Virus record (IMG/VR): IMGVR_UViG_3300008108_000044
Location: 1-64,000 of that record
Length of the DNA: 64,000 bases
Source of the DNA: a virus
Direction: 5' to 3' (one strand)
Numbering within the stretch: the stretch's first letter is position 1; every line of letters begins with the position of its first letter. The notes under the pieces are model-generated. The model saw only the letters and a list, made by a program, of their open reading frames with translations. It searched no databases and was not told the DNA's origin. Both the position numbers and the translations under genes were made by a program. Shown piece by piece: positions 1 to 64,000 of the stretch.

Positions 1-23
1 GATTAGTCCGAATTACATATTAC

Positions 24-32
24 TAATAAATA
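24..32 (+). promoter_or_regulatory. T4-type late promoter
   Basis: The sequence TAATAAATA lies about 20 bp before the ATG of the first gene and matches the T4 late-promoter type read by gp55/gp33-modified RNA polymerase. An AAGGA ribosome-binding site follows before the start at 53. This is a pattern match only. Confidence 0.55.
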
Positions 33-52
33 AAAAAAAAGGATTTGCAAAG

Positions 53-844
53 ATGGCATCATACGCAAGCTATAAAAAAATTGACGCTTCAGTGCAATTA
101 GATGATGGCACTCTTCCTACAGATGCGGTAGCATCTGGAGTATTTTGTACTTGGAATGTTAGATATTTTTATGGGAGTCCAAATAGATGTTCTGGTGGTT
201 GTTGCTGTCTTTGGACTGTTCCAACTGGTGTGAGAAGAGTTTATTTTGAACTGTGGGGATCTGGTGGAAATGGGCATGGAATGTGTTCAACCTCCAGATG
301 CCAACATTATGCTGGCGCTCAAGGTGGATTTTATAATACAAAAATGTTAACAGTCTGCCCAGGATGGCAATATACTATCTGTGCTGGCGGTGTATTCCCT
401 TGTGAATCTATAGAATGCGTATCTTGTCGTGGATGTGCATCTTATGTTAATGGATGCAATTTAAGTAATTTTTGTGCTGCAGGAGGAGATGCTGGATGTG
501 CAAATGGAGCATGGAACGAAGCTTGCTTCTCTGATTGGGGATATTGCTGCATGAGTCCTGGGGCATGGGGTGGTGATTTTGGAATGAGTAATCATAGAGG
601 TGCTTTCTTTATTCATCAGGCACAATGCCATTGTCAATGTCAAGGATCTTCACCAACGGCAGCTCCTTTTATTGGAACTCAAGTTCAAACTCAAATTCAT
701 GAATGTTGGATGCGTTGTGGATGCTGGACATCACCATATGGTCATGGTGGTCAAGGTGCAATGACAACTTACTGTGGTGGTGGTAACTGCTGCGGAACTG
801 GATCTACTGGAGGTCCAGGATTAGTTAAGATCAGTTTCTTATAA
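53..844 (+). CDS. Cysteine- and glycine-rich virion/adhesin-like protein
   Basis: This 263-residue protein contains 28 cysteines, many in CC, CxC and CxxC arrangements. It also has a glycine-rich section typical of phage tail-tip adhesins: 'YFELWGSGGNG' near residue 65, 'AQGGFY' near 90 and a GGxG-rich C-terminus ending 'GGPGLVKISF'. The glycine-rich pattern resembles tail-fibre glycine-rich domains. There is no signal peptide or membrane segment. The late promoter before it and the tail-assembly-type gene after it suggest a virion role. The cysteine density is odd for a protein made in a reducing cytoplasm and suggests extracellular disulfides or metal binding. A receptor-binding or tail-fibre tip role is inference. 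Confidence 0.6.
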   Translation: MASYASYKKIDASVQLDDGTLPTDAVASGVFCTWNVRYFYGSPNRCSGGCCCLWTVPTGVRRVYFELWGSGGNGHGMCSTSRCQHYAGAQGGFYNTKMLTVCPGWQYTICAGGVFPCESIECVSCRGCASYVNGCNLSNFCAAGGDAGCANGAWNEACFSDWGYCCMSPGAWGGDFGMSNHRGAFFIHQAQCHCQCQGSSPTAAPFIGTQVQTQIHECWMRCGCWTSPYGHGGQGAMTTYCGGGNCCGTGSTGGPGLVKISFL

Positions 845-847
845 ATA
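840..847 (+). promoter_or_regulatory. Consensus T4 late promoter overlapping a stop codon
   Basis: TATAAATA is an exact match to the T4 late promoter consensus. It overlaps the TAA stop of the cysteine-rich gene and lies about 32 bp before the next ATG, with a GAAGGAG ribosome-binding region between. Confidence 0.75.
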
Positions 848-879
848 TTAATCGAAGGAGTTAACCTGAACAAATAACC

Positions 880-1638
880 ATGGCAGTAAAAATTATTTCA
901 GTAGAATTCGATCTTGGTCTACCAAATGAATATATGGTAGATCACTCTCAGTCTGAAGGTAAGACCCGTAAGTTTACTTATCACGGACCAGATAAAATCT
1001 ATCTTCAACTTGGCGAAGATGGAAAAGAAAAATATGGACCATTAACTGCAGATGAAATCATGGATGGCAGACCAATGCCAGCTGATGTTGTAGAATGGTA
1101 TGAGGTTGATTGTGAAACCAATCCATTGGTTTGTCAACTCAGAGGACCTGTAGTTAATGAACTTCAGGAGATGTATGATGAGACTCCATATCCCCATCCA
1201 AATTCTCCAGTTCTTCCAGGAACTAGTCAAATGATGGTTTATGGTCCTCCAAAACCTTGTGATATCTATGATGCTTTAACTGGAATTAAGAAAGAAGAAG
1301 ATGGTTCACTGTCTGTAAGAAAACTCTCTACACTTGAAGCAATTCATGGTGATGAGCATACTATCACTGAACTTGATCTTAAAAAGCAAAGAAATCAACT
1401 ATTATCAAATAGTGATGGACAAGTTGCTCCTGATATGCCAACTGAATTAATTGAAGAGTGGAAAGCGTATCGTCAAACATTAAGAGACTTTCCTGCAGTA
1501 ATTGAAGAAGCTGGAATTGACCCTAACATTGCTTTCTATATGTTCCCAGAAACACCAAAATCAGCAACTTCAAACGCAGAACTGCAATTGTTAATTGAAC
1601 AGCAAAGATTGCAAGCAGAGGCAGCAAATAACGGGTAA
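880..1638 (+). CDS. Tail-assembly-chaperone-like structural protein
   Basis: This is a 252-residue acidic, soluble protein. Residues about 185-215 read 'EEWKAYRQTLRDFP', the signature of the phage tail assembly chaperone family (Phage_tail_APC type). That motif often sits at the C-terminus of proteins encoded beside tail-fibre genes. The N-terminal part (1-180) is not recognised. It directly follows the adhesin-like gene and has its own consensus late promoter, so a role in fibre folding or assembly is likely. The exact partner is inferred from position. Confidence 0.6.
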   Translation: MAVKIISVEFDLGLPNEYMVDHSQSEGKTRKFTYHGPDKIYLQLGEDGKEKYGPLTADEIMDGRPMPADVVEWYEVDCETNPLVCQLRGPVVNELQEMYDETPYPHPNSPVLPGTSQMMVYGPPKPCDIYDALTGIKKEEDGSLSVRKLSTLEAIHGDEHTITELDLKKQRNQLLSNSDGQVAPDMPTELIEEWKAYRQTLRDFPAVIEEAGIDPNIAFYMFPETPKSATSNAELQLLIEQQRLQAEAANNG

Positions 1639-1665
1639 TATTACTGTTTGAATTTTATATAATAC

Positions 1666-2199
1666 ATGGATTATATTTTATACAAATTTGATTATATTAA
1701 AGATAATCAATTAGAATTGATAAAAGAACTGAAGATATCCCATGATAATATAGTAAAATATGGAGTCTTTGATACTACAAAGGCTTATATTTACTATAAT
1801 ATTTTTGGGGTATCTTCTCCGTCTATACACATGTATAGAATTTATCAAAAAGTTAGAGAGATTGTAAGAAGTAAATTTCCAAATGAAATACTTTGGATTC
1901 AATCTTGGTTAAATTATCATAATTATGATGAGGTTTTGGGTTGGCATAATCACAGTGCCAGTTGGCATGGGTATATATCTATAGAACCACAAGATACGGT
2001 AACTGAATTTGAGAATTGGACAATAGATAACGAATGTGGAAATATTTATTTTGGACCAGGAAGGCATAAGCATAGAGTAGTCAACCAAAGAAAGTATAAG
2101 GGAAAAAGAATCACACTTGGATTTGACATTATATTTGAGAATGATTATACTGGAGAGGTATCCCCAACGGAAAACTTTGGAGCAATTCCATTATTATAA
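1666..2199 (+). CDS. Putative Fe(II)/2-oxoglutarate oxygenase, HxH type
   Basis: This 177-residue protein has 'GWHNHSASWHGYISIEP' near residue 88, then 'GNIYFGPGRHKHRVV' and 'KRITLGFDI'. That order (H-x-H, a second His after a beta turn, then R) matches the small phage 2OG-Fe(II) oxygenase family related to PF13759. Such enzymes hydroxylate or otherwise oxidise small molecules, sugars or proteins; the substrate here is unknown. The stop overlaps the start of the next oxygenase gene (TAATG), so the two are probably translated together. No canonical HxD is present, so activity is uncertain. Confidence 0.6.
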   Translation: MDYILYKFDYIKDNQLELIKELKISHDNIVKYGVFDTTKAYIYYNIFGVSSPSIHMYRIYQKVREIVRSKFPNEILWIQSWLNYHNYDEVLGWHNHSASWHGYISIEPQDTVTEFENWTIDNECGNIYFGPGRHKHRVVNQRKYKGKRITLGFDIIFENDYTGEVSPTENFGAIPLL

Positions 2200-2903
2200 T
2201 GTTTGAAATTAATACTGATTTAAAAGTAAAGATTCAAAAAATAGATGATATATATTGGTCTGCTACAGATACTGGATTGGTTACTTTCAATTCAGATGTA
2301 ATTGTAGAAAAAATGATTTTTATTATTGATGATTTTTATCAAAATCCAGATGAAATACGCGAACTGACAAAAGAATCTGAAGTATATACTGATAAAGATC
2401 GACTAGCTGGTGCAATAGGTAGAAGGGTTTGGAGAGAAGAACCAGAATTGATGTATGAAATGGCACATCAAATGTGTCATGTATTTGAGCAGTTATGTCA
2501 ACATGAAGATTGGCATTTGGAATTTGATAAACAACATCATTATACTAAATGGGATGCTATGAGGTTCGTTGTTAATGTGACGAACAATCAAGAAATTATT
2601 GATTCTGATAGAGACTGGGATACCATTTGTCATATTGATGGTCCGTACAATAAATGGGCATCTTTAGTTTATTTAAATACTCCAGAAGAGTATGGAGAAG
2701 AAGAGTCTACTCCTGGAACTGGTTTTTATTCTGTAGTTCAACCAGAAGCAGATGGAAAAATAAATAAACCAAAGTTGCAATATGTTTGCCCAATGAAGTA
2801 TAATAGGGCAGTATTGTATGATGCTAACATGATCCATGGTGCAATCATGGAGACTGATATGTATAAAGACTATGATAGACTTACTCAAATCATGTTCTTT
2901 TAA
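2199..2903 (+). CDS. DUF6445-like 2OG-Fe(II) oxygenase
   Basis: This 234-residue protein has 'CHIDGPYNKWASLVYLN' (H-x-D iron ligands, near residue 147). After a glycine-rich turn come 'NRAVLYDANMIHGA' (distal His) and 'DRLTQIMFF' (Arg that would bind 2-oxoglutarate). This is the double-stranded beta-helix pattern of DUF6445 and prolyl-hydroxylase-like enzymes, with all expected ligands visible. It is translationally coupled to the upstream oxygenase and sits at the edge of the sugar-modification cluster. The substrate is unknown. Confidence 0.7.
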   Translation: MFEINTDLKVKIQKIDDIYWSATDTGLVTFNSDVIVEKMIFIIDDFYQNPDEIRELTKESEVYTDKDRLAGAIGRRVWREEPELMYEMAHQMCHVFEQLCQHEDWHLEFDKQHHYTKWDAMRFVVNVTNNQEIIDSDRDWDTICHIDGPYNKWASLVYLNTPEEYGEEESTPGTGFYSVVQPEADGKINKPKLQYVCPMKYNRAVLYDANMIHGAIMETDMYKDYDRLTQIMFF

Positions 2904-2932
2904 TTGATCTAAATATTTGTAAATCATGCTAT

Positions 2933-2938
2933 TATAAT
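2933..2938 (+). promoter_or_regulatory. Candidate -10 box before the glycan cluster
   Basis: TATAAT lies about 30 bp before the glycosyltransferase ATG, within an AT-rich gap that has no good -35 match. A GAGG ribosome-binding site follows. It may drive the long rightward cargo operon. Confidence 0.35.
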
Positions 2939-2969
2939 AGCAATATTAATTTAACTCTGAGGTTGAACA

Positions 2970-4082
2970 ATGAGGTCAAAGGCGTTTTTTATTAACGGCG
3001 GAGCGGGGCGTGTAATTTGCTCTATCCCTGCGCTTGAAAAATATGCAGAAACTCACGACGATTTTATTATCGTTTGTGAAGGAGGGACAGATTTTTACAA
3101 GGGTCATCCTACTTTACATGGAAAGGCATTTGATAATTGGCATAAAGGATTATTTGAAAACGAGATTAAACACAGGGATTGTGTATCTCCAGAACCATAT
3201 CGAGATTGGCATTATTACAATCAAAAATGCAGTTTAGCACAGTCATTTGATATTATAATCAATGAATTGGATTCTCCTAGAGATCTTCCTAAACCTAATA
3301 TTGTATTGAGTAAAGCAGAGATTGTTCAGGGTTTTAATATTGTTGAAGAGGTAAAAGCAGGAACGGGCAAAGACAAGGTTTTAGTTGTTCAACCTTTTGG
3401 TAGGTCAGTTGAACAATTGGGATCTGACTTTATTATTGATACTACTTCTAGAAGTTTTTCTTTAAATAATATTGTTAATATTATTAATGAACTTAAAAAA
3501 GATTATGCAATCATTATAATGAGTGAAATTCATTTTCCTTTAGAAGAAAATGAAGACAAGTCAAATTATAAAGTTGCTAGACCACAAATTCAAGATATGA
3601 GAATTTGGTCAGGAGTGATTGCTGCTGCAGATCACTTCTTGGGTTGTGATAGTATGGGTCAACATATTGCTAGAGCACTAGACAAGACTGCTACAGTTGT
3701 TACTGGTTCTACCTATCCAATTAATATTTCTTATCCAGATCATGCTGATTTTGATGTGATTGATGTTGGTGAAGGTAGACGAGTATATTCACCAATCCGA
3801 ATTGCAATAGATGAAGTTTCGGATCGTCTTAATGATGAATCAATGGAGTTGAGTCAATCTCAAGTTAAGGAAATTATTGATTCTGTGAAAAAAAGAATGG
3901 GAAAACCTGCTGCTTACACGGGATCCCTAACACTTCCACAAAAAGATATCGCTTCAAATGAATGTTGCCCTGCAACAGAAAAAAGACAAACCTTTAAATT
4001 TGATCCAACAAAAAATTCAAAGGGGTTTGGTAAACCACTTTTAGATAAAGAAACAGAAAATATCCTTCAAAAACTTAAGTGA
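2970..4082 (+). CDS. Glycosyltransferase family 9-like (heptosyltransferase-type)
   Basis: This 370-residue GT-B-like protein has an N-terminal 'INGGAGRVICSIPAL' loop (like the GDxL/GxA donor start of GT9). A second Rossmann half follows with 'VVQPFGRS' near 143 and 'AADHFLGCDSMGQHIARAL' near 216, matching the 'ADxFLGxDSGxxHxAxA' motif of ADP-heptose:LPS heptosyltransferases. Family members transfer heptose or related sugars from nucleotide donors. HldE- and HldD-like genes lie downstream, so an ADP-heptose-type donor is plausible. The last 80 residues look unstructured and are extra to the family. It heads a tightly packed rightward operon. Confidence 0.7.
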   Translation: MRSKAFFINGGAGRVICSIPALEKYAETHDDFIIVCEGGTDFYKGHPTLHGKAFDNWHKGLFENEIKHRDCVSPEPYRDWHYYNQKCSLAQSFDIIINELDSPRDLPKPNIVLSKAEIVQGFNIVEEVKAGTGKDKVLVVQPFGRSVEQLGSDFIIDTTSRSFSLNNIVNIINELKKDYAIIIMSEIHFPLEENEDKSNYKVARPQIQDMRIWSGVIAAADHFLGCDSMGQHIARALDKTATVVTGSTYPINISYPDHADFDVIDVGEGRRVYSPIRIAIDEVSDRLNDESMELSQSQVKEIIDSVKKRMGKPAAYTGSLTLPQKDIASNECCPATEKRQTFKFDPTKNSKGFGKPLLDKETENILQKLK

Positions 4083-4090
4083 GGTAAATC

Positions 4091-5893
4091 ATGGCAGAAT
4101 GGATCGCAGCTATTGCCAGAGGGCATAACTCTGGTGTTTGTCTTTTACATAATGGAGAAATTGTTTTATCCATTGAAGAGGAAAGACTTTCTAGACATAA
4201 GTATGATGGTGGACCTCTAGCGTCCATGGTTAAGATACTTGAGTATACTAAAAAACTTGATTATCTTGTAATCGCACATACTCAACCTTTGGGGTCAGCA
4301 GGAACAATTGATTTTACTGGTGATGATATTTACACTGGTATGGCAAGAAAACTTGGGTTGATTGATAGGAATCAAGATCCATATGATCATCCTCAAGTTA
4401 TAGATTTGAGTAGAACTCACCATAAACTTCATGCTGCATGTGCCTTTTATAGGTCTGGATTTAAATCTGCAGTATCTGTTGTTGTGGATGGTGCAGGTAC
4501 ATTTATTCCAATGAATATTGGAAGATCTCAAGAGATGAGTTGGGAACTTGAATCTATATTTTCTTGTGAATATCCAGCAAATATCAAAACTTTGTACAAA
4601 CATCAAGCAGGAAAAGGACCTTGGGGATCTGCATTAATTCCTCAGGTTGATAGTTCTGGTGAAGATGAGACTGGCACTCATGAATTAATTTTGGATGAGA
4701 GTGCTGGTATTACTAAAGCATATGAAGCAGTTACTCAGTATTGTGGATGGCCTCCTATTGAAGCTGGTAAAACTATGGGATTATTCCCATATGGAAAACC
4801 AAATAAAAAAGTACCTAAAATTTATACTGATGGTGGTGGGGGATTGTGGAAAACTTCTGATAGAAATGTAATTGTTCCAACCTACCCAAATGGCGCAGTT
4901 GTTAATGAAGGTAGATATGAATTTTTGTATACGCCAGAAGATTGTAAAGACTTGACATTGCTTGAAAATCGTAGAGATATGGCATATGCAATTCAAGTAG
5001 AATCTCAACAAATGGTATTGGATTTAATTCGTAAAGCAGTTGAGATGTCTGGTAATAATAATGTAGTTCTTTCTGGTGGATATGGACTTAACTGTGTTGC
5101 AAATTATTGGTATCTTGATCAGTTAAAGGATGAGAATATTAACTTGTTTGTAGAACCAGTAAGTAATGATGCTGGTACTGCAATAGGTGCTGCTCTACTG
5201 ACTTACTATAGAATTACAAACAGTAAAAAAATTAAAAAACAAATTGATAATCTTTATACTGGACCATCTTATATGTACACTGAACAACAAATACAAGAAG
5301 TTGCTTCAAAATATAACGCAACTTCTGTTACTCAAGCTTCCTATGAAGATGTAATTGATTTGATTACGGATAAAAATATTGTTGCTTTGTTCCAAGGAAG
5401 ATCTGAAGCAGGTCCTCGTGCTCTTGGCAATCGTTCTATTCTTTATGATCCTCGTGATCCAGATGGAAAAGATCATGTAAATAGAATCAAACGTAGAGAA
5501 TATTTTAGACCTTTTGCTGGATCTATTCTTAAAGATTATGTTCATGAGTGGTTTGATCTTCGTGGAATGGATGAGACTCCATTTATGATGTATGCTGTAA
5601 ATTGTCGAGATGGTATAGAAGAAAAAATTCCAGCAATTATTCATGTTGATGGAACTTGTAGAATTCAAACGGTAACTCAAGAACAAAATAAGCATTATTA
5701 TAATCTAATTAATACTTTTTATGAGAGAACTGGTTGTCCTATAATTTTTAATACATCATTTAATCTTGGTGGGGAACCTCTTGTTGAAACTTTAGACGAT
5801 GCTTGTAGAACTCTTGCTAACAGTTTAATTGAATATCTCTATCTACCTGAATATCAAACACTAATTACTATTAAAAATGAAACCCCTTCGTAG
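4091..5893 (+). CDS. Carbamoyltransferase, NodU/CmcH (TobZ) family, full length
   Basis: This protein is 600 residues long, the usual family length. The N-terminal Kae1-like ASKHA domain shows 'ARGHNSGVCLLHNGEIV', 'EEERLSRHKY', 'HHKLHAACAFYRSGF' and 'VLSGGYGLNCVAN'. The C-terminal domain carries the invariant 'GRSEAGPRALGNRSI' and 'NRIKRREYFRPFAGSIL'. The family makes carbamoyl-adenylate from carbamoyl phosphate and ATP and carbamoylates hydroxyls of sugars or natural products. A GAGG ribosome-binding site precedes the ATG. It overlaps the halogenase gene by 17 bp, implying co-translation. The acceptor is unknown. Confidence 0.88.
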   Translation: MAEWIAAIARGHNSGVCLLHNGEIVLSIEEERLSRHKYDGGPLASMVKILEYTKKLDYLVIAHTQPLGSAGTIDFTGDDIYTGMARKLGLIDRNQDPYDHPQVIDLSRTHHKLHAACAFYRSGFKSAVSVVVDGAGTFIPMNIGRSQEMSWELESIFSCEYPANIKTLYKHQAGKGPWGSALIPQVDSSGEDETGTHELILDESAGITKAYEAVTQYCGWPPIEAGKTMGLFPYGKPNKKVPKIYTDGGGGLWKTSDRNVIVPTYPNGAVVNEGRYEFLYTPEDCKDLTLLENRRDMAYAIQVESQQMVLDLIRKAVEMSGNNNVVLSGGYGLNCVANYWYLDQLKDENINLFVEPVSNDAGTAIGAALLTYYRITNSKKIKKQIDNLYTGPSYMYTEQQIQEVASKYNATSVTQASYEDVIDLITDKNIVALFQGRSEAGPRALGNRSILYDPRDPDGKDHVNRIKRREYFRPFAGSILKDYVHEWFDLRGMDETPFMMYAVNCRDGIEEKIPAIIHVDGTCRIQTVTQEQNKHYYNLINTFYERTGCPIIFNTSFNLGGEPLVETLDDACRTLANSLIEYLYLPEYQTLITIKNETPS

Positions 5894-7397
5894 AATTGTA
5901 ATCGTTGGCGGCGGAACCTCTGGATGGTTAACCGCTGCTTTTTTACTTAAAAAAGTAAGATCTTATTGTGAGATTGTAGTTGTTGATAAGACACAATCAG
6001 AAACTGTTGGTGTTGGTGAGGCAACTGTGCTTTCATTTAAACAGTTTATGAATTTTTGTGGTTTTGATGCTGAAGAATGGGTTCCAGCTATAGATGCGAC
6101 TTTTAAAAGTGGAATCTTGTTTACTGACTGGCAAAAAGAAGGAGCAGATCTTTGGCATCCATTTGCCTATCCCGAGTTCAAACACCTCAAAACAAATCTT
6201 TTAAATCTTTGGACATTAAATAAGGATAAAGATTTTTTTACTCATGGTTGTGCATTGTACAATCCAGCGGTAACTGAAAATAAAATTGATCCAACAAACT
6301 TAGGAACATATGCCAATCATATTGACTGTGGTAGGTTGGTTCAATATATTAAAACAAAAATATCGAATAAAATAACTTTTGTAAGTCAAGAAGTTGTAGA
6401 GGTTAAAAGAAATTCTAACGGTGGAATACAGTGTATCATCTTAGAATCTGGAGAAGAAATTGAATCAGATTTATTTGTTGATTGCACTGGATGGAAAAGA
6501 CTATTGGGATCTAAACCAGATACTGTTAATTGTAGGGACAGATTGTTTTGTGATACTGCAGTTGCAGGACATGTTCCCTATGATGATATTGAACAAGAGT
6601 TAACGCCTTATACAAAATGTTGCGCTGTTGATCATGGATGGATATGGAAAATTCCAACACAATCAAGAATTGGATCTGGATTAGTATTTAATCGTGATAT
6701 AACTGATCCAGAAGAAGCAAAAGAATACTTTGTTAGACATTGGAATAATAGGATAAGTAAAAATGATTTAAAATTATTGGATTGGACTCCATATTATCAT
6801 AATAATTTTTGGGAAGATAATGTTGTTTGCATTGGATTATCCGCAGGATTTATTGAACCTTTAGAAAGCACTGGAGTTGCATTAATATGTGCTGGTATTA
6901 TTGAACTTGCAGAAGGACTTAAAGGTAATTACTACAATGTAATGGATACTCTTGTTTACAATAAAAAAATGAAAGCGTTTTTTGAAAATTGTGTTGATTA
7001 TGTAAGTATGCATTATTCACATAATCAAAGAACAACGGGTAAGTTTTGGAAGTTTGTTCAAGATACTTATAATATTACTGAGACACAAAAGTTTTTTGAA
7101 AATGAAGTTCAAAACAATCCATATGAATTACCAACAGATGGTGATTATATGTTTGTTGGAGAAAATTGGGGTGTTTTATTGTGTCAATTATTAAATAAAA
7201 ATAATATTGAACCAAAAAATAATGGAATAACTTCTGATCAAGCATTGATCTTATCTGAAGACTTCTATAAAAATGAAATTGAAAAACATAAAAAATCTAT
7301 TTTACATAAAAAATTTGTTGATGATCTTTTATCTAGAATTGATAGAGGAGAACCAGCAAATATTCCTTTTAACTCGTCTAGTCCCGTTAAGATGTGA
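5877..7397 (+). CDS. Flavin-dependent (tryptophan-type) halogenase
   Basis: This protein is 506 residues long, the normal length for the family. The FAD-binding 'VIVGGGTSGWLTA' (GxGxxG) is at the N-terminus. The halogenase diagnostic WxWxIP appears as 'WIWKIP' near residue 257. The Lys of 'ATFKSGI' near residue 78 fits the catalytic lysine that handles hypohalite. 'EPLESTG' near 328 carries the conserved Glu. The family uses FADH2, oxygen and halide to halogenate aromatic rings; a relative from cyanophage Syn10 (VirX1) is a known iodinating enzyme with broad substrates. It sits between a carbamoyltransferase and an oxygenase. No dedicated flavin reductase is seen in the window. Confidence 0.88.
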   Translation: MKPLRRIVIVGGGTSGWLTAAFLLKKVRSYCEIVVVDKTQSETVGVGEATVLSFKQFMNFCGFDAEEWVPAIDATFKSGILFTDWQKEGADLWHPFAYPEFKHLKTNLLNLWTLNKDKDFFTHGCALYNPAVTENKIDPTNLGTYANHIDCGRLVQYIKTKISNKITFVSQEVVEVKRNSNGGIQCIILESGEEIESDLFVDCTGWKRLLGSKPDTVNCRDRLFCDTAVAGHVPYDDIEQELTPYTKCCAVDHGWIWKIPTQSRIGSGLVFNRDITDPEEAKEYFVRHWNNRISKNDLKLLDWTPYYHNNFWEDNVVCIGLSAGFIEPLESTGVALICAGIIELAEGLKGNYYNVMDTLVYNKKMKAFFENCVDYVSMHYSHNQRTTGKFWKFVQDTYNITETQKFFENEVQNNPYELPTDGDYMFVGENWGVLLCQLLNKNNIEPKNNGITSDQALILSEDFYKNEIEKHKKSILHKKFVDDLLSRIDRGEPANIPFNSSSPVKM

Positions 7398-8023
7398 TGG
7401 ATTTAGTTAAAGCTTACAAAAATTTTATCAGTGAAGAAGAAAAAAATATTCTTAATACTTGGACCCTATCGAATTATAAAAAGAATTATTTTATAGATCC
7501 AAAAATGGATTCAAGAAAACTTGAAAATACAAAATTAACTACAAGATTTGCTAACCCTTTAGTTAATTATGGCAATCCTCTTTTAGATTCTTCTTCTCAT
7601 GATCATATAAATTTTGTAGTTTCTTCTAATCCAAATTTTGTTTATCCTCAAGTTGCTTATGATATACAAAAAAGAATAGCATTGACGTTTGAATTTGAAG
7701 ATTTTGGATTATCTCCAGTTGGTAAAGATGGAATTGTTAGTGAGATAAGTTTTGAAGGAGGAACTGTGCATCCACATGTTGATCCAGTTTGGTTTGACGG
7801 AACACAAACAGTTCATTTTAATTTCATAACACAAAAACCTTTGTCTGGGGGAATAACATATATTGAAAATCAACCATGGGAAGTTGAAGAAACTGATTTA
7901 TTGTCATATATTGTATCAAAAGCTGAACATAAAGTTGATGAGATTATAGGTACTAAAGAAAGAATACTTTGGGTATTCAGTTTTATGTTGTCTGAAAAAG
8001 ATACTGAGAGGATATTTTCGTGA
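7397..8023 (+). CDS. 2OG-Fe(II) oxygenase (HxD..H..R)
   Basis: This 208-residue protein has 'HPHVDPVWFDGTQTVHFNF' near residue 125 (H-x-D ligands). Next come 'GGITYIENQPW', a late His in 'KAEHKVDEI' and an Arg in 'KERILWVFSF'. This is a complete double-stranded beta-helix ligand set. The ATG at 7397 overlaps the halogenase TGA and is preferred to the in-frame GTG one codon upstream. Its stop overlaps the GTG of the adenylyltransferase gene. Substrate unknown; the context suggests tailoring of the same product as the halogenase. Confidence 0.65.
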   Translation: MDLVKAYKNFISEEEKNILNTWTLSNYKKNYFIDPKMDSRKLENTKLTTRFANPLVNYGNPLLDSSSHDHINFVVSSNPNFVYPQVAYDIQKRIALTFEFEDFGLSPVGKDGIVSEISFEGGTVHPHVDPVWFDGTQTVHFNFITQKPLSGGITYIENQPWEVEETDLLSYIVSKAEHKVDEIIGTKERILWVFSFMLSEKDTERIFS

Positions 8024-8427
8024 AAAAAGTTTTTGTAAATGGAACGTTTGATCTCCTTCACAAAGGACATCTTGAACTTTTAAATTTTGCTAAGTCTTAT
8101 GGTGATTACTTGATAGTTGCCATTGATACTGATGAACGAGTAAGAGAAAAAAAAGGGTTAACTAGACCAATATATAATCAAGACGATAGAAAATTTTTTT
8201 TAAATATGTTAAAACCTGTTAATCAGGTTGAGTTATTTTCTAGTGATGAAGAATTAGAAAAATTGATAAAAGGATTTAATCCTGATATAATGATTGTAGG
8301 ATCTGATTGGAAAAATAAACCAGTAATTGGTTCTCAATATGCAAAAAGATTAATTTTTTTTGATAGAATAAGTGACTATGCAACCACAAAAACAATACAC
8401 AGTATTATTAATAGGGGAAACCTGTGA
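8020..8427 (+). CDS. HldE-type (RfaE2) nucleotidyltransferase
   Basis: This 135-residue single-domain nucleotidyltransferase starts with GTG. It shows 'NGTFDLLHKGHLELL' (GxFDxxHxGH), 'VAIDTDERVREKKG', 'RPIYNQDDR', 'PDIMIVGSDW' and a C-terminal 'TTKTIHSI' like the 'STT' end of HldE and TagD. It would activate a sugar phosphate with ATP or CTP. Because the next gene matches the HldE kinase domain and an HldD epimerase lies 3.6 kb on, D-glycero-D-manno-heptose 1-phosphate adenylyltransferase is the best reading. A glycerol-3-phosphate-type cytidylyltransferase is the alternative. Confidence 0.72.
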   Translation: MKKVFVNGTFDLLHKGHLELLNFAKSYGDYLIVAIDTDERVREKKGLTRPIYNQDDRKFFLNMLKPVNQVELFSSDEELEKLIKGFNPDIMIVGSDWKNKPVIGSQYAKRLIFFDRISDYATTKTIHSIINRGNL

Positions 8428-9157
8428 GGATAGTTATATCTACGGAACAGTAGATAGAATAAGTCCAGAAGCTCCTATACCAATTTTAAATTATGAACGA
8501 ACAGAAACTTCTTTAGGAATGTCTGCTAACGTTAAGAATAATCTTGAATCTTTTGGAGTATTTGTAAATCATATTACAAATAAAAAACTCATTAAGAAAA
8601 GAAGATTTGTTCATAGTGGATCTAATCAACAAATATTAAGAGTTGATGAAGATAATTTTGTTGATCCAATAAAACCATCTGAGGTTAGAAGTGCCTTTCT
8701 TCATTTAAATTATGATGCTGTAGTTATTTCTGATTATGATAAAGGATTTTTAACAACGCAAGATCTCAAAGTATTCTGTCAAAATTTTAAAGGTCCAGTA
8801 TTCATTGACACTAAGAAAAGAGATTTGTTTACTGAACCGAACGTAATATTTAAAATAAATCAGAGAGAGTATAACAATCTTATTACAAAACCAGAACCAC
8901 AGCATTTAATTGTTACAAAAGGATCGTCTGGAGTTGAGTATTGTAAATTATTATATCCAGTTGATAAAGTTAATGTGTTTGATGTTGTTGGTGCAGGAGA
9001 CACCTTCCTTGCAGCATTCGTTTATGCATTTTTACAATATGAAAATTATGAGGCAAGATTAGATTCTTCTATTAGATTCGCTAATAAAGCAGCTGCGATA
9101 TCTGTTCAACATTATGGATGTTATACTTTAACACAAGAAGATATTAGGAGTATTTAA
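8378..9157 (+). CDS. HldE-type (RfaE1) sugar kinase, PfkB family
   Basis: This PfkB kinase is about 259 residues, shorter than the 310-320 residue HldE kinase domain. 'GTVDRISPEAPIPIL' is the RfaE1 hallmark. 'SLGMSANVKNNLESFG' follows, where the family has GGAANVA. The C-terminal 'DVVGAGDTFLAAF' holds the catalytic Asp. It should phosphorylate D-glycero-D-manno-heptose 7-phosphate at C1. The ATG at 8378 is preferred to the GTG two codons upstream; either start overlaps the transferase gene by about 50 bp. In bacteria the two domains are usually one protein with the kinase first. Here they are separate genes in reverse order. Confidence 0.75.
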   Translation: MQPQKQYTVLLIGETCEDSYIYGTVDRISPEAPIPILNYERTETSLGMSANVKNNLESFGVFVNHITNKKLIKKRRFVHSGSNQQILRVDEDNFVDPIKPSEVRSAFLHLNYDAVVISDYDKGFLTTQDLKVFCQNFKGPVFIDTKKRDLFTEPNVIFKINQREYNNLITKPEPQHLIVTKGSSGVEYCKLLYPVDKVNVFDVVGAGDTFLAAFVYAFLQYENYEARLDSSIRFANKAAAISVQHYGCYTLTQEDIRSI

Positions 9158-9159
9158 AA

Positions 9160-10236
9160 ATGTCTGTTTATTGGGGAGTAAATTTATCTCATGATGGATC
9201 CATTTGTCAGTTGAATGATGATGGAGAAATTGATTGGTTTGTTGAGGAAGAAAGATATGCGAGAGATAAACAACTTGAATTGCCGTTATCTCCTATTCCT
9301 TTTTTAGATTACAGTGAAGAGATGTATCCATTGCAAATATCAGGTCTTTATGAAATTTGGGATAAAAGAAAAATAGAGGAATCCGCCAGACAATTTTCTA
9401 CTTTAGTTCAAAAATTTTTTAATAGACAAAACTGTAGTAGTAAAAAGAAAGTAACATATGATTTATTTTTAGAACATCATGTTTATCATGCGGCTTGTGG
9501 TTTTTACAATTCTGGATTCAAAGATGCTGCAGTATTAGTCGTTGATGGCATGGGAAATTATATTAACGATGATTATCATGAAGTTGAATCAATATATAAA
9601 TTTCAATATCCAAATAAGTGCAAATGTTACCATGTTAATGTAACAAATTCATTTATGAAATCTGATAAACATCCCTTTGACAGGCAACCAATAGGTATTG
9701 GCATGATTTATAGTGCAATATCAGACTACCTTGGATTTGGATCTTTGGGATCAGGTAAGGTTATGGGTATGTCTGCGTATGGGAAAGAAGATAAAAATAT
9801 AAAATCTTTTATTGTTGATGGTAAATTAGATTCCAGTCAATTCTATAGAACTAAATACGGAATTAATTTTATACCATATGATTATGTAAATTTTAAAGGT
9901 TTTTCAGTTGATAAAAACAATCCGAAGATACAAAATCTTTATAATCTTGCATATAGGATTCAAAAAGATTTTGAAGATTATATGAGTAATTTAATAATGT
10001 ATACCCTTCAAATAACTGGAGCAAAAAATATTGTTTTGACTGGTGGATGTGCTTTAAATTGCGTTGCAAATTATAAGTACTTGGATATCTTACCAAAAGG
10101 TGTAAAATTATATGTAGAACCAATTTCTACTGATGCTGGTACTGCAATCGGTCTTGCTAAATTGCAGTACCATCAACAAACACAATCTATGGATCCAAAA
10201 CCACTTAAAACTTTATATCTGGGATTAGAACAATGA
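9160..10236 (+). CDS. Carbamoyltransferase homolog lacking the C-terminal domain
   Basis: This 358-residue protein matches only the N-terminal ASKHA half of NodU/CmcH proteins. Visible motifs are 'GVNLSHDGSICQL', 'EEERYARDKQ', 'HHVYHAACGFYNSGF', 'GSGKVMGMSAYG' and 'VLTGGCALNCVAN'. It ends at 'LKTLYLGLEQ', just where full-length relatives continue into the 'EAGPRALGNRS' domain that binds carbamoyl phosphate and ATP. The stop is clean and overlaps the next ATG (ATGA), so the truncation looks stable rather than a sequencing break. It may be inactive, regulatory, or a partner of one of the two full-length copies. An AGGAG ribosome-binding site precedes it. Confidence 0.75.
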   Translation: MSVYWGVNLSHDGSICQLNDDGEIDWFVEEERYARDKQLELPLSPIPFLDYSEEMYPLQISGLYEIWDKRKIEESARQFSTLVQKFFNRQNCSSKKKVTYDLFLEHHVYHAACGFYNSGFKDAAVLVVDGMGNYINDDYHEVESIYKFQYPNKCKCYHVNVTNSFMKSDKHPFDRQPIGIGMIYSAISDYLGFGSLGSGKVMGMSAYGKEDKNIKSFIVDGKLDSSQFYRTKYGINFIPYDYVNFKGFSVDKNNPKIQNLYNLAYRIQKDFEDYMSNLIMYTLQITGAKNIVLTGGCALNCVANYKYLDILPKGVKLYVEPISTDAGTAIGLAKLQYHQQTQSMDPKPLKTLYLGLEQ

Positions 10237-10565
10237 AAACTTATTGCGTTGATATTGATGGTGTTATTGCTAAACCACTTGGTATATGTAAAACTTGTAA
10301 ATATGAGTCATCTCTTCCCATAAAAAAGAATATTGAAAGGATAAACAAACTATATGACGAGGGAAATATAATAAAATATTTTACTGCGAGAGGTATGGGA
10401 ACGTATCAAGACGATGGTAACCTTGCGTCTGCAAGATGGAAAGAACTTACTGAACTCCAATTAAGAATTTGGGGATGTAAATACCATCAATTGATTATGG
10501 GTAAACCATCTGCGGACTACTATATAGATGATAAAGCAATAAATTCAGATGACTTCTTTAAATAA
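10233..10565 (+). CDS. HAD-superfamily sugar-phosphatase-like protein
   Basis: This 110-residue minimal HAD protein has 'YCVDIDGVI' (motif I, DxD), 'YFTARGMG' (motif II, Thr), 'MGKPSADYYIDDKAI' (Lys of motif III and DD of motif IV). Similar short HAD proteins lie in capsule and LPS clusters. It might supply the heptose-bisphosphate phosphatase step (GmhB), but it is shorter than GmhB and lacks its zinc-binding cysteine pattern, so that is only a suggestion. It overlaps genes on both sides. Confidence 0.65.
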   Translation: MKTYCVDIDGVIAKPLGICKTCKYESSLPIKKNIERINKLYDEGNIIKYFTARGMGTYQDDGNLASARWKELTELQLRIWGCKYHQLIMGKPSADYYIDDKAINSDDFFK

Positions 10566-10902
10566 ATTTGTCCCTAAAGGATGGGGATATGAAAAGTGGA
10601 TAGTCAATAACGAAAAGTATTGCGGTAAACTTTTATTCTTTGAAAGAAATAAAAGATGTTCTTGGCATTATCATAAAGTAAAAGAAGAAACTTTTTACTT
10701 GCATAGTGGTAAAATATATTTGTGGTATGGATGGGATGAAGATCTTGCAAAAGCTGAAATGAAAATAATGGAACCAGGTGATGCATTTCACGTTCCAATC
10801 GGATTAAAGCATCAGATGATTGCTTTGGAAGATTCTGAATTGTTTGAATTTTCTACAGAACATTTTGATGATGATAGTTATAGGTTGATACGAGGTGATT
10901 GA
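10549..10902 (+). CDS. Cupin-domain protein
   Basis: This 117-residue single cupin has motif 1 'CSWHYHKVKEETFYLHSG' and motif 2 'PGDAFHVPIGLKHQMIAL', giving the usual three His and one Glu metal ligands. It ends 'FEFSTEHFDDDSYRL', as in mannose-6-phosphate-isomerase-type cupins found in surface-sugar clusters. It may be a sugar isomerase or epimerase, or a binding protein. It overlaps the HAD gene by 17 bp, consistent with translational coupling. Confidence 0.68.
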   Translation: MTSLNKFVPKGWGYEKWIVNNEKYCGKLLFFERNKRCSWHYHKVKEETFYLHSGKIYLWYGWDEDLAKAEMKIMEPGDAFHVPIGLKHQMIALEDSELFEFSTEHFDDDSYRLIRGD

Positions 10903-11489
10903 TGATGTTGACGTTCAAAGATTTAATATATGAAAAGCAGGATGCAATAACAAAACAAGAATGTGCAGAATTTATAAAATGGTTTTGGAATAATACTGAT
11001 TTGCATGTTCAAGGAAAAGTTTATGGTGGAGTAGATGCATCATCTTTAAGTAACACTGTAAATTTAGACAGAAAAAATACAACTCAAGCATATCCAAAAC
11101 CAGAAGATCCTATTTCAGATACTATAACTAAAATTATTTTTTCTGGTTATGATGAATATGCCTCTAAATTACCAGTACCACAAGGACAACCATTATGCAC
11201 TACTACATATTCGATACGAGTATATCGCAAGGGTGAAGGAAAGTTTTTAGAACACGTTGATCAATCTGCTGGTCCAAATGTCACGAGAATTTTTGGTGTA
11301 ATTTTATATCTTAATACTGTGGATGATGGTGGAGAAACAGATTTCTTAGATTATAATTTAAAGATAAAACCAGAAGCTGGAAAATTACTTATATTCCCTT
11401 GTAATTATCTTTATCGCCATCAAGGAAATATTCCTATCTCAGATGACAAATATATTGTAACCGCTTTTATTAATTTTGCAGATGTATAA
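10902..11489 (+). CDS. Prolyl-4-hydroxylase-like 2OG-Fe(II) oxygenase
   Basis: This 195-residue protein has 'KGEGKFLEHVDQSAG' (H-x-D) near residue 112, then 'GVILYLNTVDDGGETDF', 'AGKLLIFPCNYLYRHQG' (distal His) and 'DKYIVTAFINF' (Lys in the 2-oxoglutarate position, as in P4H). All expected residues are present. The ATG overlaps the cupin stop and a GAGG ribosome-binding site lies just before it; an ATG one codon on is also possible. Substrate unknown. Confidence 0.72.
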   Translation: MMLTFKDLIYEKQDAITKQECAEFIKWFWNNTDLHVQGKVYGGVDASSLSNTVNLDRKNTTQAYPKPEDPISDTITKIIFSGYDEYASKLPVPQGQPLCTTTYSIRVYRKGEGKFLEHVDQSAGPNVTRIFGVILYLNTVDDGGETDFLDYNLKIKPEAGKLLIFPCNYLYRHQGNIPISDDKYIVTAFINFADV

Positions 11490-12096
11490 TACTAATATTA
11501 CTAAACCATTTGGACCATGTATTTTAGAATGTATGTGTCCTAAAAATATATTAAAAAATTTTAATTCTTTTGTTGATGATATGGATCAAGAAACAAAAGA
11601 ATTGTGTTCTTCCAAATATAGTAAAGTTGATGGATTTCCTGATCTATTGGAACGTGGATTTGAAATTATATACTTGACCTCCAATCAGTGCGAAGAGATT
11701 GGATTTTCTAAATTTATTGCCGATGTTACGCCAGAATATCTTAAAACATTTGGAATTAATAGTGCTGAAATATTTTTTACTCCCGCACATTTTTCAGATG
11801 TATTTGTTGATGTTTGGGTTAATCGTTATTTCGTTGGAGATTATACGCCACCCCATGATCATAAGGGACATATATCTGGAATAACAATATTGGATCTTCC
11901 TAAAGATTCTGATTGGTATGATTTGCACAACTTAGAATTTATTTGGAATAATGAACATCATAGACCAGATCAAGAAGTTGGAAAGACTTTTTTGTTTCCC
12001 AGTACTCTTATGCATTGGGTTGTAAAACAAAAAAGTCTTTTAGAAAGAAGAACAGTAAGTTTTAATTTACTTGTAAATACTCCTCAACAGACTTAA
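11482..12096 (+). CDS. Putative 2OG-Fe(II) oxygenase, HxH type
   Basis: This 204-residue protein has 'RYFVGDYTPPHDHKGHISG' near residue 120. 'GKTFLFPSTLMHWVV' and 'ERRTVSFNL' follow, fitting the PF13759-like fold with His, distal His and Arg. The N-terminal 100 residues are not recognised. It is the last rightward gene of the cargo operon and its 3' end overlaps the convergent HldD gene by 35 bp. Iron-ligand assignment is uncertain because the first motif is H-D-H rather than H-x-D. Confidence 0.58.
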   Translation: MYNTNITKPFGPCILECMCPKNILKNFNSFVDDMDQETKELCSSKYSKVDGFPDLLERGFEIIYLTSNQCEEIGFSKFIADVTPEYLKTFGINSAEIFFTPAHFSDVFVDVWVNRYFVGDYTPPHDHKGHISGITILDLPKDSDWYDLHNLEFIWNNEHHRPDQEVGKTFLFPSTLMHWVVKQKSLLERRTVSFNLLVNTPQQT

Positions 12097-12871
12097 ATTT
12101 ATAATTACCAATCCACTTCATATCTGCACATGTGTATGTTTGGTACTTACCTCGTAAATGCTCTGGGAAGGGAATGGTATTGATAGTACCGTTCTCTTTT
12201 TTTGCAACTAACTCTGCTACATGTTGAAATGATACTGGAGACCCTGTTCCAAGGTCATATATGCCACTCGGAGAGTTGTTATTAAGAACAATATCAATAA
12301 CATCATCTACACATATAAAATCTCTCAAGAATCTATCGGAACCTTCAAAAAGATTTAAAGAACCAGTTTCCTTAATCTCTTTGGTAAATTTACTTACAGG
12401 ACTTGCTTGATTTCCTTTATTTTCTTCTCCACTTCCATAAACATTAAAGTATCTAAATCCTTGAACGAGAGAAAATTTATCTATATTATCTAGAACAGTA
12501 TAATCAACTTGCAATTTAGATATTGCGTATTGATTTAGTGGATTTATTGTACTCTTTTTTTGATGTATATTTTGGTTACCGTAAACGGATGCTGACGATG
12601 CGTATTTAATTGGGATTTCATATTGGACTGCAATATTCAAAAGAGCACATGAGAATGCAACGTTATAGTGCCAAAGCTTATGTAAATCCTTTTCTGTGGT
12701 TGATGATATTGCTCCTTGATGTAGTATCAAAGATACTTTTTCCCATTGATCAAATTCTCTTAATAGTCTCCAAGAATCTTCTTGACCTATTAATAAAATA
12801 TCTTCTCCACTAGTAATCTTGTTTGCAAAATGACTTCCAATGAATCCAGATGAACCAGTAAGTATGATCAT
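12062..12871 (-). CDS. hldD: ADP-L-glycero-D-manno-heptose-6-epimerase-like (HldD)
   Basis: This 269-residue short-chain epimerase has 'ILTGSSGFIGSHFANKI' at the N-terminus (NADP-binding TGxxGFIG), 'SSASVYGN', the catalytic 'YAISK', 'RYFNVYGSGEENKGNQASPV' and 'RDFICVDDVIDIV'. This combination is characteristic of HldD/RfaD, which inverts C6 of ADP-heptose; E. coli HldD is about 310 residues, so this is a compact form. It is on the strand opposite to the rest of the cluster. An AGGA ribosome-binding site precedes the ATG. With the split HldE genes it gives three steps of ADP-L,D-heptose synthesis. Confidence 0.85.
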   Translation of the reverse strand: MIILTGSSGFIGSHFANKITSGEDILLIGQEDSWRLLREFDQWEKVSLILHQGAISSTTEKDLHKLWHYNVAFSCALLNIAVQYEIPIKYASSASVYGNQNIHQKKSTINPLNQYAISKLQVDYTVLDNIDKFSLVQGFRYFNVYGSGEENKGNQASPVSKFTKEIKETGSLNLFEGSDRFLRDFICVDDVIDIVLNNNSPSGIYDLGTGSPVSFQHVAELVAKKENGTINTIPFPEHLRGKYQTYTCADMKWIGNYKFKSVEEYLQVN

Positions 12872-12886
12872 AATTTTCCTATTATC

Positions 12887-12893
12887 ATAAATA
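12887..12893 (+). promoter_or_regulatory. T4-type late promoter
   Basis: ATAAATA lies 29 bp before the ATG at 12923, in the 51-bp gap between the divergent hldD and structural genes. Confidence 0.55.
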
Positions 12894-12922
12894 ATAACAT
12901 AAAAAAGTCTAAAAGTATATCC

Positions 12923-13579
12923 ATGGCGTTTGGATCTCTAGCATCATACCCAACTACAGATAATTTTGCTCATATACTTTATACATCACCTTCATCTAAT
13001 TTTGTTGAAGGTAGAGTTTACGCTGTTAATATGGGATCTGTTCCAGTAAAAATTAGAATTGCAGTTCTGGGAACCGCTAATATAGATGACCTAGCAATAT
13101 CTGATTACATTATATATAACCATTCGATTCAAATTGGTGATAGGTTTGTAACGGATAAAATATTTTTAAAGGATGGAGAATCTGTCGTAGTACGTGCAGA
13201 TGTACCAGGTGTAAAATTTAGTTTCCGTGGGTCTGAGGTAGGATTAACAACATCTCTTTGTGGAATTATATCCGCGTTCAGTCCGTCAACAAGTCTAAAG
13301 ATAGGAGCGGGGCAAACTGTATTTAATTTACCAGCATCAATGGTAGAAACAGATGCAAATCTTTATATTACAAACACTTCTCCAGATTATGTTGAAGTAA
13401 GTGTTGGCATTGGAACTACGATTGGCTCCAATCATTATCTGGTGTATAATCAAAGAGTAGAACCTGGTCACTTTTTCTGTCAAGACGATATTAAATTGGG
13501 CGCAGGAGAAATTATTTTTGCCAAGTCTACTTCAACAAATGTAAACATTGTAGCATTAGGAAAAACAACTCATAGATGA
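12923..13579 (+). CDS. Virion structural protein with two tandem beta domains
   Basis: This 218-residue protein is rich in Thr, Val, Ile and Gly, with no Trp. The two halves align by eye. 'VYAVNMGSVPVKIRIAVLG' then 'YIIYNHSIQIGDRF' (about 32-75) corresponds to 'LYITNTSPDYVEVSVGIG' then 'YLVYNQRVEPGHFF' (about 140-185). Each copy has a following acidic 'LKDGE' or 'LGAGE' turn. The pattern suggests duplicated beta-sandwich modules of a capsid or tail decoration protein. A late promoter supports a virion role. The exact location is unknown. Confidence 0.6.
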   Translation: MAFGSLASYPTTDNFAHILYTSPSSNFVEGRVYAVNMGSVPVKIRIAVLGTANIDDLAISDYIIYNHSIQIGDRFVTDKIFLKDGESVVVRADVPGVKFSFRGSEVGLTTSLCGIISAFSPSTSLKIGAGQTVFNLPASMVETDANLYITNTSPDYVEVSVGIGTTIGSNHYLVYNQRVEPGHFFCQDDIKLGAGEIIFAKSTSTNVNIVALGKTTHR

Positions 13580-13818
13580 TGAAATTTACAGTATATTCTA
13601 AGGACGGTTGTCCATATTGCAGCAAGATTGAACAACTACTTCAAGTTGCAGAACTTCAACATGTAATTTATAAATTGGGAAGAGATTTTACTCGTGAAGA
13701 GTTTTACTCTGAGTTTGGACCTGGGTCAACTTTCCCACAGGTTGTTCTAAATGATCAGCATTTGGGTGGTTGTACAGATACAGCACGTTATTTAAAAGAA
13801 AATAATATTATTGCTTAA
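13576..13818 (+). CDS. grx: Glutaredoxin
   Basis: This 80-residue thioredoxin-fold protein has the dithiol active site 'CPYC' at residues about 12-15, the cis-Pro segment 'TFPQVVL' and the glutathione-binding 'GGCTDT'. It reduces disulfides and can serve ribonucleotide reductase, as T4 NrdC does. Its ATG overlaps the upstream stop. Its stop shares the palindrome TTAA with the stop of the convergent bilin reductase gene. Confidence 0.9.
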   Translation: MMKFTVYSKDGCPYCSKIEQLLQVAELQHVIYKLGRDFTREEFYSEFGPGSTFPQVVLNDQHLGGCTDTARYLKENNIIA

Positions 13819-14459
13819 GCAAGATCGAATAAGAAGTTATTAATATACTTTCTAGCAAATTCTTTATCATAATATGATTTAAGAATTCCATATGCGGGAT
13901 CTGTATATGATAGGTGATGATCGTAACCTATTTGAAATATGTGGGATTGACCAGTCCCACATTTTTTTATGCAATCATTATACCGTTCTAAGTACAAATC
14001 TAGTTTGGTTAAATACTCTTCATAAAAATTTTTATCAGTATTTTTTAACCATAATTTTTTTGAAAAATATTTGTCTAAATCATATACCTTAGATACATTT
14101 TTTACTCTATCTGGTTGGTCGCTAAGGTATGGTAGAATATATTCATTCTCATATTCTTTATCCATTTTTAGTGGATGAAAATCTATAGTGCCAAAATATT
14201 TTTTATCTGAACACGCTACAAATTCTGTACCAAAAATTGGATTGAGATATTGGAAGTCTGGATATATAACAAGAGACTCTGCGATAAATTTATTTTTAAT
14301 ATTTAATTCACACAATCTAATTCTTCTTAACTTTTCTGTTCTCCATACATATGACTTTATTGTTGAGTTATCATCTTTAATTTCTTGATCTAACCAATGA
14401 GGCAGTTCTACATGAATTAGATTTGAATACTTATTAAATAATATATTCTTTACGCTCAT
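13815..14459 (-). CDS. Ferredoxin-dependent bilin reductase (PebS/PebA/PcyA family)
   Basis: This 214-residue protein matches the FDBR fold. 'LVIYPDFQYLNPIFGTEF' and 'SDKKYFGTIDFHPL' (about 83-115) correspond to the PebS segment with catalytic Asp105. 'YFSKKLWLK' and 'YLTKLDLYLERYNDCI' follow. 'YDHHLSYTDPAYG' keeps the Asp equivalent to PebS Asp206, and the end 'YINNFLFDL' is typical. These enzymes reduce biliverdin to phycobilins. Cyanophage PebS makes phycoerythrobilin in one protein of about 233 residues. PebA, PebS or PcyA-like specificity cannot be settled here. It is an auxiliary host-pigment gene on the reverse strand. Confidence 0.82.
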   Translation of the reverse strand: MSVKNILFNKYSNLIHVELPHWLDQEIKDDNSTIKSYVWRTEKLRRIRLCELNIKNKFIAESLVIYPDFQYLNPIFGTEFVACSDKKYFGTIDFHPLKMDKEYENEYILPYLSDQPDRVKNVSKVYDLDKYFSKKLWLKNTDKNFYEEYLTKLDLYLERYNDCIKKCGTGQSHIFQIGYDHHLSYTDPAYGILKSYYDKEFARKYINNFLFDLA

Positions 14460-14480
14460 TACGAAAGCACTATTATTCTG

Positions 14481-14489
14481 TATTTATTA
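14481..14489 (-). promoter_or_regulatory. Candidate late promoter for the bilin reductase
   Basis: On the minus strand the sequence reads TAATAAATA, about 22 bp before the bilin reductase ATG, in a 29-bp divergent gap. Its edge overlaps the ATG of the carbamoyltransferase on the other strand. Confidence 0.4.
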
Positions 14490-16108
14490 TGAAAGTTCTA
14501 ACCATCTTATCTGGGCATGATGCCTCTGCAACTATTTTAAAAGATGGTGTAGTAGAACATTATTTTAAAGAAGAAAGGTACAGCAAGATAAAACATGCGT
14601 CTGGATATAAATTTATTCTTGATATAATAATGAATGGTCTTTTAGAAGACATTGATTATATTATTTTTTCTTCTACAGATAGTCAGGAGGTAAAGGATAA
14701 AACAGATCGTTTAATACATTCTATAAATCCAAAAATAAAATTTGTCGATCCAAAATATCAACACCATTTATTTCACTCTGCTGGAGCATTTTATAGCAGT
14801 GGATTTGATAAAGCATTAGTAATCTGTATAGATTCTGCTGGTGGTTATCCAGTAGATCCAGAGGTGTTTGAATCTGAGTCTGTGTATATTGCAGAATACC
14901 CCGCAAAATTTAAACCAATATACAAAAGATATTGGACAGCAAATCTAAAAAAAAGATTTGATAAGGTTGCAAATAATTGCAGACATGTTAGTAAACATGC
15001 AATAGATGAAATTAATATTGGAAATCTTTATAACAGTGCTGCTCTTGCAATAGGACAGACAGTGGATGATTGTGGGAAGGCGATGGGTTTATCTTCTTAT
15101 GGAAATCCAATTGAACAATTAAAATTTTTTGGAGATAAAACATCTGCAGTAGATTCTATTAAAAAATATTTTAAAGAACAACAAAAGTTATTAGATTACA
15201 TGATAGATTTTGACGATAATGCAAACTATTCTATGGAAATCACAAAAGATAACTATCAATTTTTTGCCAACTATTGTTACGAAGTGCAGAGACAATGCCA
15301 AGAGCAAGTTTGTGGATTAGTAAAACAATATATTAATGAAACTGGAATAAAATCTGTTTGTATAACTGGTGGTTACGCCATGAACATTATTACAAATTAT
15401 GATCTATTAACTAAATTTCCAGATGTTGAGTTTTATTTTGATCCTATTTGTGATGATAGTGGATTGTCAATTGGATCTGCAATGTATACCTACCGCAGAT
15501 TTTCTGAAGATACACAAATACTTCCTCTTAACAACACTTTTTTTCATGGACAGCAATATAAAGTTGATCAGATACCAGATGAATATGCTGATGAAAAACG
15601 GGTTGCAAGACTGTTATATGAGAATAAATCTGTTGCAGTATACAATGGGTTAGCAGAAGCGGGTCAGAGGGCATTAGGGAACCGTTCTATACTGTTTAAT
15701 GCATTGAATCCAGATGCCAGAGAAATTGTGAATCAAATTAAAAAAAGAGAGTGGTATCGCCCATTTGCTGCTATAGTACTTGAGGAGGATGCTCACCTTT
15801 ATTTTGACAATGTGATTCCAAATCTACATATGACAGTTTGTTTTCCTGTTAAGACAAATCTTATACCTGGAGTAACTCATGTTGACAATACATGTAGAAT
15901 ACAGACAGTAAGATCTGGTCATCTTTACTCTATTTTAAATGAGTTTAAAAACTTGACAGGGCATGGTATCCTATTAAATACCAGTTTTAATTTGGCAGGA
16001 GAACCTTTAGTCGAAACCCCACAGGATGCATTTAGGACTTTAAATTCTTCTTCTCTTGATTATCTTTGGTTTTATGAAACAAAAAAGTTGTTTAAATCTA
16101 ATTTTTGA
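14489..16108 (+). CDS. Carbamoyltransferase, NodU/CmcH family (second full-length copy)
   Basis: This 539-residue protein has both domains. The N-terminal half shows 'LSGHDASATILKDGVV', 'KEERYSKIKHASG', 'HHLFHSAGAFYSSGF' and 'CITGGYAMNIITN'. The C-terminal half has 'GLAEAGQRALGNRSI' and 'NQIKKREWYRPFAAIVL', ending 'GHGILLNTSFNLAGEPLVETP'. It is clearly diverged from the 600-residue copy at 4091 and about 60 residues shorter, so it may carbamoylate a different acceptor. It is divergent from the bilin reductase and lies 1.6 kb outside the main cargo operon. Confidence 0.86.
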   Translation: MKVLTILSGHDASATILKDGVVEHYFKEERYSKIKHASGYKFILDIIMNGLLEDIDYIIFSSTDSQEVKDKTDRLIHSINPKIKFVDPKYQHHLFHSAGAFYSSGFDKALVICIDSAGGYPVDPEVFESESVYIAEYPAKFKPIYKRYWTANLKKRFDKVANNCRHVSKHAIDEINIGNLYNSAALAIGQTVDDCGKAMGLSSYGNPIEQLKFFGDKTSAVDSIKKYFKEQQKLLDYMIDFDDNANYSMEITKDNYQFFANYCYEVQRQCQEQVCGLVKQYINETGIKSVCITGGYAMNIITNYDLLTKFPDVEFYFDPICDDSGLSIGSAMYTYRRFSEDTQILPLNNTFFHGQQYKVDQIPDEYADEKRVARLLYENKSVAVYNGLAEAGQRALGNRSILFNALNPDAREIVNQIKKREWYRPFAAIVLEEDAHLYFDNVIPNLHMTVCFPVKTNLIPGVTHVDNTCRIQTVRSGHLYSILNEFKNLTGHGILLNTSFNLAGEPLVETPQDAFRTLNSSSLDYLWFYETKKLFKSNF

Positions 16109-16116
16109 TATATAAT
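16088..16116 (+). promoter_or_regulatory. Sigma70-type promoter
   Basis: TTGTTT, a 17-bp spacer and TATAAT (16111-16116) lie at the end of the carbamoyltransferase gene. They would start transcription of the following block of small early-type genes. Confidence 0.55.
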
Positions 16117-16140
16117 TTACAAATGGGAGCAACCGTTTTC

Positions 16141-16500
16141 ATGGAAGAGGAGATTGTCACACTTCACTACGACGTAGAGAAGGCAGTAGACTTTGCCTTT
16201 CAGGGTAAGTTCATCTTGGACTTTTACCAATATCTTAAAACAAACAATGCTAAACGCCGTCATGCTGAAAATTTTATTGGAAGCACTACTGCTGAGAGTA
16301 TCAATTGTATGATTTTAGAATTAGATGAATATCTAAAAGGTGGTCAGGACTCCGAACATAAACTTCTTCGTGAAGCGTATGGGCACATTCCTAAACCACA
16401 AGCAAGAAAAATAAAAGAATATCTTCATGGTATTCTTGAAGATGCCTGGAGATATAGTCATGACAAACGACCAGGAAGAAGGAAAAAGTCAAATAAATAA
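16141..16500 (+). CDS. Conserved hypothetical early-type protein
   Basis: This 119-residue acidic N-terminus and basic C-terminus ('RPGRRKKSNK') protein has no recognised domain. The reading frame is open from 16105, but the -10 box at 16111 makes upstream starts unlikely. ATG 16141 has GGGAG about 11 bp before it and is preferred; ATG 16123 is the alternative. It overlaps the next gene by 41 bp. Function unknown. Confidence 0.6.
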   Translation: MEEEIVTLHYDVEKAVDFAFQGKFILDFYQYLKTNNAKRRHAENFIGSTTAESINCMILELDEYLKGGQDSEHKLLREAYGHIPKPQARKIKEYLHGILEDAWRYSHDKRPGRRKKSNK

Positions 16501-16678
16501 AACAGAATCCTCTGATATTAATCGTGGATTTGAGTTAATGTTGCGACATCGTAGCAGGAGGGAGAAAACGCCAGAACCTAAAACATTTGGTATAATGTTT
16601 GGGAAGGTAATCTCTCTCTTTAAACGAGAGATACACTTCCGATTTGAAATTTCACTTGATATCATTAAAAAACCATAA
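16460..16678 (+). CDS. Hypothetical protein
   Basis: This 72-residue basic protein ('MLRHRSRREKTPEPKTFG') has a hydrophobic C-terminal half. It starts at ATG 16460 inside the end of the previous gene. No family is recognised. Its support is the overlap pattern and an uninterrupted frame in a dense operon. Confidence 0.5.
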   Translation: MTNDQEEGKSQINKTESSDINRGFELMLRHRSRREKTPEPKTFGIMFGKVISLFKREIHFRFEISLDIIKKP

Positions 16679-16695
16679 CTCTCGGGAGAAGTCCA

Positions 16696-16926
16696 ATGTT
16701 AGCAGTAACTCTCACATTCTCTGCCCTCTTTTCAATAATGTTTTTGTTTTTGGGTGGAGTAATCGGATGGATCGCAAAGCAACACTTCTATGAAGGAACT
16801 GCGATAGCTTATACGCATCCCGAAATGTTTGACGAAAATGGGAATGTTATTCCCGATGAAATATTAGCTGTACGATTTGAAAACGCAAATGACTACTACG
16901 AAGACGAAGAAGGAGACGAAGAGTGA
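16696..16926 (+). CDS. Small membrane protein
   Basis: This 76-residue protein has one strong N-terminal transmembrane helix (about residues 3-27, 'FSALFSIMFLFLGGVIGWIA') and an acidic soluble tail ending 'YYEDEEGDEE'. A GGGAGAAG ribosome-binding site lies before the ATG. Its 3' end overlaps the next gene by 38 bp. Likely inserted in the host inner membrane; role unknown. Confidence 0.65.
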   Translation: MLAVTLTFSALFSIMFLFLGGVIGWIAKQHFYEGTAIAYTHPEMFDENGNVIPDEILAVRFENANDYYEDEEGDEE

Positions 16927-17458
16927 AGCAGTTGAAGAACTGCAACCGAATCCTTTTCAATTTGAAATTTTAGATTTAGTTTCAAAACAAAGATCAAGTT
17001 CTAAAAAGGCAGAAGTCCTTCAGAAATATAGAAATGAAGGACTTGTTGCGTTATTGATTTGGAACTTTGATGATACTGCCATCTCTCTTTTGCCAACAGG
17101 AGATGTGCCTTATTCTAGAGTTGAAGAGCAGTCTGCATTTAATGATACCCTATCTGCATCTGTGGAAAAATTAAACAAGGTGCAAGGTCTCTCCAATGCT
17201 GATGAGTTTGTTCGTAACAGAGCAACTTCTATCCGTAAGGAATGGGAGAATTTTTACAACTACCTTCAAGGTGGTAATCCATCTTTAACTAGTCTTCGTA
17301 GAGAGACTATGTTCATTCAAATGCTTGAAGGTCTTCACCCTAGGGAAGCTGAAATCATGGTTCTTGTAAAGGATAAAAAACTTCAAGAGAGATATAAAAT
17401 TACTAAAGATAATGTGTCTGAAGCATACCCTGATATTCAGTGGGGTGGTCGCTCTTGA
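16889..17458 (+). CDS. DUF6433-like conserved phage protein
   Basis: This 189-residue soluble protein has 'ILDLVSKQRSSSKKAEVLQKY' near residue 30 (19 of these residues are diagnostic of the DUF6433-type start), then 'LLIWNFDDTAISLLP', 'RRETMFIQMLEGLHPREAEI' and 'VKDKKLQERYKITKDNVSEAYP'. The order matches a family widespread in T4-like phages. ATG 16889 is chosen over a TTG four codons upstream. No biochemical function is established that I know of. Confidence 0.65.
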   Translation: MTTTKTKKETKSEAVEELQPNPFQFEILDLVSKQRSSSKKAEVLQKYRNEGLVALLIWNFDDTAISLLPTGDVPYSRVEEQSAFNDTLSASVEKLNKVQGLSNADEFVRNRATSIRKEWENFYNYLQGGNPSLTSLRRETMFIQMLEGLHPREAEIMVLVKDKKLQERYKITKDNVSEAYPDIQWGGRS

Positions 17459-17715
17459 ATATTAAAATCCTTCAGCAAAATTGTGACCCAGAAGTAGCAA
17501 AAGATAGATCTCTTCCATACAATTCCTATCTGGTTCATTACGAAGTTGATGGGGAACTATGTTATGATCTTATTACTTCTAATAAAAAAGTAGATACCTT
17601 TGATTACTATTGGGACAAGTATAGAGAAGGTCTCAAATGGTTCAAACAATCTGAGGGAAGAACTAATCCTAAACTCTGGGGAGCAAGTCCAAAAGAAAAT
17701 AAAAACAAAAAGTGA
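17455..17715 (+). CDS. Conserved hypothetical cyanophage protein
   Basis: This roughly 86-residue protein starts at TTG 17455, which overlaps the upstream TGA (TTGA); a GTG five codons earlier is the alternative. It contains 'NSYLVHYEVDGELCYDLI', 'FDYYWDKYREGLKW' and 'NPKLWG', a compact alpha/beta pattern with several aromatic residues. No function is recognised. Confidence 0.55.
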   Translation: MNIKILQQNCDPEVAKDRSLPYNSYLVHYEVDGELCYDLITSNKKVDTFDYYWDKYREGLKWFKQSEGRTNPKLWGASPKENKNKK

Positions 17716-17724
17716 GGCAACATT

Positions 17725-17931
17725 ATGTCCAGTGGATTTGGTGCTGAAAAAATTAAAGATGGCAAAGCAGTCGTAACAATTCATACTGATGAGGTTTCTA
17801 AACTTTTAAAGGAATATAAAAAACTTAAAAAGTATATGAAATCTTCTTTGTATAAAGTTAAAGTTATGGATGGCACAGAAGAGACTGTAAAGAATCTTTT
17901 GGAAGAATACGGCGATGATGAACTCACTTGA
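17725..17931 (+). CDS. Hypothetical small protein
   Basis: This 68-residue Lys- and Glu-rich protein has a probable helix around 'EVSKLLKEYKKLKKYMKSSL'. A GAGG ribosome-binding site precedes the ATG. It overlaps the sulfotransferase start by 17 bp. Function unknown. Confidence 0.6.
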   Translation: MSSGFGAEKIKDGKAVVTIHTDEVSKLLKEYKKLKKYMKSSLYKVKVMDGTEETVKNLLEEYGDDELT

Positions 17932-18628
17932 CCTATTAAACTTCGACTGGGAAAAATATAAAAAAGATATAGATATCTGCGTCTCTAAAAAATACTTTTT
18001 AGATTATAACCCTTCAGTCATTGACGAAGGGTTTGATGCTTTTTATGTATCCAAAAAACATAAAATTTTATATATTCCAATATCTAAAAATGCTTCTACT
18101 TCCTTGAAGGATTCCTTGGACTTTGAACCAGTATATCAAGTACCAAATAGACATCGTGAGTTTGATTTACAAATACCAGAAGAATATAAAAGAGAATATA
18201 AAATATTGGTAATTGTCAGACATCCTAAAGAACGTTGGATATCTGGATTTAATCAATTTCTTAGTGACGTTGGAATATATTTGTCCACTTCAGATGCAAA
18301 GGATGTATTACTGGAACTGAAGAATAAAAAATTTATATTTGATGGACATACTCTACCTCAGTTAAGATTTATTGATTATTGTTTTCAACCTTCTGATATT
18401 AATTTTGATATTAATTTAATAAGAATGGATCATAACTTTGAGAGTAAGTTGGTTGATTTTATTGGTGAGGACTTTAAAATAAAAGAAAAAAATTTAATGG
18501 AAAAAGAACACTTAAAGATACAAAATCATGAGGTGTGCCACAAAATTTTTAATGATTATTGTATGCGACAACAACAGTTTATAAATGCATACAAAGAAGA
18601 TTATAACCTTTATAAAAATTCTAAATAG
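17915..18628 (+). CDS. Sulfotransferase-like protein
   Basis: This 237-residue protein has 'ILYIPISKNASTSLKDSL' near residue 50 (the 5'-phosphosulfate-binding loop, normally PKxxSTSL) and 'ILVIVRHPKERWISGFNQF' near residue 90 (the 3'-phosphate-binding RxPxxRxxSxF). These are the two PAPS-binding motifs of the Sulfotransfer_2-like fold. It would transfer sulfate from PAPS to a sugar or other hydroxyl. It lies outside the main glycan cluster but could act on the same product. Two adjacent ATGs (17915, 17918) are possible. Confidence 0.7.
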   Translation: MMNSLDLLNFDWEKYKKDIDICVSKKYFLDYNPSVIDEGFDAFYVSKKHKILYIPISKNASTSLKDSLDFEPVYQVPNRHREFDLQIPEEYKREYKILVIVRHPKERWISGFNQFLSDVGIYLSTSDAKDVLLELKNKKFIFDGHTLPQLRFIDYCFQPSDINFDINLIRMDHNFESKLVDFIGEDFKIKEKNLMEKEHLKIQNHEVCHKIFNDYCMRQQQFINAYKEDYNLYKNSK

Positions 18629-18648
18629 AAAATACTTATTTTTTAACG

Positions 18649-18975
18649 ATGGGAAAGCATTACTTATTGAATTTGTATGGATGTTCTTTTGTATTATTAG
18701 ACGATCAAGAATATCTAATTAAGTTATTAGAATCCGCTGCTTCTTTAAGTGGAGCAACAGTAGTTAATACAATATTCAAAAAGTTTGATCCACAAGGAGT
18801 AACGGTTTTAACTTTACTTTCAGAGAGTCATATTAGTATTCATACTTGGCCTGAGAAGGGAGAAGCTGCAGTAGATTTATTTACTTGTGGAGATTGCAAT
18901 CCTAAGTTGGGTTGTGATATGATTATACAACAATTATATGCATCAAATCATACACTTAGTTACATTGAAAGATGA
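18649..18975 (+). CDS. speD: S-adenosylmethionine decarboxylase proenzyme (SpeD)
   Basis: This 108-residue protein contains 'LLSESHISIHTWPEKGEAAVD' around residues 56-76 (the first 20 carry the signature). The Glu-Ser bond there is the autocleavage site that generates the pyruvoyl cofactor. 'FTCGDCNPKLG' follows. The enzyme makes decarboxylated AdoMet for spermidine synthesis and is a well-known cyanophage auxiliary gene. Its stop overlaps the ATG of the next small ORF. Confidence 0.92.
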   Translation: MGKHYLLNLYGCSFVLLDDQEYLIKLLESAASLSGATVVNTIFKKFDPQGVTVLTLLSESHISIHTWPEKGEAAVDLFTCGDCNPKLGCDMIIQQLYASNHTLSYIER

Positions 18976-19103
18976 TCCACAGATTTTTTGATATTATTGA
19001 TCCAGTTTTAGTTGGATCAATAATGGGGACTCTTTTATTATTCCCCTTTGCTTTTTTTATTTACGACTCAGCAAAAAATCCAGACAAATATAATCATAAG
19101 TAG
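18972..19103 (+). CDS. Small membrane protein next to speD
   Basis: This 43-residue frame overlaps the speD stop (ATGA). It encodes a single hydrophobic helix (about residues 12-31, 'VLVGSIMGTLLLFPFAFFIY') followed by a charged 'DSAKNPDKYNHK' tail. The composition looks like a real membrane micro-protein. The DNA also contains an 8-bp inverted repeat (ATTGATCC/GGATCAAT, 18996-19021) and a GGGGA/TCCCC stem followed by T-rich sequence, so part of the region may act as a terminator. Confidence 0.55.
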   Translation: MIHRFFDIIDPVLVGSIMGTLLLFPFAFFIYDSAKNPDKYNHK

Positions 19104-19132
19104 TTGACAAATACTGACTTTTATTTTAAAAT
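19104..19132 (+). promoter_or_regulatory. Strong sigma70-type promoter
   Basis: TTGACA, a 17-bp spacer and TAAAAT begin right at the stop of the 43-residue ORF. The ATG at 19150 follows 18 bp later. Confidence 0.7.
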
Positions 19133-19149
19133 ACAAAACATATAATGTT

Positions 19150-19353
19150 ATGGTTATGGATTACAAACCTTATTCTCCTGAGTGGCATCGCAAACGCTAT
19201 CTAAAAGAAGCGTTGGACAAGTATTTGGATGAATACATTGATAATAAAACAATCCTTGGAGATATCACTGATATTCTATCTGAACGTTCTGAACGAGCTT
19301 ATGAAGAATTCAGTAGGATTAATGATTTGGAAGCAATGATTAATACTAAATAA
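19150..19353 (+). CDS. Conserved hypothetical protein
   Basis: This 67-residue acidic, helical protein contains 'YSPEWHRKRYLKEALDKYLD'. A second ATG two codons on (19156) is possible; neither has a clear ribosome-binding site, and the promoter leaves a very short leader. Function unknown. Confidence 0.6.
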   Translation: MVMDYKPYSPEWHRKRYLKEALDKYLDEYIDNKTILGDITDILSERSERAYEEFSRINDLEAMINTK

Positions 19354-19372
19354 CCCTATACGGAGATTGCAT

Positions 19373-19699
19373 ATGCTCTCTACACAATATCGCCTACGCT
19401 TGGAAGGTATCTGCAGCAAGATTGCCAGGCATGAAGAGGTGAGTTTGGAGGATATGATTTGGGCAGAGAAACTTGCTAATGCAAATAGATCTGCCGCTAC
19501 TATGCTTCGTCAAGCAAGAAGGACTGCAGAAAATCCTGACATGCAAGAAGGAGATATGGATGATTTTTTAAACCAACTTGATATTGGTGGCACTGGTCAT
19601 GAACGTTTTGGTAAACGTGGATTTGATAGTGTTGATGATATGGTTGATTGGTGGACTGAGGGAAGAGACAAACCAGAAGACTGGAGGCAACGGGACTGA
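19373..19699 (+). CDS. Conserved hypothetical protein
   Basis: This 108-residue helical protein has 'EDMIWAEKLANANRSAATML' and an acidic C-terminal half ending 'WWTEGRDKPEDWRQRD'. ATG 19373 is preceded by CGGAG and is preferred to an in-frame TTG. The stop is adjacent to the next ATG. No family assigned. Confidence 0.6.
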   Translation: MLSTQYRLRLEGICSKIARHEEVSLEDMIWAEKLANANRSAATMLRQARRTAENPDMQEGDMDDFLNQLDIGGTGHERFGKRGFDSVDDMVDWWTEGRDKPEDWRQRD

Positions 19700-20172
19700 T
19701 GAGTGAAGTAACATTTAAAAAACATAGAGTATTCCGAGAGACAGAAGCAGTTGTCTTTTACGATATCTCTGTGGATGGATCTAATGCACAAGACCTTGTA
19801 TGTCACACTGGTGCCGCAATCTCACCACCAGATGATATTGTAGGGGCAAAACAATTTTATATTCACTATCACCAGATAGATCACAATCGTGTGCTGTCTG
19901 GACTTCGCACATTTGAGTTGGTGAATCCTGAATGGAGATACCCATATCACATCGTTCATCTTAATCGTTCTTCTGGTGCTCTAGTGATTCCTAAGATGAC
20001 CTTTCATCGTTCATATTCTGGTGCCGATGGTTCTATTGTCATCAACCAGGCAATTCGTGATGAAGAGTTTGATCCTGAGACAGAGTTTGTCCCCGTATCA
20101 GCAGCAAAAAATACTGAACTGTATCATATTCTTGCTCATGAGAAGCCAGTAATCCATACTTTGGGTGAGTGA
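19699..20172 (+). CDS. Conserved hypothetical, cupin-like
   Basis: This 157-residue protein contains 'FYIHYHQIDHNRVLSGLRTF', 'YPYHIVHLNRSSGALVIPK' and 'TFHRSYSGADGSIVINQAIR'. Alternating hydrophobic strands with several His residues suggest a small beta-barrel (cupin or WxcM-like). No catalytic site can be named. It ends the operon begun at 19104. Confidence 0.5.
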   Translation: MSEVTFKKHRVFRETEAVVFYDISVDGSNAQDLVCHTGAAISPPDDIVGAKQFYIHYHQIDHNRVLSGLRTFELVNPEWRYPYHIVHLNRSSGALVIPKMTFHRSYSGADGSIVINQAIRDEEFDPETEFVPVSAAKNTELYHILAHEKPVIHTLGE

Positions 20173-20209
20173 AGAAAAGTAAAACTGTATCAGGAAATAC
20201 ACACAAAGC

Positions 20210-20238
20210 TTGCTATATAAAGTAACTAGGGGTATAAT
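20210..20238 (+). promoter_or_regulatory. Sigma70-type promoter with -10 box in a hairpin loop
   Basis: TTGCTA, a 17-bp spacer and TATAAT (20233-20238) lie before the secreted-protein gene. The -10 box is the loop of a perfect AGGGG/CCCCT inverted repeat (20228-20246). Confidence 0.6.
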
Positions 20239-20258
20239 AATCCCCTAACGTTCATCCT

Positions 20259-20465
20259 ATGACTAAGGCACTTTTGCTCTTGGCATGGGTTCCACTTCTT
20301 TCTATTTCTACGCCTCAACTTGCTAAATCTAATCAGGTGACAATAAGTTGCGACGCAGCGTGGGAACTAATGGACATCGTTAAAAACGACGATGTAGTAG
20401 ACCAAAGAAGAGAAGACCGATTGCTATCAGAACTCCGAAAGGATGTTGTGAAACTTAAGTGCTAA
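20259..20465 (+). CDS. Small exported protein
   Basis: This 68-residue protein begins with a signal-peptide-like segment, 'TKALLLLAWVPLLSISTPQL', with possible cleavage after 'AKS'. The rest is charged, with two Cys that could pair in the periplasm. It has its own promoter and is followed by host-like small ORFs. Role unknown. Confidence 0.6.
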   Translation: MTKALLLLAWVPLLSISTPQLAKSNQVTISCDAAWELMDIVKNDDVVDQRREDRLLSELRKDVVKLKC

Positions 20466-20482
20466 ACAATTAAATAGGACGG

Positions 20483-20511
20483 AAGTAAGCCGACTCGGAA
20501 CGGATCGTTCA
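20483..20511 (+). repeat. Host-type leader motif, copy 1
   Basis: 'AAGCCGACTCGGAACG' follows GGACGGAAGT upstream of a 50-residue ORF. A related copy, 'AAGCCGACTGAAGGAACG', occurs at about 20657-20674 before the DUF4278 gene. From memory, marine Synechococcus and Prochlorococcus carry similar 'GGACGGAAGT..GAAGGAACGC' leaders before small ORFs. That comparison is recollection, not a search. Confidence 0.45.
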
Positions 20512-20514
20512 TCT

Positions 20515-20667
20515 ATGGAGACACTCATTCTTACATGTTTACAAGCACAATTAATTGCTGGGAGAGTTCATCAACAGAACATTCCCAAACAAGCAAAGAA
20601 TGATTTAATTTGGGAGATCAAACAGATCTCTCCAAAAGAGTGTAAAATAGACGCAAAAGCCGACTGA
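20515..20667 (+). CDS. Small host-like protein
   Basis: This 50-residue frame has 'METLILTCLQAQLIAGRVHQ' at the N-terminus, resembling short uncharacterised marine cyanobacterial proteins. It lies between two copies of the leader motif; its last codons overlap the second copy. No ribosome-binding site is obvious. Function unknown. Confidence 0.5.
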   Translation: METLILTCLQAQLIAGRVHQQNIPKQAKNDLIWEIKQISPKECKIDAKAD

Positions 20668-20707
20668 AGGAACGCTCTTTAACCTCAAAAACTAAGGAGA
20701 AAACCTA

Positions 20708-20869
20708 ATGTCACAAGTCACTTATAGAGGGTGTAAGTACAACACCGAAGATGCAAAAAGAGAGTATGTCTCTTGGTATAACCAAACTCATGCTCCTGCT
20801 CATCCACATAATACATATCGTGGAGTAGCATATCGTCCTTGTAATAATAACAAGGAGGTATCACAATGA
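20708..20869 (+). CDS. DUF4278-like small protein
   Basis: This 53-residue protein has 'VTYRGCKYNTEDAKREY' near the N-terminus and a second 'YRGVAYRPC' near the C-terminus. The YRGxxY motif is the DUF4278 signature of small cyanobacterial proteins. An AAGGAG ribosome-binding site precedes the ATG. It overlaps the next ORF by four bases. Probably acquired from a host. Confidence 0.6.
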   Translation: MSQVTYRGCKYNTEDAKREYVSWYNQTHAPAHPHNTYRGVAYRPCNNNKEVSQ

Positions 20870-20967
20870 ATACTTACTTCGTTCGCTATCTCAAACTCAA
20901 AGCAAAGAAGGAAAAACTCCTTCACAATGCACAACTGAATATGGCAAAGCAACCACAAGTTGCTTAA
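20866..20967 (+). CDS. Short basic ORF
   Basis: This 33-residue Lys-rich frame is translationally coupled (ATGA) to the DUF4278 gene, with AAGGAGG about 7 bp before its ATG, and ends just before a terminator. The strong ribosome-binding site supports translation. Function unknown. Confidence 0.5.
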   Translation: MNTYFVRYLKLKAKKEKLLHNAQLNMAKQPQVA

Positions 20968-20970
20968 TGT

Positions 20971-21000
20971 AAAGGAGGGGTTGATCCCCTCCTTTTTTTA
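20971..21000 (+). terminator. Rho-independent terminator
   Basis: A perfect 10-bp stem (20971-20980 with 20986-20995, AAAGGAGGGG) has loop TTGAT and runs into a T-tract. It ends the host-like small-ORF unit. The loop doubles as the -35 region of the next promoter. Confidence 0.88.
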
Positions 21001-21009
21001 TAGTATAAT
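20981..21009 (+). promoter_or_regulatory. Promoter overlapping the terminator
   Basis: TTGATC in and beside the hairpin loop, a 17-bp spacer and TATAAT (21004-21009) form a promoter that would restart transcription directly after the terminator, toward the 54-residue ORF and thyX. Confidence 0.6.
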
Positions 21010-21031
21010 TTAAAAGAGTTCTTCATCTAAA

Positions 21032-21196
21032 ATGGAAAGGGATAAATTAAAAGCATTGGTCCGTGATCTTAAAAGAATTGTTGAAGAAATAGAATCAGAG
21101 GTATTTTCAGATACTGATAGTTATATTTCTGAATATAATTATGGTATTACTGATTATGATGAAGTATTTGAGGATGATGATGGATACTGCGATTAA
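21032..21196 (+). CDS. Short acidic ORF
   Basis: This 54-residue frame begins 'MERDKLKALVRDLKRIVEEI' and continues with a very acidic half. It sits just after a promoter and overlaps the next gene by 17 bp. It looks coiled-coil-like. Function unknown. Confidence 0.5.
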   Translation: MERDKLKALVRDLKRIVEEIESEVFSDTDSYISEYNYGITDYDEVFEDDDGYCD

Positions 21197-21749
21197 TATT
21201 TACCATAGGTATTTGAATCTCCCATTCACTATTGGACCACTGGACATATTTAAGCATTGTGATAATCAGATAAAACATTTTTACATTAATGATTATCCAT
21301 TTTATCCAATGGAAGAATTATTCAGTGATTTGGGATTAATACTGCATCTTAAGGAAGTTTTTTATACACCACCATTCTCTAAAATTCCGATTCATACTGA
21401 TCATGGGCACTATACAAACCATGCCAAAATCAATATGACTTGGGGACCAGATGAAGGTGTGATACAATGGTGGAAGAGTGATAAAGTTAAAAGGATGCAA
21501 TTGAACGGGCATCAAGATAACACGAGCGAATATCACGATAATCTGTGGGCAGAAGAAGAAGATTGTGAACTTCTTTATGAAGCAAATACCAATCGTCCAA
21601 GTCTAGTTAATGTTGGTATTCTTCACGGCACAAACAATCCCACACCGCATGGTAGATGGACGTTATGCTTTGTCCCAGTCAACCAAGCAGGTCAATTTAT
21701 TCACTGGGATTCCGCATTGGAAATTTTTAAAAATTATTTGGAGAGTTAA
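21180..21749 (+). CDS. Putative aspartyl-hydroxylase-like 2OG oxygenase
   Basis: This is a roughly 189-residue protein when started at ATG 21180; upstream in-frame ATGs lie inside the overlapping ORF. It has 'FSKIPIHTDHGHYTNHAKIN' (H-x-D near residue 68), a Trp-rich turn, 'VGILHGTNNPTPHGRWTL' (distal His) and the Arg just after it. This fits the 2OG-Fe(II) jelly-roll ligand set. The substrate is unknown. It immediately precedes thyX with no gap. Confidence 0.6.
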   Translation: MDTAINIYHRYLNLPFTIGPLDIFKHCDNQIKHFYINDYPFYPMEELFSDLGLILHLKEVFYTPPFSKIPIHTDHGHYTNHAKINMTWGPDEGVIQWWKSDKVKRMQLNGHQDNTSEYHDNLWAEEEDCELLYEANTNRPSLVNVGILHGTNNPTPHGRWTLCFVPVNQAGQFIHWDSALEIFKNYLES

Positions 21750-22466
21750 ATGTCTAATATTGTTAAACTGATTGCTGTTACTCAAGGTGCAGGAGAACTT
21801 TCTGGAAAGTCTGCACAGGAAGTAATTACATACAATGCTCGTGTAAGCAATCCAAGTAATCAACTTAAATTTGATACTGCTGCTGGACTTCTTCGGTATT
21901 GTATTAAGGAAAACCATTGGTCTATCTTTGAGCAAGCAGATATGACACTTGAAATTAATACCACTAGAGGTATCGCAGCCCAAGTGCTTCGTCATAGGTC
22001 GTTTACATTTCAAGAATTTTCACAACGTTACGCAGATACAAAATTACTTACTGATCTTCCTGAGGTTCCTGAACTTCGCAGGCAAGATGAAAAGAATCGT
22101 CAGAACTCAACCAATGATCTGGATGAGCATGTGCGTGAAAAGTTTGAGGGAATGATTGAGCAGCACTTTGAAGAGGCGCAACGTCTCTATGATAAGATGC
22201 TTGATCATGGAGTTGCAAAGGAATGTGCAAGGTTTGTGCTCCCACTCGCAACACCAACAAGAATTTACATGAAGGGCTCTGTAAGGTCATGGATCCATTA
22301 TATTGACCTTCGTTCTGCTCATGGCACCCAGAAGGAGCACATGAACATTGCAGAAGCAGCACGTTGCGTCTTTATCTGTCAGTTCCCTGATATTGCTAAG
22401 GCACTTGGTTGGGAACCAGAAAATTGTCCAGAGTGTAATGATGCTCCTTCTATTATCATTGAATAA
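21750..22466 (+). CDS. thyX: Flavin-dependent thymidylate synthase (ThyX)
   Basis: This 238-residue protein has the ThyX motif RHRx7S as 'RHRSFTFQEFS', plus 'ECARFVLPLATPTRIYMKGS' and 'DLRSAHGTQKEHMNIAEAAR'. It methylates dUMP using methylene-tetrahydrofolate, FAD and NADPH, supplying dTTP for phage replication. The length is normal for the family. Confidence 0.95.
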   Translation: MSNIVKLIAVTQGAGELSGKSAQEVITYNARVSNPSNQLKFDTAAGLLRYCIKENHWSIFEQADMTLEINTTRGIAAQVLRHRSFTFQEFSQRYADTKLLTDLPEVPELRRQDEKNRQNSTNDLDEHVREKFEGMIEQHFEEAQRLYDKMLDHGVAKECARFVLPLATPTRIYMKGSVRSWIHYIDLRSAHGTQKEHMNIAEAARCVFICQFPDIAKALGWEPENCPECNDAPSIIIE

Positions 22467-22469
22467 ATA
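22463..22469 (+). promoter_or_regulatory. T4-type late promoter
   Basis: ATAAATA overlaps the thyX stop region and lies 22 bp before ATG 22491. It may give late transcription of the phoH block. Confidence 0.45.
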
Positions 22470-22490
22470 AATTATCCTTCGGTATTAAAT

Positions 22491-22733
22491 ATGGCAATTT
22501 ATCCCATTATTCATAAAGAAACAGGTGAGAAGAAGGTTATTGAGATGAGCGTTCATGATATCCAACAATGGTATGTGGATAATCCTGAATGGCAGAGAGA
22601 TTGGTCCGAAGGGTGTGCTTCCGCCGCTGAAGTAGGTGAGTGGAAGGACAAACTTATCAAATCTAAACCAGGATGGAATGAAGTTCTGGAAAGAGCATCA
22701 AAAGCACCAAAATCCAACGTTAAGAAGATTTAA
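22491..22733 (+). CDS. FmdB-like small phage protein
   Basis: This 80-residue protein begins 'MAIYPIIHKETGEKKVIEMS' and has 'NPEWQRDWSEG' and 'KPGWNEVLERASKAP'. This matches the layout of FmdB-type regulatory proteins in T4-like phages, but it lacks the zinc-ribbon cysteines, so metal binding is unlikely. Function unknown. Confidence 0.5.
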   Translation: MAIYPIIHKETGEKKVIEMSVHDIQQWYVDNPEWQRDWSEGCASAAEVGEWKDKLIKSKPGWNEVLERASKAPKSNVKKI

Positions 22734-22736
22734 CTT

Positions 22737-23495
22737 ATGCCAAGTAGAAAAAGAAGAACCGATTTGCAACCAATTGGTGTTGGCATGACTGCCAAACAAA
22801 TGAAGAGAAGAAAACCTGTAAACATAGACTTTTTACTTGATATCGAACCTCTAAATGATAATCAAGCTAGATTATTTGAATCCTTTGATCAAGATAAAAA
22901 CATCGTTGCTTATGGTGCGGCAGGAACAGGTAAAACTTTTATCACTCTTTATAATGCTTTAAAGGATGTTTTATCTGAGAATACACCTTATGAAAAGATT
23001 TACATTGTAAGGTCTTTAGTTGCTACTAGAGAAATCGGATTCCTTCCTGGCACACACGAAGATAAAGCAGATATCTATCAGATTCCATACAAGAACATGG
23101 TTAAATACATGTTCCAAATGGCAACAGATGCTGACTTTGAAATGCTGTATGGAAATTTAAAGACACAAGGCACAGTTAGTTTTTGGTCAACTTCTTTCTT
23201 GAGAGGAACAACTCTTGATAAATCTATTATCATTGTTGATGAATTCCAAAACTTGAATTTTCATGAACTTGATAGTATAATCACAAGATCGGGTGAGAAT
23301 ACCAAGATTTGTTTCTGTGGTGATGCAACTCAATCAGACTTGCAAAAAACTAATGAAAGAAATGGTATCATCGATTTTATGAAAATTCTTAGAGTTATGC
23401 CTTCGTTTGATATTATTGAGTTTGGTCTTGATGATATTGTTCGTTCGGGTCTCTGTAAAGAATACTTAATTGCAAAACATGAATTAGGATTTTGA
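22737..23495 (+). CDS. phoH: PhoH-like P-loop ATPase
   Basis: This 252-residue protein has Walker A 'YGAAGTGKTFITL' near residue 58, 'VRSLVATREIGFLPGTHEDK' typical of PhoH, Walker B 'IIIVDEFQNLNFHE' and 'FCGDATQSDL' (sensor). PhoH is a phosphate-starvation-associated ATPase/helicase and a common cyanophage marker gene; its exact role in infection is not settled. The 30-residue basic N-terminus is extra. Confidence 0.93.
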   Translation: MPSRKRRTDLQPIGVGMTAKQMKRRKPVNIDFLLDIEPLNDNQARLFESFDQDKNIVAYGAAGTGKTFITLYNALKDVLSENTPYEKIYIVRSLVATREIGFLPGTHEDKADIYQIPYKNMVKYMFQMATDADFEMLYGNLKTQGTVSFWSTSFLRGTTLDKSIIIVDEFQNLNFHELDSIITRSGENTKICFCGDATQSDLQKTNERNGIIDFMKILRVMPSFDIIEFGLDDIVRSGLCKEYLIAKHELGF

Positions 23496-24175
23496 TGTTT
23501 AATCACATTGATTTGAATCTTCCCAAGTTAAATCGGGAAACTATAGATGGTGTTCGTTATTATCAAGTACCAGACGATGGAGAACTACTTAAGTTAGTTT
23601 CTATTACTTCGGTAACTAGTCATAAAAATCGCCAGTTCTTTGCGAACTGGCGTAAAAAAGTTGGCGAGGCAGAGGCAGATAAAATTACACGACAAGCAAC
23701 AAGTCGTGGAACTGACATGCATAGTCTAGTAGAAAATTATCTTTACAATATTCCAGAACTTCCTAAAGTTCAACCATTGTCAGAATTCTTATTTAAAATT
23801 GCTCAAGCAGATTTAAAAAGAATAAATAATATTTACGCTCTTGAAGGTTCTATGTACAGCAAGGTTCTGGGAATCGCTGGGACCGTAGACTGTATTGCTG
23901 AGTTTGATGGAGAACTTGCAATTATTGATTTCAAGACATCAAAAAAACCTAAACCTGTAGAGTGGATCGAACATTATTTTGTACAATGTATGGCATATGG
24001 ATGTATGCTGTATGAACTTACTGGATTACAAGTAAAAAAACTTGTCATTATTATGGCATGTGAAAATGGAGAATGTGTTGTTTATGAAGAATACGACAAG
24101 TCAAAATACATCAAGTTACTCATGGAGTACACTAGAGAGTTTCTTAAATACAAATTGGAAAGCTATGCCAGTTAA
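23495..24175 (+). CDS. PD-(D/E)xK exonuclease (RecB/Cas4-like)
   Basis: This 226-residue nuclease has 'RGTDMHSLVENYL' (catalytic His motif near 70), 'GIAGTVDCIAEFDGELAIID' with the metal-binding Asp, then 'FKTSKK' (the DFK part of the PD-ExK site) and 'YFVQCMAYGCML' (Q-x3-Y motif). It likely processes DNA ends for recombination or replication. ATG 23495 overlaps the phoH TGA and has AGGA upstream; the in-frame TTG one codon earlier is less likely. It overlaps gp33 by 11 bp. Confidence 0.85.
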   Translation: MFNHIDLNLPKLNRETIDGVRYYQVPDDGELLKLVSITSVTSHKNRQFFANWRKKVGEAEADKITRQATSRGTDMHSLVENYLYNIPELPKVQPLSEFLFKIAQADLKRINNIYALEGSMYSKVLGIAGTVDCIAEFDGELAIIDFKTSKKPKPVEWIEHYFVQCMAYGCMLYELTGLQVKKLVIIMACENGECVVYEEYDKSKYIKLLMEYTREFLKYKLESYAS

Positions 24176-24434
24176 ACTAGAAGACGAGTTTGAAAAGGTA
24201 TTAGAAAAAAAGTTTTTTTGTCCAACCAAATTTGCTCAAGAGATTGAAGTTCTGGTTAAAAATAATAAGGACATGAATTATATTGATGCGATCATTCATT
24301 TTTGTGATAAAAATAGTATTGATCTGGAGTCAGTTCCTAAACTTATATCTAAACCATTAAAAGAAAAGATAAAGTACGATGCGATGGAGTTGAACTTCCT
24401 TAAGAGAACTTCCAGAGCAAAATTGGTTTTTTAA
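24165..24434 (+). CDS. 33: Late-transcription coactivator gp33
   Basis: This 89-residue protein starts at ATG 24165, inside the end of the exonuclease gene. 'NYIDAIIHFCDKNSIDLESV' and 'PLKEKIKYDAMELNFL' align by eye with T4 gp33 'SYLEATTAFLEENSIPETQF' and 'GIIEKIQSEAIDENLL'. gp33 bridges the sliding clamp and RNA polymerase for late transcription. The frame is open upstream, but the longer N-terminus would be a shadow of the exonuclease. It lies just before gp59, close to the T4 arrangement. Confidence 0.78.
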   Translation: MPVKLEDEFEKVLEKKFFCPTKFAQEIEVLVKNNKDMNYIDAIIHFCDKNSIDLESVPKLISKPLKEKIKYDAMELNFLKRTSRAKLVF

Positions 24435-24493
24435 TTAAGAAAAAGTCGGAAAATTTATCGCGGGGAAAAATCCAAAAAACCCCTTTTGTAAAA

Positions 24494-25081
24494 ATGACTC
24501 CTTTTGATGTATATAAAACTTACTTATCTTTGAAAAATCATTTTACAAAAGATAATTACGATTACCACAAATATTGTGGTAAAACTCGTGCGTCTTTGCA
24601 GTCCTTTTACAAAAGGAAGGATAGATATTGGTTTGAAAAACTAAGTAGACAAAAAAACGATCAGGAGATCGTAGATTATTTTGTTTCCAACTTTATTGTG
24701 TCTGGGGATGCAGACTCACTCTGGATTGGTGAAATGATTAGATCTGGAGAATCTGTGTATAATGATTGGAAACGGAAAAAGGAGTCTCTAACATATCTGT
24801 TTAAGGAAGAGACAGAATCTCTTTTTGGAGAATATGAATTAGATGCTGTTTTTGACTGTTCTAAAGGACATCCGCCATTATTAAAAAAATACTTGATTGG
24901 TAAAATTAGTTTAGAGACTCTTGTAATTTATGATCGAATATTTTTGTTTGGTAAACAATTTGATAAAAAATTGGATGATCCAGTTTGGCAGTTGGTATCA
25001 AAAAATATTAAAAAGTACAGTTCTTTCCTAAATATTGATATATTTAAGTTTAGAAAAATTTTAAAGGAGTGTGTATTATGA
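24494..25081 (+). CDS. 59: Helicase loader gp59
   Basis: This 195-residue basic protein has 'MTPFDVYKTYLSLKNHFTK', 'YDYHKYCGKTRASLQSFYKR' and 'YWFEKLSRQ', the conserved N-terminal HMG-like domain of T4-type gp59. gp59 loads the gp41 replicative helicase on gp32-coated DNA. Its stop overlaps the ATG of the next gene. The 60-bp gap upstream contains a GGGG/CCCC stem ending in TTTT that could act on gp59 expression. Confidence 0.88.
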   Translation: MTPFDVYKTYLSLKNHFTKDNYDYHKYCGKTRASLQSFYKRKDRYWFEKLSRQKNDQEIVDYFVSNFIVSGDADSLWIGEMIRSGESVYNDWKRKKESLTYLFKEETESLFGEYELDAVFDCSKGHPPLLKKYLIGKISLETLVIYDRIFLFGKQFDKKLDDPVWQLVSKNIKKYSSFLNIDIFKFRKILKECVL

Positions 25082-25416
25082 GTTTTTTTGATTCTGAAGT
25101 CGTTCGCTCTGAAATAGCACATATTAATGAACTTCAGGAAGAACTCTATAATAGCATGTTCAAGTTTTTTAAGATGGACCGACAAGGAAAACTTGACCAC
25201 GTAAATTTACTCCAAAATTTGCTAGAAAAGCAAAAAGTTTTATACACAAGATTGTCTCTGTCTGACGATCCAGAGGCAAAAAAGATGAAAGAGAATATAT
25301 CTAAGTCTGCCATGATGATGGGTCTTCCAGAAGGCATGGACATGAACATCATTTTTTCAAATATGGAAAAGTTGATCCAGCAAATGAAAGATCAGGTCAA
25401 TAAAACAGAAGGTTGA
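25078..25416 (+). CDS. DUF1825-family protein (host-like)
   Basis: This 112-residue protein begins 'MSFFDSEVVRSEIAHINELQ' and contains 'KQKVLYTRLSLSDDPEAKKM' and 'MMGLPEGMDMN', the DUF1825 pattern of cyanobacterial proteins. AGGAG is 8 bp before ATG 25078; an upstream GTG lies inside that site and is rejected. It occupies the T4 slot between genes 59 and 32 and is all-helical. The function in host or phage is not known to me. Confidence 0.75.
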   Translation: MSFFDSEVVRSEIAHINELQEELYNSMFKFFKMDRQGKLDHVNLLQNLLEKQKVLYTRLSLSDDPEAKKMKENISKSAMMMGLPEGMDMNIIFSNMEKLIQQMKDQVNKTEG

Positions 25417-25441
25417 CATACAAGGGGACTTGCACTATATT
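25413..25441 (+). promoter_or_regulatory. Strong promoter for gene 32
   Basis: TTGACA, a 17-bp spacer and TATATT overlap the end of the DUF1825 gene. Predicted transcription begins near 25448, about 64 bases before the gp32 ATG. Confidence 0.7.
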
Positions 25442-25475
25442 GGTAAGTGTCCACCGCAAGTCCCCTTAAGGACAC
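25422..25475 (+). promoter_or_regulatory. Nested inverted repeats in the gp32 leader
   Basis: A perfect 12-bp inverted repeat (25422-25433 with 25456-25467) spans the -10 box. A second, overlapping stem GTGTCC/GGACAC (25447-25452 with 25470-25475) begins at the predicted transcript start. T4 gene 32 mRNA is autoregulated through a leader pseudoknot, so this may be an analogous operator. Confidence 0.55.
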
Positions 25476-25511
25476 ACACAAGCCGAATCTCACAAAATAC
25501 GAGGTAATCTA

Positions 25512-26468
25512 ATGTCTTTCGCAGATCTTAAGAAGCAATCTTCTCTTGGTTCTCTTACTCAAAAACTGGTAAAAGAAGTTGAGAAGATGAATAACGGATC
25601 TAACGGCGCTGATGAGCGTCTTTGGAAACCAGAAATGGATAAAACTGGCAATGGTTATGCAGTTATCCGATTTCTCCCTGCTCCCGAGGGTGAAGATCTT
25701 CCTTGGGTAAAAATGTACTCACACGGATTCCAAGGTCCTGGTGGTTGGTATATTGAAAATTCTTTGACCACTATTGGACAAAAAGATCCAGTATCTGAAT
25801 ACAATCGCGGTCTTTGGAACAGTGGTAATGAAAAGGACAAAGAAACTGTTCGCAAGCAAAAACGTAAACTGTCTTACTACAGCAATATCTACGTTGTAAA
25901 AGACCCTGCCAATCCTGCTAATGAGGGTAAAGTATTCCTCTTTAAGTATGGTGCTAAAATCTTTGATAAGGTGATGGCAGCAATGCAACCAGAATTTGAA
26001 GATGAGGAACCAATTAATCCCTTTGACTTCTGGCAAGGTGCTAATTTCAAACTGAAACTTCGTAAAGTTGATGGTTATTGGAATTACGATAAGTCTGAGT
26101 TTGATCGTCAAGCACCCCTTCTTGAAGATGATGATGCTCTTGAAGGAATTTGGAAAAAGCAATATTCTCTTCAAAGTCTTGTTGCTCCTTCTGAGTTTAA
26201 AACTTTTGAAGAACTTCAAAAACGTCTTGATTATGTTCTTGGTAAGAAAGGAACTCCTCGTCTCCAAAATATGGACGAAGAACTCCAAAGTGAAGATGAA
26301 GGTCGTGGATCATTCACTCCTAGTTTTGGATCTCGTACTGAGAAATCAGAACTTCCAGAAGAACTTAGTGCTCAACTAAATTCTCTTGGTTCTTCTAAAT
26401 CAACTGCAGATGAAGAAGAAGAGGATGATGATGCTCTGAGTTATTTTCAGCGTCTCGCAGAGAGCTGA
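25512..26468 (+). CDS. 32: Single-stranded DNA-binding protein gp32
   Basis: This 318-residue protein has 'LWKPEMDKTGNGYAVIRFLP' and 'GFQGPGGWYIENSLTTIGQ' (OB-fold core), then 'KLSYYSNIYVVKDP' and 'GKVFLFKYGAKIFDK'. The acidic C-terminal tail 'ADEEEEDDDALSYFQRLAES' is the protein-interaction tail. It coats ssDNA in replication and recombination and recruits gp59. Zinc-binding Cys of T4 gp32 are not seen. It abuts the convergent gp53 gene with no gap. Confidence 0.95.
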   Translation: MSFADLKKQSSLGSLTQKLVKEVEKMNNGSNGADERLWKPEMDKTGNGYAVIRFLPAPEGEDLPWVKMYSHGFQGPGGWYIENSLTTIGQKDPVSEYNRGLWNSGNEKDKETVRKQKRKLSYYSNIYVVKDPANPANEGKVFLFKYGAKIFDKVMAAMQPEFEDEEPINPFDFWQGANFKLKLRKVDGYWNYDKSEFDRQAPLLEDDDALEGIWKKQYSLQSLVAPSEFKTFEELQKRLDYVLGKKGTPRLQNMDEELQSEDEGRGSFTPSFGSRTEKSELPEELSAQLNSLGSSKSTADEEEEDDDALSYFQRLAES

Positions 26469-28853
26469 TTATTCATACAATCTAGGATTGTCTCCTTTTT
26501 TCAGGGTGTTGGACACATACTGTTCAGCACCCTCTTTGTATGTCATGATATTTTCAATATCATCTAAAACAATTCCTAAAAATTGTGGTTTTAGAATGTA
26601 GATATTTCTTTTTTTGTTTTCCTCTATCTCTTCATATTCATAGTTTGATACGGGAACGCAAGATTCTAAACCACTAATTTCTTCTATTTGTGAAGATCGT
26701 GAATCAAAATAAACTGTACCATAAGTTAATCTCTTTCTCCAGTTAAATCCGTCAAATTTCCATTCCTGTCCTGCTCTTTCAAAAACCTCATTTACTTGTG
26801 GAGTATAAAGTGGACCTGGTTTGCTGAATATTAGATCTGGTGGTGTATTATATCCTCTTCCTGGATTGGTTAATGTGATTTCTATTACACCACCATTTTC
26901 AGTTTTTAATGAAGCTGTTGCTGTAATTGGAGGCAGTGGATTTTCAATTACTGCTGTTGGCGCAGTTCTATAGTTGTAACCTCTGTCAACTACTATGACC
27001 TCATCTACTTGTCCATTTTTAATGATTACATATCCAGTTGCAGTTCTGTGTGGAATTGGTGGAGCAATATAAATGTTTGGTGGATCACCTTGCAAGTAAC
27101 CAGCACCACCCTTTGTAACTGTTATGGATACTATTTTTTCTGAAGTAGTTGTTCCAACACCAACTGTTGCCGTTGCTGTTGCTGTAATATCTGTAGTATA
27201 TTTGTAAAGTTTTCTATTATTAGTTCCACCAACAATGAATAGTGTTTCTGATGGATTTGCATATGCTTCTAGTGGGAAGGGATCACCACTGTCTGTTTGA
27301 ATATTACGAGTTCCTATGAGAGTAAATGTGTCTAGATCCCAATTTGACCCAAGTTCTAATACGTGCATTGATCTGGTGATAGATCCAGAAACATATAGTT
27401 TTGATCCATCATCCTTAAATGCAAAACCATTAATTAATGATTCTCCACCGATTAATGTTTGAATATTGATTTGTTGTACTGGTAGTGGATAGATCGTTGT
27501 AACATCCCAATCCACAAACATTGAATATTTTTTGATTGTATCTGGATCTTGTGTATCTATAATGAATAAGTGAGTTCCATCGTCTTGTAGTCTGACTCCA
27601 GACGATGTGGGCATACTGATTGCTCCAGCAACAGTTGCTGTGCTTATATCCCAGTCAGTAGACAAGTCATATTGTGCAATTTTAAAACCAGAGTTTGTTA
27701 AACCACATAAGTACATTCTCGATCCATCTGGTTTAAATTCTATACCAGTAATATAAAGGAAGGATGCCCCACCAAAATTCATTGTTCTATCTGCAATTTT
27801 TGTTCCACTTGTAATGTCATATGCAGATGATAATTCGTAATGTTCAATTACTCCACTGGTGTATGCACTTGCTCCATGGCAAGTGTAAACTCTAACACCA
27901 AGAGCATCCATAAAATATCCTTCAAATCCAGATTCAACTACAAAATTGGAGTCTGTAACAAATTGTGCGCTACTAATTACATCTGGGGGAGGATCAATTA
28001 CAATTGTTGGTGTAAACGTATAACCGTCTCCTGGATTTGTAATTACAATTGAAGTTATAGATCCACCTGCACTGACAACTGGTACTAATGTTGGTGGGAA
28101 TGTTGGCGGTGGATCACTAAATGTAATTGTTGGTTGGAATGTGTAACCTGTACCATTATCGATAATAGTAATTAAACCTACTTCCCTATCATCTGGAGGT
28201 ACGTTTAATGCAACATCAACAACACCTTTTCTTGGATTTGGTGGTGGAGTAATTGTTACTGATGCAATTCCAGTGTATCCTGTTCCTGGATTTGTAATTA
28301 CTACAGAGGTAACCTCACCACTATTTGAATTAACTGTTGCAGATCCTACGGCAAAGTCTCCAGGAATAACTGTTGGAAGTTGTACGTTTGGATCCAATTC
28401 AACTTCATATTCTGGTGCTTTATAAAATCCTTCATTAACTCTTTTTCCACCCTCAACTATAATATAATCTTCTTTGGTTCTGACTTCTTTTGTCTCATAA
28501 TGATGAATTCCCGAGTATAATTCTTCGTAACTTCCATACTTTTGAAGTAAATGTTCATTGAATGCATACTGTGTTTTTGGCCATTCATCATAAACATTAT
28601 TAATGTTATTTGCTAGTAAAACTAACCAATCTAGTGTTGGGTCATTATAAATTTTATCTGCTACTTGATCTGGTCTTTCATCTCCAAGAACAGTATACTT
28701 TTCAAAAAAAGATACGTTTTGGAAGATATCTTCTCTAATTTTTGCTCTTTTAAAAAGATTTTTTACAATAGTGTAATCTGATATGGAATTTTTATCCAAT
28801 TCTCTTGATACATATTCAAAATTAGGAACTTTTTTAAAATATTCTTGTGTCAT
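26469..28853 (-). CDS. 53: Baseplate wedge gp53 with large beta-repeat and propeller insertion
   Basis: This protein is 794 residues; T4 gp53 is about 196. The N-terminal 140 residues ('YFKKVPNFEYVSREL', 'GDERPDQVADKIYNDPTLDW', 'LVLLANNINNVYDEWP') and the C-terminal 100 residues ('GTVYFDSRSSQIEEISGLES') fit gp53. Between them lie about six repeats of the type 'VVITNPGTGYT..P.I.I..PPP' and, in the middle (about 305-545), beta-propeller-like units such as 'GIEFKPDGSRMYLCG' and 'GFAFKDDGSKLYVSG'. The insert probably projects from the baseplate. Confidence 0.82.
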   Translation of the reverse strand: MTQEYFKKVPNFEYVSRELDKNSISDYTIVKNLFKRAKIREDIFQNVSFFEKYTVLGDERPDQVADKIYNDPTLDWLVLLANNINNVYDEWPKTQYAFNEHLLQKYGSYEELYSGIHHYETKEVRTKEDYIIVEGGKRVNEGFYKAPEYEVELDPNVQLPTVIPGDFAVGSATVNSNSGEVTSVVITNPGTGYTGIASVTITPPPNPRKGVVDVALNVPPDDREVGLITIIDNGTGYTFQPTITFSDPPPTFPPTLVPVVSAGGSITSIVITNPGDGYTFTPTIVIDPPPDVISSAQFVTDSNFVVESGFEGYFMDALGVRVYTCHGASAYTSGVIEHYELSSAYDITSGTKIADRTMNFGGASFLYITGIEFKPDGSRMYLCGLTNSGFKIAQYDLSTDWDISTATVAGAISMPTSSGVRLQDDGTHLFIIDTQDPDTIKKYSMFVDWDVTTIYPLPVQQINIQTLIGGESLINGFAFKDDGSKLYVSGSITRSMHVLELGSNWDLDTFTLIGTRNIQTDSGDPFPLEAYANPSETLFIVGGTNNRKLYKYTTDITATATATVGVGTTTSEKIVSITVTKGGAGYLQGDPPNIYIAPPIPHRTATGYVIIKNGQVDEVIVVDRGYNYRTAPTAVIENPLPPITATASLKTENGGVIEITLTNPGRGYNTPPDLIFSKPGPLYTPQVNEVFERAGQEWKFDGFNWRKRLTYGTVYFDSRSSQIEEISGLESCVPVSNYEYEEIEENKKRNIYILKPQFLGIVLDDIENIMTYKEGAEQYVSNTLKKGDNPRLYE

Positions 28854-28855
28854 CT

Positions 28856-30397
28856 TTAGTAACCGATTGAGTGGTTTGAAGTATCATAATCTGAAGAGTA
28901 AATTGGTTCTAATTCCATGAATTGTAAATTGATTGTATATGAAAGCATGGCAGCATCTTCAAATGATACATAACTTCCATCTGGAGTATAATCAACGGTG
29001 CAAGATTGAAGAGCACAATCTTTTATTAAGTTTATACCACCATGATTTTCTTTATCGTTATGATAATATGTAATACCAAAGACATTGGGTGCTTTTAAAT
29101 ACAGTTCTGAAGATGTTGTTGCAGCTGCCATATTTCTTTTAAAAAAGTTGATGATTTTTTTTACCATTTCACCTTCAGGTTTTGATCTGGGAGTAAGTTT
29201 AAATTGAAAATTAAATGCTCTTAACTGTGGTCCTTGGAATAAAAGCTCTGTATTTGGATTAAATACTGCACCACCTAATTTAGGTAAAACTTGAACACCA
29301 ACTGCTTGTTCTGTAAAATAAGCAATAATTGCTTTTTGAACATCGTCAGAATATCCTTGACCCGTATTAACCGCAGCACTAACCGCATTTTTTATTCCTT
29401 CAAGTCCTTTATCTATTCCTGAGATTGCTATAGAGGAACCAACAACTTGTGCTGGATTAAAAGTTTCTTCATTCCATCCAACAGTATTTGTATCTGTGAT
29501 TCCAGTTTGAAATGGTAAAATAACAGTTTCCGTTGTAGATTGATTTTGTCTATCTCTTGTAGTTACTGCATTTTGACCTGTCCCGATTGTACTAGAAAAT
29601 CCAAAAGTACTATTGTTAAATGTTTTGTTACCATATTTTTTAGCAGAAAATTTTATATAATCCATTCCCTGTGTCCATTTTACTGGATATCTTAATCCAC
29701 CACTAATGGTGCCATCAGGATTTTTTCTCTCCTTATTTGATTCTGGAATTGTGGCTCTATTATCAGTTATGTCAGTGAGCACTCCACCAATATCATTGGT
29801 TATTGATTGACCCAGTTGAGTGGCGCTGGCACCCCGATTGGTGGTATCAGGATTATCTCCATCACCGCCACTCTGCTGTTGCTGCTGTTGGCCCTGTCCA
29901 CCTGGTCCGCTGCTAGGTGGAGTTCCGATTGGACGATTTGATCCGATTCCATTATTTGCAGTAAACCTGGTCCCTATAACAGACCTTGCGGCAGCAATTT
30001 GTGGATCATTTAACGATTGTCCTGTACGACCAATACTGTCCTGATTAATGGTATAATCTACTGATCGATTAAAATTTTGTGCAGTAGTTCCGTTATTGTT
30101 TATTGAATTAACTAATGTTGAACTTCCTAAAGTTTCTGCATATCGTGTTGAATGCCACCTGTTATCTCTTCCATACACAGCGATTGTGTTATTCATATCT
30201 AGATCTTCTGCTTGACGAAGAGCATTATATGTTTGCCTAATAATCCGAGTTTCTCCAGTTCTAGGAACAAAAACAGATCTATACTGTATATCGTTTGTAT
30301 TTGGCAAAGATTGTACTGGAGATATTAATATTTCAGTACCATCTGAACCATTTCTATTGTTATTAATGGTTCCTGCTGTTGTGCGGAGTATAGTCAT
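28856..30397 (-). CDS. 48: Baseplate tail-tube cap gp48
   Basis: This 513-residue protein has 'TQGMDYIKFSAKKYGNKTF' near 235, 'NPNTELLFQGPQLRAFNFQF' near 390, 'LTPRSKPEGEMVKKIINFFK' and 'PDGSYVSFEDAAMLSYTINL' near the C-terminus. These are gp48-type tube-cap motifs. The middle (about 165-190) is a low-complexity Gly/Gln/Pro segment. It lies two bases from gp53 and one from the next gene, all leftward. gp48 closes the baseplate and starts the tail tube with gp54. Confidence 0.82.
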   Translation of the reverse strand: MTILRTTAGTINNNRNGSDGTEILISPVQSLPNTNDIQYRSVFVPRTGETRIIRQTYNALRQAEDLDMNNTIAVYGRDNRWHSTRYAETLGSSTLVNSINNNGTTAQNFNRSVDYTINQDSIGRTGQSLNDPQIAAARSVIGTRFTANNGIGSNRPIGTPPSSGPGGQGQQQQQQSGGDGDNPDTTNRGASATQLGQSITNDIGGVLTDITDNRATIPESNKERKNPDGTISGGLRYPVKWTQGMDYIKFSAKKYGNKTFNNSTFGFSSTIGTGQNAVTTRDRQNQSTTETVILPFQTGITDTNTVGWNEETFNPAQVVGSSIAISGIDKGLEGIKNAVSAAVNTGQGYSDDVQKAIIAYFTEQAVGVQVLPKLGGAVFNPNTELLFQGPQLRAFNFQFKLTPRSKPEGEMVKKIINFFKRNMAAATTSSELYLKAPNVFGITYYHNDKENHGGINLIKDCALQSCTVDYTPDGSYVSFEDAAMLSYTINLQFMELEPIYSSDYDTSNHSIGY

Positions 30398-30398
30398 T

Positions 30399-31043
30399 TT
30401 ATGGTCCTTTGAAGTCCTGATCGTTTTGACCGTATCCCTTATATATTCTTGACCCCCTCAACATATTTCTAAAGGATTTGTTATTTTGTTTCCAAATATC
30501 TTCCAAAATTAAATCATTCTCTTGACCATCTTTAATAGATACAAATCCTTCTAATGGTAGGTTAGCAACAGTAGTCCACTCACTAAAAGCAATATCTAAA
30601 AGTAGACCGTCGATTCGGCTTATTATATATTTAGATATCGAATTCCAAGGAAGTGTTAATTTTCCTTGCTGTAAATTTTCAATTACAAATTTTCTTTTAA
30701 TTGGATGAATATAATGTAAATTACAACCCATAAAAGATCTTCCATCAAAAGAAATGACGTATACAAGTGGGAAAGGATCAAATATTTTTACATCTTTTTT
30801 AAATGGGGGATTGTATTCAAACATATAAATATGTCCTTGCCTTGGAACTCTTCTTAGTAAGTTCTCGTCCTGCTCTTCTTCATCTTCAGCATTATCTGCT
30901 CTCTCATCCAAAATCATTTTTTTGGGATTTGATAGATATTTTCTAGTTAATCTTCTAAATGCTCTTCTATAGAAAAAGGGAGACCTTCCTTTTTCTATAT
31001 CAACCTCTTCTTTTAATTCTTCAAAAAGAGTTTTTTTTGCCAT
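30399..31043 (-). CDS. Conserved phage protein between gp4 and gp48
   Basis: This 214-residue protein has a basic, helical N-terminus and an acidic 'AEDEEEQDEN' linker. The beta-rich core contains 'GHIYMFEYNPPFKKDV', 'FDPFPLVYVISFDGRSFMGC' and 'NLHYIHPIKRKFV'. I recognise this core as recurrent beside head/tail completion genes in T4-like marine phages but cannot name a function. Likely virion-associated or a completion factor. It is immediately downstream of gp4 in the same leftward operon. Confidence 0.6.
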   Translation of the reverse strand: MAKKTLFEELKEEVDIEKGRSPFFYRRAFRRLTRKYLSNPKKMILDERADNAEDEEEQDENLLRRVPRQGHIYMFEYNPPFKKDVKIFDPFPLVYVISFDGRSFMGCNLHYIHPIKRKFVIENLQQGKLTLPWNSISKYIISRIDGLLLDIAFSEWTTVANLPLEGFVSIKDGQENDLILEDIWKQNNKSFRNMLRGSRIYKGYGQNDQDFKGP

Positions 31044-31487
31044 TTATTTGATTCCTAATTCGTCTTCTGTGATTATCTTGAATTCTAATAATCTATCTTT
31101 ACACCATTCTTCTGCAGCTCTCCATTTTGCTTTATTTACTTCATATGTTTTTGCTTCGTAAATAAAATTTTTGGTCACTCTTGATTTTCTTTGAGGTGGC
31201 ATTGTTTGCCGTTTAGGTTTTACCTCAACCACATAAGTTTTTATTCTTCCAGTAGATTCTTTTACCTTTATAATAAAATCTGGATAATATCGATGCACTT
31301 TTTTATCTATTGGAGATATGTATGGTATAAAAAATTCTTCACTTGCCCACTCTAAAATATTTTCATTTAAATCACACCAAGAACAAAATTTTCTCTCCCA
31401 ACTACTTCTACACACAATATTGTTAGGATTTCCTTTGTATTTTTGTGGATACGATGGTTTGTACCGACTTTTAATACTTTCGTTCAT
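31044..31487 (-). CDS. 4: Head completion protein gp4
   Basis: This 147-residue basic protein has 'YPQKYKGNPNNIVCRSSWER', 'WASEEFFIPYISPIDKKVHR', 'YYPDFIIKVKE' and 'YVVEVKPKRQTMPP'. This is the nuclease-like fold of T4 gp4 (gp50/65), with the PDF...EVK residues of a PD-(D/E)xK-like site. gp4 completes filled heads before tail joining. It is first in the leftward operon gp4, unnamed gene, gp48, gp53. Confidence 0.88.
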   Translation of the reverse strand: MNESIKSRYKPSYPQKYKGNPNNIVCRSSWERKFCSWCDLNENILEWASEEFFIPYISPIDKKVHRYYPDFIIKVKESTGRIKTYVVEVKPKRQTMPPQRKSRVTKNFIYEAKTYEVNKAKWRAAEEWCKDRLLEFKIITEDELGIK

Positions 31488-31528
31488 TAAATTGGATACA
31501 TATATTATATAAGGTTAAAAGTATTTAG

Positions 31529-32464
31529 ATGGCAACCCCACCAAATCAATATGCTGTCAGTATGAATACCTTGAAAAGTAGGATTCTTAATCCTTCTTTA
31601 ACTTCTCATTATTCTGTTGTAATAGATCCTCCATCTACTGCACCGAACAATGGAACAACAATAACTGCTTTATATAAAGAAAAATATCCAGATCTTCCCC
31701 AATATGATAAAGGATTGATGGAATTGACATGCACAGAAGCATCTCTTCCAGGGTCTAATATGGGTACAATTGAGACCATGGACTATACTGGAGTTACTGA
31801 AAAACATGCATATCGAAGAATATTTGACGACACCATAGATTTTACTTTTATTGTAACCCAAGACTCTAATTATCACCAAATTAGATTTTTTGATTTATGG
31901 ATGTCTTACATATTAAGAGAAGGTGAAATCAGAGGACTCACTGATTTGAATAAAAATATTTACTATAGGGCAAGATATGCAGAAGATTATCAAGGAACCA
32001 TAGCTATTTCTAAATTTGAAAAAAATATGGGGTATAATAATACCTCACCAGTTCCAATTTTAACTTATAGATTTATTGGTGCATATCCAAAACAAATAAA
32101 TTCTATACCGATTTCATATGAAGCATCGGAATTGTTAAAAGTTACAGTATCTTTTACGTATACTCGTTATTTTGTAGATAGACAATTAATTAAGATTGGA
32201 GGAAGCAATTCTCCTGTACCTAGTCCACAAGCTCCAGCGAATCCTGCAGCGGCGCTACAAAATCCACAAGCACCATCAACACAATCCTGGAGGTATAGTC
32301 AGGCAGAACTTGAAGCATTTAGAGGAGCAGCTGCTTTATCATCAATCGCATCATCGCGTAATGCTGATAGATTGTTATCTGGTCAATCTGGATCATCAGC
32401 TGCAAATAGAATAGTTGATCAGAGTTACAATAGAGTTCTTTATGGATCTCCCACCCCACCTTAA
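31529..32464 (+). CDS. 54: Baseplate-tail tube initiator gp54
   Basis: This 311-residue protein has a tail-tube-like fold: 'FDDTIDFTFIVTQDSNYHQI', 'FFDLWMSYI', 'TYRFIGAYPKQINSIPISYE' and 'LLKVTVSFTYTRY'. The last 90 residues are Pro/Ala/Ser-rich and look disordered. gp54 (about 320 residues in T4) sits between the baseplate and gp19 tube. It diverges from the gp4 operon across a 41-bp gap. Confidence 0.78.
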   Translation: MATPPNQYAVSMNTLKSRILNPSLTSHYSVVIDPPSTAPNNGTTITALYKEKYPDLPQYDKGLMELTCTEASLPGSNMGTIETMDYTGVTEKHAYRRIFDDTIDFTFIVTQDSNYHQIRFFDLWMSYILREGEIRGLTDLNKNIYYRARYAEDYQGTIAISKFEKNMGYNNTSPVPILTYRFIGAYPKQINSIPISYEASELLKVTVSFTYTRYFVDRQLIKIGGSNSPVPSPQAPANPAAALQNPQAPSTQSWRYSQAELEAFRGAAALSSIASSRNADRLLSGQSGSSAANRIVDQSYNRVLYGSPTPP

Positions 32465-32470
32465 TAAATA
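32464..32470 (+). promoter_or_regulatory. T4-type late promoter
   Basis: ATAAATA lies 28 bp before the gp26 ATG, at the end of gene 54. Confidence 0.6.
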
Positions 32471-32498
32471 ATCACACTGAAACTTATATCAGAATATC

Positions 32499-33218
32499 AT
32501 GCCTTTACCTAAAATATCTACACCAACATATGAACTTGAATTGCCATCATCTGGAGAAACAATTCAATACCGACCATTTTTAGTAAGAGAAGAAAAACTT
32601 CTTGTCCTTGCACTAGAAAGTGAAGATACAAAACAAATTACTACTGCAATTAAAACAGTAATTAAAAGTTGCATTTTGACTAAAGGTGTAAAAGTAGAAA
32701 CACTACCAACTTTTGATATTGAATATTTGTTTTTAAACATTAGGGGAAAATCAGTTGGTGAAGAATTGGAAGTCAATGTTGTTTGTCCAGACGATGAACA
32801 AACATTAGTTCCAATTACAATTAGTATTGATGATATTAGTGTTAAAAAAAGCGAAGATCATGTAAAACAAATTAAAGTTGATGATAGTATTATGATGGAA
32901 ATGAAATATCCATCATTAGACCAATTTATTAAGAACAACTTTGATTTTGCTTCTGGTGGAACTGTTGAACAGTCTTTTGATTTGGTTGCTAGTTGCATTG
33001 ACCAGATTTATACTGAAGAAGAATCTTGGGCAACATCAGATCTTCCTAAAAAAGAAGTAGTTGAATTTTTAGATCAGATGAATTCTTCTCAATTTAAGCA
33101 GATTGAAAAGTTTTTTGAGACTATGCCAAAACTATCTCATGAAGTTAAAGTTAAGAATCCAAATACTGGAGTTGAGAGCACTGTAGTTCTGGAGGGACTA
33201 TCAAGTTTTTTCGCATAG
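32499..33218 (+). CDS. 26: Baseplate hub protein gp26
   Basis: This 239-residue protein has 'TYELELPSSGETIQYRPFLV', 'REEKLLVLALES', 'EYLFLNIRGKSVGEELEV' and 'KYPSLDQFIKN', the T4 baseplate (PF12322-type) pattern of gp26. It assists assembly of the central hub. It is followed by gp51, as in T4, but here by a tiny gene in a short gap. Confidence 0.85.
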   Translation: MPLPKISTPTYELELPSSGETIQYRPFLVREEKLLVLALESEDTKQITTAIKTVIKSCILTKGVKVETLPTFDIEYLFLNIRGKSVGEELEVNVVCPDDEQTLVPITISIDDISVKKSEDHVKQIKVDDSIMMEMKYPSLDQFIKNNFDFASGGTVEQSFDLVASCIDQIYTEEESWATSDLPKKEVVEFLDQMNSSQFKQIEKFFETMPKLSHEVKVKNPNTGVESTVVLEGLSSFFA

Positions 33219-33229
33219 CCCTCTCGCAC

Positions 33230-33397
33230 ATGGATTTAGAGAATTATTATAAATTAAATTTTGCGTTAATGCAGTACCATAAATATTCATTAACTGAAAT
33301 TGAAAATCTAATTCCATGGGAGCGAGACATTTACGTTGCTCTATTGAAGGCTCATTTAGAAGAAGAGAAATTAAAGCAACAACAAAATGGCGGATAA
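33230..33397 (+). CDS. 51: Hub assembly catalyst gp51
   Basis: This 55-residue frame between gp26 and the tape-measure-like gene contains 'YYKLNFALMQYHKYSLTEIE' and 'IPWERDIYVALL', the signature of small gp51-type proteins needed for hub assembly. It overlaps the next gene by 11 bp. The synteny 26-51 is that of T4. Confidence 0.75.
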   Translation: MDLENYYKLNFALMQYHKYSLTEIENLIPWERDIYVALLKAHLEEEKLKQQQNGG

Positions 33398-35801
33398 CCC
33401 AAAGCATGTAGAAAAATTTATATCTTATTCTTCTGTTCAGGCAAAACGTGGACTTTGGAGGTCCATTCTTGCTGATCGAATTGAGTATGCTAAGCATTTA
33501 ATTGCTAATAATTACAAGGTTGATCCAGATAGAGTAGTAAGTATATTTTTGTCTGCTTGGGATAAATCAACAAAAGATTATCCGTCTCCAAAATATGCTA
33601 GACCACAAAACTCAACAGAGTGGTTATCTTTTAATGAGTATATTTTATATCTTTGGAAGTATTATGTAGAAGACACTCAAGCAAGAAAAAAACCACCAAA
33701 AGAACCAGATCAAGGCACTACTGAAGATAAAAGTTCTAATAATCAGACACCTCCGCCAGGAAAGGAAAGATTATATGATGGTGTAGGAGAAGGTGATCTT
33801 GTTGATGAAGATGTTGATGAACGTATATTAAAATTATTGGGTATTGATGATGTATTCGATATTGATTATGCAACATATCTGTCTCTGTTAAGAGAAAGAA
33901 TGGCTGCTGCCAGAATGTCTGGTAGTAATATACCATCAGAAGAGGCAGAATTATTAACAAATGAATGGAAAAGGGTAAAGGGTAAAGTTGGAAGATTTAG
34001 AATCAGGAAAAAGAATGTAAACACTGAAGGATTCGGTGGTGGAGGACCTTTAGCAATAAGAACTGGATCATTTTTTGTTGCACAAAAAGTAGCATTTCCA
34101 GAAAAGACAGAACAAGATACTAAATTAGTTGGTCTTGCTGCAATCGCAGAAGATATTGCAGCAATTAGAAAATCTGTTGTGTCAATTGTAGATCTAATGA
34201 CTCAACAATTTTCAACGCTCCGAAAACAAATGGAGCAAGATAGGAGAAGGAGAGAAGGTAAACAACGCGCAGATAAAGAAAATTTATTAGAAAAGAGTGG
34301 AAAGGCAGCATTAGCATTAGCTAAAAAAATGCTGTCTCCTGTTCAAAGTTTACTTGATAGAATTATACAGTTTTTAACTACGGTTTTTCTTGGGCATCTT
34401 GTATTAAAACTTTGGAGATGGTTGGCAAATCCAGAGAACAAGGCAAAACTGGATACAATTTTAAGGTTTATAAAAGATTGGTGGCCTGCTTTACTTGCTG
34501 CTTTTGTTTTATTTGGCACTTCTGCTGGAAGTTTAATTAGAACTGTTATTGGAACACTAACTAAACTGACTATAACTATGGCAAGAAAGGGCATTCCAAT
34601 GCTCTTAAACTTCTTGCGTAAAAATCCTTATGTTGCTGGTGCATTAGCAGTCACTGGATTAGCGATTGCTGCAAATGAAATTACTGGACAAAAACAAGCA
34701 GCTCCACTCCAAGCAGATCAAAAAGCAAAAGCGCAAAGAGGGGAAGGTGTTTATTTAAGAGGAACAGATACTGGAATAGATAAAAGTCCAAGTGTTGGTG
34801 ATTTGGGTCCAGTTACTCCAACTGGAATGATTCAGGGCGCAAGTGGTGGTGGAAAGATTCTTAATCTTAAACCACAACCAACAAAACCCGAACCGATGCA
34901 ATTGGATGCGTTTACGGGTGGGGCACAAATAACAGAGGAGTCTGGAGTTCCAATCACTGGTGCAGGTAAAGATACGCAGTTAGTTGCTGCAAGACCAGGT
35001 GAAATTATCATATCAAAAGAAGCAGTAGACAAGCATGGAGCTAACTTCTTTTTAAGACTTAACAAGTCTGGTGGAGGAACCAACATTCCTAGAATGGTTA
35101 ATAATGTTCAACTTGCATCTGGTGGTGGATTGGTCGGTGGTTTTATGGATTGGTGGAATAAAGGTAGAAATGCCAGAGTTCCAAATGAAAATACTGCGAG
35201 ATTTGGAGGATTGCAACAGTATCTCAAAAAATCTCCAAACCCAATGACTTTATTTGGGGATGATAAACTTCAAATTACAAAATCAAATAAAGCATTTAAA
35301 TCTGGTGCTACTGGGTATAGAGGATGGAATCCATTTAAAGCATTTACTCCTAATATGGTAAAAACTGGTCCAACACCAGCAATTCGTCAAGCTGTTGAAA
35401 GACCAATAAGAGCAATTGCCCCACTTATTCCACAAGCTGGAAGAATGTTAAAAGTTGGTGGTGCTTTAGCTGGACCTTTATTGGATGCTGCTTTTCCAGA
35501 ACCAGCATTTAATCCTACTCTTGATGATGCAAGAAGGATGGGATTCCCAATGGGTCCACAATCTTCTTCTCCAAATAGAGTATTGCCAAAACCCAATACA
35601 AATTTATCTGCAAACATACCAGCACCACCAGAACATAAAATAACCATAACTACAGCAACTATAAATCAAGCAAAAAGAATTAAACAGGATAAATCTGTGG
35701 GAATGAGAGGAGTTAATGCTCCAGAAAAAACATATTATCCAAGTACAACTAGATCAAAACTTGCTTCAATCTACGGAATAAGAGGAGTGGCATTGACATA
35801 A
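33387..35801 (+). CDS. Tape-measure-like tail protein
   Basis: This 804-residue protein has a helical, charged N-terminus (1-300) and a basic coiled region, 'LRKQMEQDRRRREGKQRADK'. Hydrophobic segments follow ('QFLTTVFLGHLVLKLWRWL' near 330 and 'WWPALLAAFVLFGTSAGSLI' near 370). The C-terminal 'AARPGEIIISKEAVDKHGA' and 'FFLRLNKSGGGTNIP' motif is common in phage tape-measure proteins. It sits where T4 has gp29 hub/tape-measure genes. Whether it is the length ruler or a companion to the next protein is unclear. Confidence 0.62.
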   Translation: MADNPKHVEKFISYSSVQAKRGLWRSILADRIEYAKHLIANNYKVDPDRVVSIFLSAWDKSTKDYPSPKYARPQNSTEWLSFNEYILYLWKYYVEDTQARKKPPKEPDQGTTEDKSSNNQTPPPGKERLYDGVGEGDLVDEDVDERILKLLGIDDVFDIDYATYLSLLRERMAAARMSGSNIPSEEAELLTNEWKRVKGKVGRFRIRKKNVNTEGFGGGGPLAIRTGSFFVAQKVAFPEKTEQDTKLVGLAAIAEDIAAIRKSVVSIVDLMTQQFSTLRKQMEQDRRRREGKQRADKENLLEKSGKAALALAKKMLSPVQSLLDRIIQFLTTVFLGHLVLKLWRWLANPENKAKLDTILRFIKDWWPALLAAFVLFGTSAGSLIRTVIGTLTKLTITMARKGIPMLLNFLRKNPYVAGALAVTGLAIAANEITGQKQAAPLQADQKAKAQRGEGVYLRGTDTGIDKSPSVGDLGPVTPTGMIQGASGGGKILNLKPQPTKPEPMQLDAFTGGAQITEESGVPITGAGKDTQLVAARPGEIIISKEAVDKHGANFFLRLNKSGGGTNIPRMVNNVQLASGGGLVGGFMDWWNKGRNARVPNENTARFGGLQQYLKKSPNPMTLFGDDKLQITKSNKAFKSGATGYRGWNPFKAFTPNMVKTGPTPAIRQAVERPIRAIAPLIPQAGRMLKVGGALAGPLLDAAFPEPAFNPTLDDARRMGFPMGPQSSSPNRVLPKPNTNLSANIPAPPEHKITITTATINQAKRIKQDKSVGMRGVNAPEKTYYPSTTRSKLASIYGIRGVALT

Positions 35802-35802
35802 T

Positions 35803-38781
35803 ATGGCAACCTTAGATCCTAAAAAATTATTAAATTCCTCTAGTGGTTCTGGTGGTAGATTGGCATCACAACCAAAAATGTTTTTGGTTCCAATTAAAAA
35901 TACTCAATATAAACAAACTGTTGATTTATCTCAGGAAATAGAAGAAACTAATGTATCTGATGCTGATCAAAAAGTAATAGATGATATAAAAGTTATTCGT
36001 GAAAAAGTAGTCAAGATAGAAGATATTCTTAAACAGTCAATTAAAATAAATCTTAAAAAAATACAACTTACTAGGAAGCAGGAAGAGAATCAAAAAAGAA
36101 AAAAGCAAGAAGATAAATTAGAGAAAAAGAAGGATAAATCAGAAAAAGGAGTTCCAAAACTTCCCATTCCTGGAATGAGTTTTATTGATAGAATAAAACA
36201 ATTTTTAGGAACAATTTTTACTGGATTTTTAGTACTAAGATTAGTTAAGTTATTACCACAATTGGTTGCTTTTATAGATTTTATAAAACCAATCAGTGAT
36301 TTTATAATGGATTTTGCTGCGGGAATGTTTGACAAGTTTATATGGGCGATTGACACTGGATATAAAATTGTAGATGGCGCTCAAGCCAAAATGAAAGAAC
36401 TTTTTGGTGATGATGGAGAGAAAAAATTTAAAGAATTTACAAGCACATTTACTAAGTTTATGAATCTCGCAATCATTGCGGGAATGGCAACGATGGGTGG
36501 TAACGATCCATTACGGGATCGTAGATTTGATGGACCACAGAGAAGAGGATTTGATCGTTCTGGAAGACGAGTATCTAGAGGAGCACAACAAAGATATAGA
36601 CAAAGATTTGGTGATCGCAAATATCAAGAAAGATTTGGTAGAAAAAATTTAAATAGACTTAATAAAGGTGCTCCTAAACCAGGACCTATCGATCCACTCT
36701 CAAGAGGATTGCAGAGAGGCGTTACAAAAATTGCTGGCAAAAACGTAGGAAGATTTGCTGGTAGATTGCCAATTGTTGGTCCATTAATTGATTTTGGAAT
36801 TAGGACGTTAATCTTTAAAGAACCTTTAGGAAAAGCAGCAGCTGGTGCTGTTGGTGCTGGTGTTGGTCAAGCACTGGGAACTTGGTTAGGTGGAACTGTC
36901 GGTACGGTTGCTGGATCAGTAGTTCCAATTGTTGGTAATCTTATAGGTGGTGCTGCTGGTGCTACAATTGGTGGGTTATTGGGTGGATTGATCGGAGATC
37001 AAATAGGTGTTAGTCTTTATAATGTTATCAATAAATCAAATTCAACTAAAATTGAAGGACGAGCAGAAGGTGGTTCAGTTGGTGGTAAAAGAGGATATGA
37101 TCCAGGCAAAAAGAAAAAAAAGCGTAAAGCAATACCAATTCAAAAAGTAAAAACCGATAAGACAAAACCTGGATTATCTATTGGGCAAGATAAACTTAAA
37201 AAGATATATGGATCTCAAGCAAGCACTACAAAACCACCACTATCAGTTTTAGTTAAAAGTTCTGAAAAATTAAAGAAACAGGGGTCATCAATTTTTGGTA
37301 AGGTGATGTCTTTGGGAGTTGATTATGTATTGGGAATGAAACCATCAACGTCAACTAAAAAAAGTATTGCTAAAGCTTTTGCTGGACTATTTGCACAAGC
37401 AAGTAATCCTGATATGATGCTTGGAGAACTTACAAGAACGTTCCAAGCTTTAGCTGAAGGTGGTGAAGTTGGAATACAACAAAGAGAGATGTTGAGGAGA
37501 AATCAGTCAATAATTGATTTGATGAGAGGTATAGAAACAGCACTTAATAAAGATTTTAATATACTGAATACCATACTAGGAATTCCTACTCAAGAAACAA
37601 TACCTCCAGGGGATGATGGTGGTATACCTGGAGCAAGACTTCGTGATGGATCTAGTGCTCAAATAGAAGCAGATCTTTTGGAATATTTTACCGCACTCTA
37701 TGGAAAAAATGGAGCTATTGGAATTGTTGCAAATTTAAGAAGGGAGAGTGGATATAGAGTAAGCACTCCTGATAATTCTCTTTATGAAGGTATGGCACAA
37801 TGGAGCAGAAATGCAAGATGGCCAAGATTTGTTGAATGGGCACGGAACAAAGGATTGGATCCATATAGTAGAAATGCACAAGCACAATTTATTGCAGTTG
37901 AACTTAAAGAATTAGGAACTGCAAGCAGAATATCTGCTGCAAGAAGTCCTGAGGAAGCTGCTAGTCTTTTTTACAATGAATTTGAAAGGGGAGCCCACAG
38001 TAGACCTGTAGTTGGTGCTAGAAATTATGATCCAAATAATCCACATGAACGATTAAATAAATCTTTTATAGGGGATATTTCAGGTAGAAATCCAAACATT
38101 GGTAGAAGAACAAGAGAAGTTGTAGTAAGACCATCACCTCAATCTGTACCTGGTAATTTAATAGATACTGGAATAAAAGATTCATCGGGAAGACCAATTA
38201 AACTTAAAGGTGTTATTGCCAATGCTTTTGTTGATATGGCAGCAGAAGCAAGACGACAAGGAATTAATATAGGATCTGGAATTTCAAATTCATTGAGATC
38301 ACCAGAACATAATGCGAGAGTTGGTGGCGCAGAAGGATCTAAACATTTAACTGGAGAGGCATTTGATATCAATTGGAATTCTCAAGCTGGAGTTTGGATA
38401 CGAAATAATGCCTCTAGGTTTGGATTTCAATTTAATAGTTATTCTGGAGAATCCACACACTTTGATTGGGTTGGTGGATACACTCCAATAGCAAATAGGA
38501 GATCTCCTAGACCAACTAGAATTGCAGCAGCTCCTGGAACAAAATACAGTTATCAAGGAACAACAATTTTTAAGGGAACTGATGGTAAGTTTTATGAAGA
38601 AAATAGTGGAGGAAATCCACTAGAGGTTGATAAGCGTAATTGGGAATACATAAAACAAAGAGGAAATTTATTGTCGGTGCAACCAAGACAAAACTCAACG
38701 GATATAGCATCATTACAACAAAAACCATCATATGATCAAGGATCAACAACTCATGTGCTTATTGTGGAAAAAACTGGTTAA
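35803..38781 (+). CDS. Tape-measure-like protein with tail lysozyme and M15 peptidase domains
   Basis: This 992-residue protein has a coiled coil at about 50-115 and a hydrophobic region at 130-175, with 'FIDRIKQFLGTIFTGFLVLR' similar to the upstream protein. A glycine-zipper region spans about 344-406. A phage tail lysozyme-like domain lies at about 617-762 ('NLRRESGYRVSTPDNSLYEG', 'GMAQWSRNARWPRF'). An M15 D-Ala-D-Ala-carboxypeptidase-like domain spans about 780-890, with 'SKHLTGEAFDI' (HxxGxAxD, His848 and Asp855) and 'STHFDW' (His886) as zinc ligands. It probably opens the cell wall during DNA entry. Confidence 0.78.
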   Translation: MATLDPKKLLNSSSGSGGRLASQPKMFLVPIKNTQYKQTVDLSQEIEETNVSDADQKVIDDIKVIREKVVKIEDILKQSIKINLKKIQLTRKQEENQKRKKQEDKLEKKKDKSEKGVPKLPIPGMSFIDRIKQFLGTIFTGFLVLRLVKLLPQLVAFIDFIKPISDFIMDFAAGMFDKFIWAIDTGYKIVDGAQAKMKELFGDDGEKKFKEFTSTFTKFMNLAIIAGMATMGGNDPLRDRRFDGPQRRGFDRSGRRVSRGAQQRYRQRFGDRKYQERFGRKNLNRLNKGAPKPGPIDPLSRGLQRGVTKIAGKNVGRFAGRLPIVGPLIDFGIRTLIFKEPLGKAAAGAVGAGVGQALGTWLGGTVGTVAGSVVPIVGNLIGGAAGATIGGLLGGLIGDQIGVSLYNVINKSNSTKIEGRAEGGSVGGKRGYDPGKKKKKRKAIPIQKVKTDKTKPGLSIGQDKLKKIYGSQASTTKPPLSVLVKSSEKLKKQGSSIFGKVMSLGVDYVLGMKPSTSTKKSIAKAFAGLFAQASNPDMMLGELTRTFQALAEGGEVGIQQREMLRRNQSIIDLMRGIETALNKDFNILNTILGIPTQETIPPGDDGGIPGARLRDGSSAQIEADLLEYFTALYGKNGAIGIVANLRRESGYRVSTPDNSLYEGMAQWSRNARWPRFVEWARNKGLDPYSRNAQAQFIAVELKELGTASRISAARSPEEAASLFYNEFERGAHSRPVVGARNYDPNNPHERLNKSFIGDISGRNPNIGRRTREVVVRPSPQSVPGNLIDTGIKDSSGRPIKLKGVIANAFVDMAAEARRQGINIGSGISNSLRSPEHNARVGGAEGSKHLTGEAFDINWNSQAGVWIRNNASRFGFQFNSYSGESTHFDWVGGYTPIANRRSPRPTRIAAAPGTKYSYQGTTIFKGTDGKFYEENSGGNPLEVDKRNWEYIKQRGNLLSVQPRQNSTDIASLQQKPSYDQGSTTHVLIVEKTG

Positions 38782-38803
38782 ATAGTAAATATAACTTCAA
38801 AAA

Positions 38804-40105
38804 ATGGCAGGAAATACTCCAAATACAAAGGCAGAATCTGGTAATATTACTAAGTGTTTGATACACTCTAAAAAATCTGGAACCGCAGATATTTCTGCTG
38901 GAATAGTAGATTTTTCGTATTTTGAAAGTATTTTGGATGCTTCTGTAAGAGTCACTTTAATGATTATTGATACTGGAAATAGTCAAGGAGGAGCAGAAAG
39001 TCTTGCTATTTTATATAAGTTAAAGTTGACTGGTTTTGAAAAAGTAGAATTAAGTTTTAATGATAATAATGGAAATAAATTGACTTTTAGTGGTAATAAT
39101 GCGCTTTATATTGATAAAATTAGGAATGTGATCTCATCATCAGAAACTACATTTTATGTTCTCGATCTTGTGTCTAAAGAATTATTAGCGAATGATTTTC
39201 TAAAAACAGAAGTCTATCAAAGATATGATGGAGAACTCTCGGCATCTGTTGGTATAATTTTAAAAGAAGTATTAAAATCTAAGAAAAGATATCTTAGTGA
39301 TCAATCGGAAAACAAAGTTAATTTTTTTGGATCTGGTAAAAAACCATTCCAGGTAATACCAGAAGTTGCAAAACTTGGAATTCCTAGTGGTTCAAAAAAT
39401 TCTGCAGGATATCTCATATTTGAGACATATGATGGATATAACTTTAAAGGAATTGATAAATTATTTGATGGATCACCTAGAAAAAAATTAATTTATAACA
39501 GTTCTACTTTATTGCCACAAGGATATGATGCAAAAATTATTCAATATACCTCAAAGAAAACTGTAGATACGCAGAAAAATTTAGTAACTGGTGCATTTGG
39601 TGCAAGACTAGAAACCCGTAATCCAGAAAAACAAATATTCAATCCAAAAGCAAAAGAGGTAAAAAATAAAGATCAAAAGCCAAGAGGTGGAACTGAGTTA
39701 TCTGAAATACCAGAAGAATTTGTTAGAGATTATGGTGAAACTAGTAAAAGAATTAGTCATGCAATGGATGTTGGAGCATCTCCATCAGGAAATAAAGGAA
39801 GACAACTTGAGAAAAGAAAAGAAGAAAATGTAGAGTCTGCTAAAATTTTAGCTCAATCGGCAATGACTTATAATAAGTTGTTTACATTATCGACAGATAT
39901 TACTATTGCTGGAGATTTTAGTTTAAGAGCTGGTCAAATGATTCACTGTGATTTTCCAGAACAATCTTCAAAAAAAGAAACTCAAACAAATAAAGAATTA
40001 AGTGGTATATATATCATATCGGACATATGTCATTATTTGACACCAAAACAATGTCTTACTATAATGACTTTGGTTAGAGATTCTTACGGTAGGAAACCAA
40101 GATAG
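38804..40105 (+). CDS. 27: Baseplate hub protein gp27
   Basis: This 433-residue protein has 'ISAGIVDFSYFESILDASVR' at the N-terminus (hub barrel), 'KPFQVIPEVAKLGIP' and 'GYLIFETYDGYNFKGIDKLF' mid-protein, and 'LSGIYIISDICHYLTPKQCL' near the C-terminus. This is typical of gp27, which forms the trimeric hub that carries the gp5 spike. A Lys-rich linker near 280-340 is extra. It is followed by a CP12-like ORF and gp5. Confidence 0.8.
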   Translation: MAGNTPNTKAESGNITKCLIHSKKSGTADISAGIVDFSYFESILDASVRVTLMIIDTGNSQGGAESLAILYKLKLTGFEKVELSFNDNNGNKLTFSGNNALYIDKIRNVISSSETTFYVLDLVSKELLANDFLKTEVYQRYDGELSASVGIILKEVLKSKKRYLSDQSENKVNFFGSGKKPFQVIPEVAKLGIPSGSKNSAGYLIFETYDGYNFKGIDKLFDGSPRKKLIYNSSTLLPQGYDAKIIQYTSKKTVDTQKNLVTGAFGARLETRNPEKQIFNPKAKEVKNKDQKPRGGTELSEIPEEFVRDYGETSKRISHAMDVGASPSGNKGRQLEKRKEENVESAKILAQSAMTYNKLFTLSTDITIAGDFSLRAGQMIHCDFPEQSSKKETQTNKELSGIYIISDICHYLTPKQCLTIMTLVRDSYGRKPR

Positions 40106-40117
40106 GATTCATTTTAG

Positions 40118-40330
40118 ATGGAAAACATTCAACAGCATATTGATCAAGATAAAAAAATTCTTGATGATCCAACAATTTCTCCACAGGCTCGCAGACACAC
40201 TGAAGAAGAATTGTCTGCTCTTGAGGCTTACAAAGAAAATCATCCTGGAGAAGATCATGATCCAACTCCACTAGAACTATATTGTGATACTCATCCAGAC
40301 GCAGCAGAGTGTAGAGTTTACGACGATTAA
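40118..40330 (+). CDS. CP12 C-terminal-domain-like protein
   Basis: This 70-residue acidic protein ends 'LELYCDTHPDAAECRVYDD'. This matches the C-terminal GAPDH-binding end of CP12 (C-x8-C, then RxYDD), with both cysteines kept. The N-terminal half ('ISPQARRHTEEELSALEAYK') lacks the CP12 N-terminal Cys pair and AWD-type core. CP12 redox-locks GAPDH and PRK of the Calvin cycle; cyanophage CP12 is proposed to shut it down. This short form lies unusually between baseplate genes 27 and 5. Confidence 0.72.
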   Translation: MENIQQHIDQDKKILDDPTISPQARRHTEEELSALEAYKENHPGEDHDPTPLELYCDTHPDAAECRVYDD

Positions 40331-40334
40331 ATAA

Positions 40335-42695
40335 ATGAATTTAGAAACTATACCATATTATAATATTTTTGAAGATTCATCATTTAAAAGTGGTTGGACA
40401 GGAGTAGTTGCACCAAGAGAATCTTGGAGTACAAATAGTCAAGAAGAGGGTACTAAAGATCCTAAAAAACTTGAAAATTGGGGTAAAAGAGTAAAAGTTA
40501 GAATAGAAGGGGTTCACCCAGATTCAAGACAAATACTTTCTGATGACCAGTTGCCTTGGGCAGAGGTTAGATTGGGGTCAGCGGGATCTGGGCATCAAGG
40601 GGCTTGTCTTATTGGTGGAATAACTCAAGGAACTAGAGTATATGGAATATATGAAAAACCAGAAACAAAAGAACTCCCAATTATTTTGGGATGTTTGGGA
40701 GTAAATGACGAAGTTCCTCTTTCTAGAACAGTTCCCACCAGTGGATTTGCAAATATCTCTGGATACGTAAATGGTGGTAATGGATTATCTGATCTTGTTG
40801 CTGGATACAACATTCCTGCAGTTCAAGGTTTGCCATTAGAGGGTGGTTGGCATTCAAATGTCTGGGGAATTTCTGATATCAATTTGATGAAGGAATTTTC
40901 ATACGGGATTGCTTCACCAACAGATTGTGAAAAAGTTCCATTAAATGGAATTATGAAATCAATGCAAGAATTGATTCAAAAGGTTGAAAAGTGGCAAAAG
41001 CAACTATCAGAATGGGAAACAGCAGCACAAAAATGGATTGGTGATAAGCAAGCATGGATTCAACAAAAAACACAAGAAGCACAAATATTCATTACAGAAG
41101 GTATTAAATGGATATTTAAAGAAATTCGTAAATATGTTGAAGAAGAAATAAACAAAAAAACCAAACCAATTAAAGAAGCATTAAATCCACCAGATAGGGA
41201 TAAAGCTAAAGTGGGTCATGATGCCATGATGGAACTTATAACATGTCTGTTTAATAAGTTAATTGGCAATCTATTTAAAATGATTGGTAATTTTTTAAAT
41301 GGAATGTTTGATCGTTATATCAATGTGCCAGCATGTGCAGTATCTAATTTTATTGCAAGTTTATTGGGCAATACAATCGGTAGAATTGCTGGTGCTGTAG
41401 ATGCAATTATTAGTTCAGTTTCTGGATTAATTGGTGGTGTTTTTAGTTTAGCGAATTCTATTTTAAACCTTTTAAAAGCACTTGCTGGATTTTTTGCATG
41501 TGAGGAAGATCAGGAATGTCCAGAGACAAAAGAATGGAATATATTTGAAGGGGGACAACCATCAGCAATTTTTGATATAAATTCAATTGTAGGTGCTGCT
41601 CAAGGAATTGCATCTGAAGCACTGGGATTGGTTGGTAACGCTACAGGATTAATTGATAGTATTGCTGCTGCTGTTGATTTTGGAGACCTATTTAATAGTG
41701 CAGTTAGTGCTACAAGTGGTTGTAATATTGGTCCAGTATTTTGTGGTCCACCTCAAGTAACATTTTGGGGTGGTGGCGGCAGCGGTGCCAGAGGTAATGT
41801 TATAGTTAGTGCAATTGGAGACATACTTGGTGTCGATGTACGTGCTGGCGGCGGTGGGTATACTAAAGCACCATTTGTTGACATTAGGGATAATTGTGGA
41901 AAAGGTGCTGGTGCATCTGGAACTGCTTTAATTGAACCTGATGGTGGAATAAATCCAGATACTGGAGAACCAACTTATAGGGTTACCAATGTTGTTGTTG
42001 ATAATCCTGGCGCTGATTATCCTTCTAGACCTGATGGTGATTTGGGTGGAGATGGTAGAGTTTGGGCACCTGCGGAAAATACCGTTGTAAGAACACCAGA
42101 TGGTAGATGGGAACAATATCCTCCAGGATCCGAAATACCTCAAAGAGAAGGTGATACTATTTTTTCTCCAGAAGATCGGCAAATTTTACAAGGAGGAGTT
42201 CCTATAACAACTCTTCTTCCAGAAACTACTGCTGATGCAGGTATACCAATTGATAATCAAATTGCTAATGCTAGAGGTATAACAGATATTCCTGGCACGG
42301 GAATTAATGGTGCTACTGACGTTAGCGCATTTCCAGTCATCAATGTGGGTAGTTATCCAATTATTTTATATCTTTGTGATCTTATTATTGATAATGCTGG
42401 AATAAATTATTCTGCTGGTGATCAGGTTGTAATTGAACCTAATACTGCTGGTGCTGAGGTTGAAGCTACTTTTGGTCCATTTGGAGTTGTTACTGGAGTT
42501 AGGATTACTAATCCTGGTAGTGGATTTACAGAAAGACCAGAGATTTACATTAAATCTGAAACTGGTTATAATGTAGTATTACAACCAGTTTTCTGTGTAA
42601 GAAGAATTGGTGATGATACTGAAGGAAGAGATTTAACAGATCAAGAAAAGTTCAATGTTATCAGAGTTGTAGACTGCGTAGGTAGGATCGATTAA
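40335..42695 (+). CDS. 5: Baseplate spike/hub protein gp5-like
   Basis: This 786-residue protein has an N-terminal OB-fold: 'SGWTGVVAPRESW', 'GKRVKVRIEGVHP' and 'LPWAEVRLGSAGSG'. These match T4 gp5 residues 1-129. No lysozyme domain is present. Instead there is a helical, hydrophobic middle (about 280-400) and a glycine-rich, repeat-bearing C-terminus with 'GVRITNPGSGFTERPEIYI' and related units shared with gp53. Cysteine pairs occur near 388-396. The next gene probably supplies the beta-helical tip. Confidence 0.8.
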   Translation: MNLETIPYYNIFEDSSFKSGWTGVVAPRESWSTNSQEEGTKDPKKLENWGKRVKVRIEGVHPDSRQILSDDQLPWAEVRLGSAGSGHQGACLIGGITQGTRVYGIYEKPETKELPIILGCLGVNDEVPLSRTVPTSGFANISGYVNGGNGLSDLVAGYNIPAVQGLPLEGGWHSNVWGISDINLMKEFSYGIASPTDCEKVPLNGIMKSMQELIQKVEKWQKQLSEWETAAQKWIGDKQAWIQQKTQEAQIFITEGIKWIFKEIRKYVEEEINKKTKPIKEALNPPDRDKAKVGHDAMMELITCLFNKLIGNLFKMIGNFLNGMFDRYINVPACAVSNFIASLLGNTIGRIAGAVDAIISSVSGLIGGVFSLANSILNLLKALAGFFACEEDQECPETKEWNIFEGGQPSAIFDINSIVGAAQGIASEALGLVGNATGLIDSIAAAVDFGDLFNSAVSATSGCNIGPVFCGPPQVTFWGGGGSGARGNVIVSAIGDILGVDVRAGGGGYTKAPFVDIRDNCGKGAGASGTALIEPDGGINPDTGEPTYRVTNVVVDNPGADYPSRPDGDLGGDGRVWAPAENTVVRTPDGRWEQYPPGSEIPQREGDTIFSPEDRQILQGGVPITTLLPETTADAGIPIDNQIANARGITDIPGTGINGATDVSAFPVINVGSYPIILYLCDLIIDNAGINYSAGDQVVIEPNTAGAEVEATFGPFGVVTGVRITNPGSGFTERPEIYIKSETGYNVVLQPVFCVRRIGDDTEGRDLTDQEKFNVIRVVDCVGRID

Positions 42696-43285
42696 TGGCA
42701 AAACCAAAGCTTCACAATCCAGTAGAACTGGGAAGTAATTATGGTCACTTAAAACTTGGACATATTAATACAAATAATACTGTCTCTGGTGTTCTTCTAA
42801 GAAATGCTATGCCAGGTATGGCAGCAGAGCAGTATCTTATGTTTATGTCAACTGGTAAAATGGCAGGAAGTACGATAAATCGTTGTCCTGGTGTTTATCA
42901 AATTCATTGTGGAGAAAAACCAGTAAATAATACCTCATTTATGTTGAGGGCAGCTTCGGGGGATATTGTTATCTCCGCACCAGTTGGAAGAATTAGGTTA
43001 GAAGCAAGAAATATTGATTTAATTGCAAATGGTGGTAATAATAAAAGCGGACACATTAACATTGAATCGAATGAAAAAATTACCATCAGATCAAAAAATG
43101 TAGAAATTAATGGAGATTCTGTTTGTAAATTTTTATCATCTGGAACATGTGAAATTGTTGGCAGTGGCGCATTAAATTTTTATGGTGGATTAATTGATTG
43201 TGCAGATTCTTGCACAACATTAAAACCATCCAAAGGTACATCAAAATTTGAAGATCAGCAAAGAACTGGAGGATTTTTGGCATGA
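42695..43285 (+). CDS. Baseplate spike beta-helix protein
   Basis: This 196-residue protein has repeating short strands ('SGDIVISAPVGRIRLEARNI', 'GHINIESNEKITIRSKNVEI') typical of the triple-stranded beta-helix at the end of gp5/VgrG spikes. The start overlaps the gp5 stop (TAATG). Cysteines near the C-terminus ('LIDCADSCTTL') could stabilise the tip. In T4 this helix is part of gp5, so the spike may be split into two genes here. Confidence 0.68.
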   Translation: MAKPKLHNPVELGSNYGHLKLGHINTNNTVSGVLLRNAMPGMAAEQYLMFMSTGKMAGSTINRCPGVYQIHCGEKPVNNTSFMLRAASGDIVISAPVGRIRLEARNIDLIANGGNNKSGHINIESNEKITIRSKNVEINGDSVCKFLSSGTCEIVGSGALNFYGGLIDCADSCTTLKPSKGTSKFEDQQRTGGFLA

Positions 43286-44052
43286 AAGTACCCGATTTAA
43301 CAGTTAAAAAAACCTTCTATTGTGGAGTAGGTGATCCAAGTTTGGTTCTTGGTAAAGGACCACTTCAAACTAGAGGAGGTTTTTTTGCTGAAGGTCCAGC
43401 TATTATTGGATCTATCCCACCATTTTTAACTGCAACTTTGATGGTGGGACCATGTGAAAATTCGGATATGATCAAACCTCCCTTGATTCCAGGGGCATTA
43501 TGCACGGGAATTAATAATCCATATTCACTTGCTGTTGATGGTCCAGCGGCATTTCTGGGAGTAGTCGATACAAACGCTAACGTTAATGTCGGTGGAAATT
43601 TAATCACTCAAGGAGAAGTAATGTCTCGTTGTGGTGGACATATTCTCTCTGCTAAAAAGAATTTTGACATTCCTCATCCAACAAAAGAGGGATGGAGACT
43701 TCGCCATACTTGTCCAGAAGGTCCATCAAATGATGTATACATAAGGGGTAAACTTAAAAACAGTAATGTAATTGATCTTCCAGATTACTGGGCAGAATTA
43801 GTAGAGACTGATTCTATTACTGTATCAATTACGCCAGTAGGAACTCATCAAAATATTATTGTCCAATCTATAAAAGACAATAAAGTTTATCTTCACTCAT
43901 CTACGCCAATTAACTGTCATTATCATGTTTTTGGTGAACGTAAAGATGGAGAGAAGTTAATTCCAGAATATCAAGGGTCTACACCAGCAGATTATCCTGG
44001 TAATAATGATGAATATTCTGTATCTGGATATCACTATGATCGTAAAAAATAA
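43282..44052 (+). CDS. Fibre-like structural protein, paralog 1
   Basis: This 256-residue protein has a collagen-poor, Pro/Gly-rich N-terminus. Its C-terminal domain begins 'AKKNFDIPHPTKEGWRLRHT' and continues 'CPEGPSNDVYIRGK', 'IDLPDYWAEL', 'ITVSITPVG' and 'YHVFGERKDGEKLIPEYQG'. This domain recurs at the ends of tail fibre-like proteins near S74-type chaperone regions. The next gene carries a second copy. Probably attached to the spike or short fibres. Confidence 0.6.
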   Translation: MKVPDLTVKKTFYCGVGDPSLVLGKGPLQTRGGFFAEGPAIIGSIPPFLTATLMVGPCENSDMIKPPLIPGALCTGINNPYSLAVDGPAAFLGVVDTNANVNVGGNLITQGEVMSRCGGHILSAKKNFDIPHPTKEGWRLRHTCPEGPSNDVYIRGKLKNSNVIDLPDYWAELVETDSITVSITPVGTHQNIIVQSIKDNKVYLHSSTPINCHYHVFGERKDGEKLIPEYQGSTPADYPGNNDEYSVSGYHYDRKK

Positions 44053-44054
44053 CA

Positions 44055-44702
44055 ATGGCTGAATTTACTCTTAACTCATCAAATAAATCAAATTGTAAAG
44101 ACGAAGGAATCACTGGTCCTTTTTCTTCAAAATTTGATTATATTTTAAAATCAACAACTGGTGATCCTGATTATCCAGCAGAAGCATGTACTCCTTGGAT
44201 TCATTACAATGTTAAAGTTGGAAATCTAAAGGCAGATGCTCTTGTTCAGGCACAGGATGTTAAGACTGCTGCGGTCGGATCATTGAACGCAAAGGCTGCA
44301 ATTTGGGATGCTAAAAAATCGTTTGATATTCAACATCCCACTAAACAAGATCATCGCCTTAGATATATTTGTCTTGAGGGACCAACAGCAGATGTGTATT
44401 TAAAAGGTAAACTTATTAACGAATCTTATATCCAATTACCAGATTATTGGAAAGATTTTGTTGATATGGAGAGTCTTGTAATAAATCTAACTCCTAATGG
44501 TCATTGGCAAGAGTTATTTGTTGATAAGATTGAATGGGGAGATAGAATTTATATTAGAAATAATTCTGGAACGGCGATTAATTGTGATTATGTTGTATTT
44601 GGTGAGCGTATTGATACCACCAAAAACATTTCTGAATATCAAGGCTTGACACCAGCAGACTATCCAGGCGATAATAGAGAGTACAATATTAACGGTAAGT
44701 AA
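44055..44702 (+). CDS. Fibre-like structural protein, paralog 2
   Basis: This 215-residue protein has the same C-terminal domain as its neighbour: 'AKKSFDIQHPTKQDHRLRYI', 'CLEGPTADVYLKGK', 'IQLPDYWKDF', 'LVINLTPNG' and 'YVVFGERIDTTKNISEYQG'. Its N-terminal region is shorter and different. Tandem duplication followed by divergence of the N-terminus is the simplest explanation. Its stop overlaps the ATG of an oxygenase gene. Confidence 0.6.
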   Translation: MAEFTLNSSNKSNCKDEGITGPFSSKFDYILKSTTGDPDYPAEACTPWIHYNVKVGNLKADALVQAQDVKTAAVGSLNAKAAIWDAKKSFDIQHPTKQDHRLRYICLEGPTADVYLKGKLINESYIQLPDYWKDFVDMESLVINLTPNGHWQELFVDKIEWGDRIYIRNNSGTAINCDYVVFGERIDTTKNISEYQGLTPADYPGDNREYNINGK

Positions 44703-45376
44703 TGCACCGAGTACATGAAGCATTCCCTTTGATTGTTTATCAGGGAATGGTGGAGTCCCAGGATAAAATTAAGATTTACTTAGAAGAACTTCGTGATTAT
44801 TGGTTTGATGGATATCAAAATGAAAGTCCAGAGTATTCTGGTAGGATTTTTGCACATCAAAATGAGATTTATCGTCCATTTTTTGAAGAACTTCGTACCC
44901 ATGTAGATAATTATTTTGGATACCTTAATGTAGATTATTCAAAACTTGATTATCATATTATTAAATCGTGGGTTGGATATCATAAGGATGATGATACTCC
45001 ATCAATTAAACCTCACAATCACAATGCATCAGATTTAAGTTTCGTATATTACGTTAAAACTGATGAAACTTCTGATAAGTTTTGTGTAGCACAGGAGAAG
45101 AATCCTAATGAGTGTGTGGGTGATATGTTTACTGAAGCATTGCAAAAGAATTTAATCACTGGATACAATCGTTATAATTGTAATGTTTACAGTATTACTC
45201 CAATTGAAGGAAGCGTAGTAATCTTCCCTAGTAAAATCGGGCACTTTACTCAAAAGTTTACTGAGAGGAAGGGTGAACGTCTTGTCATTCCTGGTGATAT
45301 CCGAGTTACTTTAAAACCACAAAACCCAGATTATCATCAAGGATCTACTCATCCTTCTCAGTGGTTACAACTCTAG
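44702..45376 (+). CDS. 2OG-Fe(II) oxygenase (PF13759-like) in the tail module
   Basis: This 224-residue protein has 'SIKPHNHNASDLSFVYYVKT' near 100 (H-x-H), 'EGSVVIFPSKIGHFTQ' (distal His) and 'IRVTLKP' (Arg). It matches small phage oxygenases of the PF13759 type. It overlaps the fibre-like gene upstream (TAATG) and the convergent glycosyltransferase-like gene downstream. Position suggests it may hydroxylate a tail or fibre protein; that is inference. Confidence 0.65.
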   Translation: MHRVHEAFPLIVYQGMVESQDKIKIYLEELRDYWFDGYQNESPEYSGRIFAHQNEIYRPFFEELRTHVDNYFGYLNVDYSKLDYHIIKSWVGYHKDDDTPSIKPHNHNASDLSFVYYVKTDETSDKFCVAQEKNPNECVGDMFTEALQKNLITGYNRYNCNVYSITPIEGSVVIFPSKIGHFTQKFTERKGERLVIPGDIRVTLKPQNPDYHQGSTHPSQWLQL

Positions 45377-46085
45377 TCGGTTCATGTTTTTTATAAATTT
45401 TTTGAACTTCTGACATCCAGGGTTCATCTCTCATCTTCCAATCCATATCATAATCCAATGTGATATGTTCGGAACCAATATACCTATTGATGTATGATTT
45501 GATTAGGGTTTCTCCAAGGGAGACATCACCCCAATCATTATCATGCATCTCTTTTATTCTGGAGTATAATTTAAGATATTTTTTCATCCAATAGCAATTA
45601 CCATGTGCAAAGTAATCTACATATGAATCTTCTGGATTACATGGTCCTGGATGTACTTTCCATGCTGGTATAACTAAATCTTTTTCTGGTTGAAGTGTAA
45701 AATTTTTAATAGAGAAGTCTCCTCTGCATTTTATGATGGTGTTATATTCCATAGGATCAAAAAGACGCAATCCTAAGTAATTTGCATACCATTGTCTGAG
45801 AATTCTGTATGACCACTCTCTTCCATTTATTTCTAATCCATTTGGTCTGAACTCAAAATCTGGAAGAGTTTCTTTGTCTCTAAACAAGCAGTTTTTAGGT
45901 TTATATTTTTGTATTATTCTATCGGTGTCAATATTTACAATACCAGAACCCATATAAAGTTCTGAATAATTGTAAGAGCTAATATATACATCTGCAGAAT
46001 ACTTATCAATAAGGTTTTCTTTTATGTTGGGAAAATGATTCTCCCAATTTCTCATGTAACCTGTTAATAATAGAGCAACTTTCAC
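45345..46085 (-). CDS. Putative glycosyltransferase-like protein
   Basis: This protein is about 246 residues from GTG 46085, giving the N-terminus 'KVALLLTGYMRNW'. The frame stays open to an ATG at 46106, but that adds 'MYFFIFI' from AT-rich spacer. Features are 'YSADVYISSYNYSEL', 'YNTIIKCRGDFSIKNF' and 'DDWGD'-like 'HDNDWGDVSLGETLIKSYI'. These resemble viral capsular-polysaccharide or LPS glycosyltransferase-like proteins, but no DxD donor motif is certain. It is reverse to its neighbours and its tail overlaps the oxygenase by 32 bp. Confidence 0.55.
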   Translation of the reverse strand: MKVALLLTGYMRNWENHFPNIKENLIDKYSADVYISSYNYSELYMGSGIVNIDTDRIIQKYKPKNCLFRDKETLPDFEFRPNGLEINGREWSYRILRQWYANYLGLRLFDPMEYNTIIKCRGDFSIKNFTLQPEKDLVIPAWKVHPGPCNPEDSYVDYFAHGNCYWMKKYLKLYSRIKEMHDNDWGDVSLGETLIKSYINRYIGSEHITLDYDMDWKMRDEPWMSEVQKIYKKHEPTRVVTTEKDE

Positions 46086-46086
46086 A

Positions 46087-46093
46087 ATAAATA
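46087..46093 (+). promoter_or_regulatory. T4-type late promoter
   Basis: ATAAATA lies 23 bp before the ATG at 46117, at the divergent boundary with the glycosyltransferase-like gene. Confidence 0.55.
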
Positions 46094-46116
46094 TAAAAAA
46101 ATACATATAATGATTT

Positions 46117-46869
46117 ATGGGAATTGTTGTAACAAAATTACAAGAAGATAGGGAAACTCTTTTACGGCAAAATCAAGTACTACCAGAAAGAATTTCCGTT
46201 GCATCTTCTTTAAGGGATGCTTTTAATGGACCATCTGCAAATGCTGCTCAACAAAGCTTAAATACCGTTAATGCTGCAAATGCGGTTAAAGTTCAAATCA
46301 TTGCCATTGGTGGAAATACTGGACTATTAACAACAAGATATGGTTCCAGTACAGCAAATATTACATCACAGTATGGAAGTATTGTATCTGGAGTTGGCAC
46401 TGCCACTGCTGTATCTTTGGGTATTGCTGGATTAGGAACAGCAATTATTGCGTATGGGACAGTCACAGCAGATGTTCTTAAATCTTATGACTATCCAAAA
46501 ATTTCTGGAGGAAATTATGGATCTGATTATCCATTCACTGGAGAAGGATATGTTACTGTTACATCTTCTAATGTTGGACTTGGCGTAAGTACACGATTAT
46601 TTCAAAATAGTGGGTCTGAACTGGGAAAGGTATTTGATATTATTGGTCCAGCAGTAGATGTAACCACCCTTATATCGCAATATAATTCTGGAATTGGTAC
46701 TGTATCATCTCAAAACAGTGTTGCCACAGCAACTCAAAAGATTAAGGGAGAATATGAATTGCAAGTTTGGGGTCTTAATAGACAATTACAGGAAAATAAT
46801 GAAAGATTAACCGAAATTAATGAAGCTCTTGGTTATGCAAATGATCCTGGATACGGAGGACCTTGGTAA
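46117..46869 (+). CDS. Virion structural protein
   Basis: This 250-residue Ala/Gly/Ser/Thr-rich protein has helical ends ('VTKLQEDRETLLRQNQVLPE', 'ELQVWGLNRQLQENNERLTE') and a beta-rich middle with 'YGSIVSGVGTATAVSLGIAG' and 'GYVTVTSSNVGLGVSTRLF'. A late promoter precedes it. The 'VGLGVST' and 'GIGT' style is shared with other structural proteins in the window. Specific location unknown. Confidence 0.6.
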   Translation: MGIVVTKLQEDRETLLRQNQVLPERISVASSLRDAFNGPSANAAQQSLNTVNAANAVKVQIIAIGGNTGLLTTRYGSSTANITSQYGSIVSGVGTATAVSLGIAGLGTAIIAYGTVTADVLKSYDYPKISGGNYGSDYPFTGEGYVTVTSSNVGLGVSTRLFQNSGSELGKVFDIIGPAVDVTTLISQYNSGIGTVSSQNSVATATQKIKGEYELQVWGLNRQLQENNERLTEINEALGYANDPGYGGPW

Positions 46870-46875
46870 GAGGGG

Positions 46876-46904
46876 TTGACAACCCAGAAGCAACGTCGTA
46901 TAAT
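46876..46904 (+). promoter_or_regulatory. Consensus sigma70 promoter for an RNA unit
   Basis: TTGACA, a 17-bp spacer and TATAAT (46899-46904) form a perfect consensus promoter just after the structural gene. The -35 lies in a small palindrome (46873-46885). The predicted start is near 46910, at the base of a long hairpin. Confidence 0.82.
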
Positions 46905-46908
46905 ATAT

Positions 46909-46964
46909 GGGTAATCAGTTGAGGGGTCGCCCAAGTCTCAGTTTAGATCTCTCAATGATTACCC
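46909..46964 (+). ncRNA. Structured leader RNA upstream of tRNA-Gly
   Basis: A 9-bp perfect stem (46909-46917 with 46956-46964) continues after a one-base bulge as a 5-bp stem (46919-46923 with 46951-46955). It encloses a possible GGG/CCC mini-hairpin (46924-46932). It begins at the predicted transcription start and ends five bases before tRNA-Gly. RNase P cleavage would release it as a roughly 60-nt RNA. No known family is recognised. It could be a stable small RNA, a processing aid or a degenerate tRNA-like element. Confidence 0.55.
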
Positions 46965-46969
46965 CACAC

Positions 46970-47040
46970 GCGAATGTGGTGTAGCGGTAACATCCCATCC
47001 TTCCAAGTTGGTGTCACGGGTTCGATCCCCGTCATTCGCT
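46970..47040 (+). tRNA. tRNA-Gly (anticodon TCC)
   Basis: This is a 71-nt cloverleaf. The acceptor GCGAATG/CATTCGC is perfect, the D-stem is GTGT/ACAT, and the anticodon loop CTTCCAA carries TCC (reads GGA). The T-arm is ACGGG-TTCGATC-CCCGT. The discriminator is T; CCA is not encoded. One T:T mismatch lies in the anticodon stem. Confidence 0.88.
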
Positions 47041-47041
47041 T

Positions 47042-47090
47042 GGGGAAGTGATCCTGCGGTTCTGTCCAAGAGCTCTCCTTCCCCTTTTTA
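47042..47090 (+). terminator. Rho-independent terminator after tRNA-Gly
   Basis: GGGGAAG (47042-47048) pairs with CTTCCCC (47078-47084) and is followed by TTTTT. With the promoter at 46876 it defines a roughly 180-nt RNA transcription unit. Confidence 0.65.
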
Positions 47091-47103
47091 CAAACTGAAT
47101 ATC

Positions 47104-47352
47104 ATGAAGACAAAACCTTTTTATTCCGACCTAATTGAAATGCCTGTAAAGACAACACCAGAAAATGTCAAGGAAGCAAACCTAGGTCTTTTTAATTGTA
47201 CGATGACACTTCCTGCTGCCGCAGTTCACTGTGGTATGACACAGAAGGAAATGAAAATGACCTTCCGTGAATATTTGAAGTATCATCCACCCACTTATGG
47301 GAGCGTGGTGGAATCGGTAGACACACCAGACTTAAAATCTGTCGGGAATTAA
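47104..47352 (+). CDS. Small phage protein whose end reads into tRNA-Leu
   Basis: This 82-residue frame starts at ATG 47104. The first about 65 residues ('PFYSDLIEMPVKTTPENVKE', 'FNCTMTLPAAAVHCGMTQKE', 'MKMTFREYLKYHPPTY') look like a real helix-turn-helix-containing protein. The last about 17 residues are encoded by the tRNA-Leu gene (47299-47383). The stop lies inside the tRNA. The natural C-terminus may have been replaced when the tRNA arrived. Function unknown; a DNA-binding role is a weak guess. Confidence 0.6.
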   Translation: MKTKPFYSDLIEMPVKTTPENVKEANLGLFNCTMTLPAAAVHCGMTQKEMKMTFREYLKYHPPTYGSVVESVDTPDLKSVGN

Positions 47353-47383
47353 TCCTGTGGGGGTTCAAGTCCCCCCGCTCCTA
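47299..47383 (+). tRNA. tRNA-Leu (anticodon TAA)
   Basis: This is an 85-nt class II tRNA. The acceptor GGGAGCG pairs with CGCTCCT (first pair G:T), the anticodon loop CTTAAAA carries TAA (reads TTA), a long variable arm is present, and the T-arm GGGGG-TTCAAGT-CCCCC is clear. TTA is a favoured Leu codon in AT-rich phage genes. Confidence 0.88.
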
Positions 47384-47460
47384 CTGGGAGGAGTAATAAA
47401 GGGATAGAGTATAACTCTCCGCCTCCCTCCAACTAAATATAAAAAAAGATGGTATGATGC

Positions 47461-47748
47461 ATGAAGCTTAAAATTACTAAAGCTTATTGCTGGCACTCAC
47501 CAGAAAAATCAATAAGAAACGTAGTAATGATGTACTTCATAAATTCTATACCATTTACATGGGATGATTTAACGGAAGAGGAAGAACAAAATCCAGAAGT
47601 AGTAATTCAAGCAAATAATAATGTTGTATATACTGCTGAAGATTTATTCAGAGCTTCTGCTTATTTGATAATGGAAGAAGCACATCCGTGTTTTTTTGAA
47701 ATGGAATTAGAAAATCCTGAAGTATTGGCAGAATTAGATGATTTTTAA
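47461..47748 (+). CDS. Hypothetical acidic protein
   Basis: This 95-residue protein contains 'VVMMYFINSIPFTWDDLTEE' and 'ASAYLIMEEAHPCFFEMELE', strongly acidic overall. It fills the gap between tRNA-Leu and tRNA-Thr and its stop is one base before the tRNA-Thr. No family recognised. Confidence 0.6.
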   Translation: MKLKITKAYCWHSPEKSIRNVVMMYFINSIPFTWDDLTEEEEQNPEVVIQANNNVVYTAEDLFRASAYLIMEEAHPCFFEMELENPEVLAELDDF

Positions 47749-47749
47749 T

Positions 47750-47821
47750 GCCCTTGTAGCTCAGTGGTAGAGCAACGGTTTTGTAAACCGTTGGTCGCTG
47801 GTTCAAATCCAGTCGGGGGCT
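47750..47821 (+). tRNA. tRNA-Thr (anticodon TGT)
   Basis: This is a 72-nt tRNA. The acceptor GCCCTTG/CGGGGGC has two G:T pairs, the D-arm GCTC/GAGC is clear, the anticodon loop TTTGTAA carries TGT (reads ACA), and the T-arm is CTGG-TTCAAAT-CCAG. The CCA end is not encoded. It lies directly between two protein genes. Confidence 0.92.
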
Positions 47822-47839
47822 TTTAGTTTTAGTAGAGAT

Positions 47840-48943
47840 ATGATATTTGATGCTACTCATAATGAATATGATTTGAGTAAATATCCTTTACCACAGATTG
47901 TTTTATCTGCGGTTCAAAAATATTATCCTGATGTAGATAATTTACAATACTTACATGAACATGTGCCTAAAGATTCCATTGGCGAATTGGTAAAATATCT
48001 AACCAAAGATTTAGCAGATACTAATTTTTATGTCTTGTTTGACAAGATGGTTGAAGAGTATGTTTTACCAAAATTAAATACCGATATTTTGATACAAAAA
48101 TTTGGAAACGTAAGAATTACTGTTCCTAATCAAGATCAAAATGGCACTGTTTTACCATTTCATCAGGGAAGATGGGTTGGGAATGGATTAGGATTAAGAA
48201 CAGTTTGGTTACCATTTACAGAGACTTTTGATAGTAACTCTTTGCAAATTATTGGAATTGATAAAAGTAGAGAGATTACAAAAAAATCAACATCGGAAAA
48301 ATGGTCATATGAATCTTTGCAGGATGTATGTCTGCAAGAGTGTTATCCTGTAAATATGTCTCCTGGAAACTTTTTACTTTTTACTCAAGAAAATATTCAT
48401 GGAGGAATTCCAAATAGAACTGGAAAGACTAGAATGAGTATTGACGTTAGACTTTTATTGAGGAATGGACAACCACATAGGAAATGGCCAGGAGCATACT
48501 TTAGGAAATTAAATGACACAAATATTCAATCTCGTAAAATTAAAATTTTACCTGAAGAAAGTGTGATCACTTATGCCGAGTATGATGGATTTAAAACAAG
48601 GTATATTGATTTGTACTTTCAAACATTAACAGTCAGGGAATATTGTAACAGAATGGGATATAAATTCCCACATCAAACGGGAGACAATGAGGGTAGAGAT
48701 CATACGTTTTTGGAATATTCAATCAAAAATACACAACTAAATCATATCATTTTGTTTAGTATTTTTTCTCTTCCTGATGACAAATTTAGAAGATCATATA
48801 TAATGAATCTTGCATTAGAACATAATTGCAAACTTCATTTTGCGAACGAAGAATTTGTTCTTGACAGTCAAGAAATGATGGAAAAAATAGAATATTTAAG
48901 ATCATTCACAACCGATTGGAGTAATCCTGCATATGAAAATTAA
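47840..48943 (+). CDS. Fused 2OG oxygenase-like and LIC12192-like sporadic carbohydrate protein
   Basis: This is a 367-residue two-domain protein. Residues about 90-215 resemble the sporadic-carbohydrate-cluster 2OG oxygenase: 'VLPFHQGRWVGNG', 'GLRTVWLPFTE', 'PGNFLLFTQENIHGGIPNRT' and 'TRMSIDVRLL'. The first iron motif reads H-Q-G instead of H-x-D. Residues about 235-360 resemble the LIC12192 family: 'TVREYCNRMGYKF', 'IILFSIFSLPDDKFRRSYIM' and 'CKLHFANEEFVL'. In bacteria these are usually separate genes in polysaccharide clusters. The missing Asp suggests inactivity or halogenase-like chemistry. Confidence 0.65.
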   Translation: MIFDATHNEYDLSKYPLPQIVLSAVQKYYPDVDNLQYLHEHVPKDSIGELVKYLTKDLADTNFYVLFDKMVEEYVLPKLNTDILIQKFGNVRITVPNQDQNGTVLPFHQGRWVGNGLGLRTVWLPFTETFDSNSLQIIGIDKSREITKKSTSEKWSYESLQDVCLQECYPVNMSPGNFLLFTQENIHGGIPNRTGKTRMSIDVRLLLRNGQPHRKWPGAYFRKLNDTNIQSRKIKILPEESVITYAEYDGFKTRYIDLYFQTLTVREYCNRMGYKFPHQTGDNEGRDHTFLEYSIKNTQLNHIILFSIFSLPDDKFRRSYIMNLALEHNCKLHFANEEFVLDSQEMMEKIEYLRSFTTDWSNPAYEN

Positions 48944-49094
48944 TCTCTGGTATTGTAAAGATATGGATCTTTGGCGATGGACTCTTACAGATGATCATCG
49001 TCCAGTTGTTCGCCAAGAGTCTGGACAAAGACCAAATTTGAGAGACGCTATGAATGATGTTGCAACCACCGTAGAGTATCTAATGACAAAATAA
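48933..49094 (+). CDS. Short hypothetical protein
   Basis: This 53-residue frame overlaps the end of the fusion gene by 11 bp. It encodes 'NLWYCKDMDLWRWTLTDDHR' and 'DAMNDVATTVEYLM', a compact Trp-rich then helical composition like other small phage proteins. No function recognised. Confidence 0.5.
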   Translation: MKINLWYCKDMDLWRWTLTDDHRPVVRQESGQRPNLRDAMNDVATTVEYLMTK

Positions 49095-49110
49095 TAAACT
49101 CTAGTGTATG

Positions 49111-49118
49111 AATAAATA
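49111..49118 (+). promoter_or_regulatory. T4-type late promoter within an inverted repeat
   Basis: AATAAATA lies 29 bp before the ATG of the giant structural gene. ACTCTAG (about 49098-49104) and CTAGAGT (about 49134-49140) flank it as a 7-bp perfect inverted repeat. Confidence 0.6.
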
Positions 49119-49147
49119 AATCATAATAGCCATCCTAGAGTAATAAA

Positions 49148-52100
49148 ATGGGTCTTAGTCGCTTAGATAATTTTCTGAAGAATAGTAGAGGCGATATTCT
49201 ATACGTCGATCCCTCCAGTATAGACTCTACAGATAGTATTGAAAATCAGGGTAATTCATTAGTTAGACCTTTTAAGACAATCCAAAGGGCACTAATTGAG
49301 GCAGCAAGATTTTCATATCAAAAGGGACTTGATAATGATAGATTTAGTAGAACTACCATTATCGTATATCCTGGTGAGCATGTAATTGATAATAGACCTG
49401 GATGGATTCCAATTCATGATAATCCAATCACAGGAAATAATTGGTTAACGAGAAGTGGTGCGTCAACAAACGACCTTACGGAATTTACTTTAAATAGTGA
49501 TTTTGATATTGATTCACCAGATAATGATTTATATAAAATGAATTCTGTCTACGGGGGAGTTATTATTCCTCGTGGTACTTCTATTGTTGGTATGGATCTT
49601 CGTAAAACTAAGATTCGTCCAAAGTTTGTTCCAAATCCATCTGACGATACAATTGATTCAACTTGTTTGTTTAGAGTAACTGGTACTTGTTATTTTTACC
49701 AATTTACATTTTTTGATGCTGATCCAAACTCAAACGTATTTAAAGATTATGGAACCACAAAATACGTTCCTAATTTCTCTCACCACAAATTAACTTGTTT
49801 TGAGTATGCCGATGGTGTCAATGATGTAAAATTTAAGGATACTTACTTAGATTACAATACAAATAGGACAGATCTTGACATTTATTATCAAAAGATCGGA
49901 TTGGTTTATGGATCTTCAAGTGGAAGAGAAATTACTCCAGATTATCCAAGTGCAAATATCGATGTTCAATCAAAAATTGATGAATTTAGAATTGTTGGAT
50001 CTAAAGGACAAAATGTTGGTATTTCAAGCATTAAAGCTGGAGATGGTGTAACTTCTAGTAAGAAAATTACTGTTGATCTTGTTGAATCTATTGGTGGTCT
50101 TGACGTAGATACTCCAATTAGAATTGAAGGTATTCCTACAGGTGGATATAATGGATCCTTCGTTATTAAAACAGTTGAGTCTCCAACTAGAATTACTTAT
50201 GAAGTATCTTCTGCGCCAGGAAATGCTCTTCCAGCAATCGTATCTGGTGCTCCTACATTAAACATTGTTGTTGATTCTGTAACCTCAGCATCTCCATACA
50301 TCTTTAACTGTTCGTTACGTTCAGTGTATGGAATGTGCGGACTTCATGCGGATGGAAGCAAAGCCGATGGATTTAAGTCCATGGTTGTTGCACAATTTAC
50401 TGGAATTGGTCTGCAAAAAGATGATGCTGCATTTGTAAAATATAATGCAGTTTCTGGTGTATATGAAGACTCTACTGCTGTTAGCAATCTTCACACCAAT
50501 TCTTCTGCTGTATATAAACCAGCTTACGAAAACTTCCATATTAAGGCATCAAATGATGCATTCCTTCAGTTAGTATCTGTGTTTGCTATTGGATATGCAA
50601 ACCACTTTGTTGCTGAGTCTGGTGGAGACCACTCAATTACAAACTCTAACTCTAACTTTGGTGCAAAAGCAATTGTTTGCCGTGGATTTAGAAATGATGC
50701 ATTCCCAAGAGACGATACGGGATATATTACACATATTCTTCCCCCACAAAGAGTAGAAAGTAGTGACATAACAATTGAATTTGCTCCAATTGATGTTGAA
50801 AAAACAATATCAGTAGCAAATACTTCAAGACTTTATCTTTACAATGAATTTAATAGAAATATTCCACCAAAATCTGTTCTAGAAGGATACAGAATTGGTG
50901 CAAAAACTGGGGATAAATTAAAAGTTGTAATTAATATTGGTAACGTTGGTGTTACCAAAGAAGCTACAATTATAATGCCAGAAACTCAGGGAACTGGTAT
51001 CTATGAAGTTTCCTCAACAAAATTAGCTACTATTGGTAGAACCGCAATCGGTATCAATAGTATTACATCAAATATTTTTACAGCAACAGAACCGCACCAA
51101 TTTACTAATGGTGAATCTGTTCGTATTTTGAGTGATGATGGAGAACTTCCAGATGGATTGAGACATAATCAAGTTTATTATGCAATTACTTCTGGAATCA
51201 ATAGTGATCAAATTAAATTAGCACAAACATTTAATGATACTGTAAGTTTATCTGCAATTACAGTCAATAGTAAGGGAGGAATCCTTCAAGTTGAATCTAG
51301 AGTTTCTGATAAAAAATCTGGAGATATTGGACATCCTATACAATATGATAGTGCAATAGGACAATGGTATATTACTGTAAGTCAAACCAACAATAACATA
51401 TACAGTACTATTGTTGGACTTGGAACTGCTGCTTTAGGAAGAGCAACTCCAAAAACATTTATTAGTAGAACTCCAGACAATAGATCTCTTGATGATAGAA
51501 TCTATAAAGTTAGATATGTTATTCCAAGAGATTCGACTGTTTTAGGAAGACCACCAGAAGATGCATTTATTCTTCAAGAATCTAGTAGCACAGTTGGATT
51601 TACTAATGCTGAGGTTGCCAAGTTTAAGAGCATTGCTCCAGCAGTTTTATCTAATACCTCAGAATTAAGGAATCCCAGATTTATCTCTGGCGCTAGTTGG
51701 GATGCAATTGTTGGACTTGCAACATTTACAACAGATATTCCTCATGAATTATCTGTTGGATCAAAAGTACAAATTTTTAATGTTGTATCAACCTCAAACA
51801 CAACTGGTTTAGGATACACTGGATTTAATGGTGTTTTTACCGTCCTTGATAATCCAACTAGAAGAGAATTTACCGTTGGACTTACAACAAATCCTGGGGT
51901 ATTTTCCAATAATATTAATCAAAGAACCTTAGATCTTCCTAGATATGAAAGAAAAGAGTTTAATAATACTCTTTATATTTACAGAAAGGAAGCAGTACAA
52001 GAATATATTCCAAATGCGAAAGATGGTGTTTATCACTTAACATTATTAGATTCTTCTTCATCTCCGCAAGTTTCTCCATTCCAAAATCTTAGATTCTCGC

Positions 52101-54967
52101 AACCAGTAAGAAATCTATATCCACAACTTGATCGTGATAATCCAGTATCTGATCCAGATCAGACAAGAACGTTTGCTCTTCCAACACCACTTGGATACAC
52201 TGAAATTAATAATCCTCAGAATAGTATTACAAAAGAGGTTATTAATAAAAATATTAGAGACTTTGTAGTTGGTGTTGGTATTGTCGAGCTTCATTCATCT
52301 TCTGGAACTTCTCATACAATAACTACTAAAAAAGATCATGGATTAAATTATATTACTAGAGTTGGTATTACTAGTGCTGGTCTTAATTATGGTGATGGAA
52401 CTGGGAGTATTCAGACTCTTTATAATGCTAAACTCGTAGGATTTGCTGGATCAACGACTGGTAAATATGCAACTGCTAATATTGAGATTGACTCCGCTGG
52501 TTCAATTTCTGCAATTAAAATTGTAGATGGAGGATCTGCGTTTGGAATTGGTAATACTCTTGCTGTTGTTGGTGTAGGAACTACAAATGGATGGGTTCCT
52601 GGTGTTGTCACGGTTTTAGATATTCATAATAGTGTTGGGGATATAATCAGAATTGATGGCATCCGTGATAGTAGATTTACTGATTATAACAATCTATACA
52701 AGATTGTAAATGTTCCAACTGGTGATGATCAGAATGTAACGGTATCTTCTGCATCCACAATTTATGCTCGATATCAATTTACGGGCGCTCAACCAATTAC
52801 TGGCATTAATACAAATGGTCTCAGTAACGTTAATGCTACGGTTCTTTCTGACGTTACTGCTTATGTAACTGGTCCATCAGTAGGAATATCCTCATTAACA
52901 TATAATAATGTTACAGGTATTGCTAGTGTTGTAACTTCAAACTCTCATGGAGTTTTAGTTGGAAATAGAGTAGTATTCTCTGGATTTAATCAAGAACTCT
53001 ATCATGGTGAGTTTACAGTAACTGAAGTTTATAATGTAAGTAGTTTTGCTGTTAATGTTGGTGTAGGAACAACAAATCCAATTGCTTCTGGATCTGGTGA
53101 TGTATTCCCAGTTGGATTTAGCGCACAAAATGATACAATTGATTTTGCGGATGAAGCATCATCTTCAAGACTTGTCTATCAATATGCAGGGATTACAACA
53201 ACATTAAGCGTTGCATTAATTGATCCAACAATTAATACACTCACTGTAACAAATGCAACTAAAATTGGATGGGATTTGGGTGATTATATTGTTGTTGATA
53301 ATGAGATTATGCGTATTAGTGAGTCTATCACTTCTGATACTGCAATAGATGTATTCCGTGGTCTATTCGGAACCCAGAAACAAGTTCACCCCGTTGGGTC
53401 TGTAGTTAAAAAAGTTAGATTTAAACCAGTTGAATTTAGAAGAAACTCAATTATTCGTGCTTCTGGACATACTTTTGAATATCTTGGATTCGGTCCTGGT
53501 AACTATTCAACAGCATTACCAGAAAGACAAGATAGACAATTTAGGAGTGTTGAAAGAATCCTATCACAATCGGTATCTGATAATGGAGGAACTCCATTCT
53601 ATAATGGACTAGATGATAAAGGTAACGCTTACACAGTCACTAGATTTACTAGTGGCGCAACGGGACAAGACTTGCTTACCAGTGCTCCAATTCCTACAGT
53701 AAGAGGTGAAGATCTTACAAGTGGTAGTGATGCGGTTGGTTTTGACGTTGATTCAACAGAACAATTAACTGTAAATCGTGGATTAAAAGTTGATGGTGGT
53801 AAGGACAATAATATTTTATCTGAGTTTAACGGACCTCTTGTGGTTAATGAAAAGTTAACCGTCAATGATTCTGTAGAAACAAATAGTATTCTTATTCAAG
53901 GTGATCAAATCATTGCAAGAGAATATACCATTGGTATTGCAACTCCAGCAATTGCTGGTAACGTTGGTAATGTTGTATATGATGCAGAACCACCTTCTGG
54001 TGGTGAAGTCGGTTGGGTTTACACCAATGATAATTACTGGAAAAAGTTTGGACCTATTCAATCTGGTAGTGATAATTATTATGTTGGTTTATGGAGCGGT
54101 GCATTTAAAGGTGATGGATCTGGATTGAGCAATGTATCCGACGTTTGGGTATTTGATGGTGTTGGTATTTCAACTACTACTAACGTCGGTGTTGAGACAA
54201 CTTCAGCAAAAGTTGGTTATTCATTGTACGTAGCTGGACCAACACTATTTGAAAATAACGTTGAATTTAGAGCAACGTCCTTAACTTGGAATATCACTAA
54301 TGGATTCTTAGTTAATACTGGTATTAGTACATTTAACCAGCAGGTTAACATCAATACTATGCGAGTAATTGGTATATCTACATTTAGAAATGATGTTCTA
54401 ATTACTACAAATGATCAAACGACTGGTGATATTGATGGAAACTACCTCAGATTCCAGCAAACAGATCTTGCATTAAATGCTTCTTATACTTATGGTGGTG
54501 TAAAATTTGAAGGTAGAGATATTGGTAATGATGGTGAGCGTGGATACATCAAGGGTGTATCTGAAGGAACTTCTGGTCAATTTGCATTAATATTTGGCAC
54601 ACAAGGATCTGGACCTTCAGCACCACAAGAAAGACTTAGAATCAACAATGCTGGTAATGCTACCTTCTCTGGTACTGTCACTGCAAACTCTGATGAGAGA
54701 TTAAAGGAAAATGTTGTTGGAATCTCCAATGCATTGTCTAAAGTTCTATCTTTAAGAGGTGTTGAATTTAATCGTATTGGTCAAACAGATCGTGAGATTG
54801 GTGTTATCGCACAAGAAGTTGAGAAAGTTCTACCAGAGCTAGTTCACGAGGGTGTTGATGGTGTTAAGTCTGTTGCATACCAAAATATGGTTGCTGTTCT
54901 AATTGAAGCAATCAAGGAGCAGCAAGCACAGATTGACGAACTCAAAGCACGATTGGACAATCTTTGA
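49148..54967 (+). CDS. Giant fibre-like structural protein with S74 chaperone domain
   Basis: This 1939-residue protein has an N-terminal 'GDILYVDPSSIDSTDSIENQ' and 'VRPFKTIQRALIEAARFSY' region that fits a pectate-lyase-like right-handed beta-helix. Many Gly/Thr/Val-rich repeats such as 'NVGVGTTNP' and 'VVGVGTTNG' follow. The C-terminal about 90 residues ('SDERLKENVVGISNALSKVL', 'REIGVIAQEVEKVLPELVHE') are a Peptidase_S74 intramolecular chaperone, normally autocleaved after trimer folding. It is probably a long fibre or baseplate-attached host-recognition protein. Transcribed from a late promoter and ended by a strong terminator. Confidence 0.8.
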   Translation: MGLSRLDNFLKNSRGDILYVDPSSIDSTDSIENQGNSLVRPFKTIQRALIEAARFSYQKGLDNDRFSRTTIIVYPGEHVIDNRPGWIPIHDNPITGNNWLTRSGASTNDLTEFTLNSDFDIDSPDNDLYKMNSVYGGVIIPRGTSIVGMDLRKTKIRPKFVPNPSDDTIDSTCLFRVTGTCYFYQFTFFDADPNSNVFKDYGTTKYVPNFSHHKLTCFEYADGVNDVKFKDTYLDYNTNRTDLDIYYQKIGLVYGSSSGREITPDYPSANIDVQSKIDEFRIVGSKGQNVGISSIKAGDGVTSSKKITVDLVESIGGLDVDTPIRIEGIPTGGYNGSFVIKTVESPTRITYEVSSAPGNALPAIVSGAPTLNIVVDSVTSASPYIFNCSLRSVYGMCGLHADGSKADGFKSMVVAQFTGIGLQKDDAAFVKYNAVSGVYEDSTAVSNLHTNSSAVYKPAYENFHIKASNDAFLQLVSVFAIGYANHFVAESGGDHSITNSNSNFGAKAIVCRGFRNDAFPRDDTGYITHILPPQRVESSDITIEFAPIDVEKTISVANTSRLYLYNEFNRNIPPKSVLEGYRIGAKTGDKLKVVINIGNVGVTKEATIIMPETQGTGIYEVSSTKLATIGRTAIGINSITSNIFTATEPHQFTNGESVRILSDDGELPDGLRHNQVYYAITSGINSDQIKLAQTFNDTVSLSAITVNSKGGILQVESRVSDKKSGDIGHPIQYDSAIGQWYITVSQTNNNIYSTIVGLGTAALGRATPKTFISRTPDNRSLDDRIYKVRYVIPRDSTVLGRPPEDAFILQESSSTVGFTNAEVAKFKSIAPAVLSNTSELRNPRFISGASWDAIVGLATFTTDIPHELSVGSKVQIFNVVSTSNTTGLGYTGFNGVFTVLDNPTRREFTVGLTTNPGVFSNNINQRTLDLPRYERKEFNNTLYIYRKEAVQEYIPNAKDGVYHLTLLDSSSSPQVSPFQNLRFSQPVRNLYPQLDRDNPVSDPDQTRTFALPTPLGYTEINNPQNSITKEVINKNIRDFVVGVGIVELHSSSGTSHTITTKKDHGLNYITRVGITSAGLNYGDGTGSIQTLYNAKLVGFAGSTTGKYATANIEIDSAGSISAIKIVDGGSAFGIGNTLAVVGVGTTNGWVPGVVTVLDIHNSVGDIIRIDGIRDSRFTDYNNLYKIVNVPTGDDQNVTVSSASTIYARYQFTGAQPITGINTNGLSNVNATVLSDVTAYVTGPSVGISSLTYNNVTGIASVVTSNSHGVLVGNRVVFSGFNQELYHGEFTVTEVYNVSSFAVNVGVGTTNPIASGSGDVFPVGFSAQNDTIDFADEASSSRLVYQYAGITTTLSVALIDPTINTLTVTNATKIGWDLGDYIVVDNEIMRISESITSDTAIDVFRGLFGTQKQVHPVGSVVKKVRFKPVEFRRNSIIRASGHTFEYLGFGPGNYSTALPERQDRQFRSVERILSQSVSDNGGTPFYNGLDDKGNAYTVTRFTSGATGQDLLTSAPIPTVRGEDLTSGSDAVGFDVDSTEQLTVNRGLKVDGGKDNNILSEFNGPLVVNEKLTVNDSVETNSILIQGDQIIAREYTIGIATPAIAGNVGNVVYDAEPPSGGEVGWVYTNDNYWKKFGPIQSGSDNYYVGLWSGAFKGDGSGLSNVSDVWVFDGVGISTTTNVGVETTSAKVGYSLYVAGPTLFENNVEFRATSLTWNITNGFLVNTGISTFNQQVNINTMRVIGISTFRNDVLITTNDQTTGDIDGNYLRFQQTDLALNASYTYGGVKFEGRDIGNDGERGYIKGVSEGTSGQFALIFGTQGSGPSAPQERLRINNAGNATFSGTVTANSDERLKENVVGISNALSKVLSLRGVEFNRIGQTDREIGVIAQEVEKVLPELVHEGVDGVKSVAYQNMVAVLIEAIKEQQAQIDELKARLDNL

Positions 54968-54974
54968 TCTGGAC

Positions 54975-54998
54975 GGGGGTTGACAAACCCCCTTTTTT
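54975..54998 (+). terminator. Rho-independent terminator
   Basis: GGGGGTT (54975-54981) pairs with AACCCCC (54986-54992), with loop GACA and TTTTTT after it. It ends the giant structural gene. Confidence 0.88.
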
Positions 54999-55010
54999 AT
55001 GGGTTATAAT
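54980..55010 (+). promoter_or_regulatory. Promoter overlapping the terminator hairpin
   Basis: TTGACA spans the terminator loop and TATAAT is at 55005-55010 (19-bp spacer). It would restart transcription for the helicase-methyltransferase gene. Confidence 0.65.
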
Positions 55011-55049
55011 GACTGGAGTTTACAAGCATAGCACTTGATCAACATTTAT

Positions 55050-58000
55050 ATGGACACCCTTCGGGGTGCAACCAACAGTTTTAATGTGGGGGAGACGCAC
55101 TTCTCTTGGGAAGAACGCCACCGTGGCAGTGACTACGGAAAGGCAAAGCAAGTGCTGACTCAACTTGACTCAAACTATGATCGCTGTGCTTGGTGGACTG
55201 ATGTATCTACTCGTACAGATAAGGATCATCACCACGATTCGATTATCCATGCTTGGTTGCTGACTCTTCCTGGCATCAAAAAGATTGGTCAAGAGACTTT
55301 TGAGTTTGATCCTAATCTCTATACTCTTGAGATCATTGCTCAGATGATCTATGAGAAGTTTTTCTCTGGCAAACAAGAAGAATACGAAGATTTTCTTCCT
55401 CGCCCCTATCAAAATAAATTCCTGGATAAGATCAGTCGTGCATGGAAGCAGGCAGAATATCTTGAGTTCCTTCTCTTTGCCAAGTGCCGTGCAGGTAAGT
55501 CTGCAATGGTCCTTAAGCATATCGTAGATAGCAATTATAAACTTTCGATTGTTTGTTCTCGTCAAAAATCTCCTGAGGGATCTTGGAAGAATGATGCTAA
55601 GAGGTTTTTCCGTACTATCAAATATATTTCTGTTAAGGACCCTTCTTGGGAGGTTCAACTTGAATATTGGATGCGGCGTGATGTAAATATCGTTCTCTGG
55701 GGTACGGTTCAAAGTATCATTAAGCGTCTTAACAAGATCAGCAACGTTGATTTTGTTGCTTTTGATGAAGCACATATTGGTGGCACGGCAGATCAATTTG
55801 TACAAGTTAAGAATGCATTGAATGCTCGTACTTGCTATATCTCTGGCACTGCTCATAAACTATGCTGGATGTTCCCTGAGGAAGATCAGAAGTTTGTTTA
55901 TACTTATTTTGATGAGCAACTAGATGTTCAGCGGGGAGTTTTTGAGCGCCCTAAGATGAATGTTGCTTTCGCAAAGTATCAAACTGCAGCATATCAGGAA
56001 TTGTTTGGTGACGATCCTGATGCAATGAAAAATATCTTTACTATGAAGGGTGATAAGTTCCTTCATGAGTCTCTTGTTCGTGAGTTTATTCACAACTACT
56101 TTGGTCCTCAGCGTGAGATTCGTATCGGAGATCGTCTTCTTAAAGGAACCTATCACATGATGGCAATGCCCAGTGTGAAGGCATGTCATGCATTTCAAGA
56201 GTTGGTTAGCTGCTATTATCCTGCTCTGGTAGTTACTTCCGATACTAAGAATGATCAAGATGATATTAATCGCTTTCTGGATGAACACTCTAAAGCACTC
56301 ATCATTACTCAGTCTGCAAATGTTCTTGGTGTGACTGCTAAGAAGATTGATACTGTTATCAACTGTCGTGGTGGAGAATCCATTGAGTTTTGGACTCAGT
56401 TTGCTTTCCGTGGTGGTTCAGGTGATCATGACTGGTGGGTGATTGATTTTGATGCTCAGCGGTGTCTCCGTGCTATTCACACTGCTTTCCAACTTGCATG
56501 TGATAATAATCCATCTCTTTCCCAATATAGTGTGGTGGACTTTACCAATATTCATGAGTGGAACAATGGATTTCAAATGCTTTCCAAAGAGATGCTTGAA
56601 GATGCTCTTGCTGCTGACGTTGAAGGAAGCATCTCTACCATCACCAGTATTGTAGAATCTCTGGATCTCAGTAAGATTAGTGATTTTAATCTAAAACTCA
56701 AAACCGATCTTTCCACGGTTATGAAAGAATCGCAACTTAACGATGAAGGTGCCAATAACAAAAGTTGCATCGTTCGGGAGACTGAACGTGTAAAAAAGTC
56801 TGATGACCTTGATACTCTGAAGAAGCAGACTGTCAAGGCACTGCTTGAATCCATTCCCTTGACCATGTTTTACATTATTCGTAATGGTCAAAATGTGTAC
56901 TCAATCAATGATGTTATTGGATCTGCAGTTTATCCTTCTGTCACGGGTGATTATGAAGGCATTCTTGATGAAGTGATCTCCAAGAATCCTCATAGCATTG
57001 AACTTTTGACTCGTCGTATTGGGATTGTCTCCAACAGCATTCAAAAAAGTATCAGGGAATCTGTTTCTCACACTATCAATGAACTGTCTGTTTCATCTCA
57101 AACTCAACAATGTATTCCTGTTGAACTTTTTGATTCTATGATTGACAACTGTAGTGACCTTTCTAACGTTTATATGTTTGGTGATCCTAGTGGTTCTCAT
57201 ACTGCCCGTCTTTTGGAAAGGGACGTGAACCCGAATAACATTACTGTGTGGGAGAGTTGCGACAGTCATCGTAATCGTGTAAAATATGTAAATGATAGTG
57301 TCAACGTTGTTGGTTCTCACCCAAATATGAAGTTTACTGCTATTCTTGCCAATCCCCCATATAACGACCCAACCAAAAAAGCGAAGAACAATAAACTTTG
57401 GCCTATTGTGGTTGAACAACATCTTGAATTGATTGCTCCTGGTGGAGATTTGTGTGAAGTTACTCCCGCATCTGTTCTTGGAACCACTGGTAAGGGTAAA
57501 AAGTTTATGAAGTTGTTCTCTACAAAGTATAATCTAAAAATGATTGATTATACTGCGGATGATTATTTTACGGAAGGTGTTGCTATTTGTCGTTGGCATC
57601 TTACGAATGAACCTTATCAGGGTAAAACCACTGTCATTACTCATGATGGTTCCTTCACTTGGGATTTGCGTGATGGTCTTCCTGTTGTTGGAGATGCCGC
57701 TCTCAAGCATTCTATTCTTAATAAAATTGCCAACTCCAGTCATCCTCGTATTCCTCTGAAGATGGGTCAAGCAATTGGCAAGGAAGATCACATTCCTGAT
57801 GGTAAGTATGAGATTTACCACTCTTCTAAAAAAATTAAACGTACTAATATTGTTCCTACAACAGGAGATATGCTAAAGTTTATTGTTCCATTCTCTTCTA
57901 CTTATAAGAGTGGTGGTATCTTTACCTCTAATGGATGTGTTGGTATGTTTAATTGTTGGTGTCCCATTACTTCGGAGGAAGAAGGAGATCGTCTTAGTAA

Positions 58001-58178
58001 AATCTTTGACAATAAAATCATTCAGTTCTTTATTGATAATTATAAAAAGACTGCAGGATTTACTCCTGCCATTAAGAATGGTGAGGTTCCTGATATTACT
58101 GATTACACTAATTTGATTGAACAGTTTGGTTTTACTGAAGAAGAAGTTGAATATTTGAATCGTATCAATGTCATCTAA
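55050..58178 (+). CDS. SF2 helicase fused to adenine-DNA methyltransferase-like domain
   Basis: This protein is about 1042 residues from ATG 55050; a TTG five codons upstream is also open. The helicase half has 'LPRPYQNKFLDKISRAWK', Walker A 'AKCRAGKSAMVL' near 150, DEAH 'VAFDEAHIGG', 'YISGTAHK' and a motif VI-like 'WTQFAFRGGSGDHDW'. The C-terminal part has 'YMFGDPSGSHTARLL' (SAM-motif-like, degenerate) and 'ILANPPYNDP' (N6-adenine catalytic NPPY) near 770. This layout resembles Type ISP restriction-modification proteins but without a recognisable N-terminal nuclease. Codon choice is more GC-rich than in the flanking virion genes. Confidence 0.75.
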   Translation: MDTLRGATNSFNVGETHFSWEERHRGSDYGKAKQVLTQLDSNYDRCAWWTDVSTRTDKDHHHDSIIHAWLLTLPGIKKIGQETFEFDPNLYTLEIIAQMIYEKFFSGKQEEYEDFLPRPYQNKFLDKISRAWKQAEYLEFLLFAKCRAGKSAMVLKHIVDSNYKLSIVCSRQKSPEGSWKNDAKRFFRTIKYISVKDPSWEVQLEYWMRRDVNIVLWGTVQSIIKRLNKISNVDFVAFDEAHIGGTADQFVQVKNALNARTCYISGTAHKLCWMFPEEDQKFVYTYFDEQLDVQRGVFERPKMNVAFAKYQTAAYQELFGDDPDAMKNIFTMKGDKFLHESLVREFIHNYFGPQREIRIGDRLLKGTYHMMAMPSVKACHAFQELVSCYYPALVVTSDTKNDQDDINRFLDEHSKALIITQSANVLGVTAKKIDTVINCRGGESIEFWTQFAFRGGSGDHDWWVIDFDAQRCLRAIHTAFQLACDNNPSLSQYSVVDFTNIHEWNNGFQMLSKEMLEDALAADVEGSISTITSIVESLDLSKISDFNLKLKTDLSTVMKESQLNDEGANNKSCIVRETERVKKSDDLDTLKKQTVKALLESIPLTMFYIIRNGQNVYSINDVIGSAVYPSVTGDYEGILDEVISKNPHSIELLTRRIGIVSNSIQKSIRESVSHTINELSVSSQTQQCIPVELFDSMIDNCSDLSNVYMFGDPSGSHTARLLERDVNPNNITVWESCDSHRNRVKYVNDSVNVVGSHPNMKFTAILANPPYNDPTKKAKNNKLWPIVVEQHLELIAPGGDLCEVTPASVLGTTGKGKKFMKLFSTKYNLKMIDYTADDYFTEGVAICRWHLTNEPYQGKTTVITHDGSFTWDLRDGLPVVGDAALKHSILNKIANSSHPRIPLKMGQAIGKEDHIPDGKYEIYHSSKKIKRTNIVPTTGDMLKFIVPFSSTYKSGGIFTSNGCVGMFNCWCPITSEEEGDRLSKIFDNKIIQFFIDNYKKTAGFTPAIKNGEVPDITDYTNLIEQFGFTEEEVEYLNRINVI

Positions 58179-58584
58179 AAATAAACATAACAAGCAACAT
58201 GGATCTAAATTAGATAGATCTGATGAGAGAATTAAACAAACTCAGGAAGTTTTTACACCTCCTGAGTTGATTGATAAGATGATTTTGGATCTTCCAGAAG
58301 AAGTTCTAAAAAATCCAAATTCTAAATTTATTGATAATTGTGCTGGTGATGGTAATTTTTTAATTCAATTACTTCAGGCACTTAGAAAGTATCATAGTGA
58401 ACAGCATATTGTAGATAACATGTTGTATGCTGTAGAATTAATGGAAGACAATCATAAAGAATTGTGTAGGAGACTTGACGTTCCAACAAATCACCCCCAT
58501 TATGTGTGCTATAATGCCCTTGAGTATCACTACAGGTTTGATGGGACGCTAGGACCAACTACTTTAGACCAATTCTATAACTGA
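58168..58584 (+). CDS. Truncated N6-adenine DNA methylase-like protein
   Basis: This 138-residue protein has 'IKQTQEVFTPPELIDKMI' and the SAM-binding motif I 'FIDNCAGDGNFLIQLLQ', then 'YAVELMEDNHKELCRRL'. It stops before any (D/N)PPY catalytic motif. It overlaps the upstream fusion gene by 11 bp. As it stands it could bind SAM but not methylate alone. It may be a remnant, a regulatory partner, or complement the weak motif I of the upstream protein. Confidence 0.7.
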   Translation: MSSKNKHNKQHGSKLDRSDERIKQTQEVFTPPELIDKMILDLPEEVLKNPNSKFIDNCAGDGNFLIQLLQALRKYHSEQHIVDNMLYAVELMEDNHKELCRRLDVPTNHPHYVCYNALEYHYRFDGTLGPTTLDQFYN

Positions 58585-58591
58585 CCACTAG

Positions 58592-58606
58592 CTCCCCTCT
58601 GGGGGG
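58592..58606 (+). terminator. Possible terminator hairpin
   Basis: CTCCCC and GGGGGG form a stem with loop TCT, followed by CAAATTTT. The T-tract is weak and the -10 box of the next unit (58619) begins close behind. Confidence 0.45.
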
Positions 58607-58618
58607 CAAATTTTGCTG

Positions 58619-58624
58619 TATAAT
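58619..58624 (+). promoter_or_regulatory. Candidate -10 box for the helicase gene
   Basis: TATAAT lies 13 bp before ATG 58637. No clear -35 is seen, and the hairpin occupies the -35 region, so a regulated or weak promoter is likely. Confidence 0.4.
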
Positions 58625-58636
58625 ATTCCTATCGTT

Positions 58637-59875
58637 ATGACACCCATGCAACTTCGTCCCCACCAATCCGAAGCACTTGCCATCATGGAGCGTATCCTCA
58701 AGGGTATGATAGTGGTTCCCACTGGCGGTGGTAAGTCCCTGATTGCTATCATGGATGCTGTACGCCAATTCCTTTTTGGCAATAAGACCATTGTAGTGGT
58801 TGCTCCTCGCCTCATGCTTGCTCGTCAGTTGTCTGCCGAGTTTACTGAGCACATTACAAATGCTTCTGTGATGCATGTCCACTCTGGTAAAGATCTTCCT
58901 TACTTCACCAGTACCAAACCAAATGAGATCTTCTCCTGGTGCTATCATACTAAAGGTAACAAGTTGATCTTTACCACGTACCAATCTTTGCATCGTATTC
59001 AAGAAGCAAACATTGCTGTTGATACTATCTACTATGATGAAGCGCACAATTCTGTTAAAAAGAGTTACTTCCCTTCCGTCAAGCATTTCTCTGCTGTTGC
59101 TGACCGCAGTTATTTCTTCACTGCTACTCCTAAGTATTCTTCCACTCCTGCCAAACCTGGGATGAACGATACTAGTGTGTATGGTGGCATTATCTACAAT
59201 GTCCCTGCTCCACGCCTTGTCAAGAATGGTTCTATCCTTCCTCCTAAGATCAATGCCATCAATGTTGGTGGCATTCGTCTGAAGGGCGAGGAGGCAGCAG
59301 AGAGGGATTGCATGACCCTTCTGGACACTCTGTACAACGAAGATTGTATGGAGAAGGTGCTGATTGCTGCTCCTAACACAAAGGTCATGATTCGTATGCT
59401 TGCGGAGACTGACTTTATGAAGGAAGTTCAGTCAATGGGTTACGATCTTCTTTGGATCACTAGCAAGCATGGTGCATTCCTTAATGACAAGAAGATCACT
59501 CGTGAGCACTTCTTTAACCTTGTCCGCGAGTTTGGTGCTGATCCTGATAAGAAGTTTATTGTTCTTCACTACTCTATTCTCAGCGAAGGTATCTCTGTCC
59601 CTGGTCTTACTTCTCTGGTTCTTATGCGTCAGATGAACGTGATTGAGATGTGTCAGTCTGTTGGTCGTGTTATTCGTCTCCATCTTGACGATGTGAAGCG
59701 TATTCAGGATGGTACTCTGACTCCTGGTAACCTACAGGATTACACCAAATCGTTTGGTTTGGTCCATGTTCCTGTGTACAGCAACGTTGGTATTGCCACT
59801 GTTAAACGCCTACAAAACGTGGTTGACACTGTGTTTGTTGAAGGTCAACCTGCAATCTCTACTATTAAGAGGTAA
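58637..59875 (+). CDS. UvsW-like SF2 DNA helicase
   Basis: This protein is about 412 residues from ATG 58637; an in-frame TTG upstream lies within the promoter and is rejected. Visible motifs are 'QLRPHQSEALAIMER', Walker A 'VVPTGGGKSLIAI', 'TYQSLHRI', DEAH 'IYYDEAHNSV', 'YFFTATPKY', 'LSEGISVPGLTSLVL' and motif VI 'QSVGRVIRLH'. It fits phage UvsW/type III Res-like helicases that unwind branched DNA. It is shorter than typical UvsW (about 480-500), so it may be a paralog linked to the methylase pair. Confidence 0.8.
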   Translation: MTPMQLRPHQSEALAIMERILKGMIVVPTGGGKSLIAIMDAVRQFLFGNKTIVVVAPRLMLARQLSAEFTEHITNASVMHVHSGKDLPYFTSTKPNEIFSWCYHTKGNKLIFTTYQSLHRIQEANIAVDTIYYDEAHNSVKKSYFPSVKHFSAVADRSYFFTATPKYSSTPAKPGMNDTSVYGGIIYNVPAPRLVKNGSILPPKINAINVGGIRLKGEEAAERDCMTLLDTLYNEDCMEKVLIAAPNTKVMIRMLAETDFMKEVQSMGYDLLWITSKHGAFLNDKKITREHFFNLVREFGADPDKKFIVLHYSILSEGISVPGLTSLVLMRQMNVIEMCQSVGRVIRLHLDDVKRIQDGTLTPGNLQDYTKSFGLVHVPVYSNVGIATVKRLQNVVDTVFVEGQPAISTIKR

Positions 59876-59877
59876 TT

Positions 59878-60051
59878 ATGTTAGAAGGATTTGTAACAAA
59901 AGATGGTTATGCTGCCGTACCATTTGGCAAACAACTTATGATCATCTATAATGGAGAGCAACTGGAAGTATGTAAAACTATCAGATCTGCTAACAATTTT
60001 ATCAAGAAACACCGCTCACAACCTCAATCTGGAACTGTATTTGTAAAATGA
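59878..60051 (+). CDS. Small hypothetical protein
   Basis: This 57-residue frame follows the helicase after two bases and overlaps the next ATG (ATGA). It contains 'LEGFVTKDGYAAVPFGKQLM' and 'VCKTIRSANNFIKKHRSQ', a beta-then-helix composition. Function unknown. Confidence 0.6.
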   Translation: MLEGFVTKDGYAAVPFGKQLMIIYNGEQLEVCKTIRSANNFIKKHRSQPQSGTVFVK

Positions 60052-60242
60052 AAACTAAATTTGTTTGTGTAAGTCCTATTAGTAAGGAAGCAAAATTCAA
60101 GTTCAATTCCGATATGCTTCAATTTCACTCTTGTAGGGTTAAAGAGGAAGATTCTTCCCGTTACTACCTTGAGTCTTTGAACAAATCTTATTACTTCTGG
60201 GTTGATAAGAAATCAGATCCTAATTGGAGAATTGAAAAATGA
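60048..60242 (+). CDS. Small hypothetical protein
   Basis: This 64-residue basic protein has 'FVCVSPISKEAKFKFNSDML' and 'YFWVDKKSDPNWRIEK'. It overlaps both neighbours by four bases (ATGA type), so the block is a translationally coupled operon. Function unknown. Confidence 0.6.
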   Translation: MKTKFVCVSPISKEAKFKFNSDMLQFHSCRVKEEDSSRYYLESLNKSYYFWVDKKSDPNWRIEK

Positions 60243-60463
60243 AATTGGAACCATCTTCTGATCCTAGTACTTTGGTTAAAATTACGGTTGATCAGGAAGG
60301 ACTACGGACAATGATTAAAGCTGCAATTTGTGCCATTAGATATGGTGAAGATTGGAATTTTGGAGATGAGTATGATCTAGATCTCACTCCATATCATGAC
60401 ATGCGAGATCGTCTTATTGAAAAATACAGGGAGGTTTATTCCGATGAAAATTTCACAATCTGA
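60239..60463 (+). CDS. Small hypothetical protein
   Basis: This 74-residue acidic helical protein has 'GLRTMIKAAICAIRYGEDWN' and 'YHDMRDRLIEKYREV'. It is coupled to the gene upstream and contains the ribosome-binding site of the gene downstream. Function unknown. Confidence 0.6.
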   Translation: MKLEPSSDPSTLVKITVDQEGLRTMIKAAICAIRYGEDWNFGDEYDLDLTPYHDMRDRLIEKYREVYSDENFTI

Positions 60464-60626
60464 ACTTAAGCACCAACGTCTTCAGGCATGGTTGCGTGAA
60501 CATGAGTGTGATGATATTGAATATCTTGGTGAGAAAGGTGGTGAATACTGGTATCGTATTGGACCACATGAAATTACATCCGACCAATTTGAAGACATTG
60601 AATTCGTCGGTATGGTAGATGATTAA
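60444..60626 (+). CDS. Small hypothetical protein
   Basis: This 60-residue protein starts at ATG 60444, which has GGGAGG upstream; the longer open frame is ignored. It contains 'SQSELKHQRLQAWLREHECD' and an acidic beta segment. It overlaps genes on both sides. Function unknown. Confidence 0.58.
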   Translation: MKISQSELKHQRLQAWLREHECDDIEYLGEKGGEYWYRIGPHEITSDQFEDIEFVGMVDD

Positions 60627-61104
60627 ACAATTTTTTGTAGAGGATGAAGTAAGCGATTACTTTAATCTTCTACTTCTTTTTGTTTCTGATAACGCCGATG
60701 TCTATAAAGACTCTAAAAATAGTTCTTTAAGTAGTAATTGTTTTTCTACATTAAATCTTTTAGATAAAGTACCATCGGAAAAATTTTATAACTATATTGG
60801 TATTCTTTTATCTTTATGTCAACGCGAGTTGAATTTAAACTTGGAATATTTTTATATTCATATGGTAAACTATGAGAATGGTGGTGACATGAAAATTCAC
60901 CAACATATTCACAATGAGGATTATAGTTTCATATTATATTTAAATTCCTGCACAGACGGAAATACCATTCTTCACTTGGATAATAAAACACATAAAGTAA
61001 TTCCTGTTAAAAATAAGGTTTTACTATTCCCATCAAATATTCCTCACTCTGCAGAATATTCAAACTCTAAAAAAGTTTTGGTTGGTGGATTAAAATTAAA
61101 ATAA
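60619..61104 (+). CDS. Putative 2OG-Fe(II) oxygenase, HxH type
   Basis: This 161-residue protein has 'YENGGDMKIHQHIHNEDYSF' near 92 (H-x-H), 'ILYLNSCTDGNTILHLD', 'KVLLFPSNIPHSAEYS' (distal His) and 'KKVLVGGLKLK' (Lys in the 2-oxoglutarate position). It matches the small phage oxygenase type, with its ligand set partly non-canonical. It ends the small-ORF operon and precedes a radical SAM pair. Confidence 0.58.
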   Translation: MIKQFFVEDEVSDYFNLLLLFVSDNADVYKDSKNSSLSSNCFSTLNLLDKVPSEKFYNYIGILLSLCQRELNLNLEYFYIHMVNYENGGDMKIHQHIHNEDYSFILYLNSCTDGNTILHLDNKTHKVIPVKNKVLLFPSNIPHSAEYSNSKKVLVGGLKLK

Positions 61105-61115
61105 AGAGAGAACTT

Positions 61116-61298
61116 ATGGAAAAAGAACAAAAACGTCGTGATGCATTCAACCTTTTTTATGAAAGTGTTCTAAAACCTGATCATGATTTAAGGCAACAAG
61201 CGCACGAGCAAAAATGTTTTCATGAACTTATGGAGTGGAGGGAAGAAATTTTACATTATCTAGATAAGAAAAGAGCAGAAGATTTTACATATGAGTAA
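61116..61298 (+). CDS. Small helical hypothetical protein
   Basis: This 60-residue highly charged helical protein has 'KEQKRRDAFNLFYESVLKPD' and 'FHELMEWREEILHYL'. A GAGAG-type ribosome-binding region precedes the ATG. Function unknown. Confidence 0.55.
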   Translation: MEKEQKRRDAFNLFYESVLKPDHDLRQQAHEQKCFHELMEWREEILHYLDKKRAEDFTYE

Positions 61299-61303
61299 TT
61301 AAT

Positions 61304-62122
61304 ATGCTAAAAGTACCTCATGAAATACAACTACATGTAACACACTCTTGCAATTTAACTTGCGAGGGATGCACTCATTATATGAACCAAGGACACTCTG
61401 GTTCTGTAACTTTAGAAGAAGCTGCAAAATGGATGGATAACTGGAATACAAAAGTCCTTCCAATGAGGTTTACTCTGATGGGTGGTGAACCAGCACTACA
61501 CCCAGATCTGGTGGAGTTTGTTTATTTGGCAAGGAAGAAATGGCCAAATTCGTATCTTGATTTGATATCGAATGGTTTTTATTTGTATAAACACCCAGAT
61601 CTTTGGAAGGCATTAAAAGAAACTAAGACAACCTTAGGAGTCTCTGTACATTCGGATGGAGATCCTGAGTATAGAAAAAAGTTTGAACCAGTCTACCAGT
61701 TAATGAAGGAGTGGATTGCAAAAGGTGCTCCAGTTGAGATGAGACCCTCAATTATTCACTGGATCAGGCAATACAAAGGATTTGGGGATAAAATGGAACC
61801 GTATGAGGACAATGATCCAAAAAAAAGTTGGAAATATTGTGTCTCAAAATTGTGTGTGCAATTACATGAAAACAAGTTGTGGAAGTGTCCAGCGTTAGCA
61901 TATTTGCCGATGCAAGCAGAAAAATATAATCTTTCTGAAAAATGGGATCCATATCTTAAATATGTTCCGTTAAATAGTGATTGTACAAAAGAGGAATTGA
62001 AGGACTTTTTTACTCGTAAAGAAGAGTCTTTTTGTTCTATGTGCCCTGCAAAAGAAGAATTCTTTACTCCACAAAATCCATTATTACCAGTAAGTTATTG
62101 GAAAAAGTTATATGACACTTGA
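61304..62122 (+). CDS. Radical SAM enzyme with C-terminal cysteine cluster
   Basis: This 272-residue protein has the CxxxCxxC motif 'CNLTCEGC' (residues about 16-23) for the SAM-bound 4Fe-4S cluster, 'LMGGEPALHPDL' (GGE motif) and 'VSVHSDGDPE'. The C-terminal cysteines 'YCVSKLC', 'KCPAL' and 'CSMCPA' resemble a SPASM/Twitch auxiliary cluster site. Such enzymes catalyse radical modification of peptides, sugars or cofactors. The substrate is unknown. It overlaps an oxygenase-like gene by 11 bp, suggesting joint action. Confidence 0.78.
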   Translation: MLKVPHEIQLHVTHSCNLTCEGCTHYMNQGHSGSVTLEEAAKWMDNWNTKVLPMRFTLMGGEPALHPDLVEFVYLARKKWPNSYLDLISNGFYLYKHPDLWKALKETKTTLGVSVHSDGDPEYRKKFEPVYQLMKEWIAKGAPVEMRPSIIHWIRQYKGFGDKMEPYEDNDPKKSWKYCVSKLCVQLHENKLWKCPALAYLPMQAEKYNLSEKWDPYLKYVPLNSDCTKEELKDFFTRKEESFCSMCPAKEEFFTPQNPLLPVSYWKKLYDT

Positions 62123-62762
62123 TATATCACCAATCTATCCTGAGGATCCAAGAGTCATAGAACATTTTGATTTCTGTGGTAATACAATTTATAGGGCATA
62201 TAATCTTTTAAGTAAATATGATATGCGTAATTTACTAGAAGAGGTTGATAATGAACTTGAAGTTTGTGAAGACAAATGGGATTTGTCTGTTGAAGCAACA
62301 AATAGATTATCGCAACGTAAATTGTGGTATAAAAAAAGCTGGACAAACTTTTTTAAGATGGTGAAAAAACATCTTTATAATTATTCAGAAATAACTAATG
62401 ACCCCAAAGTTAAAGAATATAAGGTCCAATCATATTGGGCAAAAAGAATGAGGGGCACAACTGAAGAAAATTATGGGAATGAATTGTATATAAATTATGG
62501 CAACAGTCATAGTCATGACAATTTTGATCTTGGAATGATTTATTATTTAAAAAACCCATCAAGAATATATGGAACCTTAATTGAGAATAAGGACAGAGAA
62601 ATTATTATTCCTGGAGATGAAAATTCTTTACTAATACATCATTCACATATAAATCATCAACCAGTGATGCCACCACCAATTGTGGCAAATCAATATTATA
62701 GATGTGTTATAGTTGTTGATTTTATGCATCCATCAAAGGTAGATTACTATGAAGGCAAATGA
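62112..62762 (+). CDS. Putative 2OG-Fe(II) oxygenase partner of the radical SAM enzyme
   Basis: This 216-residue protein has 'INYGNSHSHDNFDLGMIYYL' near 130 (H-x-H-D), 'PGDENSLLIHHSHINH' (distal His) and 'YYRCVIVVDFMHP' (Arg). It fits the phage oxygenase pattern, though assignment of the carboxylate ligand is uncertain. It overlaps the genes on both sides. Confidence 0.55.
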   Translation: MTLDISPIYPEDPRVIEHFDFCGNTIYRAYNLLSKYDMRNLLEEVDNELEVCEDKWDLSVEATNRLSQRKLWYKKSWTNFFKMVKKHLYNYSEITNDPKVKEYKVQSYWAKRMRGTTEENYGNELYINYGNSHSHDNFDLGMIYYLKNPSRIYGTLIENKDREIIIPGDENSLLIHHSHINHQPVMPPPIVANQYYRCVIVVDFMHPSKVDYYEGK

Positions 62763-62982
62763 TAGAATAAAATATGCAACTATTGTTGAAAAAATTAATA
62801 AAAGAAGAATATCTGAATTAACAGAAGAAGAATATGATTGGTTGAAGTATCATCCAGATTTAATTGCTAAGATAAAATTCCAAAAACAAAAGAATGACAT
62901 AATTAAGTCAAGTTCTGGCAATAAAGATACAATAGAAGAGATTTTATTTGAATTGGACTTGTCAGATCGGATGTTTAGATGA
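62749..62982 (+). CDS. Small hypothetical protein
   Basis: This 77-residue basic helical protein has 'KYATIVEKINKRRISELTEE' and 'WLKYHPDLIAKIKFQKQ'. It overlaps the oxygenase gene by 14 bp and its end contains the -35 box of the RNA ligase promoter. Function unknown. Confidence 0.6.
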   Translation: MKANDRIKYATIVEKINKRRISELTEEEYDWLKYHPDLIAKIKFQKQKNDIIKSSSGNKDTIEEILFELDLSDRMFR

Positions 62983-62988
62983 TATAAT
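62959..62988 (+). promoter_or_regulatory. Sigma70-type promoter for the RNA ligase
   Basis: TTGTCA, an 18-bp spacer and TATAAT (62983-62988) lie 23 bp before ATG 63011. Confidence 0.6.
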
Positions 62989-63010
62989 GGGTTGATACTT
63001 TTTATTGAGT

Positions 63011-63751
63011 ATGGATTATTTTTTTCCAGTAATTCATAATATTTCTCAAGTTCTGAGGGAATTAAAACAATTAGATTACAATATCATTAATCAGGATCAA
63101 TTTTCTATTGTGAATTGTAATAATATAGATTCTCCACTCTTACGGGAAATTAAAGGAATTGCTTTTGATCTTAATGGAAACATTATTGCAAGACCATATC
63201 ATCGGGCATTTACTTTAGATACTCATGATGAGACGGAATATAATAAAACCATAAAGCAATTAAAAAAACTTAATGTTTTTTTAGAAAAACTTGATGGCAC
63301 AATGATTTATCCAGTACCAACTCCTTATGGATATAGATTAACATCTAAAGATGGTATCGGAAGTGCGTCTCTTAATGCTGAAGTTTTTATTGCGAATAAA
63401 ACCCAGTATAATGAGTTTATAAAAATATGTTTGTCTAAAAATTGCACACCCATATTTGAGTGGTGTTCTTTACAGAATAAAATAGTGGTAGAATATCCAG
63501 AAGAAAACTTAATTCTTACTGGATTGCGTAATGTTAAAACTGGTGTATATTGCAAATATAAATTTCTTCGTAAACTTGCCACTAACTTAAAAATTCCTGT
63601 GGTAAATAAAGTGTGTGTTGATTACTATGATATTGGATCTTACATTAACACAATAAAAACACAAAAAGAATCAGAAGGAGTAGTTGTAAAATTTGATAGT
63701 GGACATATGTTTTATATTAAATCGGAAGAATACTTAAAACAACGAAGTTAA
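63011..63751 (+). CDS. T4 Rnl1-like RNA ligase
   Basis: This protein is about 246 residues from ATG 63011; an in-frame TTG two codons upstream is less likely. Visible are 'LREIKGIAFDLNG', the nucleotidyl-lysine motif I 'EKLDGTMI' (KxDG), motif III 'IFEWCS', motif IV 'ESEGVVVKF' and motif V 'YIKSEEY'. It lacks much of the C-terminal domain of T4 Rnl1 (374 residues). It would repair cleaved tRNA or RNA. A polynucleotide kinase partner is not seen in the window. Confidence 0.82.
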   Translation: MDYFFPVIHNISQVLRELKQLDYNIINQDQFSIVNCNNIDSPLLREIKGIAFDLNGNIIARPYHRAFTLDTHDETEYNKTIKQLKKLNVFLEKLDGTMIYPVPTPYGYRLTSKDGIGSASLNAEVFIANKTQYNEFIKICLSKNCTPIFEWCSLQNKIVVEYPEENLILTGLRNVKTGVYCKYKFLRKLATNLKIPVVNKVCVDYYDIGSYINTIKTQKESEGVVVKFDSGHMFYIKSEEYLKQRS

Positions 63752-63756
63752 CTTCT

Positions 63757-64000
63757 ATGGAACATCTAAAAATCAGACCACATCAAACAGTGTTGGTATT
63801 AAACTCTAGTTATGAACCAATTAATTTTACTAATTGGAAAAGAGCAGTTATTTTGGTTTTAAAAGAAAAAGTTCAAGTTATATCTGAGAGAGTAATTAGG
63901 CTTCTTAATTACATTAAAGTTCCAGTTGACTATGCTGCAAAATGTAAACCATCCAGAACTGCAATATACAAAAGAGATCGTAATACTTGCCAATATTGTG
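63757..64000 (+). CDS. HNH endonuclease (5' part only)
   Basis: The window ends inside this gene. The visible 81 residues include 'TVLVLNSSYEPINFTNWKRA', 'VILVLKEKVQVI', 'PSRTAIYKRDRNTCQYC' and the first Cys pair of the zinc-stabilised HNH core. This N-terminus is typical of HNH endonucleases common in cyanobacteria and phages. The catalytic His residues lie beyond the window. Confidence 0.75.
   Translation, partial: MEHLKIRPHQTVLVLNSSYEPINFTNWKRAVILVLKEKVQVISERVIRLLNYIKVPVDYAAKCKPSRTAIYKRDRNTCQYC

Follow-up and report, generated by a model that had tools for sequence, protein, structure and literature searches.

A helicase-fused catalytic half and a small SAM-binding protein as probable subunits of one phage DNA methyltransferase

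The window analyzed here, a stretch of 64,000 nucleotides of DNA from a marine phage, contains two overlapping genes, a helicase fusion with a catalytic methyltransferase (MTase) motif (gene 1) and a short gene with SAM motifs (gene 2), and thus raises the question of whether they encode the two parts of one enzyme. Since the relatives constantly pair gene 2 with catalytic halves that have no SAM lobe, and since a single-chain form exists, we consider it likely that genes 1 and 2 together make up one two-subunit DNA MTase, with its catalytic half borne by the helicase chain. Gene 2 would probably dock on the sliding clamp.

Results

Division of the motifs between two genes

Gene 1 consists of an N-terminal domain, an SF2 helicase, a degenerate SAM-like lobe, an NPPY catalytic half and a C-terminal (target recognition) region, in this order.

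55035..58178, + strand: gene 1, the fusion; 1047 aa from the TTG at 55035, 1042 aa from the ATG at 55050
55374..56549, + strand: SF2 helicase domain (phrog_16, E 1.4e-17; Pfam ResIII, E 0.05, short of the cut-off)
57090..57323, + strand: SAM-like lobe within the fusion; its model corresponds to the opening half of an MTase fold
57324..58175, + strand: catalytic half, from motif IV to the C-terminus, 57-59% identical to separately encoded genes beginning with motif IV, such as L038, L040 and L044

The TTG is the likelier start, because the residues 'NIY' just 5' of the ATG are conserved among the relatives. The chain matched phrog_22930 (E 4.5e-212), phrog_3689 (E 2.2e-31) and Pfam Eco57I (E 1.8e-6), and PADLOC returned no match for it. 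Its helicase domain contains the Walker A motif AKCRAGKS (55479-55502) and the DEAH box (55764-55775). As an earlier note on this DNA had described, the fusion combines a good NPPY (motif IV; residues 768-771, 57351-57362) with a weak SAM-like motif, the abnormal GDPSGSHTARLLER at residues 711-724. Because motif IV reads NPPY, the specificity is probably for N6-adenine.

The same description gave the next, overlapping gene a perfect SAM motif and no NPPY, and both points agree with our analysis.

58168..58178, + strand: 11-nt overlap of the gene 1 stop and the gene 2 start, a candidate for translational coupling
58168..58584, + strand: gene 2, encoding a putative SAM subunit of 138 aa that contains motifs X, I and II and ends just short of motif IV (phrog_4376, E 1.2e-60)

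EVFTPPELIDKM represents motif X, FIDNCAGDGNFL motif I and LYAVEL motif II, all in perfect form, and PADLOC gave generic MTase matches for this protein. Relatives of gene 2 have so far been annotated as 'unknown function' (phrog_4376) or as hypothetical, so that the two-subunit reading assigns them a function, which is now proposed for a small gene common to many marine and other T4-like phages.

Constant pairing of the two halves

One scan found 372 viral relatives of gene 2, of which the best 80 were examined. All of these are of similar length, which rejects the concern, raised in the earlier note, that gene 2 might be a recent truncation absent in relatives. Among these best 80 of the 372 loci, a catalytic-half gene lies directly upstream of gene 2 in 72 and one gene off in six, and two reach a contig edge. 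The motif-IV pattern occurred in 61 of the 79 genes directly upstream of gene 2 relatives and in 6 of 702 other ORFs of the same loci, which excludes a chance origin of the motif split; in the neighbour count, 36 of 79 relatives have the offset seen between the two genes of the window.

The reverse scan, started from one catalytic half of the P-SSM2 type, returned 80 loci in which the gene starts 8-15 residues before NPPY and has no SAM lobe. Gene 2 adjoins in 79 of them, and the 80th ends at a contig edge. Starting at motif IV, such catalytic halves would be unable to bind SAM alone, to judge from their sequences. The nearest non-fused relatives of the gene 1 C-terminus, L038, L040 and L044, likewise begin with 'MNFT-ILSNPPY'. 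Furthermore, a gene-1-type match is accompanied by gene 2 in each of the 35 phage records that have one, and both halves are present in all 26 records of Synechococcus phage ACG-2014f; in Syn7803C25, the one isolate of the latter whose gene positions were read, some 100 kb separate the catalytic half, MKFDVVIGNPPYQ, from gene 2. The earlier proposal that one methylase motif set is divided over two proteins is therefore strongly supported by the relatives, through their complementary motifs and constant pairing.

These data also bear on two other explanations. Gene 2 is short and has SAM motifs and no catalytic motif, as would suit a SAM-binding decoy or an anti-restriction factor with no link to catalysis; its constant pairing with catalytic halves that have no SAM motifs, and its natural fusion to one of them, make this very improbable, and nothing specific was found to favour the anti-restriction role that the earlier note had considered possible. 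That the block is the remnant of a decaying restriction-modification system is scarcely tenable: the loss of motif I in gene 1 and the NAPY that replaces NPPY in one close relative (L024, identical to L099) would fit such decay, but dN/dS is 0.02-0.27 in every region with a value (two lobe values are undefined owing to saturation), and the open frames and the overlap are preserved among the relatives.

A folded but degenerate SAM lobe in gene 1

The lobe of gene 1 contains an X-like motif, IPVELFDSM (57114-57140), a degenerate motif I, GDPSGSHT (from 57180), and a II-like motif, ITVWESCD (57240-57263). The earlier note had named a full SAM site on the fusion protein as an argument against its own proposal; in the model, the MTase part including the lobe adopts the whole of a gamma-class fold (aligned with CamA at Z 17.8 and rmsd 2.8 over 192 residues, and with M.TaqI 2adm at Z 17.1), while the motif I glycines are missing. 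The GxG of motif I is likewise absent from 18 of the 19 partner lobes examined. The exception is the partner in S-CAM7, CC030809_00055, which has an intact motif I (DPAMGGGQY) with gene 2 still adjoining, and which alone among the 19 lobe sequences matched the gene 2 profile (E 1.4e-4). As the profiles of the lobe and of gene 2 align over only 21 columns at a probability of 5%, a duplication origin of the lobe is unsupported, and its descent from gene 2 was rejected. The lobe is conserved among the relatives and under purifying selection rather than decaying. Judged by sequences and models, the fusion clade thus retains a folded yet degenerate SAM lobe in gene 1, a feature that is new to us.

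Such a lobe could mean that gene 1 is a self-sufficient MTase with a divergent SAM site, and that gene 2 is an accessory that provides a second SAM site, a clamp tether or regulation. The complete fold in the model, the purifying selection on the lobe, the GDPxGxH motif conserved in distant partners and the S-CAM7 case speak for it. We nevertheless regard it as unlikely, as the GxG is missing from nearly all partner lobes, all of the SAM motifs lie on gene 2, and the lobe is gone from all 80 P-SSM2-type halves and from L038, L040 and L044, which have kept gene 2. In the preferred two-subunit enzyme, gene 1 would depend on gene 2 for the supply of SAM in trans. Since gene 1 keeps its own lobe, gene 2 must then either replace that lobe or sit beside it. 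This lobe, the intact motif I in S-CAM7 and the NAPY of L024 all count against the two-subunit reading.

Single-chain and bacterial versions

In Aeromonas phages, both halves are joined in one permuted chain. Residues 1-371 of its model form one MTase fold on alignment with beta-class M.MboIIA (Z 10.4, rmsd 2.6, 136 aligned); confidence in the model as a whole is low (mean pLDDT 55.4), and a Foldseek search with it gave no match at E <= 0.001.

The pair also occurs in two bacteria, and in one of these it overlaps a probable restriction gene. The bacterial genome G458 has a 380-aa gene, the catalytic half and the SAM half as consecutive, overlapping genes, and an endonuclease is probable in this three-gene set. 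On PDLC03273, the model of an ordinary unsplit Type II MTase with 432 positions, gene 2 aligns with 38-86 and a bacterial catalytic half with 131-408. A scan of cellular contigs returned three loci, one of which is a phage contig and another of which has no recognizable partner gene on the strand and within the region inspected. Among 398 Microbacteriaceae genomes, 42 gave a match, two at E < 1e-40, for which the neighbourhoods were read, and the others at E 3e-10 or weaker.

Taken more broadly, and tentatively, T4-like phages may possess a widespread two-gene MTase whose SAM lobe is a free, clamp-riding subunit and whose catalytic and target-recognition halves are exchangeable and occur by themselves or joined to modules of the GIY-YIG or helicase kind. 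Side by side, the loci may preserve several steps of a circular permutation, namely a full-length first copy with an intact SAM lobe beside a truncated second copy, a degenerate lobe, a lost lobe, and re-fusion as a permuted single chain; such steps are expected under the permutation-by-duplication model. They would then illustrate, in living phages, how DNA methyltransferases with permuted motifs came about, which is a long-standing question.

A clamp-like tail on gene 2

58558..58584, + strand: C-terminal tail TTLDQFYN with the stop, a candidate sliding-clamp-binding motif that resembles a phage DNA polymerase C-terminus (passages of PMC2988020)

A clamp-like tail ends 73 of 79 gene 2 relatives and 9 of 750 other ORFs. 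Its strict form was found in 32 of 36 cluster representatives of gene 2 and is missing from the other four and from gene 2 of P-SSM2. Like the C-terminus of the polymerase gp43, for which NLDSFFS, NLELFFS and TLEDFFS served as comparison, the gene 2 tail is hydrophobic and acidic as in T4-type clamp tails. This suggests a docking of gene 2 on the sliding clamp, which is also new to us.

The N-terminal domain and the possibility of restriction

55035..55373, + strand: N-terminal domain, possibly T5orf172-type GIY-YIG nuclease-like; invariant columns among 11 relatives are G.T, R, D...H and E.F

The block had been described as having no visible nuclease. This stands for an Mrr nuclease, for which Pfam gave no match in gene 1 or in any of the 11 N-terminal segments, but it may be wrong for the N-terminal domain, which weakly resembles T5orf172 GIY-YIG proteins. 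By hhalign, the domain scored 26.0 against T5orf172, where 100 column shuffles reached at most 19.2, at a probability of only 28%, and Pfam GIY-YIG was detected in 1 of 11 N-terminal segments (E 0.084). Gene 1 has D at the metal-binding position where E is expected, and a search of solved structures by sequence with profiles of this domain gave no convincing match.

The split pair of the fusion clade might serve to restrict the DNA of the host or of rivals, in which case the methylase only protects the phage, a proposal compatible with a two-subunit MTase. It draws on the Type ISP-like domain order (503 residues aligned at Z 15.1, though with an rmsd of 18.8), on the LEM-3 GIY-YIG domain of the partner in Klebsiella phage PKO111 (E 2.7e-15), on the T5orf172 match above the cut-off in the Aeromonas phage partner, on a candidate Mrr-like nuclease that is the neighbour of the L068 pair (Pfam Mrr_cat, E 0.054, short of the cut-off), and on the bacterial set with its probable endonuclease. 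Given the weak GIY-YIG assignment in gene 1, with its D for E, and the P-SSM2 pair, which has no directly adjoining helicase or nuclease gene, we consider restriction rather doubtful.

Gene 3 and the borders of the block

54975..54992, + strand: terminator-like hairpin 5' of the block
58591..58607, + strand: terminator-like hairpin in the gap that separates gene 2 from gene 3
58637..59875 (or from the TTG at 58613), + strand: gene 3, a UvsW-like SF2 helicase (phrog_16, E 1.3e-61; T4 UvsW 2oca, E 2.1e-4)

The UvsW-like helicase reported after the pair is indeed there. It had also been counted into the modification block, and this part of the claim probably fails: gene 3 is probably a separate core phage gene and was rejected as a methylase subunit, as a hairpin lies in between, its GC3 differs, and nothing else in the 79.5 kb record is clearly UvsW-like. 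UvsW-like genes also occur near the pair in P-SSM2, where the helicase is two genes downstream, and in L090 and L108. Codon use is more GC-rich than in virion genes, as had been noted, with GC3 values of 0.335, 0.252 and 0.453 for genes 1, 2 and 3 against 0.14-0.21 in a comparison set of ten large genes upstream; a single gene downstream has 0.311. A promoter of its own had been proposed for the block as well. This is weak, as the 19 promoter-like sites are not clearly above the 14.3 +/- 3.9 of shuffled sequences, although the two hairpins lie 5' of the block and 3' of gene 2.

Discussion

In the enzyme that we propose, the product of gene 2 would contribute the SAM-binding lobe (motifs X and I-III), and the C-terminal half of gene 1 would contribute motif IV catalysis and target recognition, the two chains forming a physical complex that methylates DNA; compared with ordinary gamma-class enzymes, the gene order would be a permuted one. 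Preceded on its chain by an SF2 helicase and, possibly, a GIY-YIG-like domain, the catalytic half may belong to a Type ISP-like or IIG-like translocating machine for modification, perhaps for restriction. Through its tail, the gene 2 product probably attaches the enzyme to the sliding clamp of the phage, and the biological role of the enzyme could then be to mark freshly copied phage DNA. If this is true, methylation of phage DNA is coupled to the replication clamp by an enzyme that is cut between the SAM lobe and the catalytic half.

Comparison with known systems

The pair shares motifs X, I, II and IV and the MTase fold with the gamma-class N6-adenine MTases (CamA and M.TaqI; Pfam Eco57I / N6_Mtase). 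However, the order X-I-IV-TRD with an intact motif I is not found on one chain: the GxG motif I lies on the other, separate and downstream-encoded chain, and the motif order is thereby swapped. The beta-class enzymes (M.MboIIA, M1.HpyAVI and M.RsrI) have the catalytic half first and the SAM half last, and their order IV-VIII, TRD, X-I is present over the gene pair and in the single-chain relative, both ends of which align with them (Z 9.5-10.4). Since the phage sequences are gamma-like (N6_Mtase / Eco57I matches), and the halves are two proteins in the window, we do not file the pair as beta class.

Permuted M.EcoKI-like DAMs of jumbo phages are already in print (Iyer et al. 2021, PMC7824862) and may well cover the single-chain form too; the available passages of that paper mention no two-gene split, helicase fusion or clamp-like tail. 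The Type ISP enzymes LlaGI and LlaBIII carry a helicase, then an MTase, then a recognition region on one chain (PMC4666363). The likeness to Type ISP suggested earlier extends to this domain order and ends there: gene 1 has no detected Mrr nuclease, its same-chain MTase is complete as a modelled fold with a degenerate motif I, and the intact SAM motifs are on a second protein.

Passages of PMC4335053 refer to 'split DNA methyltransferases', and natural split C5-MTases are described in PMC5944983 as cut between motif VIII and the TRD. These, like the phage pair, use two chains per MTase, whereas the phage cut falls between motifs III and IV. In a library of open-access papers, we found no description of a phage adenine MTase split into a SAM lobe and a catalytic half, and such a split may be new. 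In METTL3-METTL14 and MTA1c, MTase-fold chains are likewise paired and one of them has a degenerate SAM site; in contrast to these, the putative SAM donor of the phage pair is a half-fold only.

Two overlapping genes carry the probable halves of one methyltransferase

We analysed a three-gene block in the window, which is contained in a 79,508-base virus record; all of the closest annotated relatives of its first gene are Synechococcus phages.

Gene 1, 55050-58178 (more probably starting from TTG 55035): N-terminal domain, SF2 helicase and methyltransferase part
Gene 2, 58168-58584: proposed SAM subunit with motifs X, I and II, overlapping gene 1 by 11 nt
Gene 3: UvsW-like helicase

The earlier note had described a fusion with a good NPPY and a weak SAM motif, an overlapping gene with a SAM motif and no NPPY, and a UvsW-like third gene. 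This description was borne out: NPPY occupies residues 768-771 of gene 1, in the methyltransferase part, motif I of the fusion reads DPSGSHT, gene 2 ends before motif IV, and gene 3 is UvsW-like.

Elsewhere in the window, tryptophan halogenase-like and Nol-like carbamoyltransferase genes (5877-7397 and 14489-16108) resemble the secondary-metabolite or capsule cluster that PMC7824862 describes for cyanophages. A radical SAM protein (61304-62122; phrog_1802, E 5e-11) is encoded in the same accessory stretch. For the gene at 60619-61104, the top phrog match is named DNA endonuclease V, a doubtful name since two 2OG-Fe(II) oxygenase families match too.

Gene 2 is paired with a catalytic half in viral relatives

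Viral contigs were scanned using 11 aligned gene-2 proteins, and the best 80 of 372 relatives, forming 36 clusters at 90% identity, were kept. The directly upstream ORF contained a motif-IV sequence in 67 of these 80, and in five further loci BLAST identified it as a catalytic half, the part from motif IV on (L024 has NAPY; L074, L075, L078 and L084 are cut by the contig edge). The partner lay one gene further off in six, separated from gene 2 by a helicase (L046, L068) or a different short gene (L079, L081, L082, L090), and in two the contig edge was reached with no partner visible (L033, L077). A stricter motif-IV pattern matched 61 of 79 upstream neighbours, whereas it matched 6 of the 702 remaining ORFs of the same loci. 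The intervening genes at L079:2024-2617 and L090:1899-2438 look 2OG-Fe oxygenase-like by eye.

The reverse scan with 12 P-SSM2-type catalytic halves gave 140 relatives, of which 80 were kept; gene 2 was directly downstream in 79, the 80th reaching the contig edge, although the two scans have contigs in common and hence are not independent. In all 80, the catalytic ORF starts 8-15 residues ahead of NPPY. Furthermore, gene 2 adjoins all eight full-fusion relatives (L092-L099), the L092 copy being cut by the contig end.

The pair also occurs rearranged. In Synechococcus phage ACG-2014f, a gene-1-type catalytic match was present in 26 of 26 gene-2-holding records compared by eye. In isolate Syn7803C25, the only one in which a distant layout was read, gene 2 lies at 35.9 kb, whereas the catalytic half begins 'MKFDVVIGNPPYQ' and is found at 137.2 kb. 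Isolate Syn7803C16 has the order gene 2, helicase, catalytic half, and in S-CAM7 isolate 0910CC49 the helicase, the catalytic half and gene 2 are each encoded by a gene of their own. In Lak megaphage B2 (L101:1318-4414), a nuclease-looking gene and an NPPY gene accompany a gene-2-like frame in which TAG must be read as Q to keep it open.

The two halves can be joined in one chain: Aeromonas phage phiAS5 ORF0215 has the N-terminus 'MSILFDYMIANPPYS' and carries motifs X and I at its end. Three more viral loci have this form and a fourth (L107) has the two-gene form; L104 and L107 belong to the same phage record. A single-chain model from 22 sequences (mean pLDDT 55.4; ~80-97 for the greater part of the SAM half) aligned with M.MboIIA (Z 10.4, rmsd 2.6, 136 aligned) and M1.HpyAVI (Z 10.0, rmsd 3.1, 141 aligned), while Foldseek gave no matches at E <= 0.001. 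Since both alignments span both ends of the model, the two halves can, as modelled, form one methyltransferase fold in beta-class order.

A genome scan detected three loci, one of which belongs to a phage contig and one of which showed no partner within the stretch and strand read. In Curtobacterium ammoniigenes, a half starting at motif IV overlaps the SAM half, and in another Microbacteriaceae genome, G458, a 380-aa gene, the catalytic half and the SAM half are consecutive and overlapping (32%, 56% and 50% identity to Curtobacterium, where the counterpart of the 380-aa gene is on the opposite strand). The 380-aa protein had no Pfam matches; its position and a D...SxK-like stretch suggest an endonuclease. 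PDLC03273, an ordinary Type II methyltransferase model that is 432 positions long, aligned with gene 2 over 38-86 (E 4.1e-4) and with the catalytic half from bacteria over 131-408 (E 1.6e-14), thus identifying them as two pieces of a normal enzyme.

The SAM-like lobe of the fusion

Gene 1 residues 683-880 were modelled as a complete gamma-class domain, matching CamA (Z 17.8, rmsd 2.8, 192 aligned) and M.TaqI 2adm (Z 17.1), in a model with mean pLDDT 59.6 overall and ~80-90 for most of the lobe, the SAM-like region upstream of NPPY. Pieces resembling motifs X and II are retained in the lobe. A motif I GxG is absent from 18 of 19 aligned partner lobes, the 18 not being independent, and the exception is S-CAM7 CC030809_00055 (DPAMGGGQY). 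The motif I glycines are invariant across the 11 aligned gene-2 proteins, and relatives of one catalytic family retain gene 2 while the lobe is optional. We therefore favour gene 2 as the supplier of SAM, with the lobe serving as a scaffold. The lobe is nevertheless conserved, with dN/dS of 0.08-0.17 (three pairs with a defined value) indicating purifying selection, which argues that it still has some role; the catalytic half gave 0.02-0.06, except L012 (0.21).

A clamp-like tail and nuclease-like modules

Gene 2 ends in TTLDQFYN, and a similar C-terminal motif was found in 73 of 79 gene-2 relatives, compared with 9 of 750 remaining ORFs; a stricter pattern matched 32 of 36 cluster representatives. 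Among 266 ORFs from the window and from stretches of annotated phages, 18 matched; these were read as nine gene-2 proteins (one counted in an extended frame), three DNA polymerases, one Dam-like methylase and five others. In three of these phages the DNA polymerase ends in NLDSFFS, NLELFFS or TLEDFFS, and gene 2 probably docks on the sliding clamp gp45. A separate Dam-like methylase of ACG-2014f (L228:3464-4345) ends in TTLDSFFN, clamp-like as in gene 2 and the phage polymerase; the tail may thus be a shared recruitment route for phage DNA-modifying enzymes.

In the N-terminal domain of gene 1, G, R, D, H, E and F positions are invariant and agree with the T5orf172 pattern, except that D stands where the metal-binding E is expected; profile comparison with T5orf172 scored 26.0 at a probability of only 28%, while 100 column shuffles reached <=19.2. 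Among the partners, Klebsiella phage PKO111 gp114 carries a clear GIY-YIG (LEM-3 GIY-YIG, E 2.7e-15), as does an Aeromonas phage partner, with T5orf172 over the cut-off. At L068, the catalytic half, a helicase and gene 2 come after a gene that matches Mrr_cat weakly (E 0.054). Judged by eye, the Lak-B2 gene and Bellamy gp87 resemble PD-(D/E)XK nucleases, but Pfam yielded no matches.

Comparison with known systems

The N-terminal Mrr nuclease of Type ISP was looked for in gene 1 and not found, and a Type ISP enzyme was thus rejected; nor does the pair, strictly speaking, belong to the gamma class. Our searches of open-access papers turned up no description of the split form. The pair is predicted to work like a split, permuted N6-adenine methyltransferase, carried here on a helicase, and a permuted form is known from jumbo phages (PMC7824862).
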